Assembly (NCBI GenBank): GCA_009840545.1
Contig: VXNM01000011.1
Coordinates: 1-64,000 of the forward strand
Origin: Gammaproteobacteria bacterium
GTDB lineage: Bacteria; Pseudomonadota; Gammaproteobacteria; Pseudomonadales; Azotimanducaceae
Length of the DNA stretch: 64,000 nucleotides
Reading direction: 5' to 3'
This document shows, one piece after another, positions 1-64,000 of the stretch (position 1 is its first letter; each line of letters begins with the position of its first letter). Made by a program: the position numbers and the translations under genes. Below the pieces are notes generated by a model. It had not been told where the DNA came from. It ran no database searches and worked only from the letters and a program-made list of their open reading frames with translations.

Positions 1-68
1 CCTGCTGGGCTCGAACCAGCGACCCGCTGATTAACAGTCAGCTGCTCTACCAACTGAGCTAAGGTGGA
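1..68 (-). tRNA. tRNA-Asn (GTT), 3' end cut by window edge
   Basis: On the minus strand the 5' acceptor half TCCACCT (68-62) is followed by the D stem GCTC/GAGC. The anticodon stem GCTGA/TCAGC encloses the loop CTGTTAA, giving anticodon GTT (Asn). The T arm GCTGG-TTCGAGC-CCAGC follows. The window starts inside the 3' acceptor strand, so the last few bases and any encoded CCA are missing. It is transcribed away from the ferredoxin gene at 172. Confidence 0.95.
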
Positions 69-171
69 ATGCGCCATAATTGTAATCAATCGGACAGTTT
101 TCGAGAGATTGTGTGCGTAATCATCAACATCACTACGTCAAATGAATTTCTAATTGAGTCTGCCTACAAAC

Positions 172-513
172 ATGAACACCAGCAGTAAGCCCGGCCCACA
201 GATCACAGTCGTTTCTTTTGACGGTACCAAGCACGAAATCGAAGGCGAAGTTGGACTGTCCTTAATGAAAAACATCATTGACAACGGTATACCCGGCATC
301 GACGCCGACTGCGGTGGTGAGTGTTCATGTGCCACTTGCCACGTAATCCTGCCGGACGATTGGTATGACAGACTCGGTGAGCCGAGTAGCGATGAGGAAG
401 CGATGCTTGGGATGAACCCCGAAATCACTCCAACATCGCGTTTGTCGTGTCAAATTCCAGTCACTGAAGAACTGGATGGCCTGTACGTTGAGGTTCCTGA
501 GTTTCAGTTCTAG
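172..513 (+). CDS. [2Fe-2S] ferredoxin, adrenodoxin/putidaredoxin type
   Basis: A 113-residue electron-transfer protein. Cluster ligands are visible as Cys47, Cys53, Cys56 and Cys93 in the spacing C-x5-C-x2-C-x36-C, typical of adrenodoxin-class vertebrate-type ferredoxins that feed cytochromes P450, Rieske oxygenases or Fe-S assembly. An extra Cys51 lies inside the first spacer. A TTG at 154 would add six residues, but the ATG at 172 is preferred and gives the usual family length (about 105-115). No reductase or P450 is adjacent; the ThuA-like gene follows 48 bp downstream on the same strand. The family is clear; the redox partner is unknown. Confidence 0.9.
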   Translation: MNTSSKPGPQITVVSFDGTKHEIEGEVGLSLMKNIIDNGIPGIDADCGGECSCATCHVILPDDWYDRLGEPSSDEEAMLGMNPEITPTSRLSCQIPVTEELDGLYVEVPEFQF

Positions 514-561
514 GACAAGCATTCGAGTACCATCGTTCCACCTAGATTTGAGGTAAGCATT

Positions 562-1371
562 TTGAGCGGACGAGCACACTTAGTCGTAGGTGGATTCCCA
601 ATCGGATCCAATGCAGGGCACGATATGGACTTTGTACGGATTCAACTGTTGCAGATGCTCTACCGTCATAGATTCCACACTACGGTCGCGCAAGACTTTT
701 CGTCCCTGGACGAACGTCTTCAATCCGCAGATTTTCTAGTTTCCTATGTTGCGGGACCTTATCCAAACGACGACCAAACTCGACTCCTAGAGCAATGGCT
801 CAGTGATGGTGGCAAGTGGTTTGCACTACACGGCACGAGCGGCGGTCGCGCAAAACGCTTGAGTGACGCAAGCAATCGCCGGGAGATGGTTCGATTGCCG
901 CACCACGACTTGCTGGGAGCTTATTTCCTAAACCACCCACCGGTTCGTCGCTTTAAGGTACGAGTCGAGGTTGGCGAACACGCCCTGTTTCGCGGATTAC
1001 CTTCGGAATTTGAAGTGGAAGATGAACTCTACCTTGTTGAACCAATAGGCGTGGACAACCCATTGCTTTCCACTGAACTTGTCGAAGATCCATCTCCGCC
1101 TGGTTTTGGTTTTCACTACACCGAAGACACATCTATCCAATCTGACGGCAAGACACGTTTCCTAGGCACGGAGAGACTGGTTGGAAAAGGGGCGGTTTGC
1201 TATGTTGCGCTCGGTCATACACACTCTCCTTCAACGAACATGCAACCGTTTGTAGATTCCAGCGTAAACGAGGACGGAACGACTCCCACAACCTTTAGAG
1301 GGCCGTGGTCGAACGATCATTTCCTTAAGATCGTTGAGAATGCAATGGATTGGGGTCAGACAGCGGCGTAG
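562..1371 (+). CDS. ThuA-like domain protein
   Basis: A 269-residue protein with the ThuA (trehalose-utilisation) fold, a relative of class I glutamine amidotransferases. The N-terminal strand reads HLVVGG, an ALHGTSGG turn lies near residues 88-95, and a GHTHSP segment lies close to the C terminus; these are the usual ThuA landmarks. ThuA proteins act in sugar catabolism or are fused to haem/sugar-binding modules, but the exact reaction is unsettled for most of them. The start is TTG at 562, supported by GAGGT at 550-554. It lies downstream of the ferredoxin and converges on an acyl-CoA dehydrogenase gene ending at 1378. No signal peptide is seen, so it is probably cytoplasmic. Confidence 0.75.
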   Translation: MSGRAHLVVGGFPIGSNAGHDMDFVRIQLLQMLYRHRFHTTVAQDFSSLDERLQSADFLVSYVAGPYPNDDQTRLLEQWLSDGGKWFALHGTSGGRAKRLSDASNRREMVRLPHHDLLGAYFLNHPPVRRFKVRVEVGEHALFRGLPSEFEVEDELYLVEPIGVDNPLLSTELVEDPSPPGFGFHYTEDTSIQSDGKTRFLGTERLVGKGAVCYVALGHTHSPSTNMQPFVDSSVNEDGTTPTTFRGPWSNDHFLKIVENAMDWGQTAA

Positions 1372-1377
1372 CCTTGG

Positions 1378-2457
1378 TTACCAGCCTTGCGCTTGTGCGG
1401 CTTCCTCACGCACTTGGTCGGGTGTACCTAGGAGTTGCCGATTCAAGCCAATGCGTTTGAACCAATAGTGAAGCCCCAACAAGTCGGTGAAACCCATACC
1501 TCCGTGGACTTCAGTGGATTTGCGAGCGACAAACTGACCAACCTCCGCAAGATGCGCTTTTGCATGGCAGGCAACGAGGTGAGTCTCAGAGGGAATCGCC
1601 AAAACAGAGTGTGCGGCATACCAAACTAAGGAGCGACATGGTTCCAGTTCCGCTGCCATCTCCGCACACATGTGTTTGACAGCTTGAAATGAGCCGATTA
1701 CTCGATTGAATTGCTTTCTCTCTCCGGCGTACTCCACAGACTTGTCAAGCATGGTTTGTGCTGCCCCCAACGTATCAGCGGCGATCATAATTCGACCTAT
1801 GTCTAGGGCGTGCGAGAGCAGCGTTGGATCATCAACCGTTCCTGGCAATACTTCACACGGTGTGTTGTCAAGCTTCACTCTAGTCAGTGAACGAGTCCGA
1901 TCGATGGACTTCAGTTCTTCTCGTTCGACTGCAGGAGATTCGACTACAAAGACCTCACCACCTTCGGTAGAAATCAATATCAGTTCGCAATCGCTTCCAT
2001 CAATAACAAATGTTTGTTCACCTGACAATCGACCATCATTTGCTTGGGTAGGATTTGTCACTCGCCTTCCAATACTTTCGGTAAAAGCGATTCCGAATTG
2101 GATCTCACCCGTTGTGATCTTGGGCAGAAGAGATGCACGTTGTTCATCACTTCCAGCATGAGTAATGAGATAGGGAGCAATAACGCTCGTTCCGATGAAC
2201 GGAAATGGAGCAATAGATCCACCGAGAGCTTCAGCAATGAGTGCTGCTTCCAAATAGCCTAGTTCGGTTCCCCCAAATTCTTCGGGAATAACGACGCCCG
2301 GTACTCCCAACGCAACCAGACCTTCGGTTAGATTAGGATCGGTTGTTTGAAAGTCCTTTACACAATCCCGAACTCGATCTAATGTGCAATTGGCAGCGAG
2401 ATAGTCCGAGACGGTTGATTGAAGAAATTGCTGTTCTTCGCTTAATGCAAAGTCCAT
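1378..2457 (-). CDS. Acyl-CoA dehydrogenase family protein (small partner of tandem pair)
   Basis: A 359-residue acyl-CoA dehydrogenase. The N-terminal helical domain begins MDFALSEEQQ, a standard ACAD start, so the ATG at 2457 is chosen over an upstream in-frame start that would run into the preceding gene. A C-terminal EVHGGMGFTD segment is the ACAD FAD/substrate signature region. The central beta domain is weakly conserved. It begins 4 bp after the stop of another ACAD (2462-3670), so the two are surely co-transcribed. Adjacent, divergent ACAD pairs are known in steroid side-chain catabolism to form alpha2beta2 enzymes; a similar heteromer is my inference here. The substrate cannot be read from sequence. 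Confidence 0.85.
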   Translation of the reverse strand: MDFALSEEQQFLQSTVSDYLAANCTLDRVRDCVKDFQTTDPNLTEGLVALGVPGVVIPEEFGGTELGYLEAALIAEALGGSIAPFPFIGTSVIAPYLITHAGSDEQRASLLPKITTGEIQFGIAFTESIGRRVTNPTQANDGRLSGEQTFVIDGSDCELILISTEGGEVFVVESPAVEREELKSIDRTRSLTRVKLDNTPCEVLPGTVDDPTLLSHALDIGRIMIAADTLGAAQTMLDKSVEYAGERKQFNRVIGSFQAVKHMCAEMAAELEPCRSLVWYAAHSVLAIPSETHLVACHAKAHLAEVGQFVARKSTEVHGGMGFTDLLGLHYWFKRIGLNRQLLGTPDQVREEAAQAQGW

Positions 2458-2461
2458 ATGA

Positions 2462-3670
2462 TTAACTCGACACTTCGGCGTACTTGGGTTCTTTGGGTAG
2501 ACCCAGTGCACGCTCACCGATGATGTTCTTCTGGATTTGCGCCGTTCCACCGCCAATGATCAAACCAAGATCCATCATGTAGCGTTGTTGCCACATACCT
2601 CTGTCTCTCAAGAGAGGAGAGTTGTAGTACAACGTTCCCAGTTCTCCAAGCGCGTCGATTACAAGCCCGGCCAATTGGTGATTGAGCTCACAACCTTGAA
2701 GCTTCACAATCCATCGAGGTAGTCCCGGTTCCTCACCTTTGCTCCGACTGGTCAAGATGCGCATGCTGTTGTACTTCATAGCAAGTACTTGACCTTGAAG
2801 CCGTAACAGTCTGTCGCGATAGACGGGATTGTCCATAATTCTTTGGCCGTCTACGGTTTCGCGTTCCAAGATCGCGACAACTTCTCTCAGTCTACTCTCT
2901 GCTTGATTGGGATCGCCTAGTCCTTCACGTTCGTACTTTAGTGTGTTGTTTGCAACGAACCATCCTTCACCGCGTTTGCCAATGATCTGTGTCGTCGGTA
3001 CTCTTACATCGGTGAAGAAAACCTCATTGAATGTTGCTTCTCCCGTCATCGTCACGAGTGGACGAACATCGATCCCCGGGGTCTTCATCGAAAACACAAG
3101 GTAGCTAATGCCTTGATGTTTGGGAGCTTCGGGTTCAGTTCGAACAAGGCAAAAAATCATGTCGGCTCGTTGAGCTCCTGAAGTCCAAATCTTTTGTCCG
3201 TTAATTACAAAGTCGTCGCCATCTACATGTGCTCGAGTTGATAGTGAAGCCAAATCGGATCCGCTTTGTGGTTCCGAATAACCCTGACACCAAGTCATTT
3301 CTCCCCTCAGTGTCGGGGGTACGAGCCACCGTTTTTGTTCTTCTGTTCCTAGATCCAGCACCGTTGGTACTAATCGGTTGTCGCCAGAATGTCCCGGACG
3401 AACACGATAGCGAGCGAACTCTTCTGCGATGATGTGAGCCTTTAGAGGATCGGGTTCCTGTCCAGCACCACCGTATTCCTTTGGAATCGTTCTTGCGGCA
3501 TAGCCGTTTTCGATGAGTAATGCCTGCCAGTCCCGAGCGATCTTCTCACGTTCTTCGCCTGTGAATGCAGTACCAACCATCCCTGGAGAACGGTGTTTGT
3601 TCTCGTCTAAGAACTTCCTTAAGTCCTGCCGATATTGCTCATATTCGGCACTGTATTCCAGATCCATCAA
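2462..3670 (-). CDS. Acyl-CoA dehydrogenase family protein (large partner of tandem pair)
   Basis: A 402-residue acyl-CoA dehydrogenase with all three domains. The FAD-contacting stretch CQGYSEPQSGSDLAS and the INGQKIWTSGA strand are classic, and a GGGTAQIQKNIIGERALGLP segment closes the C-terminal helical domain. It catalyses FAD-dependent alpha,beta-desaturation of an acyl-CoA, with electrons passed to ETF. It is the first gene of a two-gene unit with the smaller ACAD at 1378-2457 (4 bp gap) and is preceded by a PhyH gene on the same strand. FadE-like proteins of this type are common in sterol and branched-chain degradation; the chain specificity is unknown. Confidence 0.9.
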   Translation of the reverse strand: MMDLEYSAEYEQYRQDLRKFLDENKHRSPGMVGTAFTGEEREKIARDWQALLIENGYAARTIPKEYGGAGQEPDPLKAHIIAEEFARYRVRPGHSGDNRLVPTVLDLGTEEQKRWLVPPTLRGEMTWCQGYSEPQSGSDLASLSTRAHVDGDDFVINGQKIWTSGAQRADMIFCLVRTEPEAPKHQGISYLVFSMKTPGIDVRPLVTMTGEATFNEVFFTDVRVPTTQIIGKRGEGWFVANNTLKYEREGLGDPNQAESRLREVVAILERETVDGQRIMDNPVYRDRLLRLQGQVLAMKYNSMRILTSRSKGEEPGLPRWIVKLQGCELNHQLAGLVIDALGELGTLYYNSPLLRDRGMWQQRYMMDLGLIIGGGTAQIQKNIIGERALGLPKEPKYAEVSS

Positions 3671-3754
3671 GACCTCCCTAGTGCAAGATTGTTGGTATTA
3701 ATTGGCTCTTTCATTGGTTGTGCATTGCTGAATTTGGTCTGAGTATCGTGAATG

Positions 3755-4843
3755 TTACGACGATGTAGCAAGGATTTCATTGACTGAGTCTCGTATTCCT
3801 CTCCATTCGTGCCAACAATCGCATAGTCCTTCTATATAGCTTGCTCGTGCATTATCAGGACGATCGGGAGAAGTCAAACGATAGTAAGCCATGATTCTCG
3901 GCTCGTTTCCTTCGCATCGGCTCGCGCTGTGAGGTACAGCGTGCAACACCAGAATTGCATCACCAAGAGAAAGCTTAATCAACGTCGGTTTTGGCCACAT
4001 ACGACCATCGCTTGTATATTCTGCCTCGTCCTCAAATTGCTCTCGAACTTGCTCCGGGTAGTGTCTCAATCCACTTCCATTGGGTGCTTCTCGGTGCAAT
4101 CTCTGCCAACCTGGGCCGTCGGGACCCAATGGTCCTCCCTGACTGCGTTGATACCGAAAGAATCGAGAGATTGGGTGATGTGCGCCTTTTAACAAACCGA
4201 GATTTCCAGTTCCTTCCTTGGATTGATCGGAAAGGGGAATACCAAGCAACGCGGTAAAGTTGGTCATATTCGCCCCAGTGCCCGGATACGTACGTTGAAC
4301 CCCGTTACGTCCTTTTTCCTGGTTCCATTGTTCCCACTCTTCCTTCGACATAGATCTGGTGAGATCCTGATGCGGAGATTGAGAGCCATTCCACAGTCCG
4401 TCCAAATGTCCGTGCCAGCCATAGAAAGGTATGTCTTTGTCACGATAGCCGGACTCTGTTACATACTCGCTCGGTTCTGTTGGAAATCGAGCCGCAACTT
4501 GAGCGAATTGAAAGCCGTAAACCGGTTCGCCCATGGCTTGCTCAACCACCTTTCTAACATCCGCATCCTCGCTAACAAGACTGCGGTAGTCCGGGTGGCG
4601 ACCGAGTCTCAACCAAGAGCTTGCCAGAGTCGCGTGCTCTTTCAGCTTGGCCTTCCTTGTTCCATTGTCTGAGTCTTGGACTAAAGAACTGAGCAATCGC
4701 TGAGACTCCGTTAGAGAGGTCTCGATAGACTTGTAGAACGTCCTTCGTGCTGATTCGACAGTGGAACGAGGAACTATGTCTCGAAGCACGACATAGCCGT
4801 CTTTGACAAAGGACTGCAATTCCTCGGGTGAGAGGCTACGCAT
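3755..4843 (-). CDS. Phytanoyl-CoA dioxygenase (PhyH) family protein
   Basis: A 362-residue Fe(II)/2-oxoglutarate oxygenase. The iron facial triad is visible as His146-x-Asp148 in WHGHLDG, with the distal His in LHAVPHSAS and the 2-oxoglutarate-binding Arg just after it (EPRIMAYYR). It is clearly paralogous to the PhyH at 22453-23565: both share YxDKDxPxYG, a GAHHxxxxFFxxQR block, LGPDGPGW/MGPEGPGW and an APNGxG segment, with a long insert absent from human PHYH. Such proteins hydroxylate acyl-CoAs or small secondary metabolites; the substrate is unknown. It lies upstream of the ACAD pair on the same strand, with an 84 bp gap. Confidence 0.85.
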   Translation of the reverse strand: MRSLSPEELQSFVKDGYVVLRDIVPRSTVESARRTFYKSIETSLTESQRLLSSLVQDSDNGTRKAKLKEHATLASSWLRLGRHPDYRSLVSEDADVRKVVEQAMGEPVYGFQFAQVAARFPTEPSEYVTESGYRDKDIPFYGWHGHLDGLWNGSQSPHQDLTRSMSKEEWEQWNQEKGRNGVQRTYPGTGANMTNFTALLGIPLSDQSKEGTGNLGLLKGAHHPISRFFRYQRSQGGPLGPDGPGWQRLHREAPNGSGLRHYPEQVREQFEDEAEYTSDGRMWPKPTLIKLSLGDAILVLHAVPHSASRCEGNEPRIMAYYRLTSPDRPDNARASYIEGLCDCWHEWRGIRDSVNEILATSS

Positions 4844-4901
4844 TGTTCCTCGAATTACAGCGTTTTAGCAAGAGTTTCGTCCGTTGCGCGAACGAAAGGA
4901 T

Positions 4902-5336
4902 CTAGTCTTGTGGTCGCAGCCCCAGCACATCGGCAGGAGTGATGCGGAATGCACCGGCAACGTTGTTGAAGAATGCAACTTCGCGGTTTGTGACTCGTTG
5001 GTCGGACTTAATGACTCGTACAAGGGCGTTCATAATCTGCAGACGTTGATCGTAAGACAGGGCTCGACTTGCTGAAGCAAGGTATCGGTCCAGCGGAGCT
5101 TCTTCGTAGAGTCGGGAATTCGCGGCAACTCTAACGTCGCGAGATGTTATCTCCTCGCCCGTGGTCTCTCTGACAAGATCCTGGACCGTTTGAACTTCCA
5201 CCTTGTGAATGTTCGAGTCTTCACTTGTCGCCCGCGACAATATCATGAGCGTCGCTTCGTTGAACACATCATCTTGCGACTGTTGGGCTCCAGACTGAAA
5301 CAAGCTAAGAATCGAAGTCAGGCTAGATTGGATCAT
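4902..5336 (-). CDS. TerB-like (tellurite resistance TerB family) protein
   Basis: A 144-residue all-alpha protein resembling TerB/DjlA-N-like domains: paired acidic helices, the segment LSYDQRLQIMNALVRVIKSDQRVTNRE (first part near residue 105) and a final FRITPADV helix. Family members bind metal or act near membranes in stress responses; function here is unassigned. I chose ATG at 5336 because the peptide upstream of it is unrelated and Cys/Pro-rich; a start at 5402 would add 22 residues. It is separated from the PhyH gene by about 58 bp on the same strand and is divergent from the CmcJ-like gene, with a long inverted repeat between them. Confidence 0.6.
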   Translation of the reverse strand: MIQSSLTSILSLFQSGAQQSQDDVFNEATLMILSRATSEDSNIHKVEVQTVQDLVRETTGEEITSRDVRVAANSRLYEEAPLDRYLASASRALSYDQRLQIMNALVRVIKSDQRVTNREVAFFNNVAGAFRITPADVLGLRPQD

Positions 5337-5401
5337 GGATTGGAAACGCCGGCAGGTGGGTGCTACAGGTGCAAAGTATAGTTTAAGGATTTCCCAATAC
5401 A

Positions 5402-5446
5402 CCGAGAATGTAGCAAATCGGAGCGATTCGTCGCTACATTCGTCGG
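5402..5446. repeat. Long imperfect inverted repeat between divergent genes
   Basis: CCGAGAATGTAGC (5402-5414) pairs with GCTACATTC-G-TCGG (5433-5446) with a single bulged G. Inside it AATCG (5416-5420) pairs with CGATT (5424-5428) around GAG. The result is a 13 bp outer stem plus a 5 bp inner stem. There is no T-run on either side, so a simple terminator is unlikely. Its place between the divergent TerB-like and CmcJ-like genes suits an operator or RNA structure. Confidence 0.5.
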
Positions 5447-5531
5447 ATTAGAGGAAGGGGCGTTCAATCAACAAGCCTGCTCCCCACATGTCGATATGTC
5501 ATAATTTCTGTGTGCCGGTTAGGAACGCGTC

Positions 5532-6788
5532 ATGAAACAGTATGAGTCTGCTGATACTTTGGAAGCGCATAGCTACGTACCTCCGTTCGAGCTAACAAAA
5601 GGACAACCCTCGCCTATAGCGGCGAATGGGGGGATCTCGTATATGTCCTACGAACGCAATGGGGACGCTGGTACGACAGCCGCCACAGAAGACGCACTTG
5701 CACTGGTTGCTACAGGAAGAGGGCAGGCGGTCATTGACATGATTGAGAGTGCGCCGCCAGGACCCATCACGACGAAGTGGGGAAATGGCTTTCGTGGCTA
5801 CGACGAGTGTCTCGAGTACATTCAAGCTCAGGGTATCAGAGCTCCCGAGGGAGGACTCGTAGTACCTCTACGGTATACGATCCACGAAGAACCGTCATAC
5901 TCGATAGTCTCTTCAAATGCACTATGGAGGGATACTTCCCGAGAAACTGAAGCATCGGCATTGCGCAAGAATGAACGAGACAATGGACGAAGGTCTCTGT
6001 ATTTTCCTCAGATTTTGAGAGATGGAAGGAGAATGAAGGAGTACTACCCTGGGCTACCTCCAACAAGTCCCGAGTGCATGGATAAGTTGGGCGTCTCGCT
6101 CGGTCACTGTGAATCGAAGTGTGTTGATTTCTACAACCATGAAGAGGTAGAGCGAGTGTTCTATCTTGAAATGGAACAGCTCCTGCTTGACTTCTTTCCT
6201 GACGCGACCGACGCGCTTGTTTACAACCACGATGTTTTCGACAAGGAATATAAGGGAGATCGAAGGGAAGACCAAGCAAACAAGAATCCAGGGGTCAATG
6301 GAAGCTATGCATATATCGTGCACAACGATCTGAATGACAACAGTGGAAGGGTTCGCTGTCGAGAATTACTCACGAAAAACTTGAGGAACTTTGGACGTGT
6401 GCAGAACTACACGGAGCAGCAGGCTGACGAGAAAATGTCACGTCGGTTCATGTCGATCAATCTAGCGAAGCCCATGGAAACCGTTCGACAGAACCCATTT
6501 GTTCTGTGCGCATGGCCATCCTTTGCCGATCAGCCGTACATCACCAACTATCGCGTCTACGACGATAGAGTTGGAGAAACTACGCGCTTTACATATCGCC
6601 CGAATCACGAGTGGTATTGGTTTCCTCAGCAGACTTCGACTGAGGTATCAATGCTTAAGTGCTACGACTCGGTGACTGACGGGTCCGTGTCGCGTTGGTC
6701 TTTTCATACTGCGTGTGTGGATCCCACCGCACCTGAAGATGCACCCTGCCGGAAGAACGTGGTAGTTCGCTCGTTTGTATTTTTCTAG
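5532..6788 (+). CDS. CmcJ/AsaB-like Fe(II)/2-oxoglutarate oxygenase family protein
   Basis: A 418-residue member of the CmcJ/NvfI/AsaB family, known from cephamycin 7-alpha-methoxylation partners and fungal metabolite pathways. Landmarks: VHND (His264, Asp266), the SINLAKPM stretch near 308, the family block EVSMLKCYDS (371-380), FHTACVDP (His392) and a final VVVRSFVFF strand, matching family positions in order. It is longer than typical members (about 280-300) because of about 110 extra N-terminal residues. ATG at 5532 follows AGGAA at 5521. It is monocistronic, flanked by an inverted repeat upstream and a convergent hydrolase downstream. No biosynthetic cluster surrounds it, so the substrate is unknown. 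Confidence 0.75.
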   Translation: MKQYESADTLEAHSYVPPFELTKGQPSPIAANGGISYMSYERNGDAGTTAATEDALALVATGRGQAVIDMIESAPPGPITTKWGNGFRGYDECLEYIQAQGIRAPEGGLVVPLRYTIHEEPSYSIVSSNALWRDTSRETEASALRKNERDNGRRSLYFPQILRDGRRMKEYYPGLPPTSPECMDKLGVSLGHCESKCVDFYNHEEVERVFYLEMEQLLLDFFPDATDALVYNHDVFDKEYKGDRREDQANKNPGVNGSYAYIVHNDLNDNSGRVRCRELLTKNLRNFGRVQNYTEQQADEKMSRRFMSINLAKPMETVRQNPFVLCAWPSFADQPYITNYRVYDDRVGETTRFTYRPNHEWYWFPQQTSTEVSMLKCYDSVTDGSVSRWSFHTACVDPTAPEDAPCRKNVVVRSFVFF

Positions 6789-6817
6789 TTGAAAAACGTA
6801 CGGTAGCCAACCGATCT

Positions 6818-7579
6818 TTAGTTGTCGCCTCTAAGGTGATCCAATACAAAGCTGAGACAGAAGTTGATTTCTTCTGCTGGAACCGATGGATGTAATCCGG
6901 GATTTGCGTGAAGCCGTTTGTCTTCGCTTCCTAATGCGTCAAACAATTCTAGATAGCCATCTCGCGGAAAAAGCTCATCTTCCAACTGCATAAGGAAGAG
7001 TACGGGTGCGGTGATTGTTGATGCATCCTGACTGAGTCTCTCGGCCAAAACTGAAACTGCCCCAGTTGTGCCAAGTAATCCAAGAGTTGCCACGGTTACG
7101 TGTTGGTTGTCTTCCATACGTTGTGCCAGGTATGGAATTCCGAAAATCGAACCCATGGAGAGACCGAAATAGCCAAACTTATCGGCGTTAAATCCCATTC
7201 GAGACTCTGTAACTTCTACTGCTACGCTCCAATCCACAATCATGTCTTCGATCATGTTGGACCGTCGCATTTCTTGTGAAAGAGCTGGGCGACCACCTTC
7301 ACCCTTCTGTCGGAGACCGTGAACTGGTCCGTCCATGGATAGTGAAACAATTCCTTCCTTGGCTAATTTTCGGGCGAGGTAAGGGATGGGTAATTGATAT
7401 CTAGTTCCCGATGCTCCGTGTCCAAACGTCATCAACGTGTTGGGACGAATTGACTCATTTGGCGTCCAAAGGCTTCCTGTGACCAAGCGGTCACCTTCTC
7501 GATGAACGCGAAATTCGAGAGTCTTGTAGCCCTGTGGATCTGAGGCATCTGTCCAAGTTGCGTTCAATGTAGTACTCAC
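6818..7579 (-). CDS. Alpha/beta hydrolase
   Basis: A 253-residue serine hydrolase fold. An oxyanion strand TFGHGASG lies near residue 51-58, the nucleophile elbow reads GLSMGS near residue 140, the acid is probably in LEDELFP and the catalytic His in GLHPSVP near the C terminus. This is the dienelactone-hydrolase/prolyl-oligopeptidase-like arrangement of a cytosolic esterase. The start codon lies 3 bp from the stop of the LLM oxidoreductase (7582-8655), so the two form one transcript and probably act on the same compound. The substrate is not deducible. Confidence 0.8.
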   Translation of the reverse strand: MSTTLNATWTDASDPQGYKTLEFRVHREGDRLVTGSLWTPNESIRPNTLMTFGHGASGTRYQLPIPYLARKLAKEGIVSLSMDGPVHGLRQKGEGGRPALSQEMRRSNMIEDMIVDWSVAVEVTESRMGFNADKFGYFGLSMGSIFGIPYLAQRMEDNQHVTVATLGLLGTTGAVSVLAERLSQDASTITAPVLFLMQLEDELFPRDGYLELFDALGSEDKRLHANPGLHPSVPAEEINFCLSFVLDHLRGDN

Positions 7580-7581
7580 AA

Positions 7582-8655
7582 TTAGTAAACGTTGCCCACA
7601 ACGTCTTTGGCAAGTCGTTCAATCGATTGGTATCGAGTATCAAAGTTGGGTAGCACCATTACTTGATCCAATCCTGCTTCGTGTAGCTGACCAAGCTGAT
7701 CGATGATTTGATCATTGGTTCCGATCAAACTGGATGCACGCAATACATCCGGCGTCAAGAATCTTTCCTCTTCTGGTAGGACCCAACAATTGTGGCCCGC
7801 ATGAATTCGTTGGTGTCTTCTCTTCTCTGGGTAAGACTCGATCATTTCTCGATAGTCTTCCCACACGTAGGCAAGGGCTCCTCCCGGTTTCCGGCCAAAG
7901 TTTCTTACTTGCTCATATCCAAAATGTATGGCCGCCATTGCCATCGCTCCACACTCTGACTTAACCCGCGGACTATCGATGGGTTCACCGGGATCTAGTA
8001 CGACTATCGCAGTAAGCGCAGTTGTTAGAAACGAACTGCGATCAATTGAATTCTGATTGGAACCCTCATGCTTTTCCAACATCCTCCAGATATTGGCCAT
8101 GATGTTTGCATTTGCGGGCATCGCCAGTACCGCACCATCTCCGTGTTTGCCCGCAATACCCAAGGATTTTGGTCCGAAACCAGATACGTACAAAGGAATG
8201 GGATCATCGAAGTTGACGAACCCGTCGTTCGGCATAACATGCCGAATTGGAATCTCTTCGTTCTTGAACCAAACTAGAGACTCTTCACCTCGAAGCAATG
8301 GACGGAGTTCCTCCAAGTAACGGTCGAAGTCTGCGATTCTTTGAGGCGGCAATCCCATCACACGCATTGCTGTATTGCCGGAACCGACTCCCAAGAATGT
8401 TCGACCGGGTGCAAGAGCATTAATTGTTGCAATGCTGCTTGCCGTCACAGCCGGTGGTCGGGTTCCTGTGACTGCGACACCAGTACCTAGGTTAATTCGT
8501 TGGGTTCGGGTAGCTGCTAAAGCCAATGTCGCATAGCAATCGGACCATAACATTTGGCTGTCAGCAAGCCAAGCAGAGTGAAATCCCAACTCTTCAGCTC
8601 GGACTATATAGTCAATGTCGCTGATGTGGGATGCAACACAAACTCCAAATTTCAT
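7582..8655 (-). CDS. LLM class flavin-dependent oxidoreductase
   Basis: A 357-residue luciferase-like monooxygenase-fold protein. It starts MKFGVCVASH, carries the strand RINLGTGVAVTG and the segment FLGVGSGNTAMRVMG typical of the F420-dependent methylene-H4MPT-reductase-like branch, and has an LRPLLRGEE helix. Enzymes of this branch use F420 or FMN to reduce or oxygenate small molecules. Which cofactor is used cannot be settled by eye, and no F420 biosynthesis genes are visible here. It is co-transcribed with the alpha/beta hydrolase immediately downstream and lies 89 bp downstream of the TIGR03084-like gene on the same strand. Confidence 0.85.
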   Translation of the reverse strand: MKFGVCVASHISDIDYIVRAEELGFHSAWLADSQMLWSDCYATLALAATRTQRINLGTGVAVTGTRPPAVTASSIATINALAPGRTFLGVGSGNTAMRVMGLPPQRIADFDRYLEELRPLLRGEESLVWFKNEEIPIRHVMPNDGFVNFDDPIPLYVSGFGPKSLGIAGKHGDGAVLAMPANANIMANIWRMLEKHEGSNQNSIDRSSFLTTALTAIVVLDPGEPIDSPRVKSECGAMAMAAIHFGYEQVRNFGRKPGGALAYVWEDYREMIESYPEKRRHQRIHAGHNCWVLPEEERFLTPDVLRASSLIGTNDQIIDQLGQLHEAGLDQVMVLPNFDTRYQSIERLAKDVVGNVY

Positions 8656-8744
8656 GAGATCTTTCCTGAATTACTGCATTGCTTGGGTAACTACAGTCGT
8701 AGTCTTGCTTTGGACTCTCAACACCGTGAGAAGAGCATCTTTAC

Positions 8745-9539
8745 TTAGAGTCCAGTGCGGTGCCCCGGGGGCGGAGGATCTTCAGGCGGTCCAGCAAAAC
8801 ACTGAGCAATTTCCATCCAAGCCTTTGCTGAATCTCCAACGACTTCAAGTGATACATCAGCAATATTGCGACCTTGAGTCACGACTCGTCCAAAATCAAC
8901 AGCCGTACCTTTAATGCAGTGATTTTCTGATCGATCGTTCCACTCCCATACTTCGCCCGATGGTGCTATTAGCTCTATATAGGGTATGGGTTCTGGTGGA
9001 GTAAGCTTCCTGTTGACAAAAGTCCAGCCGTAAGTACGAACACCGATGTGGCAGATGTTCTTGACTCGGTCGGTGTGCGTTCGTTCAGCACCTAGCAAGT
9101 CATAGATGTCTTGTCCATGCGACCACGTTTCCATTTGTCTCGCTGTCGCCATCATTCGAATTCCCATATCGGGGCCGAACCAAGGAGCACGCAGTGCAGG
9201 GTCGGCCTGGCGCATCGCTTCACAGAGTTCACCCAAGTAGGCGTGCCATCGCTCCAATAATGGTATACCTTCAATTCTGGTGTATTCATTGCTTCCACCT
9301 GACGAGCGTTCCTTCATCCATTTTCGAAATCCGTCTGGGTCAGTAATGGAATGGTACGCCCACCGATCGGCGTCGTGCAGGTGTTGAACTACCCAGTTGA
9401 CAGTTCGGTTCTTGAACGGCGTTTCCCGTGTCCAATGACTTTCGTCCAACGTGGAAAGAAAGTCGTAAAGCACTTGACCTTCTTCGTGTAGATCGTCAAT
9501 TTGCTGCATGCTTGCACTACCAAACAAACCGACCTGCAT
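8745..9539 (-). CDS. TIGR03084-like / maleylpyruvate isomerase N-terminal domain protein (DinB-like fold)
   Basis: A 264-residue protein of the DinB/mycothiol-dependent maleylpyruvate isomerase superfamily. A metal-binding pattern is seen: an HLHDADRWA helix near residue 53, then METWSHGQD (His in the third helix). The C-terminal domain has WEWNDRSEN, DFGRVVTQGRN and WMEIAQCFAGPPEDPPPPG, characteristic of the TIGR03084 family. In proteobacteria this family appears in catabolic operons with oxidoreductases, function unknown; mycothiol itself is not expected here. The first ATG at 9539 is used; a second ATG eleven codons in is possible. It leads the minus-strand set with the LLM oxidoreductase and hydrolase. 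Confidence 0.75.
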   Translation of the reverse strand: MQVGLFGSASMQQIDDLHEEGQVLYDFLSTLDESHWTRETPFKNRTVNWVVQHLHDADRWAYHSITDPDGFRKWMKERSSGGSNEYTRIEGIPLLERWHAYLGELCEAMRQADPALRAPWFGPDMGIRMMATARQMETWSHGQDIYDLLGAERTHTDRVKNICHIGVRTYGWTFVNRKLTPPEPIPYIELIAPSGEVWEWNDRSENHCIKGTAVDFGRVVTQGRNIADVSLEVVGDSAKAWMEIAQCFAGPPEDPPPPGHRTGL

Positions 9540-9653
9540 TGTACGACCCGCCGAAATCGGTCAGATCCAAGCAATGATCCGACGAAATTTCTTTTGGGCT
9601 GCAGAGGAAAAACTCTGTTGCTAAAATCCGTTTTGACTAGGAGAACTCTTCGC

Positions 9654-10472
9654 ATGGCTGAACAACCAACACTGTATTTCGACACTCTCGCACCCGATGC
9701 CCTATCTCCTGAGCTCGCGCCCATTGTCGAAGAACTAGACCTTGGGGAGAATTGCCGGGAACTAACCATGCAAGGTTGGACCGTGTTGCATGACGTTTCG
9801 AGCGAGGAATTCAATCACAGATTCCGAGAAAAAATCATCGAAGTTGCTCGTGAAGACAAGTCGTTCAATATGTTGCTCGCAAAAGACGAGCTATTTGCTC
9901 GGGCAGTACTGTCTCCCAAGCTGCTTGCAATGGCCGAGTTCTCAGTTGGGCGGGGATTTCTTATAAGCCAAGTGGCCGCGAGCATAAGACCTCAAGGATC
10001 TAAGTCAATTGGGCTGCATGCCGATCACAATTGGTTGCCTGCTCCGTTTCCAGAACACAACATGCTTCTGACCGCCTGTTGGGCTTGTGATGAATTTACG
10101 AAGGAAAAAGGATCTACATTAGTCATTCCGGGAAGTCACGTGTTGAGACGACATCCCAATGCAGAAGAGATTGCAGAGAAGCGTGGTGCGATTGCAATTG
10201 AGTGTCCACCCGGATCTGTTGCTTTGTGGAATGGCAATATTTGGCACAGTAATTGGGAACGCCAAGCCGAGGGAGCTCGCGTTGTGTGCCACATTACATA
10301 CACGCGTTTGATGATGCGTCCGGTGGAAGACTACAGTTCCCACGCCGATGAATTGGTCGAGAAACACGGCGAAACTATGGCGCAGTTGCTCGGGCATAAG
10401 GATTTTCTCAATGGCCCAAACGGCGCTGAGTACGACAAGCTACTGCAGACCTTCAATAATGCGAAGCGCTAG
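9654..10472 (+). CDS. Phytanoyl-CoA dioxygenase (PhyH) family protein
   Basis: A 272-residue Fe(II)/2-oxoglutarate oxygenase with His122-x-Asp124 in LHADHNW, a conserved GSTLVIPGSH strand, the distal His in NIWHSNW and a following Arg. This is the compact, about 270-residue PhyH form and is not closely similar to the longer copies at 3755, 22453 and 24648. The ATG at 9654 is chosen because AGGAGA lies 9-14 bp before it; an earlier TTG would give an unrelated basic N terminus overlapping the divergent gene. It is first of a plus-strand trio with a beta-propeller glycosidase-like protein and a lipase-like hydrolase. The substrate is unknown. Confidence 0.85.
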   Translation: MAEQPTLYFDTLAPDALSPELAPIVEELDLGENCRELTMQGWTVLHDVSSEEFNHRFREKIIEVAREDKSFNMLLAKDELFARAVLSPKLLAMAEFSVGRGFLISQVAASIRPQGSKSIGLHADHNWLPAPFPEHNMLLTACWACDEFTKEKGSTLVIPGSHVLRRHPNAEEIAEKRGAIAIECPPGSVALWNGNIWHSNWERQAEGARVVCHITYTRLMMRPVEDYSSHADELVEKHGETMAQLLGHKDFLNGPNGAEYDKLLQTFNNAKR

Positions 10473-10522
10473 GGGTCCTAACTCTCACGCTCTCCCGCCA
10501 ATATCCACACTCTAGAAGTCAT

Positions 10523-11485
10523 TTGAGTACGACCGCTCGTTGGACAGCGACGCGTCTGATTGACAAACCGATTGTCTCGGCTCGATCGGACCCTAGCATT
10601 GGGGTCAATATTCAAGGTCCTTCCCCGATTCGGGTTCCTGACTGGATTGATGAGCCTTTAGGGAAGTACTACTTGTACTTTGCCGATCACAAGGGAAGCT
10701 ACATACGACTGGCGTACTCCGACAGGATTGAAGGTCCTTGGACTATCCATGTTCCCGGCTCACTTCATCTTCGAGACTCCCACTTTCCCACCGTGCCTCC
10801 ACAACCCAACGGGGAGGTTACGACATCGACACCTATGAAGCTACCTCACAGTTCACACAAGGAGTACAGCACACCACACATCGCATCTCCCGATGTGCAC
10901 ATCGATGACGACAATCAGCGCATGGTCATGTACTTTCACGGATTGGAGTCCTATGGTCGTCAATTGTCTCGCGTGGCAACGTCGAAGGATGGAATCGACT
11001 TTGATGCTTATCCGGAGACCATTGGTCCAACCTATTTGCGTGCGTTCACGTATAAGAACGAACTCTTTGCGATGACAATGCCCGGTCAGTTTTTCCATTC
11101 AAGTGATGGGTTCAAGAAGTTTGAACCAGGACCAAGACTGTTTAATTCGAATATGCGGCACTCTGCTCTTCTTGTCGAGAACGGGACGCTTCATGTTTTC
11201 TGGACTCAGGTCTACGATGCTCCCGAGAGAATTCTCGTATCAACAATCGATCTCAATCAACCTTTTGAAGAATGGGTCGAGACCGATTCTTATGAGCTAC
11301 TACGTCCCGAAAGAGAATGGGAAGGAGCGAAGGAGCCTGTAGAACCCTCAATCAGAAGCGTTGCCTACGGATCGGTTTGTCAATTGAGGGATCCAGCAAT
11401 CCTTGTGGACGATGAACAGACTTATCTCTTCTATGCAGCAGGTGGAGAGAGCTGCATAGGTGTTGCCGCATTAAGTTTGGAGTAG
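10523..11485 (+). CDS. Five-bladed beta-propeller glycoside-hydrolase-like protein (GH43/GH32-like fold)
   Basis: A 320-residue protein with repeated strands of the five-bladed propeller glycosidase fold: YYLYFADHKGSYIRLAYS (33 bp into domain one), IASPDVHIDDDNQRMVMYFHG, a LSRVATSKDGIDFD blade, HSALLVENGTLHVFWTQ, and a final LRDPAILVDDEQTYLFYAAGG. Acidic residues sit at blade openings, but I cannot assign the catalytic pair, so it may be a degenerate homologue. No signal peptide, hence cytoplasmic. It starts at TTG 10523 with little ribosome-binding signal, 50 bp after the PhyH gene and 8 bp before the hydrolase gene, implying one transcript. Confidence 0.65.
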   Translation: MSTTARWTATRLIDKPIVSARSDPSIGVNIQGPSPIRVPDWIDEPLGKYYLYFADHKGSYIRLAYSDRIEGPWTIHVPGSLHLRDSHFPTVPPQPNGEVTTSTPMKLPHSSHKEYSTPHIASPDVHIDDDNQRMVMYFHGLESYGRQLSRVATSKDGIDFDAYPETIGPTYLRAFTYKNELFAMTMPGQFFHSSDGFKKFEPGPRLFNSNMRHSALLVENGTLHVFWTQVYDAPERILVSTIDLNQPFEEWVETDSYELLRPEREWEGAKEPVEPSIRSVAYGSVCQLRDPAILVDDEQTYLFYAAGGESCIGVAALSLE

Positions 11486-11493
11486 ACAAGTCT

Positions 11494-12366
11494 ATGGGAA
11501 CTCAACCTAAGGTGAAGTACGAGGATGTCGTGTTTGCCAAAGCTCACGATCGACAACTTCTTGCGCGATGCTATCGGTCTGAGCACTCAATCGGACACGG
11601 AATTGTCATGGTTCACGGTGGTGCATGGACGGCCAATGATCGGACAACACCTTGGTTCGTTTCGGAATCCCTTGCACGAAAAGGACTCACAGTCTTGTCA
11701 TTGGATTTTCGATGCGGTCCAGACTTCACCCATCCCGCTGCTTCTGCCGATGTTGTGGCGGGAATTCGCTTTCTACGCTTCCATGCCAAGGAATTTGGCG
11801 TCCATGCAGAGTCGGTCGGTTTCATTGGAAGTTCGTCAGGTGGACACTTGGTACTGTTTGCGGGATTGAATTCACAACGCGAAGATCACCAGTCAACCCA
11901 AATCTGTGTCGATGAGGAACGATTTGAAGAGGTACGTGAAATATCGGCTACTCCCGCCTACATCGTCGCGCTTTGGCCGGTTTCTAATCCTTTGTATCGG
12001 TACCAATTCGCCCAAAGCACCGGACGAGACGATTTAGTTCGTGCGCACGATGGATACTTTGGTTCAATTCGACGAATGGAAGATGCGAGTGTGCAACGTA
12101 CCTTGAGAAGCGGGGAGGCGGTACAACCACCTCCGACTATGGTTGTACAACCGGGAGACGATGCAAACGTACCCGAAGAGATGACAATGGATCTTATCCG
12201 GGCATTGCAGGAGCGTAATACGGCAGTCATATATCGCTATATGCCAAACTTACCGCATGCGTTTGCGTACCGACCTTCAGCAGGTGCTCACCGCTGCTGC
12301 GAGTACATCTGGTCGTTCGTTCGAGGCCAACTTCCGTTCAGGGAGCCGTCACAGTCAATCGCCTAG
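11494..12366 (+). CDS. Alpha/beta hydrolase, BD-FAE / HSL-like esterase
   Basis: A 290-residue esterase-fold protein. The oxyanion-hole motif HGGAW is near residue 41, the nucleophile elbow GSSSGG near residue 111, the acid Asp is in QPGDDANVP and the catalytic His in LPHAFAY. This is the hormone-sensitive-lipase/BD-FAE layout of carboxylesterases acting on acyl or carbamate esters. It starts 8 bp after the propeller gene. Its stop codon shares the palindromic tetranucleotide CTAG (12363-12366) with the stop of the convergent aldo/keto reductase, so the two genes overlap by 4 bp tail to tail. Confidence 0.85.
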   Translation: MGTQPKVKYEDVVFAKAHDRQLLARCYRSEHSIGHGIVMVHGGAWTANDRTTPWFVSESLARKGLTVLSLDFRCGPDFTHPAASADVVAGIRFLRFHAKEFGVHAESVGFIGSSSGGHLVLFAGLNSQREDHQSTQICVDEERFEEVREISATPAYIVALWPVSNPLYRYQFAQSTGRDDLVRAHDGYFGSIRRMEDASVQRTLRSGEAVQPPPTMVVQPGDDANVPEEMTMDLIRALQERNTAVIYRYMPNLPHAFAYRPSAGAHRCCEYIWSFVRGQLPFREPSQSIA

Positions 12367-13376
12367 CTCAGAAACTTCCTGGAGGTTGCTGCAGCGATGA
12401 AGTTTTCTTCAAGAATGTCAAAACTTTGAATGTCCGCGTTCACTACGTCCATTCCATGCTCCAGCACATACGCATAGGCTTTTTGGAATGGAGAGAATCC
12501 AGATTCTTGGAGCGACTTGGTGTAGTGGCCGTCATAGGCCTTCTTCGCCTCTCGGCCTCCAAACATCGCTCCTGCGAGATGTCGGGCCACTTTCATGCCC
12601 ACTAGAGCTATGCCAGCGTCCCGTGCCTTGTCGAAAACAGGTTTCAGCTCAGCCATTGTTGGTGAGTCCTTAACTACCTGACGGGTTGCCCAGTCATACC
12701 AGCCTGCAGGAGTGATAGCAACCATCGCGAGGTCGTACCATCCAGTTTCAGCCGCTGCGAGCAGTACGTTTTGGGCATTGTCGTGCGTGCTCAATCCAAA
12801 GTAGGTGACTTTTCCAGCTTCCTTGGCTCTCTCGAATTCTCTGTAAATCTCCTCGTTCTTTACAAGGGCAGGATTCTTCGCATCCATTGTGTAGTAGGAG
12901 TCAACATGGTCCTGTCCAAGTTCTTGCAGACTCTTTTCCATAGCCGCACGCCACTTGGTAGCGATCTCCTTTGCCCGTTCAACGGTGGGCTCCTCGTCTC
13001 GACCGGCTTCGAGCCAAGACTTGGAAATCAGAAAGATCTTGTCGCGTTTGTTCTTTACGAAATCAGCGAGATTTCGTTCGGCAGCGTTGTAGTAGTCGCT
13101 CGTACCCACGTCATAGACGTTTACTCCGTGGTCGAAAGCTGCATTGAGGGATCGATCCATTTTCCGTCGCGAGAGGGCGGCTCCGCAACCGTACACTAGT
13201 CGACTAGCCTGGAAATTTGTGCGACCAAGTGTTGTGTACTGCATTTCAGGCCATCCTTCCATGCGCAACTTATCCGCTTCGGAGACTGCAGCACTCAGCG
13301 ATCCAGTTCGGAGCAGAGCGTGAGATCCCACGGCCAAGAGAGCAGCGTTTCTAATGAATTGTCGGCGTGGAGTCAT
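12363..13376 (-). CDS. Tat-exported aldo/keto reductase-like protein, catalytic His replaced
   Basis: A 337-residue aldo/keto reductase-fold protein with a twin-arginine signal (MTPRRQFIRN, then a hydrophobic stretch to about residue 30), so a folded, probably NADP(H)-loaded or inactive form is exported. Of the catalytic tetrad I see Asp89, Tyr95/96 and Lys119. The position usually holding His (V-D-x-Y-x-x-H) reads VDSYYTM, so Met164 stands in its place. Catalysis may be altered or lost. The family in the same genome at 17893 keeps the His. The start codon overlaps the end of a small ORF by ATGA, which suggests translational coupling. The NADP-binding C-terminal segment also looks divergent. 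Confidence 0.75.
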   Translation of the reverse strand: MTPRRQFIRNAALLAVGSHALLRTGSLSAAVSEADKLRMEGWPEMQYTTLGRTNFQASRLVYGCGAALSRRKMDRSLNAAFDHGVNVYDVGTSDYYNAAERNLADFVKNKRDKIFLISKSWLEAGRDEEPTVERAKEIATKWRAAMEKSLQELGQDHVDSYYTMDAKNPALVKNEEIYREFERAKEAGKVTYFGLSTHDNAQNVLLAAAETGWYDLAMVAITPAGWYDWATRQVVKDSPTMAELKPVFDKARDAGIALVGMKVARHLAGAMFGGREAKKAYDGHYTKSLQESGFSPFQKAYAYVLEHGMDVVNADIQSFDILEENFIAAATSRKFLS

Positions 13377-13573
13377 TTAAATTTCCAACCCAGAGAATCC
13401 ATGCATTGTACTTGACAGAAGGCAAGCATTCGAAGCAGGTACGTGCTTGTTTGGATGGAGCGAGAGTAGCTTTGTGCGGACAGTCGGACCAGACTAAGTG
13501 ATTGAGTAGGAGAAGGCCGGGGTTGGCAGCTCATGCAAGAAGTGACAAAATTCATTGCTTTCGATGAAAGCAC
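13373..13573 (-). CDS. Possible small Cys-containing protein, coupled to aldo/keto reductase
   Basis: A 66-residue reading frame with two short Cys pairs (SCMSC near residue 12, FCQVQC near 52) and no recognisable family. Its only support is position: its TGA overlaps the ATG of the aldo/keto reductase in the sequence ATGA, a common coupling arrangement. Codon choice and composition are not clearly coding, and a second frame over the same stretch also has few stops. Treat as tentative. Confidence 0.25.
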   Translation of the reverse strand: MLSSKAMNFVTSCMSCQPRPSPTQSLSLVRLSAQSYSRSIQTSTYLLRMLAFCQVQCMDSLGWKFK

Positions 13574-13767
13574 TTGTTAGTACTCTAGTCAGCAATTGCT
13601 AACAATTCAATCGGATCGATTCGCCAACTGATCGATGGATGTGAGTTCCCAAAACTTTGTTGTTAATAACTAATCGCAGCCGTTTTCAATCATTCCGCAG
13701 GTCGACGCTTCTTAACAACTGCCGTCTAACTTGTGGCTATTCATTCTATGGGTTAATTCGGCATCGC

Positions 13768-13796
13768 TTAACAAGACGCAAGAGATTTGTTATGAT
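13768..13796 (+). promoter_or_regulatory. Sigma70-type promoter of small protein gene
   Basis: A -35 box TTAACA (13768-13773) and a -10 box TATGAT (13791-13796) are separated by exactly 17 bp, with an extended -10 TG at 13788-13789. Predicted transcription start is about 13803, 27 bp before the GTG start of the small protein at 13830. Confidence 0.6.
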
Positions 13797-13829
13797 ACGG
13801 AAACTGTTTCAACCAGGAAGGTAATCACA

Positions 13830-14099
13830 GTGAGCGTATACGAACATGAACAAGGATCGTACAAGAGTTATAGAGTCGCTCGTTCTGTAAACGGGAAACT
13901 TCGACAAAAATACTTTCCCCGATCCGATGACGGACTCGCCGCTGCCAAGGAACTTGACAAAGAATGGGCCGATGAACAGGCAAAAGCTCAATTAAGCTTT
14001 ACTGGCATGAAGGCTCGTTGGCGTCGGGAACCGGCAGCAGTGCAACCCCAACCAGCCGAGAGTGGTGTGGGTGCACAGTCTTCAAATAAGGTAGCTTAG
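13830..14099 (+). CDS. Small basic protein with AP2-like/arm-type beta segment, unknown function
   Basis: An 89-residue protein. The N-terminal half forms a predicted three-strand beta unit (SYKSYRVARSVNGKLRQKYF) followed by an acidic-basic helix (DGLAAAKELDKEWADEQAKAQ) and a Pro/Gln-rich tail. That strand-then-helix pattern recalls AP2/ERF-like and phage-integrase arm DNA-binding folds, but this is only a shape resemblance. The GTG at 13830 is chosen because AGGAAGG (13815-13821) sits at good spacing and the promoter at 13768-13796 would leave any earlier start untranscribed. With its own promoter and terminator it forms a free-standing unit. Confidence 0.7.
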   Translation: MSVYEHEQGSYKSYRVARSVNGKLRQKYFPRSDDGLAAAKELDKEWADEQAKAQLSFTGMKARWRREPAAVQPQPAESGVGAQSSNKVA

Positions 14100-14133
14100 G
14101 AACTAAACAGGTCGCTCAACGACAATCGAGGGT

Positions 14134-14169
14134 GCCAACGTCGAATTACAACCGATGTTGGCTTGTTTA
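14134..14169 (+). terminator. Intrinsic terminator of small protein gene
   Basis: GCCAACGTCG (14134-14143) pairs with CGATGTTGGC (14153-14162) with one G-T wobble, loop of 9 bases, followed by TTGTTTA. The T-run is imperfect. It lies 35 bp beyond the stop of the gene at 13830-14099. Confidence 0.5.
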
Positions 14170-14271
14170 ATCTCGTTCCTAGGAAATCCAGCTCATTTTC
14201 AATGATCGCATGCGTGCGAGGATTGACTGTGTGCTATTGGATTGCAAGACTTCTCCTCAAGTGAGATGTCT

Positions 14272-15054
14272 TTAGATTGACAGATTGGTATCGACTCCAA
14301 TGGGGCAATGGTCGGAACCTAACGTGTCTGGCCAGATGAATGCATCACTAGTTAGGCGTGCTGCCGAGGGAGATGCCAGCACGTAATCAATGCGCCATCC
14401 GACGTTGTTTTCCCGCGAACCGCCCCATTGACGCCACCAAGTGTAGTGGCCCGGTTCTTTGGGATGCCGCTTGCGAAACACGTCAACCCAGCTTGAAGCC
14501 ATCCATTCGCCAAGAGCCTCCCTCTCGATAGGCAGAAATCCGGTCGTTCCTTCGTTTTGCTTGGGGCGTGCCAAGTCAATCTCGGTATGTGCCGTGTTGA
14601 AGTCACCAGTTACATAGACTGGTCCGTACTTCCGCATTCGATCCAATTCCTTTTTTGCCGAAGAATAGAATTCGAGCTTAAAGGGGACTCGACTGTTATC
14701 TCTATTCTTTCCTGCGCCATTAGGAAAGTAAATCGAAGCAACCGAGATTCGACCAAATCGAGCAACGAGGTAGCGTCCCTCTACGTTAAATCGTTCCTCG
14801 GGCAGTTGAGTGTGTAGCTTATCTGCGGGTTTCCTACTATAAATGGCTACTCCGGAATAGCCAAGTCGTTCCGCTGAAGAGAAGTAGGAGTACCAACCTG
14901 GAGGCGATCGAACCGGAGCTGGTAGTTGGGATTCTAGGGTTCTTGTCTCTTGTAAAGTGATCACATCAGCTTGCGAAGACTCCAGAAAATCAAGAAACAC
15001 TCCTTTCTTGGCGAGTGCCCTCAGTCCGTTAACGTTCCAGCTAACAACTCTCAT
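14272..15054 (-). CDS. xth: Exodeoxyribonuclease III
   Basis: A 260-residue AP endonuclease/3'-5' exonuclease of base-excision repair. The first residues MRVVSWNVNGLRA, the metal-binding ITLQET, the GDFNTAHTEIDLARP block, RIDYVLAS and the terminal GSDHCPI are all ExoIII signatures in the right order, including the catalytic Asn/Asp and Asp-His pair. Length matches the family (255-270). It is the last gene downstream of the lar genes on the same strand, 60 bp after larE; whether it shares their transcript is uncertain. Confidence 0.95.
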   Translation of the reverse strand: MRVVSWNVNGLRALAKKGVFLDFLESSQADVITLQETRTLESQLPAPVRSPPGWYSYFSSAERLGYSGVAIYSRKPADKLHTQLPEERFNVEGRYLVARFGRISVASIYFPNGAGKNRDNSRVPFKLEFYSSAKKELDRMRKYGPVYVTGDFNTAHTEIDLARPKQNEGTTGFLPIEREALGEWMASSWVDVFRKRHPKEPGHYTWWRQWGGSRENNVGWRIDYVLASPSAARLTSDAFIWPDTLGSDHCPIGVDTNLSI

Positions 15055-15114
15055 TGTTTGCCGGGTGTTGTCTGGAGTAGCAGGTAGAAAGTTGGCTCGC
15101 TGACTGACAACGAG

Positions 15115-15954
15115 CTAGTTCGGGTTGACCTGGACTACGTCCAAGATGCCTTTGTTGAGAGACCCCGATCGGAATCCAGCCAGATCGAGGGCAACAAATC
15201 GATACCCGCAGGATTGGATACGGTTACTGATTGCTTCGTTCATTTCCAAAGCACGGGCCATGTCGTCTGCAGGAATTTCAATTCGAGCTACATCGTCGTG
15301 GTGTCGGACCCGGAATTGTGTGAAACCTAGCTCGGCGAGCTGGTCTTCCGCACTCTCAATTTGCTCAAGAATGGACTCGTCAATACTTGTGCCGTAGGGC
15401 ACTCGACTGGAAAGGCACGCAGCTTGAGGTTTGTCGGCGTTCTCCAACTTCAGGTGAGCTGCGAGTTCACGAATGTCCGCTTTGGAAAATCCAGTATCGA
15501 CAAGAGGGGATTGAACCTGGTAGTCGCGCGCGGCGATTAGCCCTGGTCGATGATCGCCCAGGTCATCGACATTTGTACCGTTGACGATGAATTCAATACT
15601 TTCTTCTTCAGCGACGGATGCGAGCAGACTGTAGAGCGAGGTCTTGCAGAAGAAGCATCTGTTGACTGGATTACTTCGATAGCCCGGCTTCGAAAGTTCG
15701 TCCGTCAAGACGACGCGGTAGTTCAAGCCCCACTTTTCTGCCAAGTCTCTTGTTAAGTCGAGATCGCTTCGCTTGAGACTCTTGGATGCGGAGGTCACAA
15801 TTAGTGCGTTGTCTCCAAGTTCCTGGTTGGCGACGAATGCTACAAGTGAACTGTCGACCCCACCGGAAAACGCAACGATAACGCGTCCCATCGAGCCTAG
15901 TGATTTGCGAAGATTCTCGTACTTGTCTTGAGTTTGTGGTGAGAGGGTGGCCAT
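15115..15954 (-). CDS. larE: Pyridinium-3,5-bisthiocarboxylic acid mononucleotide synthase LarE (sulfur transferase)
   Basis: A 279-residue PP-loop ATPase. The loop SGGVDSS is at residues 30-36. It adenylates the carboxylates made by LarB and donates sulfur on the way to the nickel-pincer nucleotide (NPN). The sulfur-donor Cys180 lies in QAACLSSRVPYGTS. Two further cysteines form C-FF-C (100/103). LarE proteins with three cysteines are known to carry an Fe-S cluster for catalytic rather than sacrificial sulfur transfer; that this copy does so is inference. ATG 15954 starts 4 bp after the larB stop; an upstream start would overlap larB by 80 bp. Confidence 0.92.
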   Translation of the reverse strand: MATLSPQTQDKYENLRKSLGSMGRVIVAFSGGVDSSLVAFVANQELGDNALIVTSASKSLKRSDLDLTRDLAEKWGLNYRVVLTDELSKPGYRSNPVNRCFFCKTSLYSLLASVAEEESIEFIVNGTNVDDLGDHRPGLIAARDYQVQSPLVDTGFSKADIRELAAHLKLENADKPQAACLSSRVPYGTSIDESILEQIESAEDQLAELGFTQFRVRHHDDVARIEIPADDMARALEMNEAISNRIQSCGYRFVALDLAGFRSGSLNKGILDVVQVNPN

Positions 15955-15958
15955 TGAT

Positions 15959-16705
15959 CTACAGTCGATTAATGATGTTCGCGAGAAATCCTGCCCCGAA
16001 TCCATTGTCAATATTAACAACTGATACCCCGGAGGCACACGAAGTCAGCATTCCAAGTAACGCCGCAATTCCATTGAAGGCAGCTCCGTAGCCTACACTG
16101 GTGGGCACTGCAATTACCGGTTTGTCGACGAGTCCTCCCACGACGCTGGGAAGTGCGCCTTCCATTCCAGCCACCACAACAACAATTCGACAGGTACGAA
16201 TTCGGTCGACACGACGAAGCAATCTGTGGACTCCCGCAACGCCTACATCAAAGATACGTTCCGTTTTGTTGCCGTAGAATTCCGCGGTTACAGCAGCTTC
16301 TTCCGCAACGGGTAGATCACTCGTTCCGGCAGTCACTATGCCAATTGAAGTAGCGGGTGTGTCCGGTTGATGATCGCCTCCCTTCCAGCAGGCAATTCGG
16401 GCACTTTCAAAGAACTCCACGCCTTCAATTTCGCTTGAGAGCAAATCAAATGCATCTTGTTTCACCCGAGTTGCGAGCACGTTCTGTCCACTATCTTGAA
16501 TGGACTTGAACGCCTTTATCACTTGTTCTGGAGTCTTGAACTCTGCATAGATGACTTCAGCAGAACCGGTACGGCGGTGGCGGTCGTGATCGATCGTTGT
16601 CGCTTCCGCCATTTGGTTTTCGACCTGAGAGATGCGCTGTACTGTCTCCTCATAGGTCGTTGATCCATCTCGATAGGCATCTAGAACTGACTTTAAATCA
16701 CTCAC
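15959..16705 (-). CDS. larB: Pyridinium-3,5-biscarboxylic acid mononucleotide synthase LarB
   Basis: A 248-residue protein. An N-terminal helical part is followed by a PurE-like domain with GIVTAGTSDLPVAEEA, a VAGVHRLL helix, VVVVAGMEGALPSVVGGLV and VGYGAAFNG, all LarB hallmarks. LarB carboxylates and hydrolyses nicotinic acid adenine dinucleotide in the first step of NPN cofactor synthesis. Its start overlaps the end of larC by 8 bp and larE begins 4 bp after it, so the three are translationally coupled. Confidence 0.93.
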   Translation of the reverse strand: MSDLKSVLDAYRDGSTTYEETVQRISQVENQMAEATTIDHDRHRRTGSAEVIYAEFKTPEQVIKAFKSIQDSGQNVLATRVKQDAFDLLSSEIEGVEFFESARIACWKGGDHQPDTPATSIGIVTAGTSDLPVAEEAAVTAEFYGNKTERIFDVGVAGVHRLLRRVDRIRTCRIVVVVAGMEGALPSVVGGLVDKPVIAVPTSVGYGAAFNGIAALLGMLTSCASGVSVVNIDNGFGAGFLANIINRL

Positions 16706-17879
16706 TTTGACTCAGCTCCGTTCGTACATCTTCCTCAATTTTCCGCTTTACCTCCAAGTATTGCAGTCCTTCTTCGCGAGCTAATCTCGCCAAGTCTTCA
16801 TGCTCCACTTTCCACTTTGTCTCGGAGCTAGAAAGTTTGGCTATCTTGACTCTCACGGATCCGTAACGAGTCTGCACGTTCAGAATTTGCCTAGGAACCA
16901 TGTGTTTAGTTACTGAATGGGTGCGTACTCCAAGTGTGGTCGTTCCACGTAGCACCGAACCAATCAGGTGCTCAGCCTTATCTTGACGAGCAAGAACTGT
17001 AATTCGATGAGCAGGTCGGGACTTCTTCATCAGTATTGGAGTCACAAATACATCCAAGGCTCCCTCCTCCAGGAGCTGTTCAAACAATGTACCAATTGCC
17101 TCGGGAGTCATGTCGTCAATGTTGCATTCGATTTCCATATTGGACTCATATGCAAGTTCGGGCTCCATCTGGGCTAAAGACACCCGAAGTACATTGGGAA
17201 CTTCGAAGTCCTTTTGACCCAGCCCATAGCCGATCCGTTTTACTCTAAGATTGTTGGGAACTTCAAACGAATCGACGGTTGCTGAAAGTATTGCGGCGCC
17301 TGTGGGAGTAGTGGCTTCTCCGTCCACTCTACCGCGTGTAGTTGGCCGATCGAGTAGGAGCTCCGCAGTAGCAGGTGCGGGAACAGGCATTAGCCCGTGT
17401 TCACACTTGACCATTCCCGAACCGAGTTCAATTGGACCGCACGCAATCGAGTCAGGTTTGAGGTATTCAAGACAGATGGAGGCTCCGACGATATCAACGA
17501 TTGCGTCGATAGCTCCGACCTCGTGAAAGTGCACTTCGTCACGAGAAATGTTGTGGACTCTCGCTTCAGCTTCCGCGAGATTTTCAAATATCTGAACCGA
17601 TCTGCGTGCAACGGAATCCGATAGCTCCGATGACTCAATCATTCTTCGAATGTCCGGAAAGTGTCTGTGGGCATTGGAAGGACGACAAGAAACTGTGGCT
17701 AGTGTGCCGGAAATCCCCTGCTTGCTTCCTCGGGAGACGGTCAATTGATACTCGCCTTCGAGGTTTAGCTGCGACAGTTCCGATCTAAGGTGCTCTTCAG
17801 GTACGCCGACATCTATCAGCGCTCCCAAGTTCATGTCCCCCGCAATACCGCTAAAACACTCGTATAGCAGCAACTGCAT
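16698..17879 (-). CDS. larC: Pyridinium-3,5-bisthiocarboxylic acid mononucleotide nickel insertion protein LarC
   Basis: A 393-residue CTP-dependent nickel insertase (cyclometallase) completing the NPN cofactor. It starts MQLLLYECFSGIAGDMNLGA and carries DEVHFHEVGAIDAIVDIVG, GTPTGAAIL-like TTPTGAAIL and ECNIDDMTPE. LarC is encoded here in one frame, without the programmed frameshift known from Lactiplantibacillus LarC1/LarC2. It lies 13 bp downstream of the Tat/Fe-S aldo/keto reductase and overlaps larB. No larA (NPN-dependent racemase) is present in the window. Confidence 0.93.
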   Translation of the reverse strand: MQLLLYECFSGIAGDMNLGALIDVGVPEEHLRSELSQLNLEGEYQLTVSRGSKQGISGTLATVSCRPSNAHRHFPDIRRMIESSELSDSVARRSVQIFENLAEAEARVHNISRDEVHFHEVGAIDAIVDIVGASICLEYLKPDSIACGPIELGSGMVKCEHGLMPVPAPATAELLLDRPTTRGRVDGEATTPTGAAILSATVDSFEVPNNLRVKRIGYGLGQKDFEVPNVLRVSLAQMEPELAYESNMEIECNIDDMTPEAIGTLFEQLLEEGALDVFVTPILMKKSRPAHRITVLARQDKAEHLIGSVLRGTTTLGVRTHSVTKHMVPRQILNVQTRYGSVRVKIAKLSSSETKWKVEHEDLARLAREEGLQYLEVKRKIEEDVRTELSQSE

Positions 17880-17892
17880 TGTGAACTACTGT

Positions 17893-19125
17893 CTAAGCAA
17901 GCATGCGGTGGGTTGGGGCGGAAAGTCTCGCGATGAATACACCGTAAGTGCATGCATCGGCGCAAGGAGTACCACTGCAAGTCAGACAAGCACTGCTGTT
18001 TGTAGCAAGTTGCGCATACTCATTGCGAGCCATTTCAACGTCGCGATAGTCGGTTGCGTACATGCGTGTGCGCAAGACATCGGCTACTTGAACGTTGTAG
18101 GGGCAACTGCTCTCACAATCGGAACAACCAGGACGACAGTATGTGTCGCTATTGAGAGCAATGTAACGTTCCAATAGCTCTCGGTCGCCATAGCTCATCT
18201 CCTCGGCGCCTGACGCTCCAAGAAACTCATCGATGTCTTTGGTTCTGTTCATGGAAACTATGAGCGCATCTACATCGGAGTTGGAAAGCACCCATTTGAA
18301 CGCGGCTTGAGAAAAGGTGGATCCGTCTTTTTCCCACGGTTTCATGTCGTTGAGTCGAGCACCCATCAGGGTCTTCATCACTACTGTGCCAACGTCGTTT
18401 TCCTTGGCTTTCTTCAGCAGATCCGGCAGTTTGGGCTGACGGGCAATCCAATCCATTCCTCGTGTAAGGTTTGCCATGAAGCTTGGATCTTGGCCAAAGT
18501 TGTATGCGCAGAGAACGACATCACAGATGTCTTGGTCGAGTGAGTACTCGAGACACTCGGCTAGCCGTCCGGCATGTCCGGACATGCCAGCGAATCGGAT
18601 TTTTCCTTGTTCCTTGGCTGTCTCGACAAACTTATGCCATTCGGGAGACTTCATAACTTTGACATCGTTCACAGCATGGTTCATGTAGACATCAACGTAG
18701 TCTGTCTGAAGCCGTTCAAGTGACTCTTCCAAGCGTTTCATGATTTCGTCGCTCTTCATTGCTTCATGAGTAATGATTTTTGAGACGATATAGACTTTGT
18801 CACGCATGCCCTTGACGACGTTTCCAATCACTGTCTCGGATTGACCTCCCGTATAGCTCTCCGCGGAGTCCAAGTAGTTGATTCCTCGGTCTATTGCATG
18901 TCGAACTACATCCTCCTGTCCCCTTCGAATTCCGCTTGAACCGAAGGAAATGTCGGAGATTTCGAACTCTGTTCTCCCGAGCCTTTTGTACTTCTGTACT
19001 TCAGGAGCTCCTTGAGTATTTGTTTCGGCCACGCCAGATTGCCCGAGAAAAGTTCCCGTCAATCCAGCTGCGGTGCCCCATTTCAGGACCTGGCGTCTGT
19101 TTGGTTGTGTTGGCGAGGTGCTCAT
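17893..19125 (-). CDS. Tat-exported aldo/keto reductase with C-terminal ferredoxin-like Cys cluster
   Basis: A 410-residue protein with a twin-arginine signal (QPNRRQVLKWG, residues 8-18), an aldo/keto reductase barrel with an intact tetrad (Asp86, Tyr91, Lys116, His150) and a C-terminal Cys-rich tail: CRPGCSDCESSCPY, then about 45 residues on CLTCSGTPCADAC. The first motif is a [4Fe-4S] ferredoxin type; the second looks like a further or degenerate site. The YTGGQSE turn is typical of Fe-S AKRs from planctomycete-like and marine genomes. It precedes larC by 13 bp on the same strand, so it is probably the head of the lar transcript. Confidence 0.85.
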   Translation of the reverse strand: MSTSPTQPNRRQVLKWGTAAGLTGTFLGQSGVAETNTQGAPEVQKYKRLGRTEFEISDISFGSSGIRRGQEDVVRHAIDRGINYLDSAESYTGGQSETVIGNVVKGMRDKVYIVSKIITHEAMKSDEIMKRLEESLERLQTDYVDVYMNHAVNDVKVMKSPEWHKFVETAKEQGKIRFAGMSGHAGRLAECLEYSLDQDICDVVLCAYNFGQDPSFMANLTRGMDWIARQPKLPDLLKKAKENDVGTVVMKTLMGARLNDMKPWEKDGSTFSQAAFKWVLSNSDVDALIVSMNRTKDIDEFLGASGAEEMSYGDRELLERYIALNSDTYCRPGCSDCESSCPYNVQVADVLRTRMYATDYRDVEMARNEYAQLATNSSACLTCSGTPCADACTYGVFIARLSAPTHRMLA

Positions 19126-19264
19126 TCGAACTCTCCACTATGGCTTGTTAAAGGATAACGCAAAACCGTGTCTCACACCAATTCAGTAGCATTTACACAT
19201 TGTGAATTCCGCAATGGAAGGGCCCCAAAACCTTTCGTAGAAGATCTGATTACAGGAGAAACCA

Positions 19265-20164
19265 ATGCCTGACTATGACTTTGTACTGACCGATCGCACT
19301 GGAACGGATGATCGAGTTGGAGTCATAACCCTCAATCGTCCAGAAAAACTGAATGCACTCTCACAAGAGTTGCTCTATGACTTTAATGACGCACTTCATG
19401 ACATGGAGGCAGACGATTCGATTCGAGTAATCATCGTCAAAGGTGCCGGCCGAGCGTTTAGCGCAGGATACGACCTTACTCCTTCAGGAGGAAGGGGCGC
19501 CGACGCAGTTGTACGAAGGTTTCGTACGGCCGATTCAAAAGGAAGGCGGTTGGTCATGGGCATTAGAACAGGGATGCAACAGATTACTGACATTCACATG
19601 TACTTTTGGAACATGGCAAAGGTGACCATAGCGCAGGTCCATGGCTATGCGATCGCGGGTGGATGTGAAGTTGCGATGATGGCCGATCTAGTTGTCGCGG
19701 CAGAGGATACACAGCTGGGACATCCTGGTTGTCGAGGTCTTGGAACGTCTCGAACCGGTGTGATATGGCCTCTGGTTATTGGAATGCGAAAGGCGAAAGA
19801 GCTTTACTACACCGGCGAAAACATCACTGGCTCGGAAGCCGAGAAAATCGGAATGGTCAACTACGCTTGGCCAAAAGACGAACTCGAAGATAGAACCGTC
19901 GCATTTGCTGACCGTCTTGCAAACATGACTGCAGACCACTTGGCTATGCTCAAGCTCAACATGAACCGTTTCTATGAAAACATGGGTATTTACTCGTCTG
20001 TCCGTAGCAGTACGGACATGGATGCGGCTGGCCAAAGTACGGGATCTAGCTACGAGTGGCAGGATCACATGCGAGAAGGTGGATTGAAGCACGCAATCGC
20101 ATGGCGAGACCCCATGTACGTCGGTAACGACTGGTATAAGTATCCCACCAAAAAGGAGGAGTGA
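19265..20164 (+). CDS. Enoyl-CoA hydratase/isomerase family protein
   Basis: A 299-residue crotonase-fold protein: VGVITLNRPEKLNALS at the N terminus, the oxyanion-hole strand GRAFSAGYDL near residue 65, and HGYAIAGGCEVAMMADLVVAA near residue 125. The usual catalytic Glu pair is only partly visible (LGHPGCRGLGTSRTG), so isomerase, hydratase or hydrolase activity cannot be chosen. It has an inserted loop around 73-100 compared with short-chain hydratases. AGGAGA precedes the ATG at 19265. The SpoU methyltransferase gene follows after 12 bp, likely only by read-through. Confidence 0.85.
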   Translation: MPDYDFVLTDRTGTDDRVGVITLNRPEKLNALSQELLYDFNDALHDMEADDSIRVIIVKGAGRAFSAGYDLTPSGGRGADAVVRRFRTADSKGRRLVMGIRTGMQQITDIHMYFWNMAKVTIAQVHGYAIAGGCEVAMMADLVVAAEDTQLGHPGCRGLGTSRTGVIWPLVIGMRKAKELYYTGENITGSEAEKIGMVNYAWPKDELEDRTVAFADRLANMTADHLAMLKLNMNRFYENMGIYSSVRSSTDMDAAGQSTGSSYEWQDHMREGGLKHAIAWRDPMYVGNDWYKYPTKKEE

Positions 20165-20176
20165 GTTCTCCAACTG

Positions 20177-21019
20177 ATGGATCCGTTTGTACACTCTCGG
20201 CGGCTAGCTCTGCGTCACGTCACTAGCCGTCAAAACCCTCGGGTCAAGTTAGCAATCCAACTGCGTTTCAAGCGTAAGCGCGACGTTCACGGTCTCTTTC
20301 TCATCGAAGGGGAACGAGAGCTTGAACGAGCTGCCGAAGCAGAGTTGCCCTTGGAGTTTGTCTTGGTTGATAAGACAATTGCTGAAGATCGAGTGCACTC
20401 CGAATTGTTGACACGAATGGAGTCGGGTGGCAAGACTGAGATCGTACCTGCTGACGAAAACATAATGGATTTGGTTTGCTATCGCGGGGGACACTCGCGT
20501 ATGGTCGCAGTCGCTCCCAAGTTTTCTTTAGACTTGAATCGGATCTCCACGAAAGAAAATTCTCTCGTTCTGATAGCCGTAGCTTTGGAGAAACCTGGAA
20601 ATCTTGGAACGATATTGCGTTCTGCGGATGCTGCCGGTGCCGATGCGGTCATTGTTTGCGATCAAGTTACGGATGTCTTCAATCCCAATGTGGTTCGGTC
20701 AAGTCTTGGCACTTTGTTTTCTGTACCAGTCGCTCAGGCGACCAAAGACTCGACCGTTGAGTGGTGCCGACTTCAAGGAGTGAATCTGATTGCCACGACT
20801 CCGCAAGCAAGCAGTTCGTACACCAGTGTTGATTACACAATGCCTTCAGCTCTTGTGCTAGGGAGTGAATCGGAGGGATTGGACGACGACTGGTTTGAGA
20901 AAGCCGACGAAGTGGTTTACCTTCCTCAATTGGGTCAAGCAGATTCACTGAATACAGCCATGGCCGCTACGGTCATGCTCTTTGAAGCACGTCGGCAACG
21001 CGATACGGGAATTCAATGA
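20177..21019 (+). CDS. TrmH/SpoU family RNA 2'-O-ribose methyltransferase
   Basis: A 280-residue protein with an N-terminal substrate-binding domain (IEGERELERAAEAELPLEF) and the SPOUT trefoil-knot domain. The three SpoU motifs are present: GNLGTILRSADAAGADAV, VLGSESEGLDDDW and SLNTAMAATVMLFEARRQ. It transfers a methyl group from S-adenosylmethionine to a ribose in rRNA or tRNA; the site cannot be named from sequence. It is convergent with the protease gene ending 1 bp away at 21021. Confidence 0.9.
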   Translation: MDPFVHSRRLALRHVTSRQNPRVKLAIQLRFKRKRDVHGLFLIEGERELERAAEAELPLEFVLVDKTIAEDRVHSELLTRMESGGKTEIVPADENIMDLVCYRGGHSRMVAVAPKFSLDLNRISTKENSLVLIAVALEKPGNLGTILRSADAAGADAVIVCDQVTDVFNPNVVRSSLGTLFSVPVAQATKDSTVEWCRLQGVNLIATTPQASSSYTSVDYTMPSALVLGSESEGLDDDWFEKADEVVYLPQLGQADSLNTAMAATVMLFEARRQRDTGIQ

Positions 21020-21020
21020 A

Positions 21021-21761
21021 CTAACGCGAACGGTTTGCCTTAAGACGTCTTGCAGCAGGCACTCGGTCCAATGAGTGGTCCCAAATGGAGTCTTCATTCA
21101 AGGAGTACACGTAGCGATAGTGGAATGGGCGATTTCGATAGATGGAATTATCGTTGTCTAGCAATTGAAGTCCCAATTCCTTGGTTTTGACTAGGGTCAA
21201 GGCGTGGTGCTCCCTTACGTTTCTATCGTATACGACAAGAATTCTTAGTTCGTCGCGCTCAAACCCTAATAACTTGAGCAACGCGTACTTTGAAGTTGCA
21301 TAGTCTTCGCAATCTCCGCCTGTTTCTAGAAAATCGAGCAGTGTGGTCCAATTCTGCCGCCTGTCGACATGACTTTCGGCTGGTTGATCGTTGGTGCGAC
21401 GATCTCGTGTGTAACGTCTCTCCTTATTGATGAATCTGTTAACCAAGGACAGCTTTTGATTAGGCTTCAAGTCCCTCCCTCGAAGCACCAGAGTGCGTAT
21501 GGATTTCATTTGCTTCGTACAGCTGGACTCGTCCTCCAAGCACTTCTTGATCAGTTCTTGTTCTTCTTCAGAACGCTTTACGACTTCATACCAGTCTTTT
21601 AGGAGACTGGCCGGACCGATGCGATTTGAATCGTTGTCAAACTCCTCGCCGCTGACGCTTGCGCCCATAAAAAGTAAGTAGACAAGACTTGCCGTGGCGA
21701 ATGCCTTGGAGAAGATCGAAGCTGTAGAACTTGCTCTATCTCGCATGATGTACCAGTTCAT
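21021..21761 (-). CDS. Bacterial transglutaminase-like cysteine protease (BTLCP/DUF920, LapG-like)
   Basis: A 246-residue exported protein with an N-terminal signal (hydrophobic FATASLVYLLFMGASVSG) and the papain-like catalytic set Cys in GGDCEDYAT, His in REHHALTLV and Asp in LLDNDN. LapG-type proteases of this family cleave surface adhesins in the periplasm under c-di-GMP control by LapD; no lapD or adhesin gene is in the window, so the target is unknown. The ATG at 21761 is chosen because AGAGGA lies 5 bp before it; a GTG at 21803 would add 14 residues before the signal. Confidence 0.8.
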   Translation of the reverse strand: MNWYIMRDRASSTASIFSKAFATASLVYLLFMGASVSGEEFDNDSNRIGPASLLKDWYEVVKRSEEEQELIKKCLEDESSCTKQMKSIRTLVLRGRDLKPNQKLSLVNRFINKERRYTRDRRTNDQPAESHVDRRQNWTTLLDFLETGGDCEDYATSKYALLKLLGFERDELRILVVYDRNVREHHALTLVKTKELGLQLLDNDNSIYRNRPFHYRYVYSLNEDSIWDHSLDRVPAARRLKANRSR

Positions 21762-21899
21762 ACGGATCCTCTGACTTGCATCCTCTTGATCACTCAACGA
21801 CACCGGAAGCTATCAGTGAGTTCGAAGTAACATTCTCTACTCGATAACCGACAGTTTCACAGAAGTACTTTACCCGAACTTCACGGAGACAGGCGACCT

Positions 21900-22325
21900 A
21901 TGAACTACGACGATAACAACATTTTTGCCAAGATTATCCGAGGAGAAGCACCGGCCTACGTGGTTGATCAGAACAAGTACTCGTTGACCATGATGGACAT
22001 CATGCCCCAAAGTAAGGGGCACACTCTTGTAATTCCGAAAGAACCTGCCGTAGACATCCTTGGAATATCGGACCAGGGTCTCGAACAGCTCATCCTGCAA
22101 ACACGTAGAGTTGCTAAGGCAGTGGACTCGGCATTTGAGCCGGATGGTGTAATGATTGTGCAACTGAATCGTGCGGGAGCAGGGCAAAGTGTCTTTCACT
22201 TGCACTTTCATGTGATTCCAAGATGGGGTGGATTGCAGATGGCTTTTCACAGTCGGGAACCTGAACAGTCTTCTGTGCTCGAGGACCATGCACAACGAAT
22301 TCGATCAGCGTTGAGCGCACAGTAG
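21900..22325 (+). CDS. HIT family hydrolase
   Basis: A 141-residue histidine-triad nucleotide hydrolase. The motif reads HLHFHVIPRW near residue 98-107, and the N terminus NIFAKIIRGEAPAYVV is the standard HIT/HINT opening. It hydrolyses nucleoside phosphoramidates or adenylated compounds; the physiological substrate is usually unclear. GGAGA upstream fits the ATG at 21900. Free-standing between a divergent protease gene and a PhyH gene 128 bp downstream. Confidence 0.92.
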   Translation: MNYDDNNIFAKIIRGEAPAYVVDQNKYSLTMMDIMPQSKGHTLVIPKEPAVDILGISDQGLEQLILQTRRVAKAVDSAFEPDGVMIVQLNRAGAGQSVFHLHFHVIPRWGGLQMAFHSREPEQSSVLEDHAQRIRSALSAQ

Positions 22326-22452
22326 TTCGGGAGCAAGGCACGAATTGTTAATATTTGGTGTTCACTTGCTATGCGATGCGCGAGGTCGTATTGTCGCAAG
22401 ATGAGCGAGTGAATGATTGCAGATGCTATGAGGAGAATTCGAGGGAGACATC

Positions 22453-23565
22453 ATGCAGGAATCGTTGACACTTGATCAGAAGAAAGATCTCTATCGAGAC
22501 GGTTACATCATCGTCAAGAACGCAGTGTCCGAAGAACTCGTCGATGCAGCTTTGCATCGTATCCAGAATCCAATCGAAGGACAGTATTCGGGATCCACAA
22601 AACCATTGACAGACCTCGTAAACGCTAGTTCGGTAACACCGATTCTTCATGAAGCGATGGGCTACTTTGATCCCCCTATTGCCTCTCAAGTTGGGATATT
22701 GCGAAAAAGAGAACCCGGAGAGCACTACAACAATCTCGGGTATCCAGACAAGGACATGCCGTACTACGGAGCAGAGTCTCATATGGATGGTCTTTGCACA
22801 ATTGGTGTTCCGCAAAAGCCAATATCGGGTACACCTGACGAAAGGTATCACCACTACATTTCTTCCGGTCCGAAAGGCGACATAGGACGTTCTCCAGAAG
22901 TAATGGGTCACAACAGCGTGCCATTATTTGAAGATCCCGAGATGACTTTGGGCAATGGGAGTTTCACCGCCTTTGTGTTTGTTTGCCTCAATGACCAGAC
23001 ACGTGAAGGCTGCGGACAAACTTCTGTATTGCGTGGAGCACACCACGAGACCGAAAAGTTCTTTCAGTGGCAACGAGCCCAAGGTAACTGTATGGGACCG
23101 GAGGGTCCGGGTTGGCCTCGTCTGAACTATGACGCACCCAACGGATGCGGTCACGTTTACTTGCCCGAAATGGTCCGAAACAAGCTCATCGACGAAACCT
23201 CTGAGTCAACGCCCGACGGTGTAAAGTGGCCAAGACCCACACAGGTCTTGATGGACAAAGGCGACGCATGTATCACCCTGTACCACATTCCACACTCGGG
23301 CACTCGAAATGAGAATGGCACCGAATCTCGCAAGAACATAATCTTTCGAATTCGTAACAAGAAGCGACAACCCAACGTCATGGTCAACGGCATTTCGGAT
23401 CACCCAGACCGAGGGCAACGAGGTGAGTGGCTAGAGTTCGAGGATGGAAACAATCCTTGGGAACGCTCCAAGGACATGCTGTGCGATATGTGGGACGAGT
23501 GGCAAGGAATGACCGAAGTAGTTGCTGCTGAGAAAGCAAGAGAACGTGCAGTCGCCGCAACATAG
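22453..23565 (+). CDS. Phytanoyl-CoA dioxygenase (PhyH) family protein
   Basis: A 370-residue Fe(II)/2-oxoglutarate oxygenase. Iron ligands: His110-x-Asp112 in ESHMDG and the distal His in YHIPHSGT, with an Arg shortly after. It is a clear paralogue of the protein at 3755-4843 (shared blocks YPDKDMPYYG, GAHHETEKFFQWQR, MGPEGPGWPRL, APNGCG and WPRPTQ). That long form has an insert between the HxD and the distal His. GAGGGAGA precedes the ATG. Unknown substrate; the next gene downstream is on the other strand. Confidence 0.85.
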   Translation: MQESLTLDQKKDLYRDGYIIVKNAVSEELVDAALHRIQNPIEGQYSGSTKPLTDLVNASSVTPILHEAMGYFDPPIASQVGILRKREPGEHYNNLGYPDKDMPYYGAESHMDGLCTIGVPQKPISGTPDERYHHYISSGPKGDIGRSPEVMGHNSVPLFEDPEMTLGNGSFTAFVFVCLNDQTREGCGQTSVLRGAHHETEKFFQWQRAQGNCMGPEGPGWPRLNYDAPNGCGHVYLPEMVRNKLIDETSESTPDGVKWPRPTQVLMDKGDACITLYHIPHSGTRNENGTESRKNIIFRIRNKKRQPNVMVNGISDHPDRGQRGEWLEFEDGNNPWERSKDMLCDMWDEWQGMTEVVAAEKARERAVAAT

Positions 23566-23651
23566 CGGAACTATCTGTTAGAACTGAATTGCCACGAGTA
23601 CAGTACTAGCACTGGCACACAGACGCGAGCTCTGTTCTCTCGTCCGAGAGA

Positions 23652-24497
23652 CTACTGAGTCTGCTCTCCCACTTGAGAGATTTCTTTGCTTGGTTTGTCT
23701 GAGCCTGCAATCTGGTCGGCGACCCACGAGAGAGACCTCACATGGCCAATTCGTTTGCCTTTTGCTCGTTCAGGTAGGTCAATTACTTTGATCCCGTCCA
23801 ATTCCGCGTCTTGTGTATCCCAGGGAAAGTACAGAAACACGGAGTCCATGTGTTGCTGGGTCTTCCACTGTGTGATCTCAAAATTCTCGGGAATTTCTTT
23901 GGGGAGGTCAACATCACACACAGTGAAGATTCCCAGCCCACCGAGCGGAGAGGCAACAACATGCACCTCATACTCTATGTCTGAGGGTAATGACTCGATT
24001 ACTGACATGATGACCGTGCCACCACAACTGTGAGCAACCACGCGAACTTTGCTAAGAGACTCCGCGCGTTTTGAACGAATCTCCTCGAATTCATTCAAGA
24101 AGAGCTTTTCCGCCCGTTCGGTTGGTTTCCCCCATTCCCACCTAAAGAAATAGGTGTCAAACTCGTCGTTGTCCAATATTTGGAGCGGATAGACCCACTC
24201 ATAGCCCCTCGCCGCAAACCCATGAATCGCAATGAGTACATCATTTTCTGGATTCACTTCTGGTTCTAGAAAGTGAATGCCCTTTTCGAGCTTCAGTAGT
24301 CGGCTTCCATTCTCTCTGAGTTCTTTGTCTCCCCACAACTCCTCTTTCCAATCTCCAGCATTCAACGTCGAGATCCACGGAAAGTCCTCATCCTTTACAT
24401 CTTCGCTTCCCATCAGCGGGTTACTACTGAGGAATCCCAGAGCAAGTACTGCTACATGTAGTGGGCCAAACCGGATGCCGGTGCGAGTTGAGCTCAT
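23652..24497 (-). CDS. Exported alpha/beta hydrolase-fold protein
   Basis: A 281-residue protein with an N-terminal hydrophobic export segment (LHVAVLALGFLSSNPLMG). The core has AIHGFAARGYEW (oxyanion strand), a nucleophile region VAHSCGGTVIMS with His-Ser-Cys-Gly-Gly (the S/C-x-G elbow) and a late LSWVADQI helix, all consistent with a lipase-like hydrolase. The catalytic His may be GHVRS near residue 245. The start ATG 24497 gives a clean signal peptide; an upstream start adds an unrelated hydrophobic extension. Monocistronic, divergent from the PhyH gene at 24648. Confidence 0.6.
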   Translation of the reverse strand: MSSTRTGIRFGPLHVAVLALGFLSSNPLMGSEDVKDEDFPWISTLNAGDWKEELWGDKELRENGSRLLKLEKGIHFLEPEVNPENDVLIAIHGFAARGYEWVYPLQILDNDEFDTYFFRWEWGKPTERAEKLFLNEFEEIRSKRAESLSKVRVVAHSCGGTVIMSVIESLPSDIEYEVHVVASPLGGLGIFTVCDVDLPKEIPENFEITQWKTQQHMDSVFLYFPWDTQDAELDGIKVIDLPERAKGKRIGHVRSLSWVADQIAGSDKPSKEISQVGEQTQ

Positions 24498-24647
24498 TCG
24501 CTGCCTAGTCGTGTACACAATACGAACTATTAGAATTAGATTAGCGAGATCAATTGTAGTTCGTACGAAACCCAAACGTAGAGCGATCCCGAGTATCGCT
24601 CACGTGGTTCAGTGATTAGCCAGGGTGCAAGTGTAGGTGGAGGAGCG

Positions 24648-25952
24648 ATGAAGCAGGAACTAAGCGAAGACCAAAAAGGGGTCCCCGAGGAGTTTCTGCC
24701 CGAGAGTGTGGTGGCATTGTCGGACGACGCTTCTCAGATAACCGATGCCAAGTGGTTTCGTACCGGCGAACCGTTTCGTTCGATGCACAAGAACAATCCG
24801 TGGCTCAAGCCTCCTGTGGGTGGCAACGGCGTTCCTGTAATGCGCCCAGACGGTTGCCTTACGAAAAGATTTCAGTGTCCTCTCTTTGATGAAGGTCGAA
24901 GCGCAGAAGGAGGTGGTCTCAACGGTACTCCTTACTATGACACCACCGTGGCACGCAAGCACAACTACTGGAAACAGTTCAACGATTTGCCGCACGAGAC
25001 AAAGGACATTAACAAAGCTCGGCAAGACTTAAGAAATTATGGGTTTTGTTTGATCGAAGATGCGATGAGCGAATACCAATGCTCGTACATGCGCGATCGC
25101 TTGGAAAGACAAGCTGAAGCGGAACGTGAATGTGGACTCGCCGACATGACACCGCACTTCCACATCATGTGGACTCTAGTCAACAAGGGTGATTGTTTTG
25201 CAAAGTGCATTGAATTTGATCCGGAGTGGGTGCAGGGCGGACCTATGATCGAACAGCTCAATCTCGAGTTGTTGGGCCCTGGACATTACGCCTATTCGTT
25301 TGCATCAAATATTGCACGTCCGGGAAGCTATCCGCAGACGCTTCACCAAGACTCGGGTGCGATTCATCCGATCCAGACCCCATTTGCACCAATTCTTGTT
25401 AATACCGTATACATCATGCAAGACGTCAACGAAGTGAATGGCGGCACTCTTGTAATTCCAACCAGTCACAGATTGGTTTCTCAGACAAAGCCAGGTGAGG
25501 AAGTTGGACCCTTGCCTCCAGCGGTGAACGTTGAGGCAAGAGGGGGCACAGTCATGCTAATGGACGGTCGATTGCTACACGGCACCGGGGTCAATCACAC
25601 CGATGAATGGCGTTACATCATGACGAACTCTAATGTAAAGCCATGGTTAAGACAACAAGAGAATTGGCAGCTGTCGATTGACTCCGACGTTCTGGAAAAC
25701 GCCTCTGACAAGTTGCTTCAAAGAATGGGATTCTATTCCTCCGGACTCTTGGAAATCGGGTCGTATTCCGGCCCACAAACAACGGTTGCGACAAGACTGG
25801 CAATGGAAGAAGGCAAATACAACCGGATACGAGCCATGGATTCTCCGGTGTCTTCGAAGAGCAAGGAAGACTTACACATCTATCAAATGAAACTGAAGAT
25901 TGAAGCTCGAAAGAGAGCAAAAGCACAAGCTGAAGAAAACGCTAATTCGTAA
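24648..25952 (+). CDS. Phytanoyl-CoA dioxygenase (PhyH) family protein, long form
   Basis: A 434-residue Fe(II)/2-oxoglutarate oxygenase with about 125 extra N-terminal residues. His233-x-Asp235 in TLHQDSG, the NGGTLVIPTSH strand, distal His in GRLLHGTGVNH and Arg in EWRYIMTN complete the site. The arrangement resembles secondary-metabolite or nucleotide-sugar hydroxylases rather than human PHYH. The ATG at 24648 directly follows GGAGGAG. It is unrelated in detail to the paralogous pair at 3755 and 22453. An MFS exporter gene follows 184 bp downstream on the same strand. Confidence 0.85.
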   Translation: MKQELSEDQKGVPEEFLPESVVALSDDASQITDAKWFRTGEPFRSMHKNNPWLKPPVGGNGVPVMRPDGCLTKRFQCPLFDEGRSAEGGGLNGTPYYDTTVARKHNYWKQFNDLPHETKDINKARQDLRNYGFCLIEDAMSEYQCSYMRDRLERQAEAERECGLADMTPHFHIMWTLVNKGDCFAKCIEFDPEWVQGGPMIEQLNLELLGPGHYAYSFASNIARPGSYPQTLHQDSGAIHPIQTPFAPILVNTVYIMQDVNEVNGGTLVIPTSHRLVSQTKPGEEVGPLPPAVNVEARGGTVMLMDGRLLHGTGVNHTDEWRYIMTNSNVKPWLRQQENWQLSIDSDVLENASDKLLQRMGFYSSGLLEIGSYSGPQTTVATRLAMEEGKYNRIRAMDSPVSSKSKEDLHIYQMKLKIEARKRAKAQAEENANS

Positions 25953-26136
25953 CTGTCTTGATTGAAAGTCTAAATAGACCGTCGGCTCGGACTCACTGTC
26001 TTAGGCTTACAGCTTTAGTGAGACAGCTCGTCTTTATTGATCTCAGTTCCGAGACTAAGTGGACTTGATCTAAACCCAGGACAAATTTGCGACAACAACA
26101 GATTGCCAAAAGCTTTGACACGGTCTAACTAGACAG

Positions 26137-27396
26137 GTGCTACTACGTAAGTTCCTTCGCAGATACCCCGCGTTTCTCTATTCTCCGTTTCGTAGGTATT
26201 GGTTTGCGTCATTAGCTTCCATAGCCGGTGCCAACTTATTGATCTTGGGACAGGGATGGTTGGTATTCGAGCTTACGGGTTCACCGTTTCAGCTTGGAGT
26301 CTTGGGTGCTGCTGCCGCCGTTCCAGGAATTGTCGTGAACTTAATCGGCGGGGTAATTGCCGATCGGTTTGACAAACGGAAAATCATTCTGTTTAGCTGT
26401 CTATGCAATACAGTATTTCTGAGCATTTTGACAGTGCTAGACGCATCCAACGTGGTAAAGGTTTGGCACGTCTACACCATCGCTGCAATGACATCGCTCG
26501 TTACTGGCATCGATTGGCCTGTTCGAGCTTCAATTTATCCGTTATTAGTCAAACGTCCCGCGTACTTGAGTGCAGTGGCACTCAACTCGTTCATATGGCA
26601 ATCATCACGGGCAACAATTCCGGCTATCGGTGGAGCGTTGTTGTTCTTTGGAGGCACAGCCTCGGTTTTCGCTGTAGGTGCACTTGGATTCTTCACAATG
26701 TTTCTCGTAGTCCTCACCATTCCGCTCAAAGAGTCTCAAGAATCCAAGACATCGCCAATCCAGGAATTGGTTGAAGGGCTGACCTTCATCTACAACCATG
26801 GTTTATTCAAGTGGTTGCTTGGTCTAACTTTCCTAGCGATGTTCTTCGTGCAATCGTACGTTCAACTCTTGCCGTACATTGTGGAATTGCTCGATCAGAA
26901 CGAAGCGGTATATGGATTGTTGCTGGCTGCTGGAGGAATAGGTGCAATAGTCGGAACTCTGGTGGTGGGTGCAATGAAATCGAGTAGCGTTTCAGGAAAG
27001 ACGCTGCTTGTCTGTGCATTGATTTCAGCAATTGGCACGTTCTTGATGTCTCTCGCCGTGTCTTGGAATCTCTTAATTTGGACATTTGCCTTCGCTTTTA
27101 CAAGTGCGATTCTGGCATCGATCTTCCAGATCAGCGGTGTGACCATCATGCAATTGGCCGTACCTCATCGACTTCGAGGTAGAGTGATGGGATTCCACAC
27201 CGTTTGCTACAACCTGATTCCCCTAGGAGGTTTGTTTCTTGGTTTCCTTGCGGAGGTTCTTGGCATTGTCGCCGCGATTGGAATTGGTTGTCTTATTTTC
27301 GGAGCTGCAGTCTTGGGTGTCGGTCTCGGAAGTTCCACGATTAGAAACATTGGGCAACGCCCGATTCGAGAAATCCAGCTGCCGTCGCCGAGTTGA
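26137..27396 (+). CDS. MFS transporter (MFS_3, exporter-like)
   Basis: A 419-residue inner-membrane protein with about twelve hydrophobic segments. The first segment pair contains GQGWLVFELTGSPFQLG and, in the loop between helices 2 and 3, GGVIADRFDKRKII, the MFS signature; the same form is common in enterobactin- and drug-exporter-like MFS_3 proteins. The substrate is unknown. It starts at GTG 26137 with little upstream signal; any earlier in-frame start is weaker. It may be cotranscribed with the PhyH at 24648, in which case export of a hydroxylated product is possible. Confidence 0.85.
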   Translation: MLLRKFLRRYPAFLYSPFRRYWFASLASIAGANLLILGQGWLVFELTGSPFQLGVLGAAAAVPGIVVNLIGGVIADRFDKRKIILFSCLCNTVFLSILTVLDASNVVKVWHVYTIAAMTSLVTGIDWPVRASIYPLLVKRPAYLSAVALNSFIWQSSRATIPAIGGALLFFGGTASVFAVGALGFFTMFLVVLTIPLKESQESKTSPIQELVEGLTFIYNHGLFKWLLGLTFLAMFFVQSYVQLLPYIVELLDQNEAVYGLLLAAGGIGAIVGTLVVGAMKSSSVSGKTLLVCALISAIGTFLMSLAVSWNLLIWTFAFAFTSAILASIFQISGVTIMQLAVPHRLRGRVMGFHTVCYNLIPLGGLFLGFLAEVLGIVAAIGIGCLIFGAAVLGVGLGSSTIRNIGQRPIREIQLPSPS

Positions 27397-27456
27397 TTTG
27401 TTAGTCTTGGAAGTAGCTAGGAGTTGCAGTTTCATGCGAACCGAATCTCCCTTCAG

Positions 27457-28596
27457 TTACATCAACAAGATTCCTCTCGGTTCCATTCCAAGCAACACTC
27501 TACCTGCATCTTCCATATGGTGAGGCGCGACGGTAACGTGCTGTTGAACCACCCGTACATCGCGCACTATTCGCTCTAACGGACTTCCTAAGACGTTAGC
27601 GGAGGTGCCGGCTGCTTCGGTGACGTAATTCACTGATTCAATAGCCGCCTTGACTGCATCGCAAGCAAGAATGTGTGCAATTGCTCGATCGTGGTAACTG
27701 AGTTGATCGCCGCTCTGACATACATCCCACACCTGTTCGGCGTGCTCGTACATCGCGGCTCTTGCACCCCGCAACCGAGCTTCCGCTCGGGCAACAGCTT
27801 GATGGGCGAATGGTCTTTGGTAGAGCGTTCGCGTTGAGAACCGGGGAACTTTCCCACTTGCCAGTTCACAAAATGCGTCAATTCCCGAACGAGCTATTCC
27901 GAGTGCAACGGCGACCTTATTGAAGGTCAGTCGAACTCCTAGTGGCAGATTCAATTGTTTCGACCTCATGTTTCCGTGCCCAAGAGTGGCAACAATTCGG
28001 TCCGGTGGTACAGACACCTCATTGACTTTGACATCATGGGAACCAGATCCTCTCAGACCAGCGACGTGCCAGGTGTCCAGAATTTCGTACTGCCCCTTCG
28101 GAATCATCGCATAGTAGAGTGTGTCGTCTATCGCCTTCCCTTTTTGCGTTAGACGAACCGTAGCACCGAACACGTCCGCATTGTGAATTCCGCTGACAAA
28201 TTGCCACTGACCAGAGACTCGATGATCCCCATTGCATGCTTCGGCTTCTCCGACAAATGCGGTCGAACCTGCCATGATGGTCAAGGGATCGGCTAGTAGA
28301 TCCTTGCATGTGCATAACGACGGCGCGAGCAACCCGAATATCTCGACGCCAATCATTAGGTTCCATCCCGCTGCGCCACTTCCCCGGGAGATGATCTCCA
28401 ACACTCGCATCTGAGTCTTCGAGTCGGCGTCAAGCCCATTGAATTCTTGGGGAGCTGCGATACGGTAGAGATTGCACACCGCCATCGCGTTGGCTATAGA
28501 TTGGCTCAATTGCCGATTCTCGTCAGAAGTCCTGGCATCCGATCGAACTACTTCTACAAGAGACTTCGCGTGCCGAATTGCAGTTTCGGGATTCAC
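27457..28596 (-). CDS. Acyl-CoA dehydrogenase-fold flavin monooxygenase-like protein (HsaA/pigment hydroxylase-like)
   Basis: A 379-residue protein of the ACAD fold, subgroup of flavin-dependent two-component hydroxylases (HsaA, HpaB-like group D). It opens with the helix AIRHAKSLVEVVRSDARTSD, then IAAPQEFNGL, GAAGWNLMIG and GLRGSGSHDVKVNEVSVP, matched one for one by the paralogue at 54664-55797. It lacks the ACAD catalytic Glu region. GTG 28596 is preferred because it gives the paralogue's length; a GTG at 28680 would add 28 basic residues. Needs a flavin reductase partner, not seen nearby. Confidence 0.8.
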   Translation of the reverse strand: MNPETAIRHAKSLVEVVRSDARTSDENRQLSQSIANAMAVCNLYRIAAPQEFNGLDADSKTQMRVLEIISRGSGAAGWNLMIGVEIFGLLAPSLCTCKDLLADPLTIMAGSTAFVGEAEACNGDHRVSGQWQFVSGIHNADVFGATVRLTQKGKAIDDTLYYAMIPKGQYEILDTWHVAGLRGSGSHDVKVNEVSVPPDRIVATLGHGNMRSKQLNLPLGVRLTFNKVAVALGIARSGIDAFCELASGKVPRFSTRTLYQRPFAHQAVARAEARLRGARAAMYEHAEQVWDVCQSGDQLSYHDRAIAHILACDAVKAAIESVNYVTEAAGTSANVLGSPLERIVRDVRVVQQHVTVAPHHMEDAGRVLLGMEPRGILLM

Positions 28597-28979
28597 GTTT
28601 GTTTCCGTTCTTGTCTTGTTGGGTCGGTTCTCATGCTTCTGTTCCAAGCGGCCACTTAATCGATGTGGCAGACTCTTCACGGAATTTTGAATTCAAAGCA
28701 TTGTAAGTGTCGGCGCTTCACTGACTATCAAAGAGGTTAACGGCTAGGAACAACGATCGGAATCCGCCAGATATCCGTGACCACGTGAATAAACCTGCAG
28801 TTGGGATTCACGTTTTTGCGCCGACTAAACCGGGCTATGTTCAAGAGACGTGTGGGATGCTGAAACATTTCTTTCAAATGCGTCGCGGTTTCCATTTCAA
28901 GTGAACTTTCGTTTCAAGCTGCCGTCAACTTTCAGTTCAAATAGCAATTTAGTTACTCTATGACTCGCTTGGTCGGGCG
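28597..28979. other. Non-coding gap between divergent genes, with short repeats
   Basis: No gene is supported between the two divergent genes. ACGTGAAT (28783-28790) and ATTCACGT (28806-28813) form an inverted repeat followed by TTTT. Four TTTCAA-like boxes sit at 28872, 28895, 28912 and 28930 (the last TTTCAG), 17-23 bp apart and 50-110 bp ahead of the DUF3667 gene. They may be binding sites, or just chance in an AT-richer stretch. Confidence 0.4.
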
Positions 28980-30083
28980 ATGGTTGAAGGCATGCAGACT
29001 GATTGGGAATCGCTTGAGAAACGAACGTGCGACAACTGTAACGTAGAGGTTGTTGGACGATTTTGTCCGTTGTGCGGACAGAACAACAAGAACTATGAGG
29101 GTTCTCTGTGGCGGGTCGTTGGCGACATTTTTCGCGAACAGTTCGATTTCCACTCACGAGCAACACGCACGATTAGAGCGCTAGTTCTGCATCCTGGTTT
29201 GCTAGCTGTGGAGTTTAGGTCGAATCGACGCGCCAGTTACGTGGCACCCATACGGATGTATCTCTTCAGTAGCTTGCTGTTTTTCTTTCTGATTGCACTA
29301 GCCCCCAATCGAGCAGAAGATCGAGTGTTCTCATTCTCAATCGAAACGCATTCGTACAGTTTGGAGGCTGGAAACAATGAAACGGAGGAGAGCGACTCAC
29401 CATCGGTTGTTAGCGAAGAGGAGAGTGGGTTTCAGTTTCAAGAAACCCAGCACGAGTCGAAAGATTTCTCCGAAGATATCGAACCTGTAAGACAGCACCT
29501 GGATGAGAACATCAACCAAATGGTAAGTGAAATACTCATCCGTCCGGACGACTCGCCATCTAAGAATCTTCTTATAGGTCATCTTTTGAGGATAAGCGAC
29601 AACTTGAAAAAGAATGACGAGGAGAAACCAAGTGATTTGGAATTGTGGATTACTCCGTTGGTGGTGAAAGTGCTCCACGACATTAGCCGGTTGTTGGAAG
29701 ACGTAAAGAACAATCTGCCCCTCATCATGGTCATTTTGCTTCCATGGATGGTGCTGACGTCAGCGTTGCTCAACTGTCGAAAGCACGTGCGTATGGTCCA
29801 TCAGTTGGTCTTTTGGATGCATGTGTTTACATTCGCATTTTTGGTACTTTCGTTGGAGCTATTTTTAGTTCGGTTTGTCTTGCGAGGTATTGAAGCTGCA
29901 GGTTTTGTGACGCTAGCCGCTTATTTGGTGTTGTTAGTGCACACGTATTGGGCATACCACAAGTTTCATGGTGGAGGCCATTTCACTGGCATTCTCACGT
30001 TTCTCCTCTTGGTCCTCTTCTACTTCGTTGTCTTGGCCGTAGCACTTCTTGCAGTTGTTGCGTTGTCCATTTACAACCTGTAG
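28980..30083 (+). CDS. DUF3667 family membrane protein with N-terminal zinc ribbon
   Basis: A 367-residue protein. Cys pairs in CDNCNVE and FCPLCGQ (residues 17-38) form a zinc ribbon, followed by the conserved FHSRATRTIRALVLHPGLLAVEF and SYVAPIRMYLFSS region of DUF3667. A membrane segment lies near 92-108, then an acidic hydrophilic stretch (about 115-215), then four more membrane segments near the C terminus. The family is of unknown function. The stop is 1 bp from the stop of the convergent LLM oxidoreductase. ATG 28980 is used; ATG at 28992 is an alternative. Confidence 0.75.
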   Translation: MVEGMQTDWESLEKRTCDNCNVEVVGRFCPLCGQNNKNYEGSLWRVVGDIFREQFDFHSRATRTIRALVLHPGLLAVEFRSNRRASYVAPIRMYLFSSLLFFFLIALAPNRAEDRVFSFSIETHSYSLEAGNNETEESDSPSVVSEEESGFQFQETQHESKDFSEDIEPVRQHLDENINQMVSEILIRPDDSPSKNLLIGHLLRISDNLKKNDEEKPSDLELWITPLVVKVLHDISRLLEDVKNNLPLIMVILLPWMVLTSALLNCRKHVRMVHQLVFWMHVFTFAFLVLSLELFLVRFVLRGIEAAGFVTLAAYLVLLVHTYWAYHKFHGGGHFTGILTFLLLVLFYFVVLAVALLAVVALSIYNL

Positions 30084-30084
30084 G

Positions 30085-30987
30085 TCAAGAAATCGCGTCG
30101 TGAATCTCCCCCAATTTTTCGATAATTGCGTCCACAGTTCGGAATCCCGCTTGGAAAATTGCGGTTGCGTTTAATGATCCCCAATCAAAGCCTAGTTCTT
30201 GAACTATTTCTATGCGAGCTTTGATATTGTCCATTTTCTTGTAGAAGTTCTTTCCTTCTTCATCTTGCGGTGGAGAGTCGAGCATCATTTGAAATCCTAG
30301 AGACTCGGGATCACGACCAGCATTGATTGCATGGGCTCTAATGGTGTCGACTGCACTTCTTGCCCAATCCATATCGGTTAGTGGCATCGAGAGCCATCCG
30401 TCTCCAAGTTCACCGACTCGCTGGAGCGCTCTCTCACTCATTCCGCCAATCCAAATTGGAATGTGCTGGCCTTGCGGTGATTTGGGTTCAAAGGCCATAG
30501 AGTCTGCGGAATAGTGCTCCATTTCGTAATTCACGACTTCACTGCCCCAGCACTCACGCAATACTTGGATTGCTTCGTCCATACGCTTTCCGCGATTATG
30601 GAAGGACTCGTGAAGCATTTCGTATTCCGATTCTTGCCAACCGACGCCTACACCCAAACGGATCCGTCCGCCCGAAAGAATGTCGAGTGTCGAGACTTGC
30701 TTTGCCACTAGGACTGGTTGTCGCTGCGGTAGAACGAGTACTTCTGTTCCAATACCGATGAACTTCGTGCTTGCCGCTATGAACGAGAGAGTAGTAAGGG
30801 CTTCCAGAATGGGCATGCGAGAGGGATATCGAGGTGCAGCTCGCGTGTCGGTAGGAAATCCCATTGCCACATGATCGAAGATGTCGATTTGGTCGTAGCC
30901 CAAATCTTCAATGGATCGGGCTAGCCTTGCCATTGCACTTGGACCTTCGCGAAAGCTTATGGCTGGAAATTCAACTGACAGTTTCAT
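30085..30987 (-). CDS. LLM class F420-dependent oxidoreductase (TIGR03619-like)
   Basis: A 300-residue luciferase-like protein: MKLSVEFPAISF, IEDLGYDQIDIFDHV, VLVLPQRQPVLVAKQVSTLDILSGGR (start near residue 85), GVGVGWQESEYEML and PIWIGGMSERAL, the block order of TIGR03619-type F420-dependent oxidoreductases. Redox cofactor and substrate are not provable from sequence. It lies downstream of the tiny ORF/terminator unit at 31085-31201 on the same strand, so its expression could depend on that element. It is convergent with DUF3667. Confidence 0.85.
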   Translation of the reverse strand: MKLSVEFPAISFREGPSAMARLARSIEDLGYDQIDIFDHVAMGFPTDTRAAPRYPSRMPILEALTTLSFIAASTKFIGIGTEVLVLPQRQPVLVAKQVSTLDILSGGRIRLGVGVGWQESEYEMLHESFHNRGKRMDEAIQVLRECWGSEVVNYEMEHYSADSMAFEPKSPQGQHIPIWIGGMSERALQRVGELGDGWLSMPLTDMDWARSAVDTIRAHAINAGRDPESLGFQMMLDSPPQDEEGKNFYKKMDNIKARIEIVQELGFDWGSLNATAIFQAGFRTVDAIIEKLGEIHDAIS

Positions 30988-31084
30988 GCTTGTGGATATG
31001 CAAAAACGACCTTGAAAGTCGAAGGTCGCTGTCTTGGTGTGCTATACGCAGTTCAGGAGACTTGGAACGTGCGACTGCACAAAT

Positions 31085-31116
31085 GAAAACAGCAGAGCCT
31101 GGGGAGGCTCTGCTGT
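31085..31116 (-). terminator. Strong intrinsic terminator after tiny ORF
   Basis: ACAGCAGAGCCT (31089-31100) and AGGCTCTGCTGT (31105-31116) make a perfect 12 bp stem with a 4-base loop. On the minus strand the stem is followed by TTTC and further Ts. It lies 13 bases beyond the TAA of the ten-codon ORF and about 100 bp before the LLM gene starting at 30987. Confidence 0.75.
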
Positions 31117-31129
31117 CCAATCTTGGGAG

Positions 31130-31162
31130 TTAGAGAGTCCAACTCCCTATGACTGTAGACAT
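31130..31162 (-). CDS. Ten-residue ORF with near-perfect ribosome-binding site (leader peptide or micropeptide)
   Basis: On the minus strand AAAGGAGG (31175-31168) lies 5 bases before an ATG that opens the codons for MSTVIGSWTL and then TAA. A TATAAT box (31201-31196) is 20 bp upstream of the Shine-Dalgarno. A second hairpin, GGGAGTT/AACTCCC (31147-31141 with 31131-31125), overlaps the end of the ORF, and a strong terminator follows. The peptide has one Trp and no run of one amino acid, so a classic amino-acid attenuator is not indicated. It matches no family known to me. A leader peptide for the LLM gene, or a free micropeptide, are both possible. Confidence 0.5.
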   Translation of the reverse strand: MSTVIGSWTL

Positions 31163-31195
31163 TACCACCTCCTTTGATCCGACAAAATTACAGTG

Positions 31196-31201
31196 ATTAT
31201 A
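31196..31201 (-). promoter_or_regulatory. Consensus -10 box of tiny ORF unit
   Basis: TATAAT on the minus strand, 20 bp ahead of the Shine-Dalgarno of the ten-codon ORF. No good -35 box at 17 bp was seen; TTGGAT lies too close. A TG sits one base off the extended -10 position. Confidence 0.4.
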
Positions 31202-31356
31202 CGCACGGATCCAACATCTCGTACTGGTGAATCAACAAAGAGAAGTCGACTCAATTCCTGCCATAGTGGAATGTGAATTGGTAGTTGAAGTGCACCAATC
31301 GTTTGCGATTGGAATCGAGGACTAGTCGATGGCCGTGTCAGCTCTACTTTGTGAGA

Positions 31357-32433
31357 CTATCCGGCTAACTGTATAAGCACTGTTCCTTCTGCAGTATGTA
31401 GTCCAGCTTGGTTTTCGTTCCACACCTGCAATTCGACCAGTTTCTTGTCGCCGTCGGTGAACTTGCGCGCAACATTGCCGTAGACTGTATTTGTATCTCC
31501 CACAATGTTGGGATGTCGCACGCGAGTATTGAGAGACAGAATGCTTGCGTCGTCACCTGCCCAGTCCGTTGCTATCTGGCAGAGCCAACAGACGCGCTGC
31601 GGACCCCAGTCGAACTGTCCAGGCATATTCCTTCGCACTTGTGCATGCTTCTTGTCGTAGCGTCCGCCTCCACCAAGATCTGATGAGTCTTCAGCTTCCA
31701 AAGCCCCGCGCGGGCTTCTTCCTGTGCCGACTACACCGTGTGTGAACAGAAACAGTTCCGTGACTGTATAGCTACCCTTCGCAAGCGTTGGGATTGCTTC
31801 ACCTTCGACAACATCTTCCCACTTCCGCATGTCCGAACCGCGTCTTTGTCGCTCAAACACTAGAGGGTCAGGTGGGGTGGGTGTTACGTTTGTCTTGACT
31901 TCACGGTCATACTTCATGGTTCGTCCGCCGCCTAAGTTCTTGTAGCGGGCCATGTTTGTCTTTTTTGTGGCCACAAGTTCGTTGCGATTGTTGAAGTATT
32001 CAACCATTGCAATACAAATACAAAAGTCCCCAATTCGGTCGCTGTGTTTCCGCTCTATGCCAACTACAGACTCCTGTGCACGGATGCGATCATCTCGCCA
32101 TATGGGACGCAAGAACGTGATTTCTCCACCTGCGTAATTCATTGGAAAGTTGGCTGAAGAGAGACGTCTCCCGTCAATCGTTCCGTTAATCGCGGCACCG
32201 ATTCCAAGACTTGCACCATAAATGAACATTGGAGGTGCTGTGATACCTCCGAATCTACTGTTCTCTGCGTGGCGTTCGTTGCGCCATAGAGGGTTGTAGT
32301 CCCCTACGCCGTCCCCGAATCTTCGAATGTTGTCCAGACTAGCTTCGCGATAGCCCCTTGAAGGCAGCGTCTGTCCGATCCCCTTGCCATATTCCTGTTC
32401 AAATTCGTCGAGAGTAGTTATTGCTTCAGCCAT
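31357..32433 (-). CDS. FAS1-like / MaoC double-hotdog dehydratase
   Basis: A 358-residue protein with two hotdog domains. The first has YREASLDNIRRFGDGVGDYNPLW (starts near residue 28), then APPMFIYGASLGIG, a FAS1-like dehydratase N-terminal domain; the second has VTELFLFTHGVVGTGRSP and FDWGPQRVCWLCQIATDWAGDD. Hydration/dehydration of enoyl-CoA or a related thioester is likely. ATG 32433 is used, since the upstream TTG adds five residues without better signal. Downstream of its stop lies the hairpin CCAATCG-TTTG-CGATTGG (31295-31312) without a T-run. Confidence 0.8.
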   Translation of the reverse strand: MAEAITTLDEFEQEYGKGIGQTLPSRGYREASLDNIRRFGDGVGDYNPLWRNERHAENSRFGGITAPPMFIYGASLGIGAAINGTIDGRRLSSANFPMNYAGGEITFLRPIWRDDRIRAQESVVGIERKHSDRIGDFCICIAMVEYFNNRNELVATKKTNMARYKNLGGGRTMKYDREVKTNVTPTPPDPLVFERQRRGSDMRKWEDVVEGEAIPTLAKGSYTVTELFLFTHGVVGTGRSPRGALEAEDSSDLGGGGRYDKKHAQVRRNMPGQFDWGPQRVCWLCQIATDWAGDDASILSLNTRVRHPNIVGDTNTVYGNVARKFTDGDKKLVELQVWNENQAGLHTAEGTVLIQLAG

Positions 32434-32540
32434 GTGTCTCAAATCCAAAGAATGTGCGCAAAAGTCATTCGAATTCTAGACCCTACGCTTATTGTGTACA
32501 TGAGAGTTTGTACTAGGACTGATAATTCCTAGGCGCAAAC

Positions 32541-33323
32541 CTAGCGCAAACCATGTTGTTCCAAGACTAGCCAGTATGCAGTTGGTTCAGGAATGGACAA
32601 CATACTGCGCAACTCTTGAACATCGGTTCCAAGCATTTCTTCATACGGTTGTGCCGCAAGCCAGGATGCTCGCTTTCCATCACGATATGCACGCCAAAGA
32701 GCATGAATCGTCCCTCGACCATAGCCTTGTGCAAGGCGACGGCTCCCCAGTACGACGATGAATGCCGTGCCGGGATTCTTCATCTGGGCAAACGTAAACG
32801 CCAATAGACAAGCTTCTCCCAGAGGTTCTCTTCCGTACCGGGTCAGCGTGTGCCAAAGGTCGTGCATGTCTCGAATTCTGTTGAGATAGCGCAGCAGATC
32901 TCGATCTTCGATGTTTTCTGTTGCTTCGTAGCTTGCTTCGACGAGTCCGTCGGCAGTCAGGTCACCAGATCTAACAAATTGCAAGTAAGCTCTCGCGAGA
33001 GTCCCCTCTTGGTGTTTCTCAAGGGCAGTCCGATCTCGAAGCGAACTTAGAAGGTCGGTTTCCTCGGACAAAACTCGGGTTCCAGTATTGGTTGATCTGA
33101 ATCGCAGGTACGCGCGTTCTAGCGACTTGCCGCGCAATGCGGTAACCACGCGAAATACCTGTTCGGTGTCTTCGGGGTCGTCAAATAGGGCGCGGACCGC
33201 GACCCAGGCTCGATTCAAGCGCTTCAATCGGCTACGAATTCCTTCACGGATACTTGAAGCTACTTTGCCGGCATCAAACTCGTGATTGGATGCTTCGTCC
33301 TTTTTTCTAGTCCATTCAGTCAT
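32541..33323 (-). CDS. Coq4 family protein (ubiquinone biosynthesis-like)
   Basis: A 260-residue protein. The family zinc site H-D-x2-H-x11-E is intact: His154, Asp155, His158 and Glu170 in MHDLWHTLTRYGREPLGE. The N-terminal half (RFRSTNTGTRVL) carries the usual Coq4 arch. In mitochondria COQ4 takes part in C1 decarboxylation/hydroxylation of the ubiquinone ring; bacterial homologues are found in proteobacteria and elsewhere and may be attached to other aromatic pathways. No other ubi genes are in the window. It lies just upstream of the hotdog dehydratase on the same strand (about 110 bp). Confidence 0.85.
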   Translation of the reverse strand: MTEWTRKKDEASNHEFDAGKVASSIREGIRSRLKRLNRAWVAVRALFDDPEDTEQVFRVVTALRGKSLERAYLRFRSTNTGTRVLSEETDLLSSLRDRTALEKHQEGTLARAYLQFVRSGDLTADGLVEASYEATENIEDRDLLRYLNRIRDMHDLWHTLTRYGREPLGEACLLAFTFAQMKNPGTAFIVVLGSRRLAQGYGRGTIHALWRAYRDGKRASWLAAQPYEEMLGTDVQELRSMLSIPEPTAYWLVLEQHGLR

Positions 33324-33541
33324 TGCTCAATCGTGTTAACAAGTGCTTTAGTAGGTAATTTCGGCAGCTCCGAGATTCGATATTGAACTTGAGCTCCGAA
33401 GGGTGTTTTCGCTGCTACGAATTCTATATTACGAATGCCATTGAGTGTTGAGGAACATCGTTCAACAGCAAGATGCAAAGTCGAAACATTCACTAATCGA
33501 AGGAATCCTTCCCATCGAATTGAAGGGCGGTCCTGCTCTAC

Positions 33542-35644
33542 TTACGCTGGTTCGATGGATACTGCTTGAGTAGCTGTTCGTCCTTCGTTAATGAGTAACG
33601 CGATTCCTCCCTGGGCCAATGATGAGTCATTTGCTCGCAACAATTCTTCTCCATCAATAGCACCAATTAGCGTTGATCCACTTGCTGTCAAGTCAAACTC
33701 ATACATCTTGCCAAGACTCAGTTCAAATGGGGCCTCTGCGATCACAGAGAATCCATCGAGCTCACGAACTAGCTGGACGCGATTGTCTTTGGTGAGTATG
33801 AGCGCGTAGTAGCGTTTCATTCCTTGTACCCTGCATGCGACCCCTACTTGATTGACAAGGTGAGGCCTGACGTCAGCGCGTACTCGATAGTCAGTCCAGT
33901 CTCGGTTACCGTACAAAACAAGACCGGTCCCAGTGTTGTGAATTATGCGAAAGCTCTCCGCCCAGAACCAGAATGAATCAACGCCATTCACCCATGCTTT
34001 GCTCCACATTCTCCCTTTGCGTCTGCCCAAGGAAACACTTGGACTTCCCGACCAATCCAAGCTGTCCAAGTAGATGGAATCGCTAGTGTCAGACCTGACT
34101 ATTTCGATTCCGATGCTGCTAATGGGGTATCCGTCAAAATCCGGTACCTTACACTCAATCGAGCATGATTCGTTTGACCCTAGAGTTGCTTCCTGGCCGC
34201 GGTGATATACAACTTGGTCTTGTTCATCGAAGACACCGAAACTGAGTGCAACACTAACTGAAGTGGAGGTGTCTCCTGGATGAGCGACTTTGCACGTGAC
34301 GGTTTGTCCAGAATTGAGCATGGGACTAGTCATTAATCCGTAGCCACGCCCCTCGAAGTACTGTGCAGTTTCCAAGGAATCGACAAACACTGGTGTCATT
34401 GCTCGAGCACATGTAGTTTGATCTGAATCAAACTGAATTCGCAAGCCACGTTGGTCTGTGTTAGGTATCAGTGTGTTTTCAACTCTACAGTTTTCTCCTT
34501 GAAATCCTTGCATAGAACCTGGGTAGGAGAAGTGGAAGCGAGCTCCCTGCTTGGGGGGTGTATCAGGTGATCCATGTAGTTTTCTGGTTGTTCGTACCAA
34601 TCTGCGGGTGATCGTCGCGGCATCGGTAATTCCGCCTCCGCTATCCGCAGTTGGAACATAGCAAGTGTCCCCAAAAGGACCTCGCCAATCAGGTCCCGAG
34701 TCGATGCCCTTCAGTCCGTTTCGAATCCCCATCAAGCACCCGAGGTTTCCAGAATTGCAATCGGTGTCCCATCCTGCCGTGTTAACAATTTTGAGAGACT
34801 CAGCGAAATCTCCGTTACTGTGGAGAAATGCCAAGATAATCAAGCCGTGATTTGGAACGATGTGGCAATTGCCGCCATACTTGTCGTAGCCATATTGGTT
34901 CTTTAAGAGTGAGAAGGTCTTGCGCCAATCGTCGTTTGAGCTGGCATGCCACGATCGAATGTCTTGAATCATTCTTGCAATCAAGGAGTTTTTTGAAACA
35001 GTTTCAAGACCTACGTCGATGAGCGAATCAATATCTTCCTCAACATATGCTTGAGCTTCCATTGCAGCAAGAATTTGGGCACCGACTACTGCTTCTCCGT
35101 CGTGTGACACCGATGCAGCCCGTCCAGCGAAATCGGCTGCACGTTCAGGATCTCCGGGATTCACCATTCCCCATCCATCAATGAAGATTTGCGCTCCGAT
35201 TTGCTCGGCAACCACTTGTCCGTTCGTCTCGATAGCTCCGCTAAGCGGAGCGTCGATGCCTGAAATCAATCTGAGGTAGGCCGTGTGCTCTGTCGAGTTT
35301 CCAAGACCTCCCCACCACAGTACCGTTCGATCTTGAATCAAGTAATTGAGCCACGTCTGGCCAATTTGTTTAGGGCTCAGGTCGGGATCGAAGTCGTAGT
35401 CTTCCAGTGCACGAATAAATGTAAACGTTCCCGAGATATCGTCATCGGTGACGATGAGACGTACACCTAATTTGTCGTGAACGTAGTAGTCGATTTCTCC
35501 TAGTCGTTCTTCAATTCTTTCGTTCGTCCAACCCTCAAAAGGTCGACCCAAGTAAACGCCGATGATTTTTCCTAGTACTCCAGCATAGGTTCTCTCTTCG
35601 TAATCTGAGGGAATTCTGGCTGTGTGCAAACTTGATTGAGACAT
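33542..35644 (-). CDS. ADP-ribosylglycohydrolase family protein with C-terminal beta-sandwich
   Basis: A 700-residue protein. Residues 1 to about 345 are the ADP-ribosylglycohydrolase (DraG/ARH) all-alpha domain, with the dimetal ligands in TDDDISGT (Thr66-Asp69) and in AGWDTDCNSGNLG near residue 288. The remaining ~350 residues form two or more beta-sandwich regions: one ending VRSDTSDSIYLDSLDW and one resembling LamG/GH16-type laminin modules (LVLYGNRDWTDYRV...LYALILTKDNRV type strands). No signal peptide is seen. ARH proteins remove ADP-ribose from proteins or act on ADP-ribosylated small molecules; the sandwich suggests sugar or polymer binding. Monocistronic. Confidence 0.8.
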   Translation of the reverse strand: MSQSSLHTARIPSDYEERTYAGVLGKIIGVYLGRPFEGWTNERIEERLGEIDYYVHDKLGVRLIVTDDDISGTFTFIRALEDYDFDPDLSPKQIGQTWLNYLIQDRTVLWWGGLGNSTEHTAYLRLISGIDAPLSGAIETNGQVVAEQIGAQIFIDGWGMVNPGDPERAADFAGRAASVSHDGEAVVGAQILAAMEAQAYVEEDIDSLIDVGLETVSKNSLIARMIQDIRSWHASSNDDWRKTFSLLKNQYGYDKYGGNCHIVPNHGLIILAFLHSNGDFAESLKIVNTAGWDTDCNSGNLGCLMGIRNGLKGIDSGPDWRGPFGDTCYVPTADSGGGITDAATITRRLVRTTRKLHGSPDTPPKQGARFHFSYPGSMQGFQGENCRVENTLIPNTDQRGLRIQFDSDQTTCARAMTPVFVDSLETAQYFEGRGYGLMTSPMLNSGQTVTCKVAHPGDTSTSVSVALSFGVFDEQDQVVYHRGQEATLGSNESCSIECKVPDFDGYPISSIGIEIVRSDTSDSIYLDSLDWSGSPSVSLGRRKGRMWSKAWVNGVDSFWFWAESFRIIHNTGTGLVLYGNRDWTDYRVRADVRPHLVNQVGVACRVQGMKRYYALILTKDNRVQLVRELDGFSVIAEAPFELSLGKMYEFDLTASGSTLIGAIDGEELLRANDSSLAQGGIALLINEGRTATQAVSIEPA

Positions 35645-35793
35645 CTTTGAGTTCCTATCTGCTCTTGGAGTTCGGATACGACGCTCATACTACTCTACAC
35701 AATTGACCCGACCTGCAGGACTCAGCGGTCAGACAGAGATTCCCGATTGATTTGTAGAATGATCAATCTCATGGATTGATGTTGGGAGATGCT

Positions 35794-36267
35794 ATGGGCG
35801 AAGCAATTCAGGAAGCCTTTGACACACTTACGGCCTCTATAGGACAGAGTTCAACGCCGACTGAGTGGTTCGAAGTCTCTCAGAATCGGATTAACGACTT
35901 CGCCGATGTGACGATGGATCATCAGTGGATTCACATTGATGCGGAGAGGGCAAAGCAAGGTCCATTTGGCACGACAATCGCTCACGGACATTTGACTCTT
36001 TCAATCATGGGACATCTACCAAGACTTGTTGCAGAGACAGGTCCTCGAATTCGAGGGCATCAAATGTCCATCAACTACGGCTTTGATCGCGTGCGATTTC
36101 CTTCCCCGGTTCCTGTTGGAGCGAAAATTAGAGCTACAAGTACATTGAAGCGAGTAGAGATAAAAGGGGGAATGATCGAAACCATGAACGAGGTTGTCGT
36201 TGAGATTCAGGGTCAAGACAAACCTTGTTGCGTAGCAGAAAGTCTGACTCGTCTTGTTGTCGACTAG
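35794..36267 (+). CDS. MaoC-like enoyl-CoA hydratase
   Basis: A 157-residue single-hotdog protein. ISQNRINDFADVTMDHQWIHID contains the hydratase-2 motif (Asp and His of D-x4-H), and AHGHLTLSIMG and INYGFDRVRFPSPV complete the family. It catalyses R-specific hydration of 2-enoyl-CoA. The ATG at 35794 is chosen over two upstream starts because GGGAG (35783-35787) is spaced 6 bases from it. The amidohydrolase and acyl-CoA dehydrogenase genes follow within 25 and 2 bp, so the three probably form one operon. Confidence 0.88.
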   Translation: MGEAIQEAFDTLTASIGQSSTPTEWFEVSQNRINDFADVTMDHQWIHIDAERAKQGPFGTTIAHGHLTLSIMGHLPRLVAETGPRIRGHQMSINYGFDRVRFPSPVPVGAKIRATSTLKRVEIKGGMIETMNEVVVEIQGQDKPCCVAESLTRLVVD

Positions 36268-36289
36268 GGCTAGTGCCCAACTCTCATAA

Positions 36290-37459
36290 TTGAAATCAAT
36301 TACTTACTCTAACCTTCGGATATGGAATGGTTTTTCTACTGACTATTCGGAAGACACGAGCATAACGGTAACTGACGGAACAATTTCCGGCATAGGTAAA
36401 TCCGGTCCAAACCCTCGTGATATGACGGGTCTAACTGTCGTTCCTGGTTTGATTGACGCCCATGTCCATATGACGTTGGATCCCGCAATTTCGTCCATGG
36501 ACGTGCAACTGGCACAAACCGATATAGAGATCCAGTCAAAAATGGACACGCGAGCTCGCGAGATGGTACATGCTGGCATAACGACTGCTCGTGATCTTGG
36601 GGGTGGAAGATGGTTAGAAATCGACCTCAGGGAACGAATTCGAAGCAATGAAGTTCCGGGTCCTCGCCTACTTTGTGCCGGCCAACCACTGACTTCGCAC
36701 AACGGACACTGTCATTTTTGGGGCGGTGTCGCAACAAGTGAGTCGGAAATTGAAGAGGTTATACAGAGGCAACACGAGCATGAAGTAGATCTCGTAAAGA
36801 TCATGGCCACCGGCGGGATGTACACGAAGATCAGTAAACCTGGATTGGCTCAATTCTCTCAAGAGCATTTCGACTTTGCCGTTCAGACTGCGAACGGGCT
36901 GGGGTATCGTGTCGCAGCACACTGCCACGGTACACAAGGGATAGCTAGAGCGGCACGTGCAGGTGTGGATACCATTGAACATTGTTCGTGGCTCAGTCGG
37001 GATGGATCAAGATCCACCTGCGACAAGAAAGTGGCGCGTGAAATTAGCGAACGTGGGATTTGGGTATCGCCCACCGTGAATGCGGGTTGGGCTCGTTTCA
37101 TGGCTGGAAACGGAAAGTTCGAAAACCTGTTGAAGAAGCTTTTCTCAACCATGAAAGCGTGTGGAGTCAAATTTATTGCTTCTACAGATGCCGGGATACC
37201 CAATGTCCGACATCACGAGTTAGCACATGCACTGGATGTATTTGCAAAGTTGGCGGGGTTGAGTTGTGTAGAGACTTTGCGTACTGCAACCTCCAATGCG
37301 GCTCAAGCTCTCGCAATTGATCATGTAACAGGTACCATTGAAAAAGGAAAGGCTGCAGATCTTCTTTTTGTCGAGGGAGATCCGCTCAATGATCTTGGTG
37401 TACTTCAGCGACCTGCCATGGTTGTATCCCAGGGTTCAGAGCACAGGAACGGGAGTTAG
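36290..37459 (+). CDS. Amidohydrolase family protein (imidazolonepropionase-like)
   Basis: A 389-residue metal-dependent amidohydrolase. DAHVHMTLDP carries the first metal histidines, VDLVKIMATGGMY the bridging Lys, VAAHCHG and DTIEHCSW the next His pair, and ASTDAGIPN the catalytic Asp; LFVEGDPLNDL closes the barrel. This subgroup includes prolidase-like and dipeptidase-like enzymes on acylated substrates. It starts at TTG 36290, 22 bp after the MaoC gene, and ends 2 bp before the ACAD gene. Catalytic use in the same pathway as the two flanking genes is inferred. Confidence 0.85.
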   Translation: MKSITYSNLRIWNGFSTDYSEDTSITVTDGTISGIGKSGPNPRDMTGLTVVPGLIDAHVHMTLDPAISSMDVQLAQTDIEIQSKMDTRAREMVHAGITTARDLGGGRWLEIDLRERIRSNEVPGPRLLCAGQPLTSHNGHCHFWGGVATSESEIEEVIQRQHEHEVDLVKIMATGGMYTKISKPGLAQFSQEHFDFAVQTANGLGYRVAAHCHGTQGIARAARAGVDTIEHCSWLSRDGSRSTCDKKVAREISERGIWVSPTVNAGWARFMAGNGKFENLLKKLFSTMKACGVKFIASTDAGIPNVRHHELAHALDVFAKLAGLSCVETLRTATSNAAQALAIDHVTGTIEKGKAADLLFVEGDPLNDLGVLQRPAMVVSQGSEHRNGS

Positions 37460-37461
37460 AC

Positions 37462-38616
37462 ATGGACTTTAGATCGGAAACTCGGAACTGGATAGAGGAA
37501 AACTGCCCCGAGTCCATTCGAGATTCGGCAAAACAAGCTTCGGCGGAAGAAATCCGTCTATGGCGTAGCCGATACTTCGAGCGTGGCTGGAGCGCGCCGA
37601 CATGGCCATCAGTCTATGGAGGGGGAGGGCTCGAAGGGATCGAAGTCCGAATTCTTCAAGAGGAAATTGGACGAGCAAATGCTTGGGTACCTGTTGGGGG
37701 CATGGGATTGACGATGATTGGTCCGGCTCTGCTTGAGTTTGGAAATGAGAATCAATGCCACGAGCATCTTCCACCCATCGTCCGACAGGAAATTGTTTGG
37801 TGCCAGGGCTATAGTGAACCCGGGTCGGGATCGGATCTTGCAGGCCTGCAAACCAAAGCCGTTGAAGATGGCGACGACTACATTATCAATGGTTCGAAAA
37901 TATGGACTTCAGGAGCGGATGGAGCTGACTGGATGTTCTGTCTTGTGCGCACGAGCCCGGATGCACCTAAGCACGAAGGCATATCCTTTATTTTGTTCAG
38001 CATGAGTTCGCCAGGTGTAACTGTGAAGCCCATTCAGTTGATCAGTGGTGCATCACCATTCTGCGAAACATTTTTCGATGATGTGCGTGTGCCAAAACGC
38101 AATGTAGTCGGAGAAGTCAACAAAGGATGGACGGTCGCTAAGCGCTTGCTTCAGTACGAAAGGACCTCGATCGGAGGAATTGGCGGCGGAGGCGGAGTCG
38201 CGAGTAGAGGGCGTGTACGAACTATTGCAGATGTAGCAAAGGAAAGTGTTGGAGAAATTGACGGGAAGATTGGTGATCCCGACTTGAGGGATCGACTAAT
38301 CAAGCACAGAATTGACGATCAAGCTTTTGGTCTCACATCGCGCCGAATTGGAGAGGAAGGAAAGGCGGGGGTTGCGCCAACATTCGTATCGTCAATGCTG
38401 AAGTACTACGGTACAGAACAGAACAAGAATCGCTATGACCTTCTCATGAGTATGAAGGGTGTACAAGGCCTTGGATGGAGCGGGAACGACTTTGAGAGAG
38501 GGGATTTGGACATAACCAGACAGTGGTTACGATCCAAAGCCAATTCAATTGAAGGAGGAACGTCCGAGGTTCAACTCAACATCATCGCCAAACGAGTATT
38601 AGGACTGCCAGATTAG
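37462..38616 (+). CDS. Acyl-CoA dehydrogenase family protein
   Basis: A 384-residue acyl-CoA dehydrogenase. WCQGYSEPGSGSDLAGLQT (FAD site), INGSKIWTSGADGADWMFC and the closing SIEGGTSEVQLNIIAKRVLGLP are clear ACAD signatures. A Gly-rich loop IGGIGGGGGVASRG (near residue 235) is unusual. It is the last gene of the MaoC-amidohydrolase-ACAD operon and starts 2 bp after the amidohydrolase stop. Similar to the large partner at 2462-3670 and probably of the FadE-like sterol/branched-chain group. Confidence 0.9.
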   Translation: MDFRSETRNWIEENCPESIRDSAKQASAEEIRLWRSRYFERGWSAPTWPSVYGGGGLEGIEVRILQEEIGRANAWVPVGGMGLTMIGPALLEFGNENQCHEHLPPIVRQEIVWCQGYSEPGSGSDLAGLQTKAVEDGDDYIINGSKIWTSGADGADWMFCLVRTSPDAPKHEGISFILFSMSSPGVTVKPIQLISGASPFCETFFDDVRVPKRNVVGEVNKGWTVAKRLLQYERTSIGGIGGGGGVASRGRVRTIADVAKESVGEIDGKIGDPDLRDRLIKHRIDDQAFGLTSRRIGEEGKAGVAPTFVSSMLKYYGTEQNKNRYDLLMSMKGVQGLGWSGNDFERGDLDITRQWLRSKANSIEGGTSEVQLNIIAKRVLGLPD

Positions 38617-38682
38617 GGAGGCATACCTGCGTCAGAAGCACGAATTGACGTATGTCACTAAACGGAGACTGTCGCGGATTAG

Positions 38683-41600
38683 CTAGTTTCCGGCCCGAAA
38701 TCCGATTTGATGTGTGATTCGGGGATTGCCACATTCCGTTCCTTCATAGAATCCAATATTGTCTAGGTCCACGGAAGCGCGATGTTGTGCCAAATCGAAT
38801 GCAACTCGAGCCGTTATGTCGGTCTGATCAACCGTGAACGTATGCTCGAAATCTTGCCATTCTGTGGTCAAGTCGGAACTAAACTGACCTCCGCTTAGGT
38901 TTTGCCATCCGTGCATATTGCGGTCTAGGTATGCGGTGATGGACCTTGCGGAAGTGGCTTTTGCACTATAGCAAAGTGTGTATTCCTGTCCTGCTTCAAC
39001 TGAAACTGTATGGCTGATCTGAGCTCGCCATGGCTGTGACGTGTTAACTGTCGAGATGTTAGCTCTGACAGCTCCACTTCTATGTGAAATACGATTGTTA
39101 TTGAGTTCTACTGTGTTCCAAAATCGCGCTAACGGAAACTCGAAGAACGTAAAGTCGCCTCCACTCACAATCAGATTGCCTGAATAAAAAGGCTTGTCGC
39201 TCTGTTGCGAGAAGAACATGACGTCGTTACTAATCATGCCTCCAGGTGTTTGAATTTGAAGGAAATTCAGACCATAACGAGTTGGCACTTGATTTAGTTC
39301 AACCGAAATCAGTTCATCAGTGCAATTGGGGAGTTCGCCTTCTTGACACGAAACCGTCCCATCTACCAAGAAACCGTTCACGAGAATCGTAGATTCAGGT
39401 TGAATGTGTCGTCCCTTCATGTCGATAGCGAGGCTGTCAGAGACATAAGTAATCTCGACGGTGGGGGACTGTTGCTCGATGCCGCTGTACGTGTTGTCAC
39501 CAATTGTCCAGTACGGCCAAATTGCAGGCTGAGGTGTTTCAAAGCCAACGTTTGTACCAATATGCCCCGTAAACGTCAAAACCAATTGGCCAGTTTCTGC
39601 TAATCCAAGAAGATCTTCTCTTGTGTAACTTGCTACATCTTCGCCGTCTTCGTCGGCTCGATCTACAAATTCGCCATCTTGAAACTCTAAGCTGATTCCA
39701 CTAACAGTTTCTTCTTCGGCATCCGTCACAAATAGACCCTCTGCTCTGAGAACGATAGTTTTGTCTTCTGCGGCAGTAATAAGGACATCAAGAAGGTCAT
39801 TAGTAATCTCAGAATCTGCAGAATCTTCACTTAGCGTCACTTGGCGTGCGTAGGTTCCACTAAATCCAGTGCTGAATTCTAGGACCATGTCCCAATTCGC
39901 TTGCGTGCGAGCTCCTGCGTGGAACCAAATCTCTTGTTCTGGAAGACTTCCGCCCAAATCCATGCCTATGCGCTCTATCAAGTCGATCACATTGAATCTA
40001 GCTTGAGGAGTAACAATCCACCGGTCGTACGCGCCTCGCCATGTTGGAGCGTCCATACCGTTGAATGAGCCTACATCTGCATCCATGTTGTCGGAGGATG
40101 GTGTATTTGTACTGGTAAGGAACGGAGGCTTGTGGCACGCACCGCAGGCTTGAGCACCCGTCGTTATTCCTGAGTCATTCAGGAAATTGAATTCAAAAAT
40201 TCCTGTTTTTGCAGATGGAGAGAGCTCGTTATCGAACGGTCTGTTTGGAGCCGGGGGATAGGGAACGCTGAGAAGGTAGCGAGCCAATGCATCTCGTTCT
40301 GCGCCGTCCAGCAGTCCTGCTTTACCTTCGTCGTTCTCGCCACAGTTTCCCTCTTCGCACATTGTCGTAGCTAGGCTTCCATCGATGAGAACCCGTATGC
40401 AAGCTTCTGGATTGTCTTCATCGCAATTTGGATCTACTGGGTCCCACAAAGAACTAGCATTCACACCGCCGTAGGGGTCACCGGGGATTCCGTCCCAATG
40501 ATAGGGTTGGGTATCTCTTAACCCTCGAGCCGGCATAGTTAGGCGCGGCGGGATTTGTGTGCACCCTGGATGGTCGCACTCTGGAGTATCCAACACCCAG
40601 ATTAGTTGATCCACATTGTTGTCTGGGTGGCAGCTCTCGCATGAAAAAGTTCCTGTTGTCGATGCATTGGCATCGTTGAATGCAATACGTCCTTGTTTGA
40701 CAAGAGTGGGCGTGGGATCCACCAGCGGTACCGACGCCACTACACTTGGTTCCGAAAGCGTCGTCAGATCGATCCGAGAGACAGTGTTTTCGACAACACT
40801 GTGAACCCATGCATGAGATGGTGTGCCATCTTCGTTTGAAACCAAATAGAGACCTCTCGGAACCGGATCCACTTCAATCCTACCTAGAATCGAACCTGTT
40901 CCGACATCCAACACAAACACCATGTCAGACCCTGCAGCGGTTGCCACGACCGTGGAGTCATCATCGCTTATCTGAACGGCGAAGGGAGTTGCCAGAGCCA
41001 TTCCAACTGCCGGATGGTCGGGAGGCAAGGGCTCTAATTCGAAGACTTCAGGACTCTCGCAAGGTAGCGAACTGCAATCCACTTTCGTAATCTGATTCAG
41101 GAAGGCGCGATTCTCCATTTCGGCCATACCGTGCTTTTGTGTGCCTGCTCGACCGTTTTCGACGTTACGTGCATCCGCTTGCGCGATGTAGACATTCCCT
41201 TCCGAATCGACGGTTAGCCCATACAGCAGGGATCCCGTACCTTCAACTACTTCCTCAAGTTGATCAGTTAAAACATTGAAAATAAATAAATCTCTATCGG
41301 GTACTTTTGGATTCTTGACGATGTCAGCATCATAATTCAAAGAGAGCACATTGTTAGTTGTATGGGTTTCTTGAATCGCGTCGTAGGTACACGAGTCTCC
41401 GTCTATATCTTGCGGGTAGCAACCAGAGAGTTGGCTCGTGTTTCCCGATTCAAAGGCAATTACGTAGAGGAACCCATTGCGGACTGTGATGGCTCGAGGA
41501 TCTTGTGCATTGATATCCAAGTGGCCTCGGACAGTATGAGATGGAACATCGATGACTGCGATTCGATTTGAAGGGCCCAATGCGACATACGCCTTCTGCG

Positions 41601-42102
41601 AATTGGCAAACGCTATGCCAACCGGTTCGTCAAAGTTCGTTTGAAGCGTTTCACTATTTACATCCTGCACAGTTGCAATGACTTGGTGGTAGAAGAGGCT
41701 TTCGGGATCGGAGTCGATAACACTAACCGTGTCGGAAATATGATTCGCAACCCAAATTTCCTTGCCATCTGGCCGCACGGCAACACTGACAGGGTCTATG
41801 CCTACATTGATTCGAAGTACAACCTCGTTCGATTCTGAGTCGATTACGTCGAGCGTTCCAGATTGAGTATTTACTGCATAGACCAAGTTCCCGACAGCAA
41901 CAATTGGATCTGCATGAGGACTAGAAAACGTAGGATGCCCAAGGTCTTCATTTGTCAACAGTTGTACGCCGAGCCCGTCATCTGCTCCTGTTGTTGTGGT
42001 TAGAAACAGAAGAGAAAGTGCTATCAGACAGGACAACGTCCTGAGTCGCGCAACCCGTTGTTTTGTCGTGTAATAGCGTTTAGTGGATGTGTCTAATTGC
42101 AT
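38683..42102 (-). CDS. Secreted YVTN beta-propeller protein with di-haem cytochrome c domain and C-terminal CBM-like domain
   Basis: A 1139-residue exported protein: signal peptide (LSCLIALSLLFLTTTTGA), a seven-bladed YVTN/NHL-type propeller (residues about 40-470, repeats such as PVSVAVRPDGKEIWVANHISDTVSVID), a cytochrome-like region with two CxxCH haem sites (CESCH near residue 488 and CGACH near 653), and a C-terminal carbohydrate-binding-module-like beta-sandwich with LDRNMHGWQNLSG and VDLDNIGFYEG. Similar propeller/MauG-type fusions oxidise extracytoplasmic substrates or carry electrons. The ATG at 42102 gives a clean signal. It is divergent from a TonB receptor 204 bp away. Confidence 0.8.
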   Translation of the reverse strand: MQLDTSTKRYYTTKQRVARLRTLSCLIALSLLFLTTTTGADDGLGVQLLTNEDLGHPTFSSPHADPIVAVGNLVYAVNTQSGTLDVIDSESNEVVLRINVGIDPVSVAVRPDGKEIWVANHISDTVSVIDSDPESLFYHQVIATVQDVNSETLQTNFDEPVGIAFANSQKAYVALGPSNRIAVIDVPSHTVRGHLDINAQDPRAITVRNGFLYVIAFESGNTSQLSGCYPQDIDGDSCTYDAIQETHTTNNVLSLNYDADIVKNPKVPDRDLFIFNVLTDQLEEVVEGTGSLLYGLTVDSEGNVYIAQADARNVENGRAGTQKHGMAEMENRAFLNQITKVDCSSLPCESPEVFELEPLPPDHPAVGMALATPFAVQISDDDSTVVATAAGSDMVFVLDVGTGSILGRIEVDPVPRGLYLVSNEDGTPSHAWVHSVVENTVSRIDLTTLSEPSVVASVPLVDPTPTLVKQGRIAFNDANASTTGTFSCESCHPDNNVDQLIWVLDTPECDHPGCTQIPPRLTMPARGLRDTQPYHWDGIPGDPYGGVNASSLWDPVDPNCDEDNPEACIRVLIDGSLATTMCEEGNCGENDEGKAGLLDGAERDALARYLLSVPYPPAPNRPFDNELSPSAKTGIFEFNFLNDSGITTGAQACGACHKPPFLTSTNTPSSDNMDADVGSFNGMDAPTWRGAYDRWIVTPQARFNVIDLIERIGMDLGGSLPEQEIWFHAGARTQANWDMVLEFSTGFSGTYARQVTLSEDSADSEITNDLLDVLITAAEDKTIVLRAEGLFVTDAEEETVSGISLEFQDGEFVDRADEDGEDVASYTREDLLGLAETGQLVLTFTGHIGTNVGFETPQPAIWPYWTIGDNTYSGIEQQSPTVEITYVSDSLAIDMKGRHIQPESTILVNGFLVDGTVSCQEGELPNCTDELISVELNQVPTRYGLNFLQIQTPGGMISNDVMFFSQQSDKPFYSGNLIVSGGDFTFFEFPLARFWNTVELNNNRISHRSGAVRANISTVNTSQPWRAQISHTVSVEAGQEYTLCYSAKATSARSITAYLDRNMHGWQNLSGGQFSSDLTTEWQDFEHTFTVDQTDITARVAFDLAQHRASVDLDNIGFYEGTECGNPRITHQIGFRAGN

Positions 42103-42306
42103 ACTCTCACACTCAGCCAGCATGCGAATGGACTGTAATTCAACCCCGATTGAAGATTAATCATATTCCAAGACATAAACACATTGCAAGTTAACAAGAT
42201 TCTAAGCCTCAAAACTAGTTTGAAGTGAGCATGTCGGGCGTTCTTGAACGACACACCGTTGAAAATTTTTAACATATACACTGCAGCGCACTTCGTGGAC
42301 TCCAAT

Positions 42307-45198
42307 ATGGCTCCTAGCAATATGTGGAGTAGGAGACTCATCTCACTCCTCGTAGTGTCCTTACCTCTCGGATCGCTTCCAGCACTAACTCAAGAGAACG
42401 ACTCGATCCCGACTGCCGACACCGAGATCGAAGAAATGGTTGTAGTCGGTTCGTTAATCAAACGAAGCGAGGTATACGAGGGCAAAGGTCCGGTGCAAAC
42501 ATTAGATGCAGATCTCTTTTCCTCGGTAGGAGCTGCTCAGCCCGTCGACATATTGAGCAGTCTGACTGCAAATACTGGATCCTATCTTGCGACACAGCAG
42601 AACTATCTGCAAGGAGTAGCTCAATTCAGCCTCCGGGGTGTCGGTCTCTCCTCTACATTGACATTAGTCAACGGCCGAAGAGCTGGTTTTGCGCCAGTAT
42701 CTAACGACGTAGGACAAAGTTTCTTTGATATCAACACCTTACCTGTTCTTATGATTGATCGTGTGGAGATACTTCGTGATGGCGCATCGGCAACATACGG
42801 GTCTCAAGCAGTAGCTGGAGTTGCCAATATCGTCACAAGGAGCGGCTTTACTGGACTGGAGCTATCCGGTGGCTTTCGAACCGCTTCCAACACCCAGTAT
42901 GACTTAGGTTTCGCCACTGGAATTGAAACTGAGAAAAGCCACTTGAGCGTATTTGGGTCATGGTTCAAACAGGACGAGAACTTTCGGAGAGAATTCGATT
43001 GGATGATTCCGAGAGCTATTGATCCTAACGGAGACGGTGACATCGTAGAGGGATCGTTCGACTCTGGTCGCGGTTCTCCCGGTAGTTTTAGACGCTCTGT
43101 GGAAAATGCCGACGGCACTTATTCTCCGTTTTCAATTGGCGGTATCGACACTCCACGTTTTCCTGATCCCGACTGTCGAGCAGGAGGTGGGTACCCGAGC
43201 GGATCGCTATGCAGGATGGACTTCTCCGACCAGCGCACAATGATTGCTGCGGAACAGCGTATGCAGTTCTTCATCGAAGGCGAGTATGAGATTGGACCTT
43301 CTGTGACGGTATCGACGGAATTGGGGATTTCGAAAAATGTCATAACAGACCGCGTTGGCAATATGCTCCTCTTTCAAGGCAACGTCGAACGCACCAATGA
43401 GTTCTTCGTGCCTTCAAACCATCCATTTAACTTTTGGACCGACCCCGACAACGACGGTTTGCTCACTTACGTCGCACCCGAAACCTGGATACCTGGAATA
43501 CATGAAGCTGTTTCTGTCGGCTATTTTGGAAGACCTTTGGGAGCGGAGGCTGCAGGAGAGAAATCTGGAGACGAGAAACGAGTATTTCGAAACCATAGAA
43601 CAATGATTGGGCTGGAAGGCGAGCTTCCTAGGGGATGGAATGGAAGCGGTTACGTTTCATTTGCTCGCTCGAACCTTTCTGTGAATTCAGATCGTCATTG
43701 GATAGCAGCTGAATTCGCCAAGGCGATTGCAGACGGTTTATGGAATCCCTTTGGTACTCGTCTGGTTGCACCTGAGCTAGTTACACCAAAAACAGTTGAC
43801 CACGATAGCCTGGACCCTCGATTCGTAGGAAGTCGTGCAGGTAACGAGAAAAGTACGCTGGATTCGTTCGAAACCGTTCGGATTGAATCGGCACGAAGCG
43901 AACAGCAAGTGTTTGAGTTTGTCGCGACGCGCAAAATTTACGAATGGGGACATCAAACGCTAAATCTCGCGACAGGATTGCAGTATCGCAACCTCGAATA
44001 TCGCTACGAACCCGACCCGTTGAATGTCCGTGGCGAAGGACCGCGGGACATACGGGAATTCCCAAGATTTGCGGATCAGACTGTGTGGGCGATCTTTGCC
44101 GAAACATTGACTTACTTTGGCCACAGAGCTGAACTGCAAGTCGCTGCACGCCATGAACGCTACAAAGTGTCGGGTGGAACCACAGATCCGAAAGTTGCAA
44201 TACAGTTTCACATCAATGACACCATTTCATTGCGAAGCTCGTGGGGAACTTCGTTCCAAGCACCCAGTGTCTATCAAGTCGCTGGCAATACCAGCTCTCG
44301 AACACTAACTGATCCGTTTAGATTCGATGCTCAGGGAAATGGAAATTGCACGATCGATTCAAGTGGCGAGATCATCAACCGAGGCGACAACTTTGCCGTA
44401 GTTACAGTGCTACACGGCGGAGGTCTGAAACCTCAAACGGCTCGTTTGGGAAACTTCGGACTGCTTCTGAGACCACTTGGAACTACTTCAATTAGCTTCG
44501 ATTATTGGTCGCTCGACTATCGAAGTGTTATAGCGCAAGGACGTAGTTTTCAGGCGATCGTGGACGACGACTGTCGAGACGATGGCAAGCCTAATGATGC
44601 GCTCGTGCAACGCGACTCCTCAGGGCAGCTCAGCATTGTCACTACACGTTACGAAAACATTGGAGAAGTACGTAGTCAGGGCCTTGACCTGAATTCTCAG
44701 ATTGACATAGATGGATACGTTGGCGCTTTTCAGCTAACTTTCGATGCCACATTGTTGACCAATTTCGATGTTGACTCTGGACAACAGGGATTTATAGAGA
44801 AAGTTGGCAGTCGCAACGACACCAATGGATTCGCACCTACTCCTGAATTGCGGATGAACTTTGGAATTTCATGGAAGCTTCATGGACACGGATCTGGCGC
44901 GGTACTTCGCTTTGTGGATTCGTACAAGAACGACGAGGTAGCGACATTGCCAAAGATCAGCTCTTGGATCACTGTTGATGCTCGCTATAGCTATTCCTTC
45001 CCTAATTTACTGTACGGGAAGGCAACTCTGTATCTTGGAGCACGTAACTTGCTGAATCAAGACCCACCTCCACTCCCAAGCGGACAATCAGGAATTCATC
45101 GATTCAACTTACGTCCAGGCTACGACGGATTTGTGCATGACATTAAGGGACGCACGATGTATATCCGGTTCATGTGGCAACACAATGGAACTCACTGA
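42307..45198 (+). CDS. TonB-dependent outer-membrane receptor
   Basis: A 963-residue outer-membrane barrel with signal peptide (LISLLVVSLPLGSLPALT). After it come the TonB-box-like EIEEMVVVGSLIKRSE and the plug (LRGVGLSSTLTLVNGRRAG, DRVEILRDGASATYGSQAVAGVANI), then about 20 beta strands ending in FMWQHNGTH. Transport of a siderophore, vitamin or oligosaccharide is likely; the ligand is unknown. ATG 42307 is preferred, though 42322 is possible. The adjacent divergent propeller/cytochrome protein and the CoA transferase 59 bp downstream suggest a catabolic gene group. Confidence 0.88.
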   Translation: MAPSNMWSRRLISLLVVSLPLGSLPALTQENDSIPTADTEIEEMVVVGSLIKRSEVYEGKGPVQTLDADLFSSVGAAQPVDILSSLTANTGSYLATQQNYLQGVAQFSLRGVGLSSTLTLVNGRRAGFAPVSNDVGQSFFDINTLPVLMIDRVEILRDGASATYGSQAVAGVANIVTRSGFTGLELSGGFRTASNTQYDLGFATGIETEKSHLSVFGSWFKQDENFRREFDWMIPRAIDPNGDGDIVEGSFDSGRGSPGSFRRSVENADGTYSPFSIGGIDTPRFPDPDCRAGGGYPSGSLCRMDFSDQRTMIAAEQRMQFFIEGEYEIGPSVTVSTELGISKNVITDRVGNMLLFQGNVERTNEFFVPSNHPFNFWTDPDNDGLLTYVAPETWIPGIHEAVSVGYFGRPLGAEAAGEKSGDEKRVFRNHRTMIGLEGELPRGWNGSGYVSFARSNLSVNSDRHWIAAEFAKAIADGLWNPFGTRLVAPELVTPKTVDHDSLDPRFVGSRAGNEKSTLDSFETVRIESARSEQQVFEFVATRKIYEWGHQTLNLATGLQYRNLEYRYEPDPLNVRGEGPRDIREFPRFADQTVWAIFAETLTYFGHRAELQVAARHERYKVSGGTTDPKVAIQFHINDTISLRSSWGTSFQAPSVYQVAGNTSSRTLTDPFRFDAQGNGNCTIDSSGEIINRGDNFAVVTVLHGGGLKPQTARLGNFGLLLRPLGTTSISFDYWSLDYRSVIAQGRSFQAIVDDDCRDDGKPNDALVQRDSSGQLSIVTTRYENIGEVRSQGLDLNSQIDIDGYVGAFQLTFDATLLTNFDVDSGQQGFIEKVGSRNDTNGFAPTPELRMNFGISWKLHGHGSGAVLRFVDSYKNDEVATLPKISSWITVDARYSYSFPNLLYGKATLYLGARNLLNQDPPPLPSGQSGIHRFNLRPGYDGFVHDIKGRTMYIRFMWQHNGTH

Positions 45199-45257
45199 GT
45201 GAAAGTCAATACAGCCTCTGAATATCATTTAAATCGTCAATTTGCTTGAAGTCACCG

Positions 45258-46439
45258 ATGCTTCCACTGAACGACATTGTTGTGCTCGATTTGACAATCG
45301 CGCGCGCTGGACCAACTGCGGTTCGCCTATTGACCGATTGGGGCGCTAATGTCATTCGCATAGAACCACCACCAAGAAACAACGCTGCTATCACTGGGAG
45401 CCGAGACGGACCGGATGAACAAAACCTTCACAGAAACAAACGCAGTCTTTGTCTAAATCTCAAAAGGGAAGAAGGGTATAGAGCATTTGTCAAACTCGTC
45501 GCTCAAGCAGACGTTGTAGTCGAAAACTTTCGTGCTCCCGTCAAAGAACGTTTGAAGGTTGACTATGAATCGTTACGGAGCATAAATCCTCGTGTGATTC
45601 TCGCTAGCATTTCCGGATTTGGACAGACGGGGCCTTACAGTGACCGAGGGGGTGTAGACCAGATTGTTCAGGGAATGTCCGGTCTCATGTCGATCACGGG
45701 ATTCAAGGATCAAGGTCCGGTTCGTGCCGGAATTGCAATTAGTGATACGACGGCGGGAATGTTTCTAGGTCAAGGCATCCTGCTTGCCCTAATTCAAAGG
45801 CAAGCAACAGGCAAAGGTCAGTGGGTTCACACTTCGTTACTTGAAGGCATGTTGAGCAAGTTGGATTTTCAAGGTGCTCGCTACACCATGCATGGTGTAG
45901 TGCCTGAACCGCAAGGCAACGATCATCCGACAATATTTCCGATGGGGACGTTTCACTGCAAGGACGGGCTTGTGAATATCGCTGCTCCGTCCGACAAGAT
46001 GTGGAACGACCTGCTCGACGCAATTCAGGACTCGGAATTGCGAAAGATCGTGAAGTATCAAAGCGTTAGTGGACGAATGGAGCACAAGGAAGAATTGAGG
46101 GCCGATCTCGAGGCTGTCCTGTCTCGATTCACCGTCCATGAATTGGTTGAGTCAGTAAACGAGGTTGGTGTTCCCTGTGGTCCTGTTAACGACATTCGAG
46201 AAGGATTCGAAAATCCTCAAGCACAACACTTGGGAATGAGAAAGCCCGTGTCACACAAGAGACTTGGAAATATTGACCTAATCCGTTCTCCAATACAGAT
46301 GACGCAAAATCCCGATACCTCTAGTCTTAACTGCGCTGCGCCTGACATTGGAGAACATTCCCGAGAAATACTCTCGGAGTTCGGATTTGAGTCGTCACGG
46401 ATTGACGACTTAATTGCTTCCGGAACCGTATTTGGTTAA
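45258..46439 (+). CDS. CaiB/BaiF family III CoA transferase
   Basis: A 393-residue family III CoA transferase: LDLTIARAGPTAVRLLTDWGANVIRIEPP at its start, KRSLCLNLKREEGYRAFVKL, NFRAPVKERL, and the active-site Asp in RGGVDQIVQGMSGLM near residue 139; HTSLLEGML and GVPCGPVNDI follow. It moves CoA between carboxylates without ATP. The ATG 45258 is preferred over TTG 45246. It probably shares the TonB receptor transcript (59 bp apart), so it may activate the imported compound. Confidence 0.9.
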   Translation: MLPLNDIVVLDLTIARAGPTAVRLLTDWGANVIRIEPPPRNNAAITGSRDGPDEQNLHRNKRSLCLNLKREEGYRAFVKLVAQADVVVENFRAPVKERLKVDYESLRSINPRVILASISGFGQTGPYSDRGGVDQIVQGMSGLMSITGFKDQGPVRAGIAISDTTAGMFLGQGILLALIQRQATGKGQWVHTSLLEGMLSKLDFQGARYTMHGVVPEPQGNDHPTIFPMGTFHCKDGLVNIAAPSDKMWNDLLDAIQDSELRKIVKYQSVSGRMEHKEELRADLEAVLSRFTVHELVESVNEVGVPCGPVNDIREGFENPQAQHLGMRKPVSHKRLGNIDLIRSPIQMTQNPDTSSLNCAAPDIGEHSREILSEFGFESSRIDDLIASGTVFG

Positions 46440-46501
46440 CTGAAAGGCTAAAAGCTGGATCAACGCAGGGTTGCTCAGCGAACTGAACTGGGGACTCGGG
46501 A

Positions 46502-46942
46502 TCAAGTAGAGTCGCTTACTGAACGAATACAATTGAGTGTCTCTTCCAACACACTGTCGTACTCTTTGTTGTCAACAACAAAGTCGCCAAAGAGTAACAA
46601 CCCTTTTTTGTCACAGCTAAGCCAGTGTAGGTAAATCCCTGTGGCACTGGCAAGCTCAAGATTCAGTTGATAGGCTGCTGTCGTCTCACCGGGAGCAGTG
46701 GCGGCGCAACGATGAACGATCCATTCGTATGTATGGGTAACGCCACCCCCCATATTGTGTGTATCCGTAACAGTTCCGTCAGTCTTCTCGCACCAAATGT
46801 AATAGCCTTGATAAGCTCCGTCCGCGAACGTTGCTTCTTCGTTTCTATCGCGGGTTAGAAAGATAGTTGCAAGAACTACAGCTGCGGTTAGTAAGATCCC
46901 GATAGCAATTGCGGCCACGATCTTGGTAGTGCCTCTTTTCAT
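46502..46942 (-). CDS. Hypothetical membrane-anchored protein
   Basis: A 146-residue protein with one N-terminal membrane segment (IVAAIAIGILLTAAVVLATIFL) and a periplasmic domain with three or four Cys (YYIWCEKTDG, VHRCAATAP, LSCDKKG, LNCIRS). No family is recognised. It is the last gene of the minus-strand redox cluster, 70 bp after the UGSC selenoprotein; the paired cysteines would suit a disulfide-linked periplasmic fold, but that is inference only. Confidence 0.55.
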   Translation of the reverse strand: MKRGTTKIVAAIAIGILLTAAVVLATIFLTRDRNEEATFADGAYQGYYIWCEKTDGTVTDTHNMGGGVTHTYEWIVHRCAATAPGETTAAYQLNLELASATGIYLHWLSCDKKGLLLFGDFVVDNKEYDSVLEETLNCIRSVSDST

Positions 46943-47012
46943 TCCATATGCTTAAGCATCCTTGCATCTTCCTTTGTCAAAAATCTCCGGGTCTGTCTCA
47001 ATTGTCGGTCAG

Positions 47013-47531
47013 TTAAGACGTAAGTGCCTGGATCACCTCGTCGATACAGCTCTCAGCTTTGTTCCTCATTTCTTCATCCGTAGTTCCCTGAACGGGATGA
47101 TCCACAAATACGCAACGAGCATCTTTCATGCCCAATGCATTGGCTTGCGTCTGAGCTGCGGACTTGAACTCTGTGGAAGCTAGGCTAACTGCTGGTGTTC
47201 CCTGAATCTCGAACCATACTGTGTCATGCAAACTGCACGTAGTACAGGACCCTCAGTCCGCTAACGCTTCAAGCACCACATCGTTGTTAGCCCGTATTTC
47301 TTGCCTAAGTGAGAGTGGAGCTGGTTTTGTAAATGTGGGCTTCGAGTAACGAGAAATTTCGACCTCTGGATATCGCTCCTTAAGGAGTTCCTCGAGTCGA
47401 TCAAGCAATACGTTACCCCGTGGCTTTGCGATGTCTAGCATTGCGACACGTTTCTGTAGGTTCTTCTCTCTTTGTGAAGTAGAACGAACCACAGGTTTGC
47501 GTTCGTCGGTTGGATCAAGAATAGTCGACAT
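47013..47531 (-). CDS. UGSC family selenoprotein (TGA-encoded selenocysteine)
   Basis: One continuous frame of 172 residues interrupted only by TGA (47255-47253) at codon 93. Upstream residues ALAD and downstream GSCTTCSLHDTV give U-G-S-C exactly at the family-defining site; the rest matches UGSC proteins (RPLLDNSK-like LDIAKPRGNVLLDRLEELLKE at the N terminus, PAVSLASTEFKSAA after the site). An ordinary caller makes two genes: 47253-47531 (92 residues) and a TTG-started 47013-47231 (72 residues), which I combine. GGAAGA lies before the ATG. UGSC proteins are linked to thioredoxin-like partners, here at 48107. The catalytic role is unknown, presumably redox. Confidence 0.85.
47217..47252 (-). 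promoter_or_regulatory. Candidate bacterial SECIS region downstream of in-frame TGA
   Basis: The mRNA just after the TGA can form CUGUAC/GUGCAG (47247-47242 with 47238-47233, loop UAC) or UGCAGU/ACUGUA (47237-47232 with 47222-47217, 9-base loop). Position suits a bacterial SECIS element, but bacterial SECIS sequences vary and I cannot fold or score this. Confidence 0.25.
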
Positions 47532-47699
47532 GGGTGTCTTCCAAGAATTGACGGGTAAATCATACTAGGTTGTGCTTGTGGTACTTTCCGTGAAGAAGGA
47601 TTGAACGAAGCTAACTTGCTTTTGCGAAAGCCTATTGCCAAAATATTGGTGTAGACTCAATATTTCATTTGCCGTCGCTTGCTGTACGCTTCTGGTTGG

Positions 47700-47999
47700 C
47701 TAGGACTCAACTGTCTGTAGGAGTTCAGTCGGATTGACAGTCAGCCATGTGTATTCAAGACCTCCAAAATAGCGTTGCTGTTCACTCTCTGTAAGTCGCG
47801 TGGCCAAATCCATTGCTTGGTTCGTTCTTCGAGATTCAATTAGCCTCTCAACTAGCGTACCAAAGACCAGACCCAAGGCGCAGAATAGGGCGAACGACCC
47901 ATAACACCTACACATAGCAGCAATGAGTGCATTGGGGCTGAGACGGAAGAATTGATCCGAATTTTCTAGGGATGAGTGAATCAACGACTCTTCACGCAA
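47700..47999 (-). CDS. Possible small single-pass membrane protein
   Basis: A 99-residue frame with a convincing membrane segment (GSFALFCALGLVFGTLVERL) and a hydrophilic tail that reads like a real protein (SRRTNQAMDLATRLTESEQQR). Start uncertain: the first start codon is TTG, and an ATG 28 codons in would leave a 71-residue protein. It sits between the thioredoxin-like gene and the selenoprotein on the same strand. No family recognised. Confidence 0.35.
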   Translation of the reverse strand: MREESLIHSSLENSDQFFRLSPNALIAAMCRCYGSFALFCALGLVFGTLVERLIESRRTNQAMDLATRLTESEQQRYFGGLEYTWLTVNPTELLQTVES

Positions 48000-48106
48000 A
48001 CAAGAGATGGAAACGTGTTAATCCCATCCCAGTGCGAATTACATAATGATGAGAAAGACTACGTTCTCAAAACACATCATCGATGTCCTACTGTGCTAGG
48101 TTGGGA

Positions 48107-49669
48107 TTAGAATTCGATTTTCCTTGAAACGGGAATGGAACCCATAGGTCCGCTCGCCCAGCCATGAAAGGCTGACGTGAACATACCGGCTTCGGATCCT
48201 GCGAAAACCAGGTGAATATTCTTGGTTGACGCGAATTTTGGAACAGGTCTATTCAACTCCTCCTCGGGCAACCCCTCTAAACGACTTGCTGGTATTCCGA
48301 CTGGGGATTCTTCGTCTTCAAATAAGTCTCGGAGTGGAACAGAAGACGCAGATTGAATCTGTTCTCGTACATCCTGCTTCTTCCATTTACTGCTGGCAAA
48401 CGTGTCTCCGTGTTCGGGACTGACGACTAACAATGTGTCTCCGGCACGGTGTGACTTTATGTGATGCTGAGCTCGTAGTGAGAGCCCCATACTTGTAGCC
48501 AGCTGCTTGCCTTGCCTAGATGCTTGGTCGACAATTAAAGAAGGACCACCAGACATTGCAAATAAAGAGACAACGGAGTCGTTCGGATCGAATCCGCGCT
48601 CCACATGTAGCGGCTCCCAAGGGCTTCGTTCCTCCCACTCAGCAAAGCACATTGTGTACTTCATCGGACTTCCAAGTGTTGTCCGTTCTGTTCCACCAGG
48701 TCTTGCTCCACCTATGTTCCGAACGGCAAGTCTCAATGCTCGGCCAATAGAAGCATTGGCCCGATTACCCTGGCCCAAGACAGACATGCCCATGCCCATT
48801 CCAATTTTGTGACGGATTGGTCCGTTAATCACCATTACAGGCGATGCACCCATGGTGGTTGCAAATACGCCATGACCGTTGAATTCATCGGTACAGACAG
48901 CTTCCAATGCGGCAATTACGACCGGCATGTACTCTGGTTTGCACCCGGCTAATACTGCATTGATCGCAACCTTCTCAACTGTTGCGGGTGCCAAGTTTGG
49001 CGGTACTACAGCAACCTCCTCTTGTGGATCTCGCATTGTTCCAGCAAGCATTCTTAGTACCCGCTCAGGAGTGGGAGGCACCACGGGCAATCCGTCTGTG
49101 AATCCTTGGTCGAACATGAACTCGTGCACATCGTCCTGTAGACCGATTTCAATTTTTCGCGCACGAAGCGGGTTGTTCTCAGATTCGGCGAGAAGACGTT
49201 CGCCAATGATCGGATCTTGAGTCAGCGAACCACATCCGGGACGCCAATCGGGTAAGGCGGACCAATCTATGGCGACCATCGGAAAATGTTTCGAATAGAA
49301 GGACTGCCACTCGTTCTTGTCAAATCCCGTCAAACTGTCTATTTCTTGACCGTTGTTGTCACAAAGAATCACCAACGGTACTGTTTCAACTCCGAAAGCA
49401 AAGGAGACCTTTAGAATCGAGTCATCGAGAATTGTCGCGGAAGGTCTGAATTTGTCGCGGAGTACTGTGTTACCTTCGGCGGTTTGACCTGGCAACAGCA
49501 CCCTAGTGTCGCTTTCTCGTGAAATCGTGTCCACAACAGGAAGTACAAGATTGCAAGTGGGACAATCTTCCTTTACGAAACAAAGTAGAGTCGTTGTTCC
49601 GTTCGGAAACGTGTGATCGACTCCTTCGAGATCTCGAAGGGAAAAGTCGGGAAGGGGATTCGCACGCAT
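48107..49669 (-). CDS. Thioredoxin-like domain protein, partner of UGSC selenoprotein
   Basis: A 520-residue protein. Residues 1-130 are a thioredoxin/TlpA-like domain with the redox-active Cys36-Pro-Thr-Cys39 (CPTC) and a cis-Pro in VETVP; homologues in this group often have selenocysteine at the first position, but here it is Cys. Residues 135-520 form a large second domain with PGCGS (Cys146) and conserved blocks GLPVVPPTPERVLRML, GHGVFATTMGASPVMVI and GMGMGMSVLGQGNRANASIGRALRL. The second domain has no known function to me. ATG 49669 is preferred over TTG 49699. It sits upstream of the UGSC gene and 2 bp from the RraA-like gene. Confidence 0.75.
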   Translation of the reverse strand: MRANPLPDFSLRDLEGVDHTFPNGTTTLLCFVKEDCPTCNLVLPVVDTISRESDTRVLLPGQTAEGNTVLRDKFRPSATILDDSILKVSFAFGVETVPLVILCDNNGQEIDSLTGFDKNEWQSFYSKHFPMVAIDWSALPDWRPGCGSLTQDPIIGERLLAESENNPLRARKIEIGLQDDVHEFMFDQGFTDGLPVVPPTPERVLRMLAGTMRDPQEEVAVVPPNLAPATVEKVAINAVLAGCKPEYMPVVIAALEAVCTDEFNGHGVFATTMGASPVMVINGPIRHKIGMGMGMSVLGQGNRANASIGRALRLAVRNIGGARPGGTERTTLGSPMKYTMCFAEWEERSPWEPLHVERGFDPNDSVVSLFAMSGGPSLIVDQASRQGKQLATSMGLSLRAQHHIKSHRAGDTLLVVSPEHGDTFASSKWKKQDVREQIQSASSVPLRDLFEDEESPVGIPASRLEGLPEEELNRPVPKFASTKNIHLVFAGSEAGMFTSAFHGWASGPMGSIPVSRKIEF

Positions 49670-49671
49670 CG

Positions 49672-50370
49672 CTAGTGGATTTCGGCTTGTTTCCCCCAAG
49701 CGCGTCTTAATGCGTCGAAATCAAAACCAGGTTGTTGAGCGGCTTCTATGACTACGGATTCCAGTCGAGCAATGCGTGCCGCTGCGCTAGGTACGCCCAG
49801 AGCGGCATCTGCAGGAATGACTACTGCTCCATGCTGGTCCGCATGAACAAGATCGCCATCGCTCACTTTCATTCCAGCAACCTCGACGTCTTCTCCGAAA
49901 CTCACTACGTGCACAAATGCATGTGAAGGACCAATTCGGTCTGCCAACATTTGAAATCCTTCAGCAGCGTCCGGAATGTCGCGAACACTTCCGTCGGTAA
50001 TGACCCCTAGGCATCCGAGTCCAAAGTGAATATTGCTGTTCACCTCACCCCAAAAAGCACCGTAGCCGCGGGAGTCGTCGAGATCCTGAATGATGACAAT
50101 CGAGGGTTTAGGACCTGAATCGATATAGGAGTAGTATTGCTGACCCAAGTTTGGGCTCGATAAACTTCGATCTTGTGGCCTTTTTGCCCTGATAGTGGCG
50201 GTTCGTGCATAGCCCACCATACTGCCAAGTTCTGGTCTCGTGCAAACGAGCGGTTCGGTCGTGTATCCATAGCCACGTCTGTCAGGAGCTACAGATTCCA
50301 ACGCATTACACACCGTTGGCGTATCTAGGCTGCAGAGTTTGTCAAGTGTAGCTTGGTCGACCTGTGACAT
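49672..50370 (-). CDS. RraA family protein (HMG/CHA aldolase-like)
   Basis: A 232-residue protein: LDTPTVCNALESV near the N terminus, PSIVIIQDLDDSRGYGAFWGEVN, LGCLGVITDGSVRDIPD and VSDGDLVHADQHGAVVIPADA, matching the RraA/4-hydroxy-4-methyl-2-oxoglutarate aldolase fold. In this group aldolase or carboxylate lyase activity is common, and RNase E regulation is confined to the true RraA branch. The extension in the middle and the length suggest the aldolase-like branch. It starts the minus-strand redox cluster, 2 bp before the thioredoxin-like gene. Confidence 0.8.
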   Translation of the reverse strand: MSQVDQATLDKLCSLDTPTVCNALESVAPDRRGYGYTTEPLVCTRPELGSMVGYARTATIRAKRPQDRSLSSPNLGQQYYSYIDSGPKPSIVIIQDLDDSRGYGAFWGEVNSNIHFGLGCLGVITDGSVRDIPDAAEGFQMLADRIGPSHAFVHVVSFGEDVEVAGMKVSDGDLVHADQHGAVVIPADAALGVPSAAARIARLESVVIEAAQQPGFDFDALRRAWGKQAEIH

Positions 50371-50480
50371 TTGGATATGACTCGAAATTCGGAAATGTCC
50401 ATATTAACAAGTTGTAGCAGAGCGCTCAGTGCCTTCGAGTTTCGCAGTGGATGCTTCCTTGAAGACATGCTCAATTCATA

Positions 50481-50508
50481 TAATCAATTACCTCAATCGA
50501 ATTGATTA
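50481..50508. repeat. Perfect 9-bp inverted repeat upstream of the RraA/UGSC cluster
   Basis: TAATCAATT (50481-50489) and AATTGATTA (50500-50508) are separated by 10 bases. It lies 111 bp before the RraA start (50370, minus strand) and 77 bp before tRNA-Val. TATAAT (50479-50484) overlaps its left arm. An operator for either side is possible. Confidence 0.4.
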
Positions 50509-50584
50509 TTGGAGCTGAACTAAGCAGCCTTGGATAGGTCTTAGTTTTGGCTGCAAGTGGGAGATTGACTAGAGAGATTTCGGA

Positions 50585-50661
50585 GGGTGTTTAGCTCAGT
50601 CCGGGAGAGCGATGGCCTTACAAGCCATAGGTCGTAGGTTCGATCCCTACAACACCCACCA
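50585..50661 (+). tRNA. tRNA-Val (TAC), CCA encoded
   Basis: Acceptor GGGTGTT/AACACCC (50585-50591 with 50651-50657), D stem GCTC/GAGC, anticodon stem ATGGC/GCCAT around CTTACAA, T arm GTAGG-TTCGATC-CCTAC. The CCA at 50659-50661 is encoded. It is followed by tRNA-Asp after 7 bases. Confidence 0.97.
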
Positions 50662-50668
50662 ACAATAC

Positions 50669-50746
50669 GGAGCGGTAGTTCAGTAGGTTTAGAATACCAG
50701 CCTGTCACGCTGGGGGTCGCGGGTTCGAGCCCCGTCCGCTCCGCCA
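50669..50746 (+). tRNA. tRNA-Asp (GTC), CCA encoded
   Basis: Acceptor GGAGCGG/CCGCTCC (50669-50675 with 50736-50742), anticodon loop CTGTCAC (GTC), T arm GCGGG-TTCGAGC-CCCGT (one non-canonical pair), discriminator G and encoded CCA at 50744-50746. Co-transcribed with tRNA-Val. Confidence 0.97.
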
Positions 50747-51494
50747 CTCTACTCACTTGGTCTTGGATTTCCGAAGGGACCTATGGTGAGCTACGTAAGT
50801 GTGCTCTAACCCCAACGCGTTCACTATTGAATTCCATGCTTGGATCCACTGGATTATTGACGGGTTTTAGATCCGTGACCAGCATGAACCAGTGCAAGAT
50901 ACTCTTTGACAAGACAATTGCCTTGGGTGAATCTCGTCTCTACAGTCGGTGAGATTGGGAATCACAGGATTAGAGAATTTTTCAATTCAGCCAAGATAGT
51001 GAATTATTGTGTGGAAATTTGTTGTTTGTATGCTTAATTAAACACCCACATACTTGGAAACAGCAAAGCTGGCCTCAAATGCGCTAGACTGGTCGGATTT
51101 GTCACTTTTCGAAACATCGAGGCGATTAAACTGTGGTAGTGTCTTGGAGCCATTTCTTGGCATGAGCCTACACTTCGTCTATAATCACATACGCATTACG
51201 GTAAGTCGTACGTTGCATGACAATCATGTGAATTCAAAGCGTATGCCAAATCTAGGCAATATTCAATCCCTTTGAGTTCAAGGGGAGGCAACGCTAATAG
51301 CTGTTGCCGCGCATCAAAATTGAGTGTTGAATTGTCTCCTTTCCCTCCGGATAGAAGCAGTCTGATGTTCTTTGGTGCTAGATAGTCATCGAATGTCCAA
51401 GAACGCAACGACTCGACACACCTGCATTTAGAAATGAAAGTCACTGCAATTGAACTGTAGTAATCCAACCAGAACAACTAACAGAGGATACAAA
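50747..51494. other. Non-coding gap upstream of TonB receptor
   Basis: AT-rich stretch with no ORF I can defend. Short frames on both strands (for example about 51196-51477) have no family resemblance and weak start contexts. It holds the tRNA terminator region and presumably the promoter of the TonB receptor at 51495, but I see no convincing pair of boxes. Confidence 0.6.
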
Positions 51495-54400
51495 ATGGAT
51501 GATGTTCAAAGCACTCTGAAATGGCGAGGAGGTGTGAAATCAAGCGTTTTGCTTGTTTGTGCTTCTTTGCTATTTTCTTTTGGCCTGCCATCCCAAGCGC
51601 AGGAAACTACGGACGAAGAGTTAGAAGAACTCATCGTTACCGGTTCTCGCGTCATTCGAAATGACATGGACAGTTCGGGGCCGCTCGTGCAAATCGATAG
51701 CGAGGAAATCGAATTGCAGGGAACGGTGAGGGTCGAAGACATGCTTCGCAACTTACCGCAAGTTTGGTCCAAACAGAACACAGGTCAGTCAAATGGGGCG
51801 ACTGGAACGGCATCGGTCGAGCTTCGAAATCTTGGAAGCGTTCGTACATTGGTACTAATGAACGGTCGCAGAATGCCGGCCGGTTCTCCCATTGGAGGAG
51901 GTTCTCCGGTTGACATCAACCAGATTCCAGGCAATCTGATCGATCGAGTAGAGATCTTGACCGGTGGTGCGTCAGCTACGTACGGTTCGGATGCTGTAGC
52001 AGGCGTCATCAACTTCATCATGAAGGATTGGTATGAGGGCATCGACTTCGATCTGCAACAAAGTGCATACAGTCATAACAACAGCGACGGATCCATGCAA
52101 GACATCGTCACCGCGAGCGGTTTCGAGCTTCCTGACGACAATGTGACTGACGGTCAAATGACTCAGGCTTCGTTGCTGATGGGAGGCAACATTGATGATG
52201 GTCGAGGCAACATTACGGTCTACGCAACCTATCGCGACATCAAAGCTGTACGTCAAGCGAGCCGTGATTACAGTGCGTGTGCGTTAAACAACAACGCAGA
52301 CGCATGTTGGGGATCTAGCACGATACCTGACGGTCGCTTTACGAACTTTGCAGGTCCTCCGATCAACTTCGATTACAAGGTCGAAGGTACACAGTTCGTC
52401 CCTCGAGCAGGTACGCTGTTCAATTATGGGCCACTAAACTATTTTCAGCGCCCTGACGAACGCTATGCATTCGGGGCATTTGGAAAGTACTCTGTTTCAG
52501 ATCTTTCGGAAGTCTACATTGAGCTCATGTTTATGGACGATCGATCGGTCTCCCAAATTGCACCGTCAGGAGCATTTTTTGTCACAAGTTCCTTGAGTTG
52601 TGCCAATCCATTCCTGAGCGACCAGCAGTATTCGCTACTTACTCAAGATCGCTTGTCGCCAGAGCAACAAACCGAACTTCAGGATTTCCTGGACGGCTTG
52701 CCATCCGATGCAGCTCGTGAAGGATATCTCGACGGCGCATTCTGTCAAAATCGAGAAGACGACTTCATCAACATGTATATCGGTCGTCGAAATATCGAAG
52801 GCGGTCCGCGAAGACAAGACCTCCGACATACCAACTTCCGCGTTGTAGCTGGCATGCAGGGTGATATCAACGACATTTGGCGCTACGACACGTATGTACA
52901 GCGGTCGGTCGTAAGCATGGTGAATACCTACCAGAACGACTTGGGGACAACTAAGATTCGTCGTGCACTAGATGCAGTAAGTGATGCGAATGGAAATACG
53001 GTCTGCCGTTCAGTTCTCGATGGAACGGACACCAATTGTGTTCCGTGGAACATCTTTGAGAGTGGTGCTGTAGACCAGAACATGATCGACTATCTCGTTC
53101 TTCCGTTATTTGCTCGGGGAACTACGGAACAAGAGGTCTTTATGGCTTATGTAGCTGCAAATCTGATCGAGTATGACTGGGTTTTGCCTAGCTCAAGCCG
53201 AGGCGTAGACGTTGTCATCGGATTCGAGAGTCGATCTGAAGGCATGACATTTGATCCTGACGAAGGATATCGAAATGGTGAAGGTGCCGGCCAAGGCGGT
53301 GCAACGAATCCAGTAGCTGGCGAGTACGACGTTAGTGAGTTGTTCCTTGAATCGGTCATTCCAATCGCCGAGGGACGCGACCTAATGGAAGAACTAGACC
53401 TTGAAGCGGGCTATCGTTTTTCGGACTATTCGACCGGCCACACAACTCATACCTGGGGACTGAGACTTAGCTACAGTCCGAACTATGACCTTCGATTCAG
53501 AGGCAGCATTCAGCGAGCTGTTCGAGCAGCCAATGTACGAGAACTGTTCACACCGCAAGGCTTCAACTTATTTGACATGGATGCAGACCCATGCGGCGGT
53601 ACGACCCCGGCACGATCATTGGCAGATTGTCAGAGAAGCGGCGTAACCGCATCGCAGTATGGCAACATCCAACACTCGCCAGCCGGTCAATACAACTTCC
53701 TTCAGGGTGGAAATCCCGACGTGAGTCCGGAGGAATCCGATACGCTTACCGCCGGCGTTGTATGGACGCCGCCAAATCTCTCCAATTTGAGCTTGGCCGT
53801 TGACGTCTACAACGTACGAATTGAGCAGGGGATTTCGATTCTAACGCCCGAATTCATTCTGAACGAGTGTCTCGATGGAGACGACAATCAATGCCGGTTG
53901 GTCAAGCGCAGCAGCGCTCGTGGCGACCTTTGGATTGGGTCTGAAGTTGATTCAAGTGGACACATTGTCGCTTTGAACGACAACTTGGCAGTCGAGGAAA
54001 TAACCGGATTGGATGCAATCATCGATTACTCCTTCACAATTGATTCTGTCGGAACTTTCGACATCCACAATGTCTTTGGGATGCTTACTCAATTTGATAC
54101 CCAAGAACTTGCTTCAGCACCTGTTGAAGATTGTCTTGGTGTTTGGGGAGGAGTCTGCGGTTACCCAGTCCCCAATTTGAGAAACAATTTGAGAGTGACA
54201 GTAGCGACTGTCTACGAACCGCTCGTCGTGAGTGCTATGTGGCGATTCACGGGTGAGATGGATCACCAAGGCGGAAGCCCCGTTACGTTGGACGCTGTTC
54301 ATTACCTTGACGTATCCGGCATTTACACGATCGACGAGCGTACAAGCGTACGAGCGGGAATGAATAACCTTCTCGATGTTGATCCACCAATTGCAGGTAA

Positions 54401-54500
54401 CGGCGCGGGACCATCCATCTCTGGAAACGGAAACGTATTTCCAGGTTCCTATGATGCGTTGGGACGTTACTGGTTCGTCGCATTGCAAGTTAACATGTAA
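51495..54500 (+). CDS. TonB-dependent outer-membrane receptor
   Basis: A 1001-residue outer-membrane barrel with signal peptide (SSVLLVCASLLFSFGLPSQA). Plug segments LEELIVTGSRVIRNDMDSSG, TLVLMNGRRMPAG and DRVEILTGGASATYGSDAVAGVINFI are strong TonB-receptor signatures, and the last strand ends RYWFVALQVNM. Ligand unknown. The ATG 51495 is preferred (AGAGGAT at 51483); an earlier TTG-type start has a basic unrelated N terminus. A hairpin terminator at 54528 follows. Confidence 0.88.
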   Translation: MDDVQSTLKWRGGVKSSVLLVCASLLFSFGLPSQAQETTDEELEELIVTGSRVIRNDMDSSGPLVQIDSEEIELQGTVRVEDMLRNLPQVWSKQNTGQSNGATGTASVELRNLGSVRTLVLMNGRRMPAGSPIGGGSPVDINQIPGNLIDRVEILTGGASATYGSDAVAGVINFIMKDWYEGIDFDLQQSAYSHNNSDGSMQDIVTASGFELPDDNVTDGQMTQASLLMGGNIDDGRGNITVYATYRDIKAVRQASRDYSACALNNNADACWGSSTIPDGRFTNFAGPPINFDYKVEGTQFVPRAGTLFNYGPLNYFQRPDERYAFGAFGKYSVSDLSEVYIELMFMDDRSVSQIAPSGAFFVTSSLSCANPFLSDQQYSLLTQDRLSPEQQTELQDFLDGLPSDAAREGYLDGAFCQNREDDFINMYIGRRNIEGGPRRQDLRHTNFRVVAGMQGDINDIWRYDTYVQRSVVSMVNTYQNDLGTTKIRRALDAVSDANGNTVCRSVLDGTDTNCVPWNIFESGAVDQNMIDYLVLPLFARGTTEQEVFMAYVAANLIEYDWVLPSSSRGVDVVIGFESRSEGMTFDPDEGYRNGEGAGQGGATNPVAGEYDVSELFLESVIPIAEGRDLMEELDLEAGYRFSDYSTGHTTHTWGLRLSYSPNYDLRFRGSIQRAVRAANVRELFTPQGFNLFDMDADPCGGTTPARSLADCQRSGVTASQYGNIQHSPAGQYNFLQGGNPDVSPEESDTLTAGVVWTPPNLSNLSLAVDVYNVRIEQGISILTPEFILNECLDGDDNQCRLVKRSSARGDLWIGSEVDSSGHIVALNDNLAVEEITGLDAIIDYSFTIDSVGTFDIHNVFGMLTQFDTQELASAPVEDCLGVWGGVCGYPVPNLRNNLRVTVATVYEPLVVSAMWRFTGEMDHQGGSPVTLDAVHYLDVSGIYTIDERTSVRAGMNNLLDVDPPIAGNGAGPSISGNGNVFPGSYDALGRYWFVALQVNM

Positions 54501-54527
54501 CGACCAACTCATTCGAACAAACACAAC

Positions 54528-54565
54528 GGCGCGGGATTTGCAAAGATCCCGCGCCATTTCTATTT
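54528..54565 (+). terminator. Intrinsic terminator after TonB receptor
   Basis: GGCGCGGGAT (54528-54537) pairs perfectly with ATCCCGCGCC (54546-54555), 8-base loop, followed by ATTTCTATTT. It lies 28 bp after the TonB receptor stop, so the following gene at 54664 likely has its own promoter. Confidence 0.75.
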
Positions 54566-54663
54566 GGAGGATCGAATAGTGGTCCACGTTTCGATGTTCC
54601 GATCGTCTATCTGGCAATCTGTACACTTACTCTCCTTGTATAAGGGTTGAAGGAACAACAATC

Positions 54664-55797
54664 GTGCAGAGCGGCTATTCAACTTCCGCTTTAGAGCGCG
54701 CCAAATCTGTCTATCCAGACATCGTCGCCAATGGAGACGCGATTGAAAGCGAACGGGAACTTCCTTCTGATCTAGCCAACCGACTCAAAGAACTCGGCAT
54801 CTTTCGTCTTCTCGTACCAAGGTCGATGGGAGGCGAGGAGATGAACTTTCCAGAGTATCTCAATATTGTGAGATTGATTTCTCACGCGGACGGAAGTACA
54901 GGCTGGTGTGTGAATCAAGGTGCAGTCTTTGCCACTCATGCAGGTCGGGCACCTCGTCCATTAGCGGAGGAAGTGTGGGGAGATTCCGAAGGTGTCGTGG
55001 GAAATGGTCCTCCAAGCGGCGCAAAATACTCAACCACCGACGGTGGTTACATACTTACCGGACGTTGGAATTTCTCGAGCGGATGTCGCCATGCAAATTG
55101 GCTTGCCGCCGTCGCGGGTGGCGGGAACCAAGAACCCGCGCTCTTGCACTTCATCCCAAAGCAAGAACTGAGTCTTGTGGATGTATGGCAAGTCAATGGA
55201 CTTCGTGGAACTGGAAGCTTTAGCTTTGATGCGAAGGATCACTTCGTGTCAAGCAGTCGGAGCATGCGCTTGGATACTCCACCAGTCGAAGAAGGACCAC
55301 TCTATGTAATTCCCCAGGGCCTCTTGTTTGCTTGTGGTTTTGGATGCGTCGCTTTGGGAGTTGCCCGCTCGGCAATAGATTGCGTCATTGAGCTATCTAA
55401 AACCAAGAGAGCGCAGTTTGCAAGAGACACTCTTTCAGAGGATCCAGTCGTGCAGACCCACATCGGCAAGGCGCAAGCCATCGTGGAAGGAGCCAGAGCG
55501 TTTTTAGAAGAAACCGTCCGAGAGGTTTGGGACAATGTGTGTCGGTCGGGTGCAATCTCAGTTGATGATCGAATGAATCTACGACTCGTGGGAACTCATG
55601 CGATTCTTCAGTCCGCAAGTGCTGTGGACATTGTTTACAACCTAAGCGGTTCCACGGCGATATTCTCTTACAAAGCCATCCAGCGCAAATTTCAAGACGC
55701 TCATGTGATTACGCAGCAAGTACAAGGACGGGAGTCACACTACCAAACTGTTGGATCTCACTTGTTAGGCATTGAGCCCAAGGGTGGCATCTATTAG
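54664..55797 (+). CDS. Acyl-CoA dehydrogenase-fold flavin monooxygenase-like protein (HsaA-like)
   Basis: A 377-residue paralogue of the protein at 27457-28596. Shared blocks: FRLLVPRSMGGEEM/IAAPQEFNGL, DGSTGWCVNQG, WQVNGLRGTGSFSFDAKDHFV, YKAIQRKFQDAHVITQQVQGRESHY and LGIEPKGGIY. Flavin-dependent aromatic hydroxylases of this type (HsaA, pigment hydroxylases) need a flavin reductase, and none is adjacent. GTG 54664 follows AAGGA. Divergent genes on the other side rule out simple operon clues. Confidence 0.82.
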   Translation: MQSGYSTSALERAKSVYPDIVANGDAIESERELPSDLANRLKELGIFRLLVPRSMGGEEMNFPEYLNIVRLISHADGSTGWCVNQGAVFATHAGRAPRPLAEEVWGDSEGVVGNGPPSGAKYSTTDGGYILTGRWNFSSGCRHANWLAAVAGGGNQEPALLHFIPKQELSLVDVWQVNGLRGTGSFSFDAKDHFVSSSRSMRLDTPPVEEGPLYVIPQGLLFACGFGCVALGVARSAIDCVIELSKTKRAQFARDTLSEDPVVQTHIGKAQAIVEGARAFLEETVREVWDNVCRSGAISVDDRMNLRLVGTHAILQSASAVDIVYNLSGSTAIFSYKAIQRKFQDAHVITQQVQGRESHYQTVGSHLLGIEPKGGIY

Positions 55798-55853
55798 TGT
55801 TCGTGTGTCCTTAAAGGTAAGTTAGTGATTTGATGCGCCGACTCGATTGAGGG

Positions 55854-57383
55854 CTATTCATTAGCTGAGGACTCCTCAACTTGACGTTCTTCGACGAGCG
55901 CAAGCACCTCAAGCATGTTTTCTTTTCGAGATTCATCGGTCTCCCAATGTGCTGCGATTCTTAGATGGTCTGCAGCTTTTTCTAACTGGCCAAGCTGGCG
56001 AAACGCTTCACCTAAGTGGAAATTTGCCCGTGCAGACCAAGGTGCGTGTTTGTGACTTACTAACAGATACTCAAGTGCGTCGGTAGCCTTGCCTTCGTTA
56101 AGATAGAGAATCCCTAGACCGAACGCTGCATCCACTCTGTGGGGATCCAACTCTAACGCGCGAGCATACAGACTTCTTGCTGCGCTCAACAATTGGTTGC
56201 AGGTTTCATCTTGCACTTTTACGCAAACGCGAATGAGGGACCTCGCCATGGCGATGTTGGTTTCCGCCACGTTCGGATTGATCTGATACGCTTGCGACGC
56301 ATATTCTCGAGAGAGTTCCGTTTTTCTTCGAGTGATATTCGAAAGGGCCGCAAGGACGCGATAGTTGTTGGGACGAGCACGATTCAATCTCGTGAGAATG
56401 TCTTCAGATCGTTTCACGTTGAAATCGGAAATCGAATTTGCCAACAATAGATGCTTGTCCACGCGATTGAGGCATCCTCGGTCCGCAACAGTTTCTGTGT
56501 GCTCATCGAAAAGGAAGTGAATTGGTTCTTGGTCTTCCGTCAAATAGCCATAGAGTTTTCCCTCAAGATCTTCCTCATTGGTCTGTGCAATTGCCAGGTA
56601 GGCTTGAAATGCGTCTTCTCCAGCATTGACGCGTTCGAGCAATATGTTGATTTTTTGCAGTGAGTGTTCAGTTTTGGACTGTTGAGTTCCGTGGACCAAA
56701 TAGTGAACCAATCCTAATGCCACGTCGTACTGTGGCTGTAGGTCTAAAGCATCAGTATTCATGATGTCTACATCCAATATCTCGTTCCAGTCCTGGTGTT
56801 TCGTTTCTAGGAACGAAACGAGCACTCTTCTTCGGCTTAGTTCGCCAATACTTGCGACTCCAGGCGACTCTATTTGTAACGTAGCTAAGTATTGGGCCAG
56901 TCCTTCTTCCATCCAGCGAGGTACCGGTCGATGAAGTCGCGACCGGATGATGAAGTGCGCGTATTCGTGAAACGCAACCTCCATGTATTCGTTGCCGTTC
57001 GATACAGCTGCAAGAAGCAAAAGATGCTCTTGAAATGAAGGTTGCATTACTCCGACAAATTTGGACTGGTTGAACGCTCGAGAAAACTCGCGAGGATAAC
57101 GAAACAGCACAATGCTCAGGGAAGTTCCTTCAATCGCGTCTGGAGCGAAGAACATGCTGGTTGCATGATGGAACGAAAGTAGCTCTTCTGCCGTGTACAT
57201 CGCATCTTTTTCTTTCATGTCCGTGTAGACAGTAAAGAACGGAGTTTCGTACTCGCACCAATCTCTCGAGAGCATCGATGCGTGGGTAGGGACCCAAAGA
57301 GAGAGGCAAATGAAAATCCCAATGACGTGAGGGATTCCAAAAAACCTGGTTCTAGATTGGTCTGTTAGCATCGGTGGATACAC
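55854..57383 (-). CDS. Exported HExxH metallopeptidase-like protein with C-terminal TPR repeats
   Basis: A 509-residue protein with an N-terminal export signal (HVIGIFICLSLWVPTHA). FHEYAHFIIRSRLHRPVPRWMEEGLAQYLAT has the HExxH-type zinc site HEYAH and a downstream Glu, fitting the peptidase MA-like/DUF1570 group. Tetratricopeptide-like helices fill residues from about 330 to the end. Whether it is proteolytically active is not known; HEYAH is canonical. No partner genes nearby. Confidence 0.75.
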   Translation of the reverse strand: MYPPMLTDQSRTRFFGIPHVIGIFICLSLWVPTHASMLSRDWCEYETPFFTVYTDMKEKDAMYTAEELLSFHHATSMFFAPDAIEGTSLSIVLFRYPREFSRAFNQSKFVGVMQPSFQEHLLLLAAVSNGNEYMEVAFHEYAHFIIRSRLHRPVPRWMEEGLAQYLATLQIESPGVASIGELSRRRVLVSFLETKHQDWNEILDVDIMNTDALDLQPQYDVALGLVHYLVHGTQQSKTEHSLQKINILLERVNAGEDAFQAYLAIAQTNEEDLEGKLYGYLTEDQEPIHFLFDEHTETVADRGCLNRVDKHLLLANSISDFNVKRSEDILTRLNRARPNNYRVLAALSNITRRKTELSREYASQAYQINPNVAETNIAMARSLIRVCVKVQDETCNQLLSAARSLYARALELDPHRVDAAFGLGILYLNEGKATDALEYLLVSHKHAPWSARANFHLGEAFRQLGQLEKAADHLRIAAHWETDESRKENMLEVLALVEERQVEESSANE

Positions 57384-57763
57384 AGTTCGAGATTACCAGC
57401 TTATTCGTAAGTTGAAGACATAGATCAAGCTACCTGATCATACAAAACTACGAACTTTTCCTTGGAGTTAGAAACAGCGAGTCGTGGGAAACCGTTCGAT
57501 CGTCGGATGCGGCGTAGATTTATCGACGCATAACGAAACGAGAACTATCTGTTCAAGTCTGAGAAATTGGAAGATGCCAAAGGTAGTCTAGGATGCGAGC
57601 CCGACAGCGTAAGGATTCCTAGAGCCAGTTAGACACCTCTAAATTCATGGTTCTCCGTTTATAGGAGAGCCACAATCTAGTAACTCCGGTTCGCGTGAAT
57701 GCGAAGAACGACGCTTCATCCCCGGCATGTTTGCCGATGAAATACAGTGATATTCGGACAGGT
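57384..57763. other. Gap between divergent/convergent genes without supported gene
   Basis: No gene or strong promoter was recognised. A hairpin TTCATC-ccc-GGCA/TGCC-GATGAA (57716-57739 region) near the end has no T-run. Confidence 0.5.
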
Positions 57764-58375
57764 TTACTTGGAGGCCGTCTCGTCGTCGTTTTCTGCGGAT
57801 TGTTGGATTTCCTTCAACTTGGCTTCTGAATCGAGCTTTTTGATCTTCACGACTGATGCGGATTTTGTGAGTTTCATCGACTTTGCGCTTTCGTTCTCAG
57901 CACTCTCTAAGAGTTTTGCCTTAGCGTAGTCACCCTTGTATTTTTTCGCATGTACCTTTTTGAATTTTGTTAGAGCTTGAGCCTCTCCTTCGGGGTCAGA
58001 AATTTCATCTGTTTTCTGAACTTCGTCAAGTACTGCTTTGACTTCAGCATCGAAATCGACATCTTTAGTGTCGTCGATTTCCTTTAAGGCTGTGACGTTT
58101 ATCGTCTCGATGATCTCCAGCTTGTCCTTTGCTGCTTCTGTCTTTGTGTCAGACTCAAGATCGGCTGCCTTAAGTATTTTCAAGACTTCAAGATCCACCT
58201 TCTCGCTTTTGGAGTCGTCGATCTCTTTAGAAGATGTAACGTTTATTGTCTCGATGACCTTCAGTTTATCGAGTGCTTCGATGTCTTTCGCCGTGTTGGA
58301 ACTATCTCCTGCAATCGCTGAGCTGCACGACAACGCGACGAGAGAACCCAAGACCGCTATCAGGCCTGTTTTCAT
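57764..58375 (-). CDS. Exported, highly charged repeat protein
   Basis: A 203-residue protein with a signal peptide (MKTGLIAVLGSLVALSCSSAIAGD). The mature part is extremely rich in Lys, Asp and Glu and has two tandem copies of an about 40-residue unit: KLKVIETINVTSSKEIDD and KLEIIETINVTALKEIDD. Sequence bias and repeats make a folded enzyme unlikely; an envelope or cation-binding role is possible. ATG 58375 follows GGAG in TTGGAGC. No homologues recognised. Confidence 0.65.
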   Translation of the reverse strand: MKTGLIAVLGSLVALSCSSAIAGDSSNTAKDIEALDKLKVIETINVTSSKEIDDSKSEKVDLEVLKILKAADLESDTKTEAAKDKLEIIETINVTALKEIDDTKDVDFDAEVKAVLDEVQKTDEISDPEGEAQALTKFKKVHAKKYKGDYAKAKLLESAENESAKSMKLTKSASVVKIKKLDSEAKLKEIQQSAENDDETASK

Positions 58376-58489
58376 GTTTTGCTCCAAGGAAAATTGCGCA
58401 AGCAATGGTAGCACGGATTGCAGGGCTATTCGACAATCTTCAACTAAGCGAAGTGCTAATGGAATTAGTTTCGTGCAGTCGATGCGACT

Positions 58490-59389
58490 CTAGCTTGACA
58501 AGAGCTGTCGAGCAACAATTTCGGAACAGCGATGTACTTCTGAATCTGCTAAAGGAAGCAAGTTTGCTTGGTCAAGCTCGTATCCCGAGGTCGACAGGTG
58601 AACCCGTTGAGAGGCGTTTAACTTCATGATTCCTCGAAGTAGTTTATTCGAACGTGCATGCGTCTTGTTAGGGGCCAACATGAGAACACCCACTTGCGCT
58701 CGTGTCGCTAGGGCTTCATACAGCATGGTGACACTATCGCAGGTTACCCATGTTTCGGAACTTTGAGCTAACAGCTCGGTGAGGAACGTTTCGTTGGTTT
58801 CCTTCCAGGGCTTCTTTGCAATGTTCTTTGTCGGTTCAATCGCAGCTAGACAATCGACAGGTGTACGGGGCGAGTCGCAAACCGTCCAAGTCTTGGATGG
58901 ATCCTTATCTGCTATTTCCTTCACTTCTCGAATCATTTCACTAGTGTTCCATTCGAAGTGTCGATTTGTTCCTCCTAGCAATATCACTCCACAGGTTGGA
59001 TCAGGCTGATTCTCGAGGCTAGGAGTCAGCACACCCTCTGTAACATGAACATTGCCAAGGCTAGTGCAAACATCATGCTGAGGAACAAAAACAAGATCAA
59101 AGAAAATTGCAGGTATTGAGGGCTTCATGAGCAGGACGGTTCTACCCCCAAAAAACAATTTGCAGATAAGCATGGGAATATGCGTTGAGTGTCCGGCACC
59201 CAGTATCAAGTCAGGAAGAGGAAGAGTTGTTGCGAGGCTGAACGCAGATGTACTGGGTAGGATGAACTCCTCAAAGGTATGAGCAGGAAGCGCATTCAAA
59301 CCTTGAACAAGCGCTTGGGTTTGTTTCTCGTGTCCTTTCTTGCCGTCCGTGATGCGCCAGACCACTGTGGATCGTTTCGTTCTGGTCAC
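58490..59389 (-). CDS. ELM1/DUF1022-like protein
   Basis: A 299-residue protein: WRITDGKKGHEKQTQALVQGLNAL at the start, LGAGHSTHIPMLICK, VILLGGTNRHFEWN, WTVCDSPRTP and the final TCDSVTMLYEALATRAQVGVLML. This is the mitochondrial-fission-ELM1/DUF1022 family of proteobacteria and plants, with a glycosyltransferase-B-like fold; its biochemical role in bacteria is open. Starts at GTG 59389. It is divergent from the class III aminotransferase gene (85 bp). Confidence 0.85.
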   Translation of the reverse strand: MTRTKRSTVVWRITDGKKGHEKQTQALVQGLNALPAHTFEEFILPSTSAFSLATTLPLPDLILGAGHSTHIPMLICKLFFGGRTVLLMKPSIPAIFFDLVFVPQHDVCTSLGNVHVTEGVLTPSLENQPDPTCGVILLGGTNRHFEWNTSEMIREVKEIADKDPSKTWTVCDSPRTPVDCLAAIEPTKNIAKKPWKETNETFLTELLAQSSETWVTCDSVTMLYEALATRAQVGVLMLAPNKTHARSNKLLRGIMKLNASQRVHLSTSGYELDQANLLPLADSEVHRCSEIVARQLLSS

Positions 59390-59488
59390 AGTTTGTTAAT
59401 CCAAGAATCGAAGTTGTTCAAGTAGTCCAATGTAAGCTCAGTCTTCTCTCTCTCGTTAGAATCGCTAAAGAGAATGGAGTTGTTAGCT

Positions 59489-60736
59489 ATGAATCCATCG
59501 TTGTTGAATCGTCGCGAGAACATATTTGGTCAAGGTTCACCACTGTTCTACTCAGAGCCGCTACACATCGTTCGTGGAAGCGGGGTAAGTCTCTATGATG
59601 CCAAAGGCAAAGAGTACATCGACATGTACAACAATGTTCCGTGCGTTGGACATTGTCACCCACATGTCGTGGAGGCAATTCAAAACGAGGTAGCGACACT
59701 CAATGTCCACAATCGATACTTGCATGGCTCTATTCTTGAGTATGGAGAGCGGTTGATTGAGAAGCACTCTGCGAGTTTTGAGTGTGTTGTGTTTGCTTGC
59801 ACGGGCACCGAAGCCAACGAGATCGCCTTGCAGATGGCCAGGCATGCTACCGGGGGACAAGGTTTTATTTGTACGGACGCTGGTTATCACGGAAACAGCT
59901 ATGAAGTCCGAAGGCTTAGTCGTCCAAGTAGTGATGACAAGATCTTCCGTTCGATTCCATTTCCTGAGCTGTATCGGTGTCCTCAGAATGACCCGCTCTC
60001 GTACTACCTAGCTCAATTGGAAGAAGCTATTGAAGGCTTTCGGAAAGATGAGATTCCTCTTGCTGGAATGTTGATCTGCCCGATCTGTGCTAATGAGGGT
60101 CTCCCCAATATTCCAAAGGGGTTCATGTCTCAGGCTGCGAAAGTAGTTCACGCTGCGGGAGGATTGGTTATTGCCGATGAAGTTCAGTCGGGTCTGTGTC
60201 GGACTGGATCTTGGTGGGGCTATGAAAAAGAGAAGTTCCTGCCTGACATCGTGTCGATGGGTAAACCTCTAGGTGCTGGCGTGCCTTTGTCGGCCGTGGT
60301 GTCAAACAGATCCAATGTAGAGCTTTTTCGACGCAAGACTCGATACTTCAACACGTTCGCTTCAAGTCCCCTCCAAGCCGCAGCCGGGAATGCTGTATTG
60401 GATGTTTTGGAATCCGAAGATCTATGTGCCCGGTCTGAATCCGTCGGTGAAGGGATGCTTGATCAGTTACGTGAACTACTAAGCGACAACCCTTCCGTTG
60501 GAGAAGTAAGAGGTAAGGGACTCTTTGTTGCAATCGAATGGGTCAAGGACAGGACGAGCAAAGAACCCGATCGAAACGGTGCGTTGAATGTTGTTGAAGC
60601 ACTTAAGAAAGAAAGCTTCCTTATTGGTGCAGCTGGAAAATTCGGAAATGTGCTCAAATTGCGTCCGCCCCTTGTCTTTGACGAAGAAAACGCGCGAGAA
60701 TTCTTAGAGACACTCAAGTGCATTCTTCATCTCTGA
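59489..60736 (+). CDS. Class III aminotransferase family protein (phospholyase-like)
   Basis: A 415-residue PLP-dependent enzyme: GTEANEIALQMARHATG, YHGNSYEVRRLSR, VIADEVQSGLCRTG (PLP Asp) and MGKPLGAGVPLSAV (PLP Lys). It is in the class of ornithine-type aminotransferases that includes eukaryotic AGXT2L1/AGXT2L2, which are ammonia-releasing phospholyases on phosphoethanolamine and phosphohydroxylysine. The kinase-like gene follows 28 bp downstream, matching the hydroxylysine kinase/phospholyase pair. ATG 59489 follows GGAG; ATG 59474 is an alternative. Confidence 0.85.
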   Translation: MNPSLLNRRENIFGQGSPLFYSEPLHIVRGSGVSLYDAKGKEYIDMYNNVPCVGHCHPHVVEAIQNEVATLNVHNRYLHGSILEYGERLIEKHSASFECVVFACTGTEANEIALQMARHATGGQGFICTDAGYHGNSYEVRRLSRPSSDDKIFRSIPFPELYRCPQNDPLSYYLAQLEEAIEGFRKDEIPLAGMLICPICANEGLPNIPKGFMSQAAKVVHAAGGLVIADEVQSGLCRTGSWWGYEKEKFLPDIVSMGKPLGAGVPLSAVVSNRSNVELFRRKTRYFNTFASSPLQAAAGNAVLDVLESEDLCARSESVGEGMLDQLRELLSDNPSVGEVRGKGLFVAIEWVKDRTSKEPDRNGALNVVEALKKESFLIGAAGKFGNVLKLRPPLVFDEENAREFLETLKCILHL

Positions 60737-60764
60737 TAGCGAGCACTGTTTAGGCACCAAATTC

Positions 60765-61757
60765 GTGAACTCGGGGTATCTTCAAAGTGCGACTGAGGCA
60801 CTAGAAGCCTTTCCTGTCAATTGTTCGAGCATTGAGTTCATATCTCATTCCGAGAATTTCTCTTACCGTGTTAAGACTGCTAGTGGAAATTCTTATGTAC
60901 TGCGGCTGCATCGACCCAGCTACCACACTCTCGCAGAGCTAGAGTCTGAACAACTTTGGACCGAAGCACTCTTGGAATCGGGCATAGATGTTCCGATTGC
61001 GCTCCAAACGGATGATGGACGACGTTACTGTCAAGTTGAGTGTCCTGATGGTTTGCGCTATGCAGGAATGCTCGAATGGGTAGAAGGCGGATTATTGTGG
61101 GACTCACTTTCCAACGACTCTGCCAAAGTGAAACAACTATCGCATCCGATCAGGGACCCTCTACGGTCACTGGGAAGGCTAATTGCTGGGTTACATGAAC
61201 AAGCGACTCACTGGGAGATTCCTGAGAACTTTAGCCGACATTCGCTGAACGTGGATGGATTCGTTGGAGAGTCGCCGTTTTGGGGAAGATTTTGGGAATC
61301 CGAGGAATTGAACAAAGCTCACCGTTCCGACCTTGCTTCAATGCGCAACTCAGTCAAGGAAATCTTGATCGAGTATGAGGGTTCTTCCCGACCATATAGC
61401 TTGATTCATGCAGACTTGCATGCGAGCAACGTTGTAGTTCAAGGTTCCCGACTGCACATCATCGACTTCGACGACTCAGGATTCGGGTGGCACGCATATG
61501 ACTTGGCAGTGGCTCTTCACCACTTGAAAGACTCACCGCAATACTCACGAGCAAAGTCTTCTTTACTCAGCGGTTACTCAGATGTGCGGCCAATTTCGGT
61601 GCAGGAAGTCGACAAAATTGAGTTCTTTCACGTAGTTCGAAGTCTTGCTTCTATTGGATGGATTAGCTTGCGGACGGATTTAAACCGCAACCGATCGAAA
61701 ATCTGTCAGAGCTTATACGACGATGCCAGATGCCGCTTGAAGAATTTCGAGTGTTGA
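60765..61757 (+). CDS. Aminoglycoside phosphotransferase-fold kinase (HYKK-like)
   Basis: A 330-residue protein kinase-like-fold phosphotransferase. ENFSYRVKTASGNSYVLRLHRP is the ATP lysine strand, HADLHASNVVV contains the catalytic Asp with the Asn ligand, and IIDFDDSGFGW holds the Mg-binding Asp pair; no antibiotic-resistance features stand out. The genomic link to the phospholyase-like aminotransferase recalls human AGPHD1 (hydroxylysine kinase) and AGXT2L2. The start GTG 60765 is weak. Substrate unproven. Confidence 0.8.
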   Translation: MNSGYLQSATEALEAFPVNCSSIEFISHSENFSYRVKTASGNSYVLRLHRPSYHTLAELESEQLWTEALLESGIDVPIALQTDDGRRYCQVECPDGLRYAGMLEWVEGGLLWDSLSNDSAKVKQLSHPIRDPLRSLGRLIAGLHEQATHWEIPENFSRHSLNVDGFVGESPFWGRFWESEELNKAHRSDLASMRNSVKEILIEYEGSSRPYSLIHADLHASNVVVQGSRLHIIDFDDSGFGWHAYDLAVALHHLKDSPQYSRAKSSLLSGYSDVRPISVQEVDKIEFFHVVRSLASIGWISLRTDLNRNRSKICQSLYDDARCRLKNFEC

Positions 61758-61771
61758 ACTAGCCCTGACCT

Positions 61772-63559
61772 CTACCCGGCGAAATAGGCGAGAACTGTCC
61801 AAGCGATAGCTGCAAGCACAGCCGCAAATGTTGCTTGCGGAATCTGCGTCTTAACGTGATCCATGAGATCACACCCTGTACACATCGAACTCAACACCGT
61901 CGTATCTGAGATTGGTGAACACTGGTCTCCATACACACTACCGTCCATGACTGCAGCAAAGCACAGAGTCATGAAGAACCAAGGATGGTCTATACCTTGA
62001 CTGTTTGCGACAGCCCATGCCAACGGCATGGCCAACGGAAACGCAACGGCATATGTGCCCCAACTCGTTCCCGTGGAGAACGCTATTGTCATCGTCATAA
62101 GTTGCAGCAAGACAGGCAGCAAGAACCAAGGTATCGCAGACCCGAGTAGCTGGACTAGGTAGGTTCCACCGCCAGTTTGAGTGCTAACGCCGCCGATGGT
62201 AACTGCCAACAGAAGAATCACCGAGCCCCCAACCACACTGCGTATACCTTGTGAGAATCCGTCTACAAGTTCGCGAAGTGTCAAGCCTTTGAGCAACGCC
62301 ATGCCTCCGGCTACTAGCAACGCCAGGCCGAATGCCCAATGTACGTTTGGAGATCCAAAGGCAACAAACGTTCCGACTGCAACGGAAATGAGCAAAATCA
62401 ACGGAAGTATGAACTCAAGCGGACTGGCTGTATAGCCCACTGGCGCCTGACTCTGTGAGTCTTCAGGCAACGCCAGAGGAGCCGCATCTTCGGCGTCTAA
62501 TTGGCCTGTGGAACGTGCACGCTCCATAGCGGCTTTCATCTTCTTTCCGAGGAAGAGGGGTTTCTCGATACTCAGGAGAAATGTCCCGAGTACTGCAAAA
62601 ATGGCGTAAAAGCAAAAGGGCACACTCGCAAAGAAGAACGCAATTCGGTCCGCTTCTGTTGCGAGAAATGTCACGCCGGAGACAAAGATGAATGCTTGCA
62701 CGTAGGCTGGCCACGCATTGAAGGCCAGTTGGGATGCTATGGGAGATGCTGTCGAATCTACGATGTAAGCTAGTTCTTCGTGGCTTATGTTCTCTTTGTC
62801 GGCTATAGGTCGGACGGTGGTACCAACGAGCACCGTACTTACAGTTCCACCTTGAAAGAACGTAATTCCGAGCATCCAGGCAACAAGCTTTGCGGTACGA
62901 GGACCACGTACAACCGCCTTGGTGATCCACTCGGCAAAGGCCAAGGCTGCGCCTGACTTCGACCAAATGCCAAGCAATCCCCCCAGCAACCACAAATACA
63001 AGATCAAAATTCCTGCGACACTGGTTGTACCCAAGGCTGGAATCAAGACAGAGCCGGTTAGGTCATACTGTCCTAAAATTAGTGCCCCCGACACTATTCC
63101 GCCCAGCAAGGCGGTGATGGGCTCTTTTGTAATCCAGCACAGTACTACAGCACACAGTGCGGGAAGAAGAGACCAGAAACCCCAATGTTGGAGGGCACGC
63201 AGCCGATAAATAGACGTTTCACCGTTCTCATTCGTCTCCCGCACATATTCCTCTGTAACCTCAATGTCGCCGACTAACAAGTCGGGGTCGGCACGGAACA
63301 AGAACGATTCCTCTTCAGAGATCGGTTCAATGATTACGGGTTTTCCTCGAGCAGAGTAGTAGAGTTCTCCCTTTTCATTAGTTTGTACATCCAATGTCGT
63401 TTGTTCTACGTTCCATTTGGGAGGCACTAACATTCCTATCGCTAAGGAAAGCCCAATGAGTCCAGCAAATACGGCCAGATTTATGAAAGCACGTCGTGAG
63501 AATGGAACGCTTCGAAACGGCATATGACTGTTACGTAAAGAACTTGAATGGAATTTCAT
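61772..63559 (-). CDS. NhaC family Na+/H+ antiporter
   Basis: A 595-residue inner-membrane protein with about 12-13 hydrophobic segments and an ~80-residue periplasmic or loop segment between helices 1 and 2 (VEQTTLDVQTNEKGELYYSA). PF03553 landmarks: FQGGTVSTVLVGTTVRPIAD, GGVSTQTGGGTYLVQLLG, AFSTGTSWGTYAVAFPLAMP and DGSVYGDQCSPISDTTVLSS. Exchange of Na+ (or another cation/amino acid) for H+ is expected. ATG 63559 is used; ATG 63523 is possible. Convergent with the kinase gene and divergent from phhA. Confidence 0.85.
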   Translation of the reverse strand: MKFHSSSLRNSHMPFRSVPFSRRAFINLAVFAGLIGLSLAIGMLVPPKWNVEQTTLDVQTNEKGELYYSARGKPVIIEPISEEESFLFRADPDLLVGDIEVTEEYVRETNENGETSIYRLRALQHWGFWSLLPALCAVVLCWITKEPITALLGGIVSGALILGQYDLTGSVLIPALGTTSVAGILILYLWLLGGLLGIWSKSGAALAFAEWITKAVVRGPRTAKLVAWMLGITFFQGGTVSTVLVGTTVRPIADKENISHEELAYIVDSTASPIASQLAFNAWPAYVQAFIFVSGVTFLATEADRIAFFFASVPFCFYAIFAVLGTFLLSIEKPLFLGKKMKAAMERARSTGQLDAEDAAPLALPEDSQSQAPVGYTASPLEFILPLILLISVAVGTFVAFGSPNVHWAFGLALLVAGGMALLKGLTLRELVDGFSQGIRSVVGGSVILLLAVTIGGVSTQTGGGTYLVQLLGSAIPWFLLPVLLQLMTMTIAFSTGTSWGTYAVAFPLAMPLAWAVANSQGIDHPWFFMTLCFAAVMDGSVYGDQCSPISDTTVLSSMCTGCDLMDHVKTQIPQATFAAVLAAIAWTVLAYFAG

Positions 63560-63587
63560 TGTACGAATCGAGTCAAATTGGTATAAA
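63559..63587 (+). promoter_or_regulatory. Possible promoter of phenylalanine hydroxylase gene
   Basis: TTGTAC (63559-63564) and TATAAA (63582-63587) are separated by 17 bp, about 49 bp before the phhA ATG at 63636. Boxes are imperfect but placed well. Confidence 0.35.
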
Positions 63588-63635
63588 CGCTGTTTAATTG
63601 CAATCTGAACGTAATTTCTCGCATAAAAGGAAGCT

Positions 63636-64000
63636 ATGAAAGCGCTTGAAGTAACCCGTGATATCGATGGAGTCGTAGAACAATTTGGTGTCGATCAGGA
63701 CTACGGCCGATATACGGAGGAAGATCAAGACACGTGGCGCATTGCAATGGCGAACTTGGAACGCGTGCTGATAAACAACACTGCTGTCGACTATGTTCAA
63801 GCTTGCAGGCTATCCGGAATGTCGAAAGATCAGATACCAACTCTCGAGTCTGTCAACGATGCACTCGGAGAATTTGGATGGAGCGCAATCGTAGTCGCTG
63901 GGTTCATACCACCAGATGTCTTCATGGCATTGCAAGCGAATTCGATACTGCCCATTACGCGGACTATCCGAACTAGAAGCCAAATGGGCTATACACCTGT
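63636..64000 (+). CDS. phhA: Phenylalanine 4-monooxygenase, N-terminal part (runs off window)
   Basis: The 121 residues in the window are the N-terminal part of a biopterin-dependent aromatic amino acid hydroxylase: DYGRYTEEDQDTWRIAM, LSGMSKDQIPTLESVNDALGE, GWSAIVVAGFIPPDVFMAL and the start of the RTRSQMGY block leading to the iron-site domain, which is missing. The enzyme converts phenylalanine to tyrosine. AAGGA in AAAAGGAAGCT precedes the ATG at 63636. Divergent from the antiporter gene. Confidence 0.85.
   Translation, partial: MKALEVTRDIDGVVEQFGVDQDYGRYTEEDQDTWRIAMANLERVLINNTAVDYVQACRLSGMSKDQIPTLESVNDALGEFGWSAIVVAGFIPPDVFMALQANSILPITRTIRTRSQMGYTP

What the first reader, a model, noticed from the sequence alone, without database searches (positions are those of the whole stretch)
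47013..47531. UGSC-family selenoprotein hidden by an in-frame TGA
The minus-strand frame runs uninterrupted except for one TGA at 47255-47253. Reading that codon as selenocysteine gives D-U-G-S-C-T-T-C-S, the defining motif of the UGSC (seleno)protein family, with matching sequence on both sides. Automatic annotation would make two fragments. A thioredoxin-like protein of the kind known to travel with UGSC genes lies upstream, implying a selenium-dependent redox module in this organism. What I cannot see: selA, selB, selC or selD, which must exist elsewhere in the genome.
Basis: partly seen in the sequence, partly recalled or inferred. Interest (0 to 1): 0.85.

Follow-up and report, generated by a model that had tools for sequence, protein, structure and literature searches.

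The report
Selenium reductase gene, hidden stop codon
This is a real gene of a known but uncharacterised selenium-protein family, in which a stop codon is read as the amino acid selenocysteine; comparison with relatives suggests that it is the catalytic half of a two-part enzyme related to the bacterial glycine and proline reductases.

Summary
Minus-strand frame 47013-47531 is open except for one TGA (47255-47253). Read as selenocysteine (Sec), it gives a full-length UGSC-family protein (NF041046, E 2.6e-49; PF24696). The genome carries tRNA-Sec(UCA), selA-selB, selD and another selenoprotein candidate (SelW-like). A hairpin meeting the bacterial SECIS model follows the TGA; its loop G23-U24 is fixed in 78 of 78 sequences although neighbouring synonymous codons vary. 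In the 78 nearest readable relatives the site is TGA in 77 and TAG in one, whose genome has a tRNA-Sec hit with anticodon CUA. More distant homologues have TGA or Cys; one has lost the residue.

The family is published: a new member of a known kind. What I add: (1) 78 of 79 loci chosen for the upstream gene's C-terminal domain ("Unknown_1") also carry UGSC; (2) that domain is usually fused to a CxTC thioredoxin-like domain, and some unfused relatives have trxB nearby; (3) UGSC, as a family, resembles PrdB/GrdB, Sec on Sec, so it is probably a thioredoxin-fed reductase subunit; (4) CaiB and RraA-like neighbours in some loci point to organic-acid catabolism. The substrate is unknown; no structure could be predicted.

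The parts
47013..47531 (-). UGSC-family selenoprotein gene (172 aa with Sec at residue 93)
47253..47255 (-). In-frame TGA read as selenocysteine, first residue of a UxxCxxC motif (UGSCTTC)
47225..47239 (-). bSECIS apical hairpin: 6-bp stem, 3-nt loop GUU at 47233-47231, 19 nt between the UGA and the loop
   Evidence: bSECIS criteria
48107..49699 (-). Partner gene: thioredoxin-like domain fused to the Unknown_1 domain (530 aa)
49136..49699 (-). Thioredoxin-like N-terminal domain (188 aa); CPTC motif at about 49553-49564 (counted by hand)
   Evidence: MauD/thioredoxin/DsbE models, weak; CxTC in 72 of 75 related partners with an N-terminal extension of 120 aa or more
48110..49135 (-). Unknown_1 domain (342 aa), no convincing Pfam/NCBIfam/PDB relative; co-occurs with or is fused to UGSC
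49672..50370 (-). RraA-like (PF03737) gene overlapping the start of the Trx-Unknown_1 gene; a homologue stands at this place in 4 of the 79 related loci
45246..46439 (+). Family III (CaiB-type) CoA-transferase, convergent with the UGSC gene; homologue in 8 of 79 related loci
   Evidence: PF02515
47532..48106 (.). 575-bp spacer between the two genes, long for this pair (median 24 bp in 77 related pairs); single copy in this genome

Best explanation
The TGA is a selenocysteine codon and the gene makes a UGSC selenoprotein (shown as far as sequence can show it). UGSC is a compact homologue of the catalytic C-terminal region of the PrdB/GrdB selenoprotein B family. With the Trx-Unknown_1 protein encoded upstream it forms a two-gene reductase. 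Inferred cycle: Unknown_1 binds and positions an organic-acid or amino-acid-type substrate; the selenolate of UGSC attacks it and takes over a carbon or leaving group; the neighbouring Cys (UxxC) resolves the intermediate as a selenenylsulfide; the CPTC thioredoxin domain of the partner (or a separate TrxA/TrxB in other lineages) restores the selenolate, ultimately with electrons from NADPH. The product then enters CoA-dependent catabolism (CaiB, RraA-type lyase). Shown: recoding machinery, SECIS conservation, co-occurrence, fusions, profile similarity of the family to PrdB/GrdB with Sec aligned on Sec. Inferred: Unknown_1 as substrate subunit, the chemistry, the electron source and the pathway. 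Not known: the substrate.
For: Sec decoding: tRNA-Sec, selA-selB and selD present; SECIS loop G23-U24 in 78/78 sequences, serine codon 8 always AGT (62/62 distinct sequences) while serine at codon 3 uses six codons; site TGA in 77 of 78 readable nearest domains, TAG in one with a CUA tRNA in its genome. Unit: 78 of 79 loci picked for Unknown_1 contain UGSC; 71 of 77 same-strand pairs are within 137 bp; 11 UGSC-Unknown_1 fusions among 15 class-level domains, nine of them in one genome. Electron supply: CxTC in 72 of 75 partners with an N-terminal extension; trxB over its cut-off in the same gene run in three plasmid records without the fusion, one also with trxA. PrdB/GrdB kinship: 28 of 51 UGSC proteins match TIGR01917 (best E 2.5e-6), 27 GrdF, 14 TIGR01918, 7 GrdH, 4 PrdB, next unrelated family 3; hhalign to four PrdB: probability 90%, score 46; PrdB plus GRDB-like together: 91%, score 50, against at most 16.8 in 20 column shuffles and 15.9 reversed, Sec on Sec; a PrdB-only HMM finds 21 of 91 UGSC and 0 of 1,070 controls at E<0.1, and 81 of 91 against 14 of 1,070 at E up to 10. 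Context.
Against: The window protein alone matches no GrdB/PrdB model in NCBIfam or Pfam at E up to 10, and none of 51 UGSC proteins lists PF07355; the link rests on the family. With nine motif columns removed the hhalign probability against the GRDB-like set falls from 68% to 10% (score 40 to 28), so much of the signal is the active site. Unknown_1 shows no similarity to the pyruvoyl subunits PrdA/GrdE and has no invariant Cys, so the substrate-activating group of those enzymes is absent or replaced. The SECIS hairpin is not more stable than shuffles (z 0.36). One Unknown_1 stretch has no UGSC (L150) and one fused homologue has lost both catalytic residues (MGTS). In three of the 79 loci UGSC is on the other strand or 7.4 kb away. 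TrxB lies near only 1 of the 79 loci. CaiB and RraA are neighbours in a minority of loci, and no enrichment test was run.
Confidence: 0.62

Rival explanations
1. UGSC is a generic thioredoxin-fold thiol/selenol oxidoreductase (antioxidant or disulfide exchange), as suggested in print, and Trx-Unknown_1 is only its reductant.
For: [quoted passage not shown] UxxC motif; Trx-like partner domain; P0001 itself matches no GrdB/PrdB model.
Against: No thioredoxin-family model is among the families listed for the 51 UGSC proteins in Pfam (20 listed) or NCBIfam (25 of 28 listed), while a GrdB model matches 28. Some neighbours are CoA-transferases, lyases and carboxylate transporters; one genome has nine UGSC-Unknown_1 genes, which suits substrate-specific enzymes better than a housekeeping redox protein.
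Confidence: 0.2
2. The UGSC/Unknown_1 pair is an accessory of selenium metabolism itself (selenium carrier, sensor or detoxifier).
For: selA and selB are both found in 18 of 79 loci, with a selD-like match in five of these; selB lies near the pair in Paracoccus ferrooxidans.
Against: The other 61 loci gave no selA/selB/selD match, though several are short contigs; haloarchaea, Arthrobacter and others keep the pair with Cys in place of Sec; in the window genome selAB is on another contig.
Confidence: 0.08
3. The TGA is a true stop and the gene is a pseudogene or makes only a 92-residue product.
For: Standard-code ORFs break here; the hairpin is not unusually stable.
Against: TGA conserved at this codon in relatives from many groups, full sel machinery, protein conserved on both sides, nucleotide-level constraint on the SECIS loop.
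Confidence: 0.02

Closest known systems
UGSC family (seleno)proteins, NF041046 / PF24696 (UGSC-containing protein of the GOS selenoproteome; ABI76733.1 is listed in the reviews PMC9312934 and PMC13188914, passages)
   Same: Full-length match, Sec at the defining UxxC, Sec in many and Cys in some members; a 'UGSC/Unknown_1' fusion is already in PMC2398784 (passage)
   Different: Nothing essential; this copy is unfused and lies 575 bp from its partner gene
D-proline reductase PrdB (TIGR04483) and glycine/sarcosine/betaine reductase selenoprotein B (TIGR01917, TIGR01918, GrdF, GrdH)
   Same: UG[ST]C catalytic motif, the UxxCxxC pattern described for GrdB (passage), and about 50 residues after it align
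   Different: UGSC is about 170 aa against models of 238-435 positions and scores far below their cut-offs; the window protein alone does not match them; the partner is Unknown_1, not detectably PrdA/GrdE; GrdA, GrdC and GrdD were not looked for; carriers include Arthrobacter, Variovorax and haloarchaea, which are mostly aerobes (general knowledge)
UAG-decoding Sec system of Geodermatophilaceae
   Same: UGSC is among its reported Sec proteins (PMC5330540, passage); L072 fits it
   Different: The window genome uses TGA and a UCA tRNA-Sec

Membership tests
UGSC family (NF041046 / PF24696) | Match above the curated cut-off across the Sec site | tested here: met
   167 bits against 125; 161 against 25
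UGSC family (NF041046 / PF24696) | U/C-G-S-C motif | tested here: met
   UGSC at residues 93-96
Bacterial selenoprotein gene | Sec machinery (selA, selB, selC, selD) in the genome | tested here: met
Bacterial selenoprotein gene | bSECIS model: 3-9 nt loop, 4-16 bp stem, G in the first two loop positions, 16-37 nt spacing, MFE at most -7.5 | tested here: met
   3-nt loop GUU, 6-bp stem, 19 nt spacing, -10.2 kcal/mol for 50 nt (criteria from a passage of PMC13188914); not more stable than shuffles
Bacterial selenoprotein gene | Relatives have Sec or Cys at the site | tested here: met
   77 TGA and 1 TAG of 78 readable; 14 TGA (window included) and 1 Cys of 15; plasmid records 3 TGA, 13 Cys, 1 lost of 17
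Bacterial selenoprotein gene | Sec shown in the protein | not testable with these tools
   needs 75Se labelling or mass spectrometry
GrdB/PrdB selenoprotein B family (PF07355, TIGR01917/01918, TIGR04483) | Match to the family model above cut-off | tested here: not met
   P0001: no match in Pfam or NCBIfam up to E 10; best UGSC relative L021 26.7 bits against a cut-off of 602
GrdB/PrdB selenoprotein B family (PF07355, TIGR01917/01918, TIGR04483) | Homology of the catalytic region with Sec on Sec | tested here: met
   at the level of the UGSC family: HMM and hhalign with shuffled, reversed and background controls
GrdB/PrdB selenoprotein B family (PF07355, TIGR01917/01918, TIGR04483) | Pyruvoyl partner subunit (PrdA/GrdE) | tested here: not met
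   Unknown_1 against two PrdA and one GrdE-like sequence: probability 0.1%; no invariant Cys in 55 sequences
Thioredoxin fold (published guess for UGSC) | Thioredoxin fold | not testable with these tools
   structure prediction switched off

The most novel reading that the evidence does not exclude
UGSC plus Unknown_1 is a third, previously unrecognised branch of the selenoprotein-B (PrdB/GrdB) reductases: a thioredoxin-fed, pyruvoyl-free two-component enzyme (Sec in some lineages, Cys in others, haloarchaea included), expanded in some genomes into many paralogues, which cleaves a carbon-heteroatom bond in organic-acid catabolism, outside the strictly anaerobic Stickland setting of the known ones.
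Probability: 0.5. Interest if true: 0.7.

Novelty: new member of a known kind. Interest (0 to 1): 0.45.

Why it matters
[quoted passage not shown] A partner gene and a likely enzyme superfamily make that open question directly testable: which substrate needs this Sec, and does it involve the rare carbon-selenium chemistry of glycine and proline reductase?

Tried and rejected
Pseudogene or sequencing error at the TGA: rejected. UGSC as the only selenoprotein of the genome: unlikely; a SelW-like gene with one TGA (CNSU) exists, while the one above-cut-off formate dehydrogenase alpha hit has no stop inside. The 575-bp spacer as a repeated mobile element: no second copy in the window, the loci then held or the genome; unexplained. 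Unknown_1 as PrdA/GrdE: no support. Unknown_1 in Pfam (12 sequences), NCBIfam (55) and PDB: nothing convincing. UGSC and GrdB-like profiles against PDB sequences: nothing usable. Hairpin stability as SECIS evidence: not significant, so I rely on conservation. Promoter/terminator scan of 46400-50600: no more than shuffles. Tree of Sec and Cys forms (66 rows, quick method): 9 label changes by parsimony, at least 3 forced by well-supported branches; long branches make the direction unsure.

Full report
OBSERVATION. Minus-strand 47531-47013 encodes 172 residues with one TGA at codon 93. Under the standard code it is two ORFs of 92 and 72 aa. Both UGSC models match across the TGA: NF041046 167 bits, cut-off 125; PF24696 161 bits, cut-off 25. 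It is the only UGSC match found in the genome (3.39 Mb, 14 contigs, 96.5% complete).

MACHINERY. The genome has tRNA-Sec (72.7 bits, over the family cut-off; ARAGORN anticodon TCA), adjacent selA (522.7 bits) and selB (388 bits), and selD (261.6 bits) inside a 726-aa frame whose N-terminal part I read as an Ndh-type oxidoreductase (not scanned; such fusions are described in PMC2398784, passage). Of two other selenoprotein families tested, a SelW-like gene has one in-frame TGA (MDVKITYCNSU...), and formate dehydrogenase alpha has a full-length hit with no stop. I did not survey the other selenoprotein families.

SECIS. Counting the T of TGA as 1, bases 17-22 pair with 26-31 around the loop G23 U24 U25. 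This meets the bSECIS criteria quoted in PMC13188914 (passages): loop 3 nt, stem 6 bp, G first in the loop, 19 nt between codon and loop, -10.2 kcal/mol over 50 nt. Stability is no better than dinucleotide shuffles (z 0.36), so stability is not evidence. Conservation is: across 78 sequences (the window plus the 77 domains with a TGA site; 70 distinct over 48 nt) G23 and T24 are invariant; serine at codon 8 is always AGT (62 of 62 distinct) and cysteine there always TGT (8 of 8), whereas serine at codon 3 uses six codons; synonymous positions 18 and 21 are 75/78 G and 76/78 C. Summed pairing was reached by 1 of 1000 permutations of synonymous codons, but relatedness is not removed and the margin is small (7.20 against a mean of 7.13; two of the eight pairs tested form in only 63-71% of sequences). 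That G23/U24 match the numbering of the E. coli fdhF element is from memory.

RELATIVES. A UGSC HMM found UGSC in 78 of the 79; the one without (L111) has the partner 0.2 kb from the contig end, one (L081) is cut before the Sec site, two (L103, L115) have UGSC on the other strand, and in L096 it is 7.4 kb away. Of 78 readable domains, 77 have TGA and one, Candidatus Blastococcus massiliensis L072, has TAG followed by the same hairpin. The best tRNA-Sec hit in that genome (64.2 bits) has anticodon CTA (ARAGORN labels it tRNA-Pyl). This agrees with print: PMC5330540 (passages) cites UGSC-motif selenoproteins and CUA tRNA-Sec in Geodermatophilaceae. In the window's class 6 of 369 genomes, the window's own included, have UGSC, 15 domains: 14 with TGA, one with Cys (L025, CGLC). 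Of 24 plasmid records with Unknown_1 by tblastn (they include all 15 with UGSC by tblastn) I fetched 18 of 24: 17 have a UGSC domain; the site is TGA in 3, Cys in 13 (haloarchaea, Arthrobacter, Embleya, Roseovarius, Neorhizobium, Variovorax), and MGTS in one (Sporomusa, both catalytic residues lost); Haladaptatus has Unknown_1 without UGSC in the stretch. So Sec and Cys exchange, as expected of a catalytic selenol, and a degenerate version exists.

THE PARTNER. The 530-aa neighbour is two domains. The first 188 aa match MauD, thioredoxin and DsbE models weakly (E 2.6e-6 to 0.005) and hold CPTC. The last 342 aa are probably the domain that PMC2398784 called Unknown_1 (it reports a UGSC/Unknown_1 fusion; its alignment is in a supplement I did not see). 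Of 83 Unknown_1 domains in the 79 loci, 75 have an N-terminal extension of at least 120 aa and 72 of those a CxTC. 71 of 77 same-strand Unknown_1/UGSC pairs have a gap of at most 137 bp, median 24, 15 of them overlapping by 4 bp, taking the nearest upstream ATG/GTG as start. The window pair is unusual: 575 bp apart. UGSC and Unknown_1 are fused into one protein in 11 of the 15 class-level domains, nine of them in one genome. Unknown_1 has no convincing relative in Pfam (12 scanned), NCBIfam (55 scanned) or PDB sequences. Its invariant residues include Asp, Asn, Arg and Glu but no Cys.

KINSHIP WITH PrdB/GrdB. The lead was a resemblance I recalled; the tests are these. Of 51 UGSC proteins (of 92 in hand), 28 match TIGR01917 glycine reductase selenoprotein B, 27 GrdF, 14 TIGR01918, 7 GrdH and 4 PrdB, at E up to 10; the next family matches 3. 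The best is L021, E 2.5e-6, residues 68-164 on 322-408 of 431, a stretch that includes the Sec. P0001 itself gave no such match up to E 10, and PF07355 is listed for none of the 51. Against 10 GRDB-like proteins from other genomes hhalign gave score 40, probability 68%, with reversed and eight shuffled controls at 17.5 or less. Against four PrdB genes (Peptoclostridium, Terrisporobacter and Enterococcus gilvus as annotated, Acetoanaerobium identified by similarity) it gave 46, probability 90%, and with both sets together 50, probability 91%; for the joint set 20 column shuffles gave at most 16.8 and the reversal 15.9. Removing the nine motif columns drops the first comparison to 10% (score 28), so much of the signal is the active site. 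A PrdB-only HMM hits 21 of 91 UGSC domains and none of 979 neighbour ORFs or 91 reversed sequences at E<0.1; at E up to 10, 81 of 91, 12 of 979 and 2 of 91. Three of the four PrdB have UGTC and one CGTC. Position 99, which completes the UxxCxxC pattern described for GrdB (passage of PMC13188914), is Cys in 40 of 51 UGSC proteins, the window's included.

CONTEXT. selA and selB are both found in 18 of 79 loci, with a selD-like match in five of these, in three over an Ndh-SelD-like length. In three plasmid records without the fused thioredoxin domain, thioredoxin reductase above its model cut-off sits in the same run of genes: Roseovarius, Arthrobacter (also trxA) and Variovorax SRS16; weaker TrxB-like proteins below cut-off are near it in three more that I scanned. 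By tblastn a TrxB-like gene is in 9 of 18 plasmid stretches (the query's own included, some several kb away) and 1 of the 79 loci, most of which have the fusion, as if fusion replaces linkage. The two sets differ in taxonomy, so this contrast is only suggestive. A homologue of the window's CaiB is in 8 of 79 loci and 5 of 18 plasmid stretches; in L040, L041, L043 and L046 it lies convergently just after UGSC. A homologue of the window's RraA-like gene is in 4 of 79 loci (L039, L040, L041, L043; 66-71% identity), each time immediately before the partner, and in one haloarchaeal stretch, L144, whose gene order is RraA, CoA-transferase, Unknown_1, UGSC, Unknown_1. TRAP or tripartite carboxylate transporter parts, CoA ester lyases and acyl-CoA dehydrogenases occur in several. 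These are common genes and I ran no genome-wide enrichment test.

HOW IT MOST LIKELY WORKS. See Best explanation. PMC10298544 (passages) describes glycine and D-proline reductase as unusual in breaking selenium-carbon bonds, glycine reductase using thioredoxin dithiol, proline reductase a dithiol and a pyruvoyl group and, in its author's view, not thioredoxin. If UGSC belongs to that superfamily it does so with a different partner, which would bind or activate the substrate without pyruvoyl.

WHAT IS IN PRINT. Full-text searches in the held library: 'UGSC'+'selenoprotein' 8 papers; 'UGSC'+'glycine reductase' 5; 'UGSC-containing'+'PrdB' 3; 'UGSC'+'GrdB' 3; 'UGSC family' 0; 'UGSC'+'proline reductase'+'homolog' 4. 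Of these I saw passages of PMC2398784, PMC13188914, PMC9312934, PMC7539508 and PMC5330540 and only listings of the others. None of the passages seen gives a tested function for UGSC or the PrdB/GrdB link; most subscription papers and the text of the Pfam entry were not available, so the link may be stated somewhere I could not look.

VERDICT. A genuine Sec-decoded member of a known family: ordinary as a finding, with a testable hypothesis for what the family does.

Noticed in passing
L159:1495-1713 (+), genome C5:628858-629064: SelW-like (Rdx, PF10262) gene with one in-frame TGA in a CxxU motif: a second selenoprotein candidate of the same genome.
   Followed up: partly
L072:9266-9268 and L125: Blastococcus UGSC with TAG in place of TGA, intact SECIS hairpin, and a tRNA-Sec hit with anticodon CTA; agrees with published UAG-Sec decoding.
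   Followed up: yes
47532-48106: 575 bp between the two genes of the pair, against a median of 24 bp in relatives; contains a 99-aa ORF without family match and is single copy in the genome.
   Followed up: partly
L023, L027-L034 (genome G332): Nine UGSC-Unknown_1 fusion genes in one genome, all with TGA; several begin with signal-peptide-like stretches (by eye), suggesting exported selenoenzymes.
   Followed up: partly
L035:1351-2568 and L038:1201-2100: GrdB/PrdB-like genes with an in-frame TGA (UPAC, UPVC) in other genomes of the same class; candidate selenoproteins of the PF07355 group.
   Followed up: partly
L151:5320-7044: Sporomusa termitida plasmid protein with a UGSC-Unknown_1 fusion in which U and C are replaced (MGTS): a probably non-redox version.
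   Followed up: partly
38683-42123 (-): 1146-aa protein with YVTN beta-propeller repeats, CxxCH motifs of heme type (by eye) and a CBM_4_9 domain, next to a TonB-dependent receptor.
   Followed up: no
42244-45198 (+) and 51450-54500 (+): Two large TonB-dependent-receptor-like genes on either side of the UGSC region, perhaps uptake for the same pathway; the second was not scanned against the family models.
   Followed up: no
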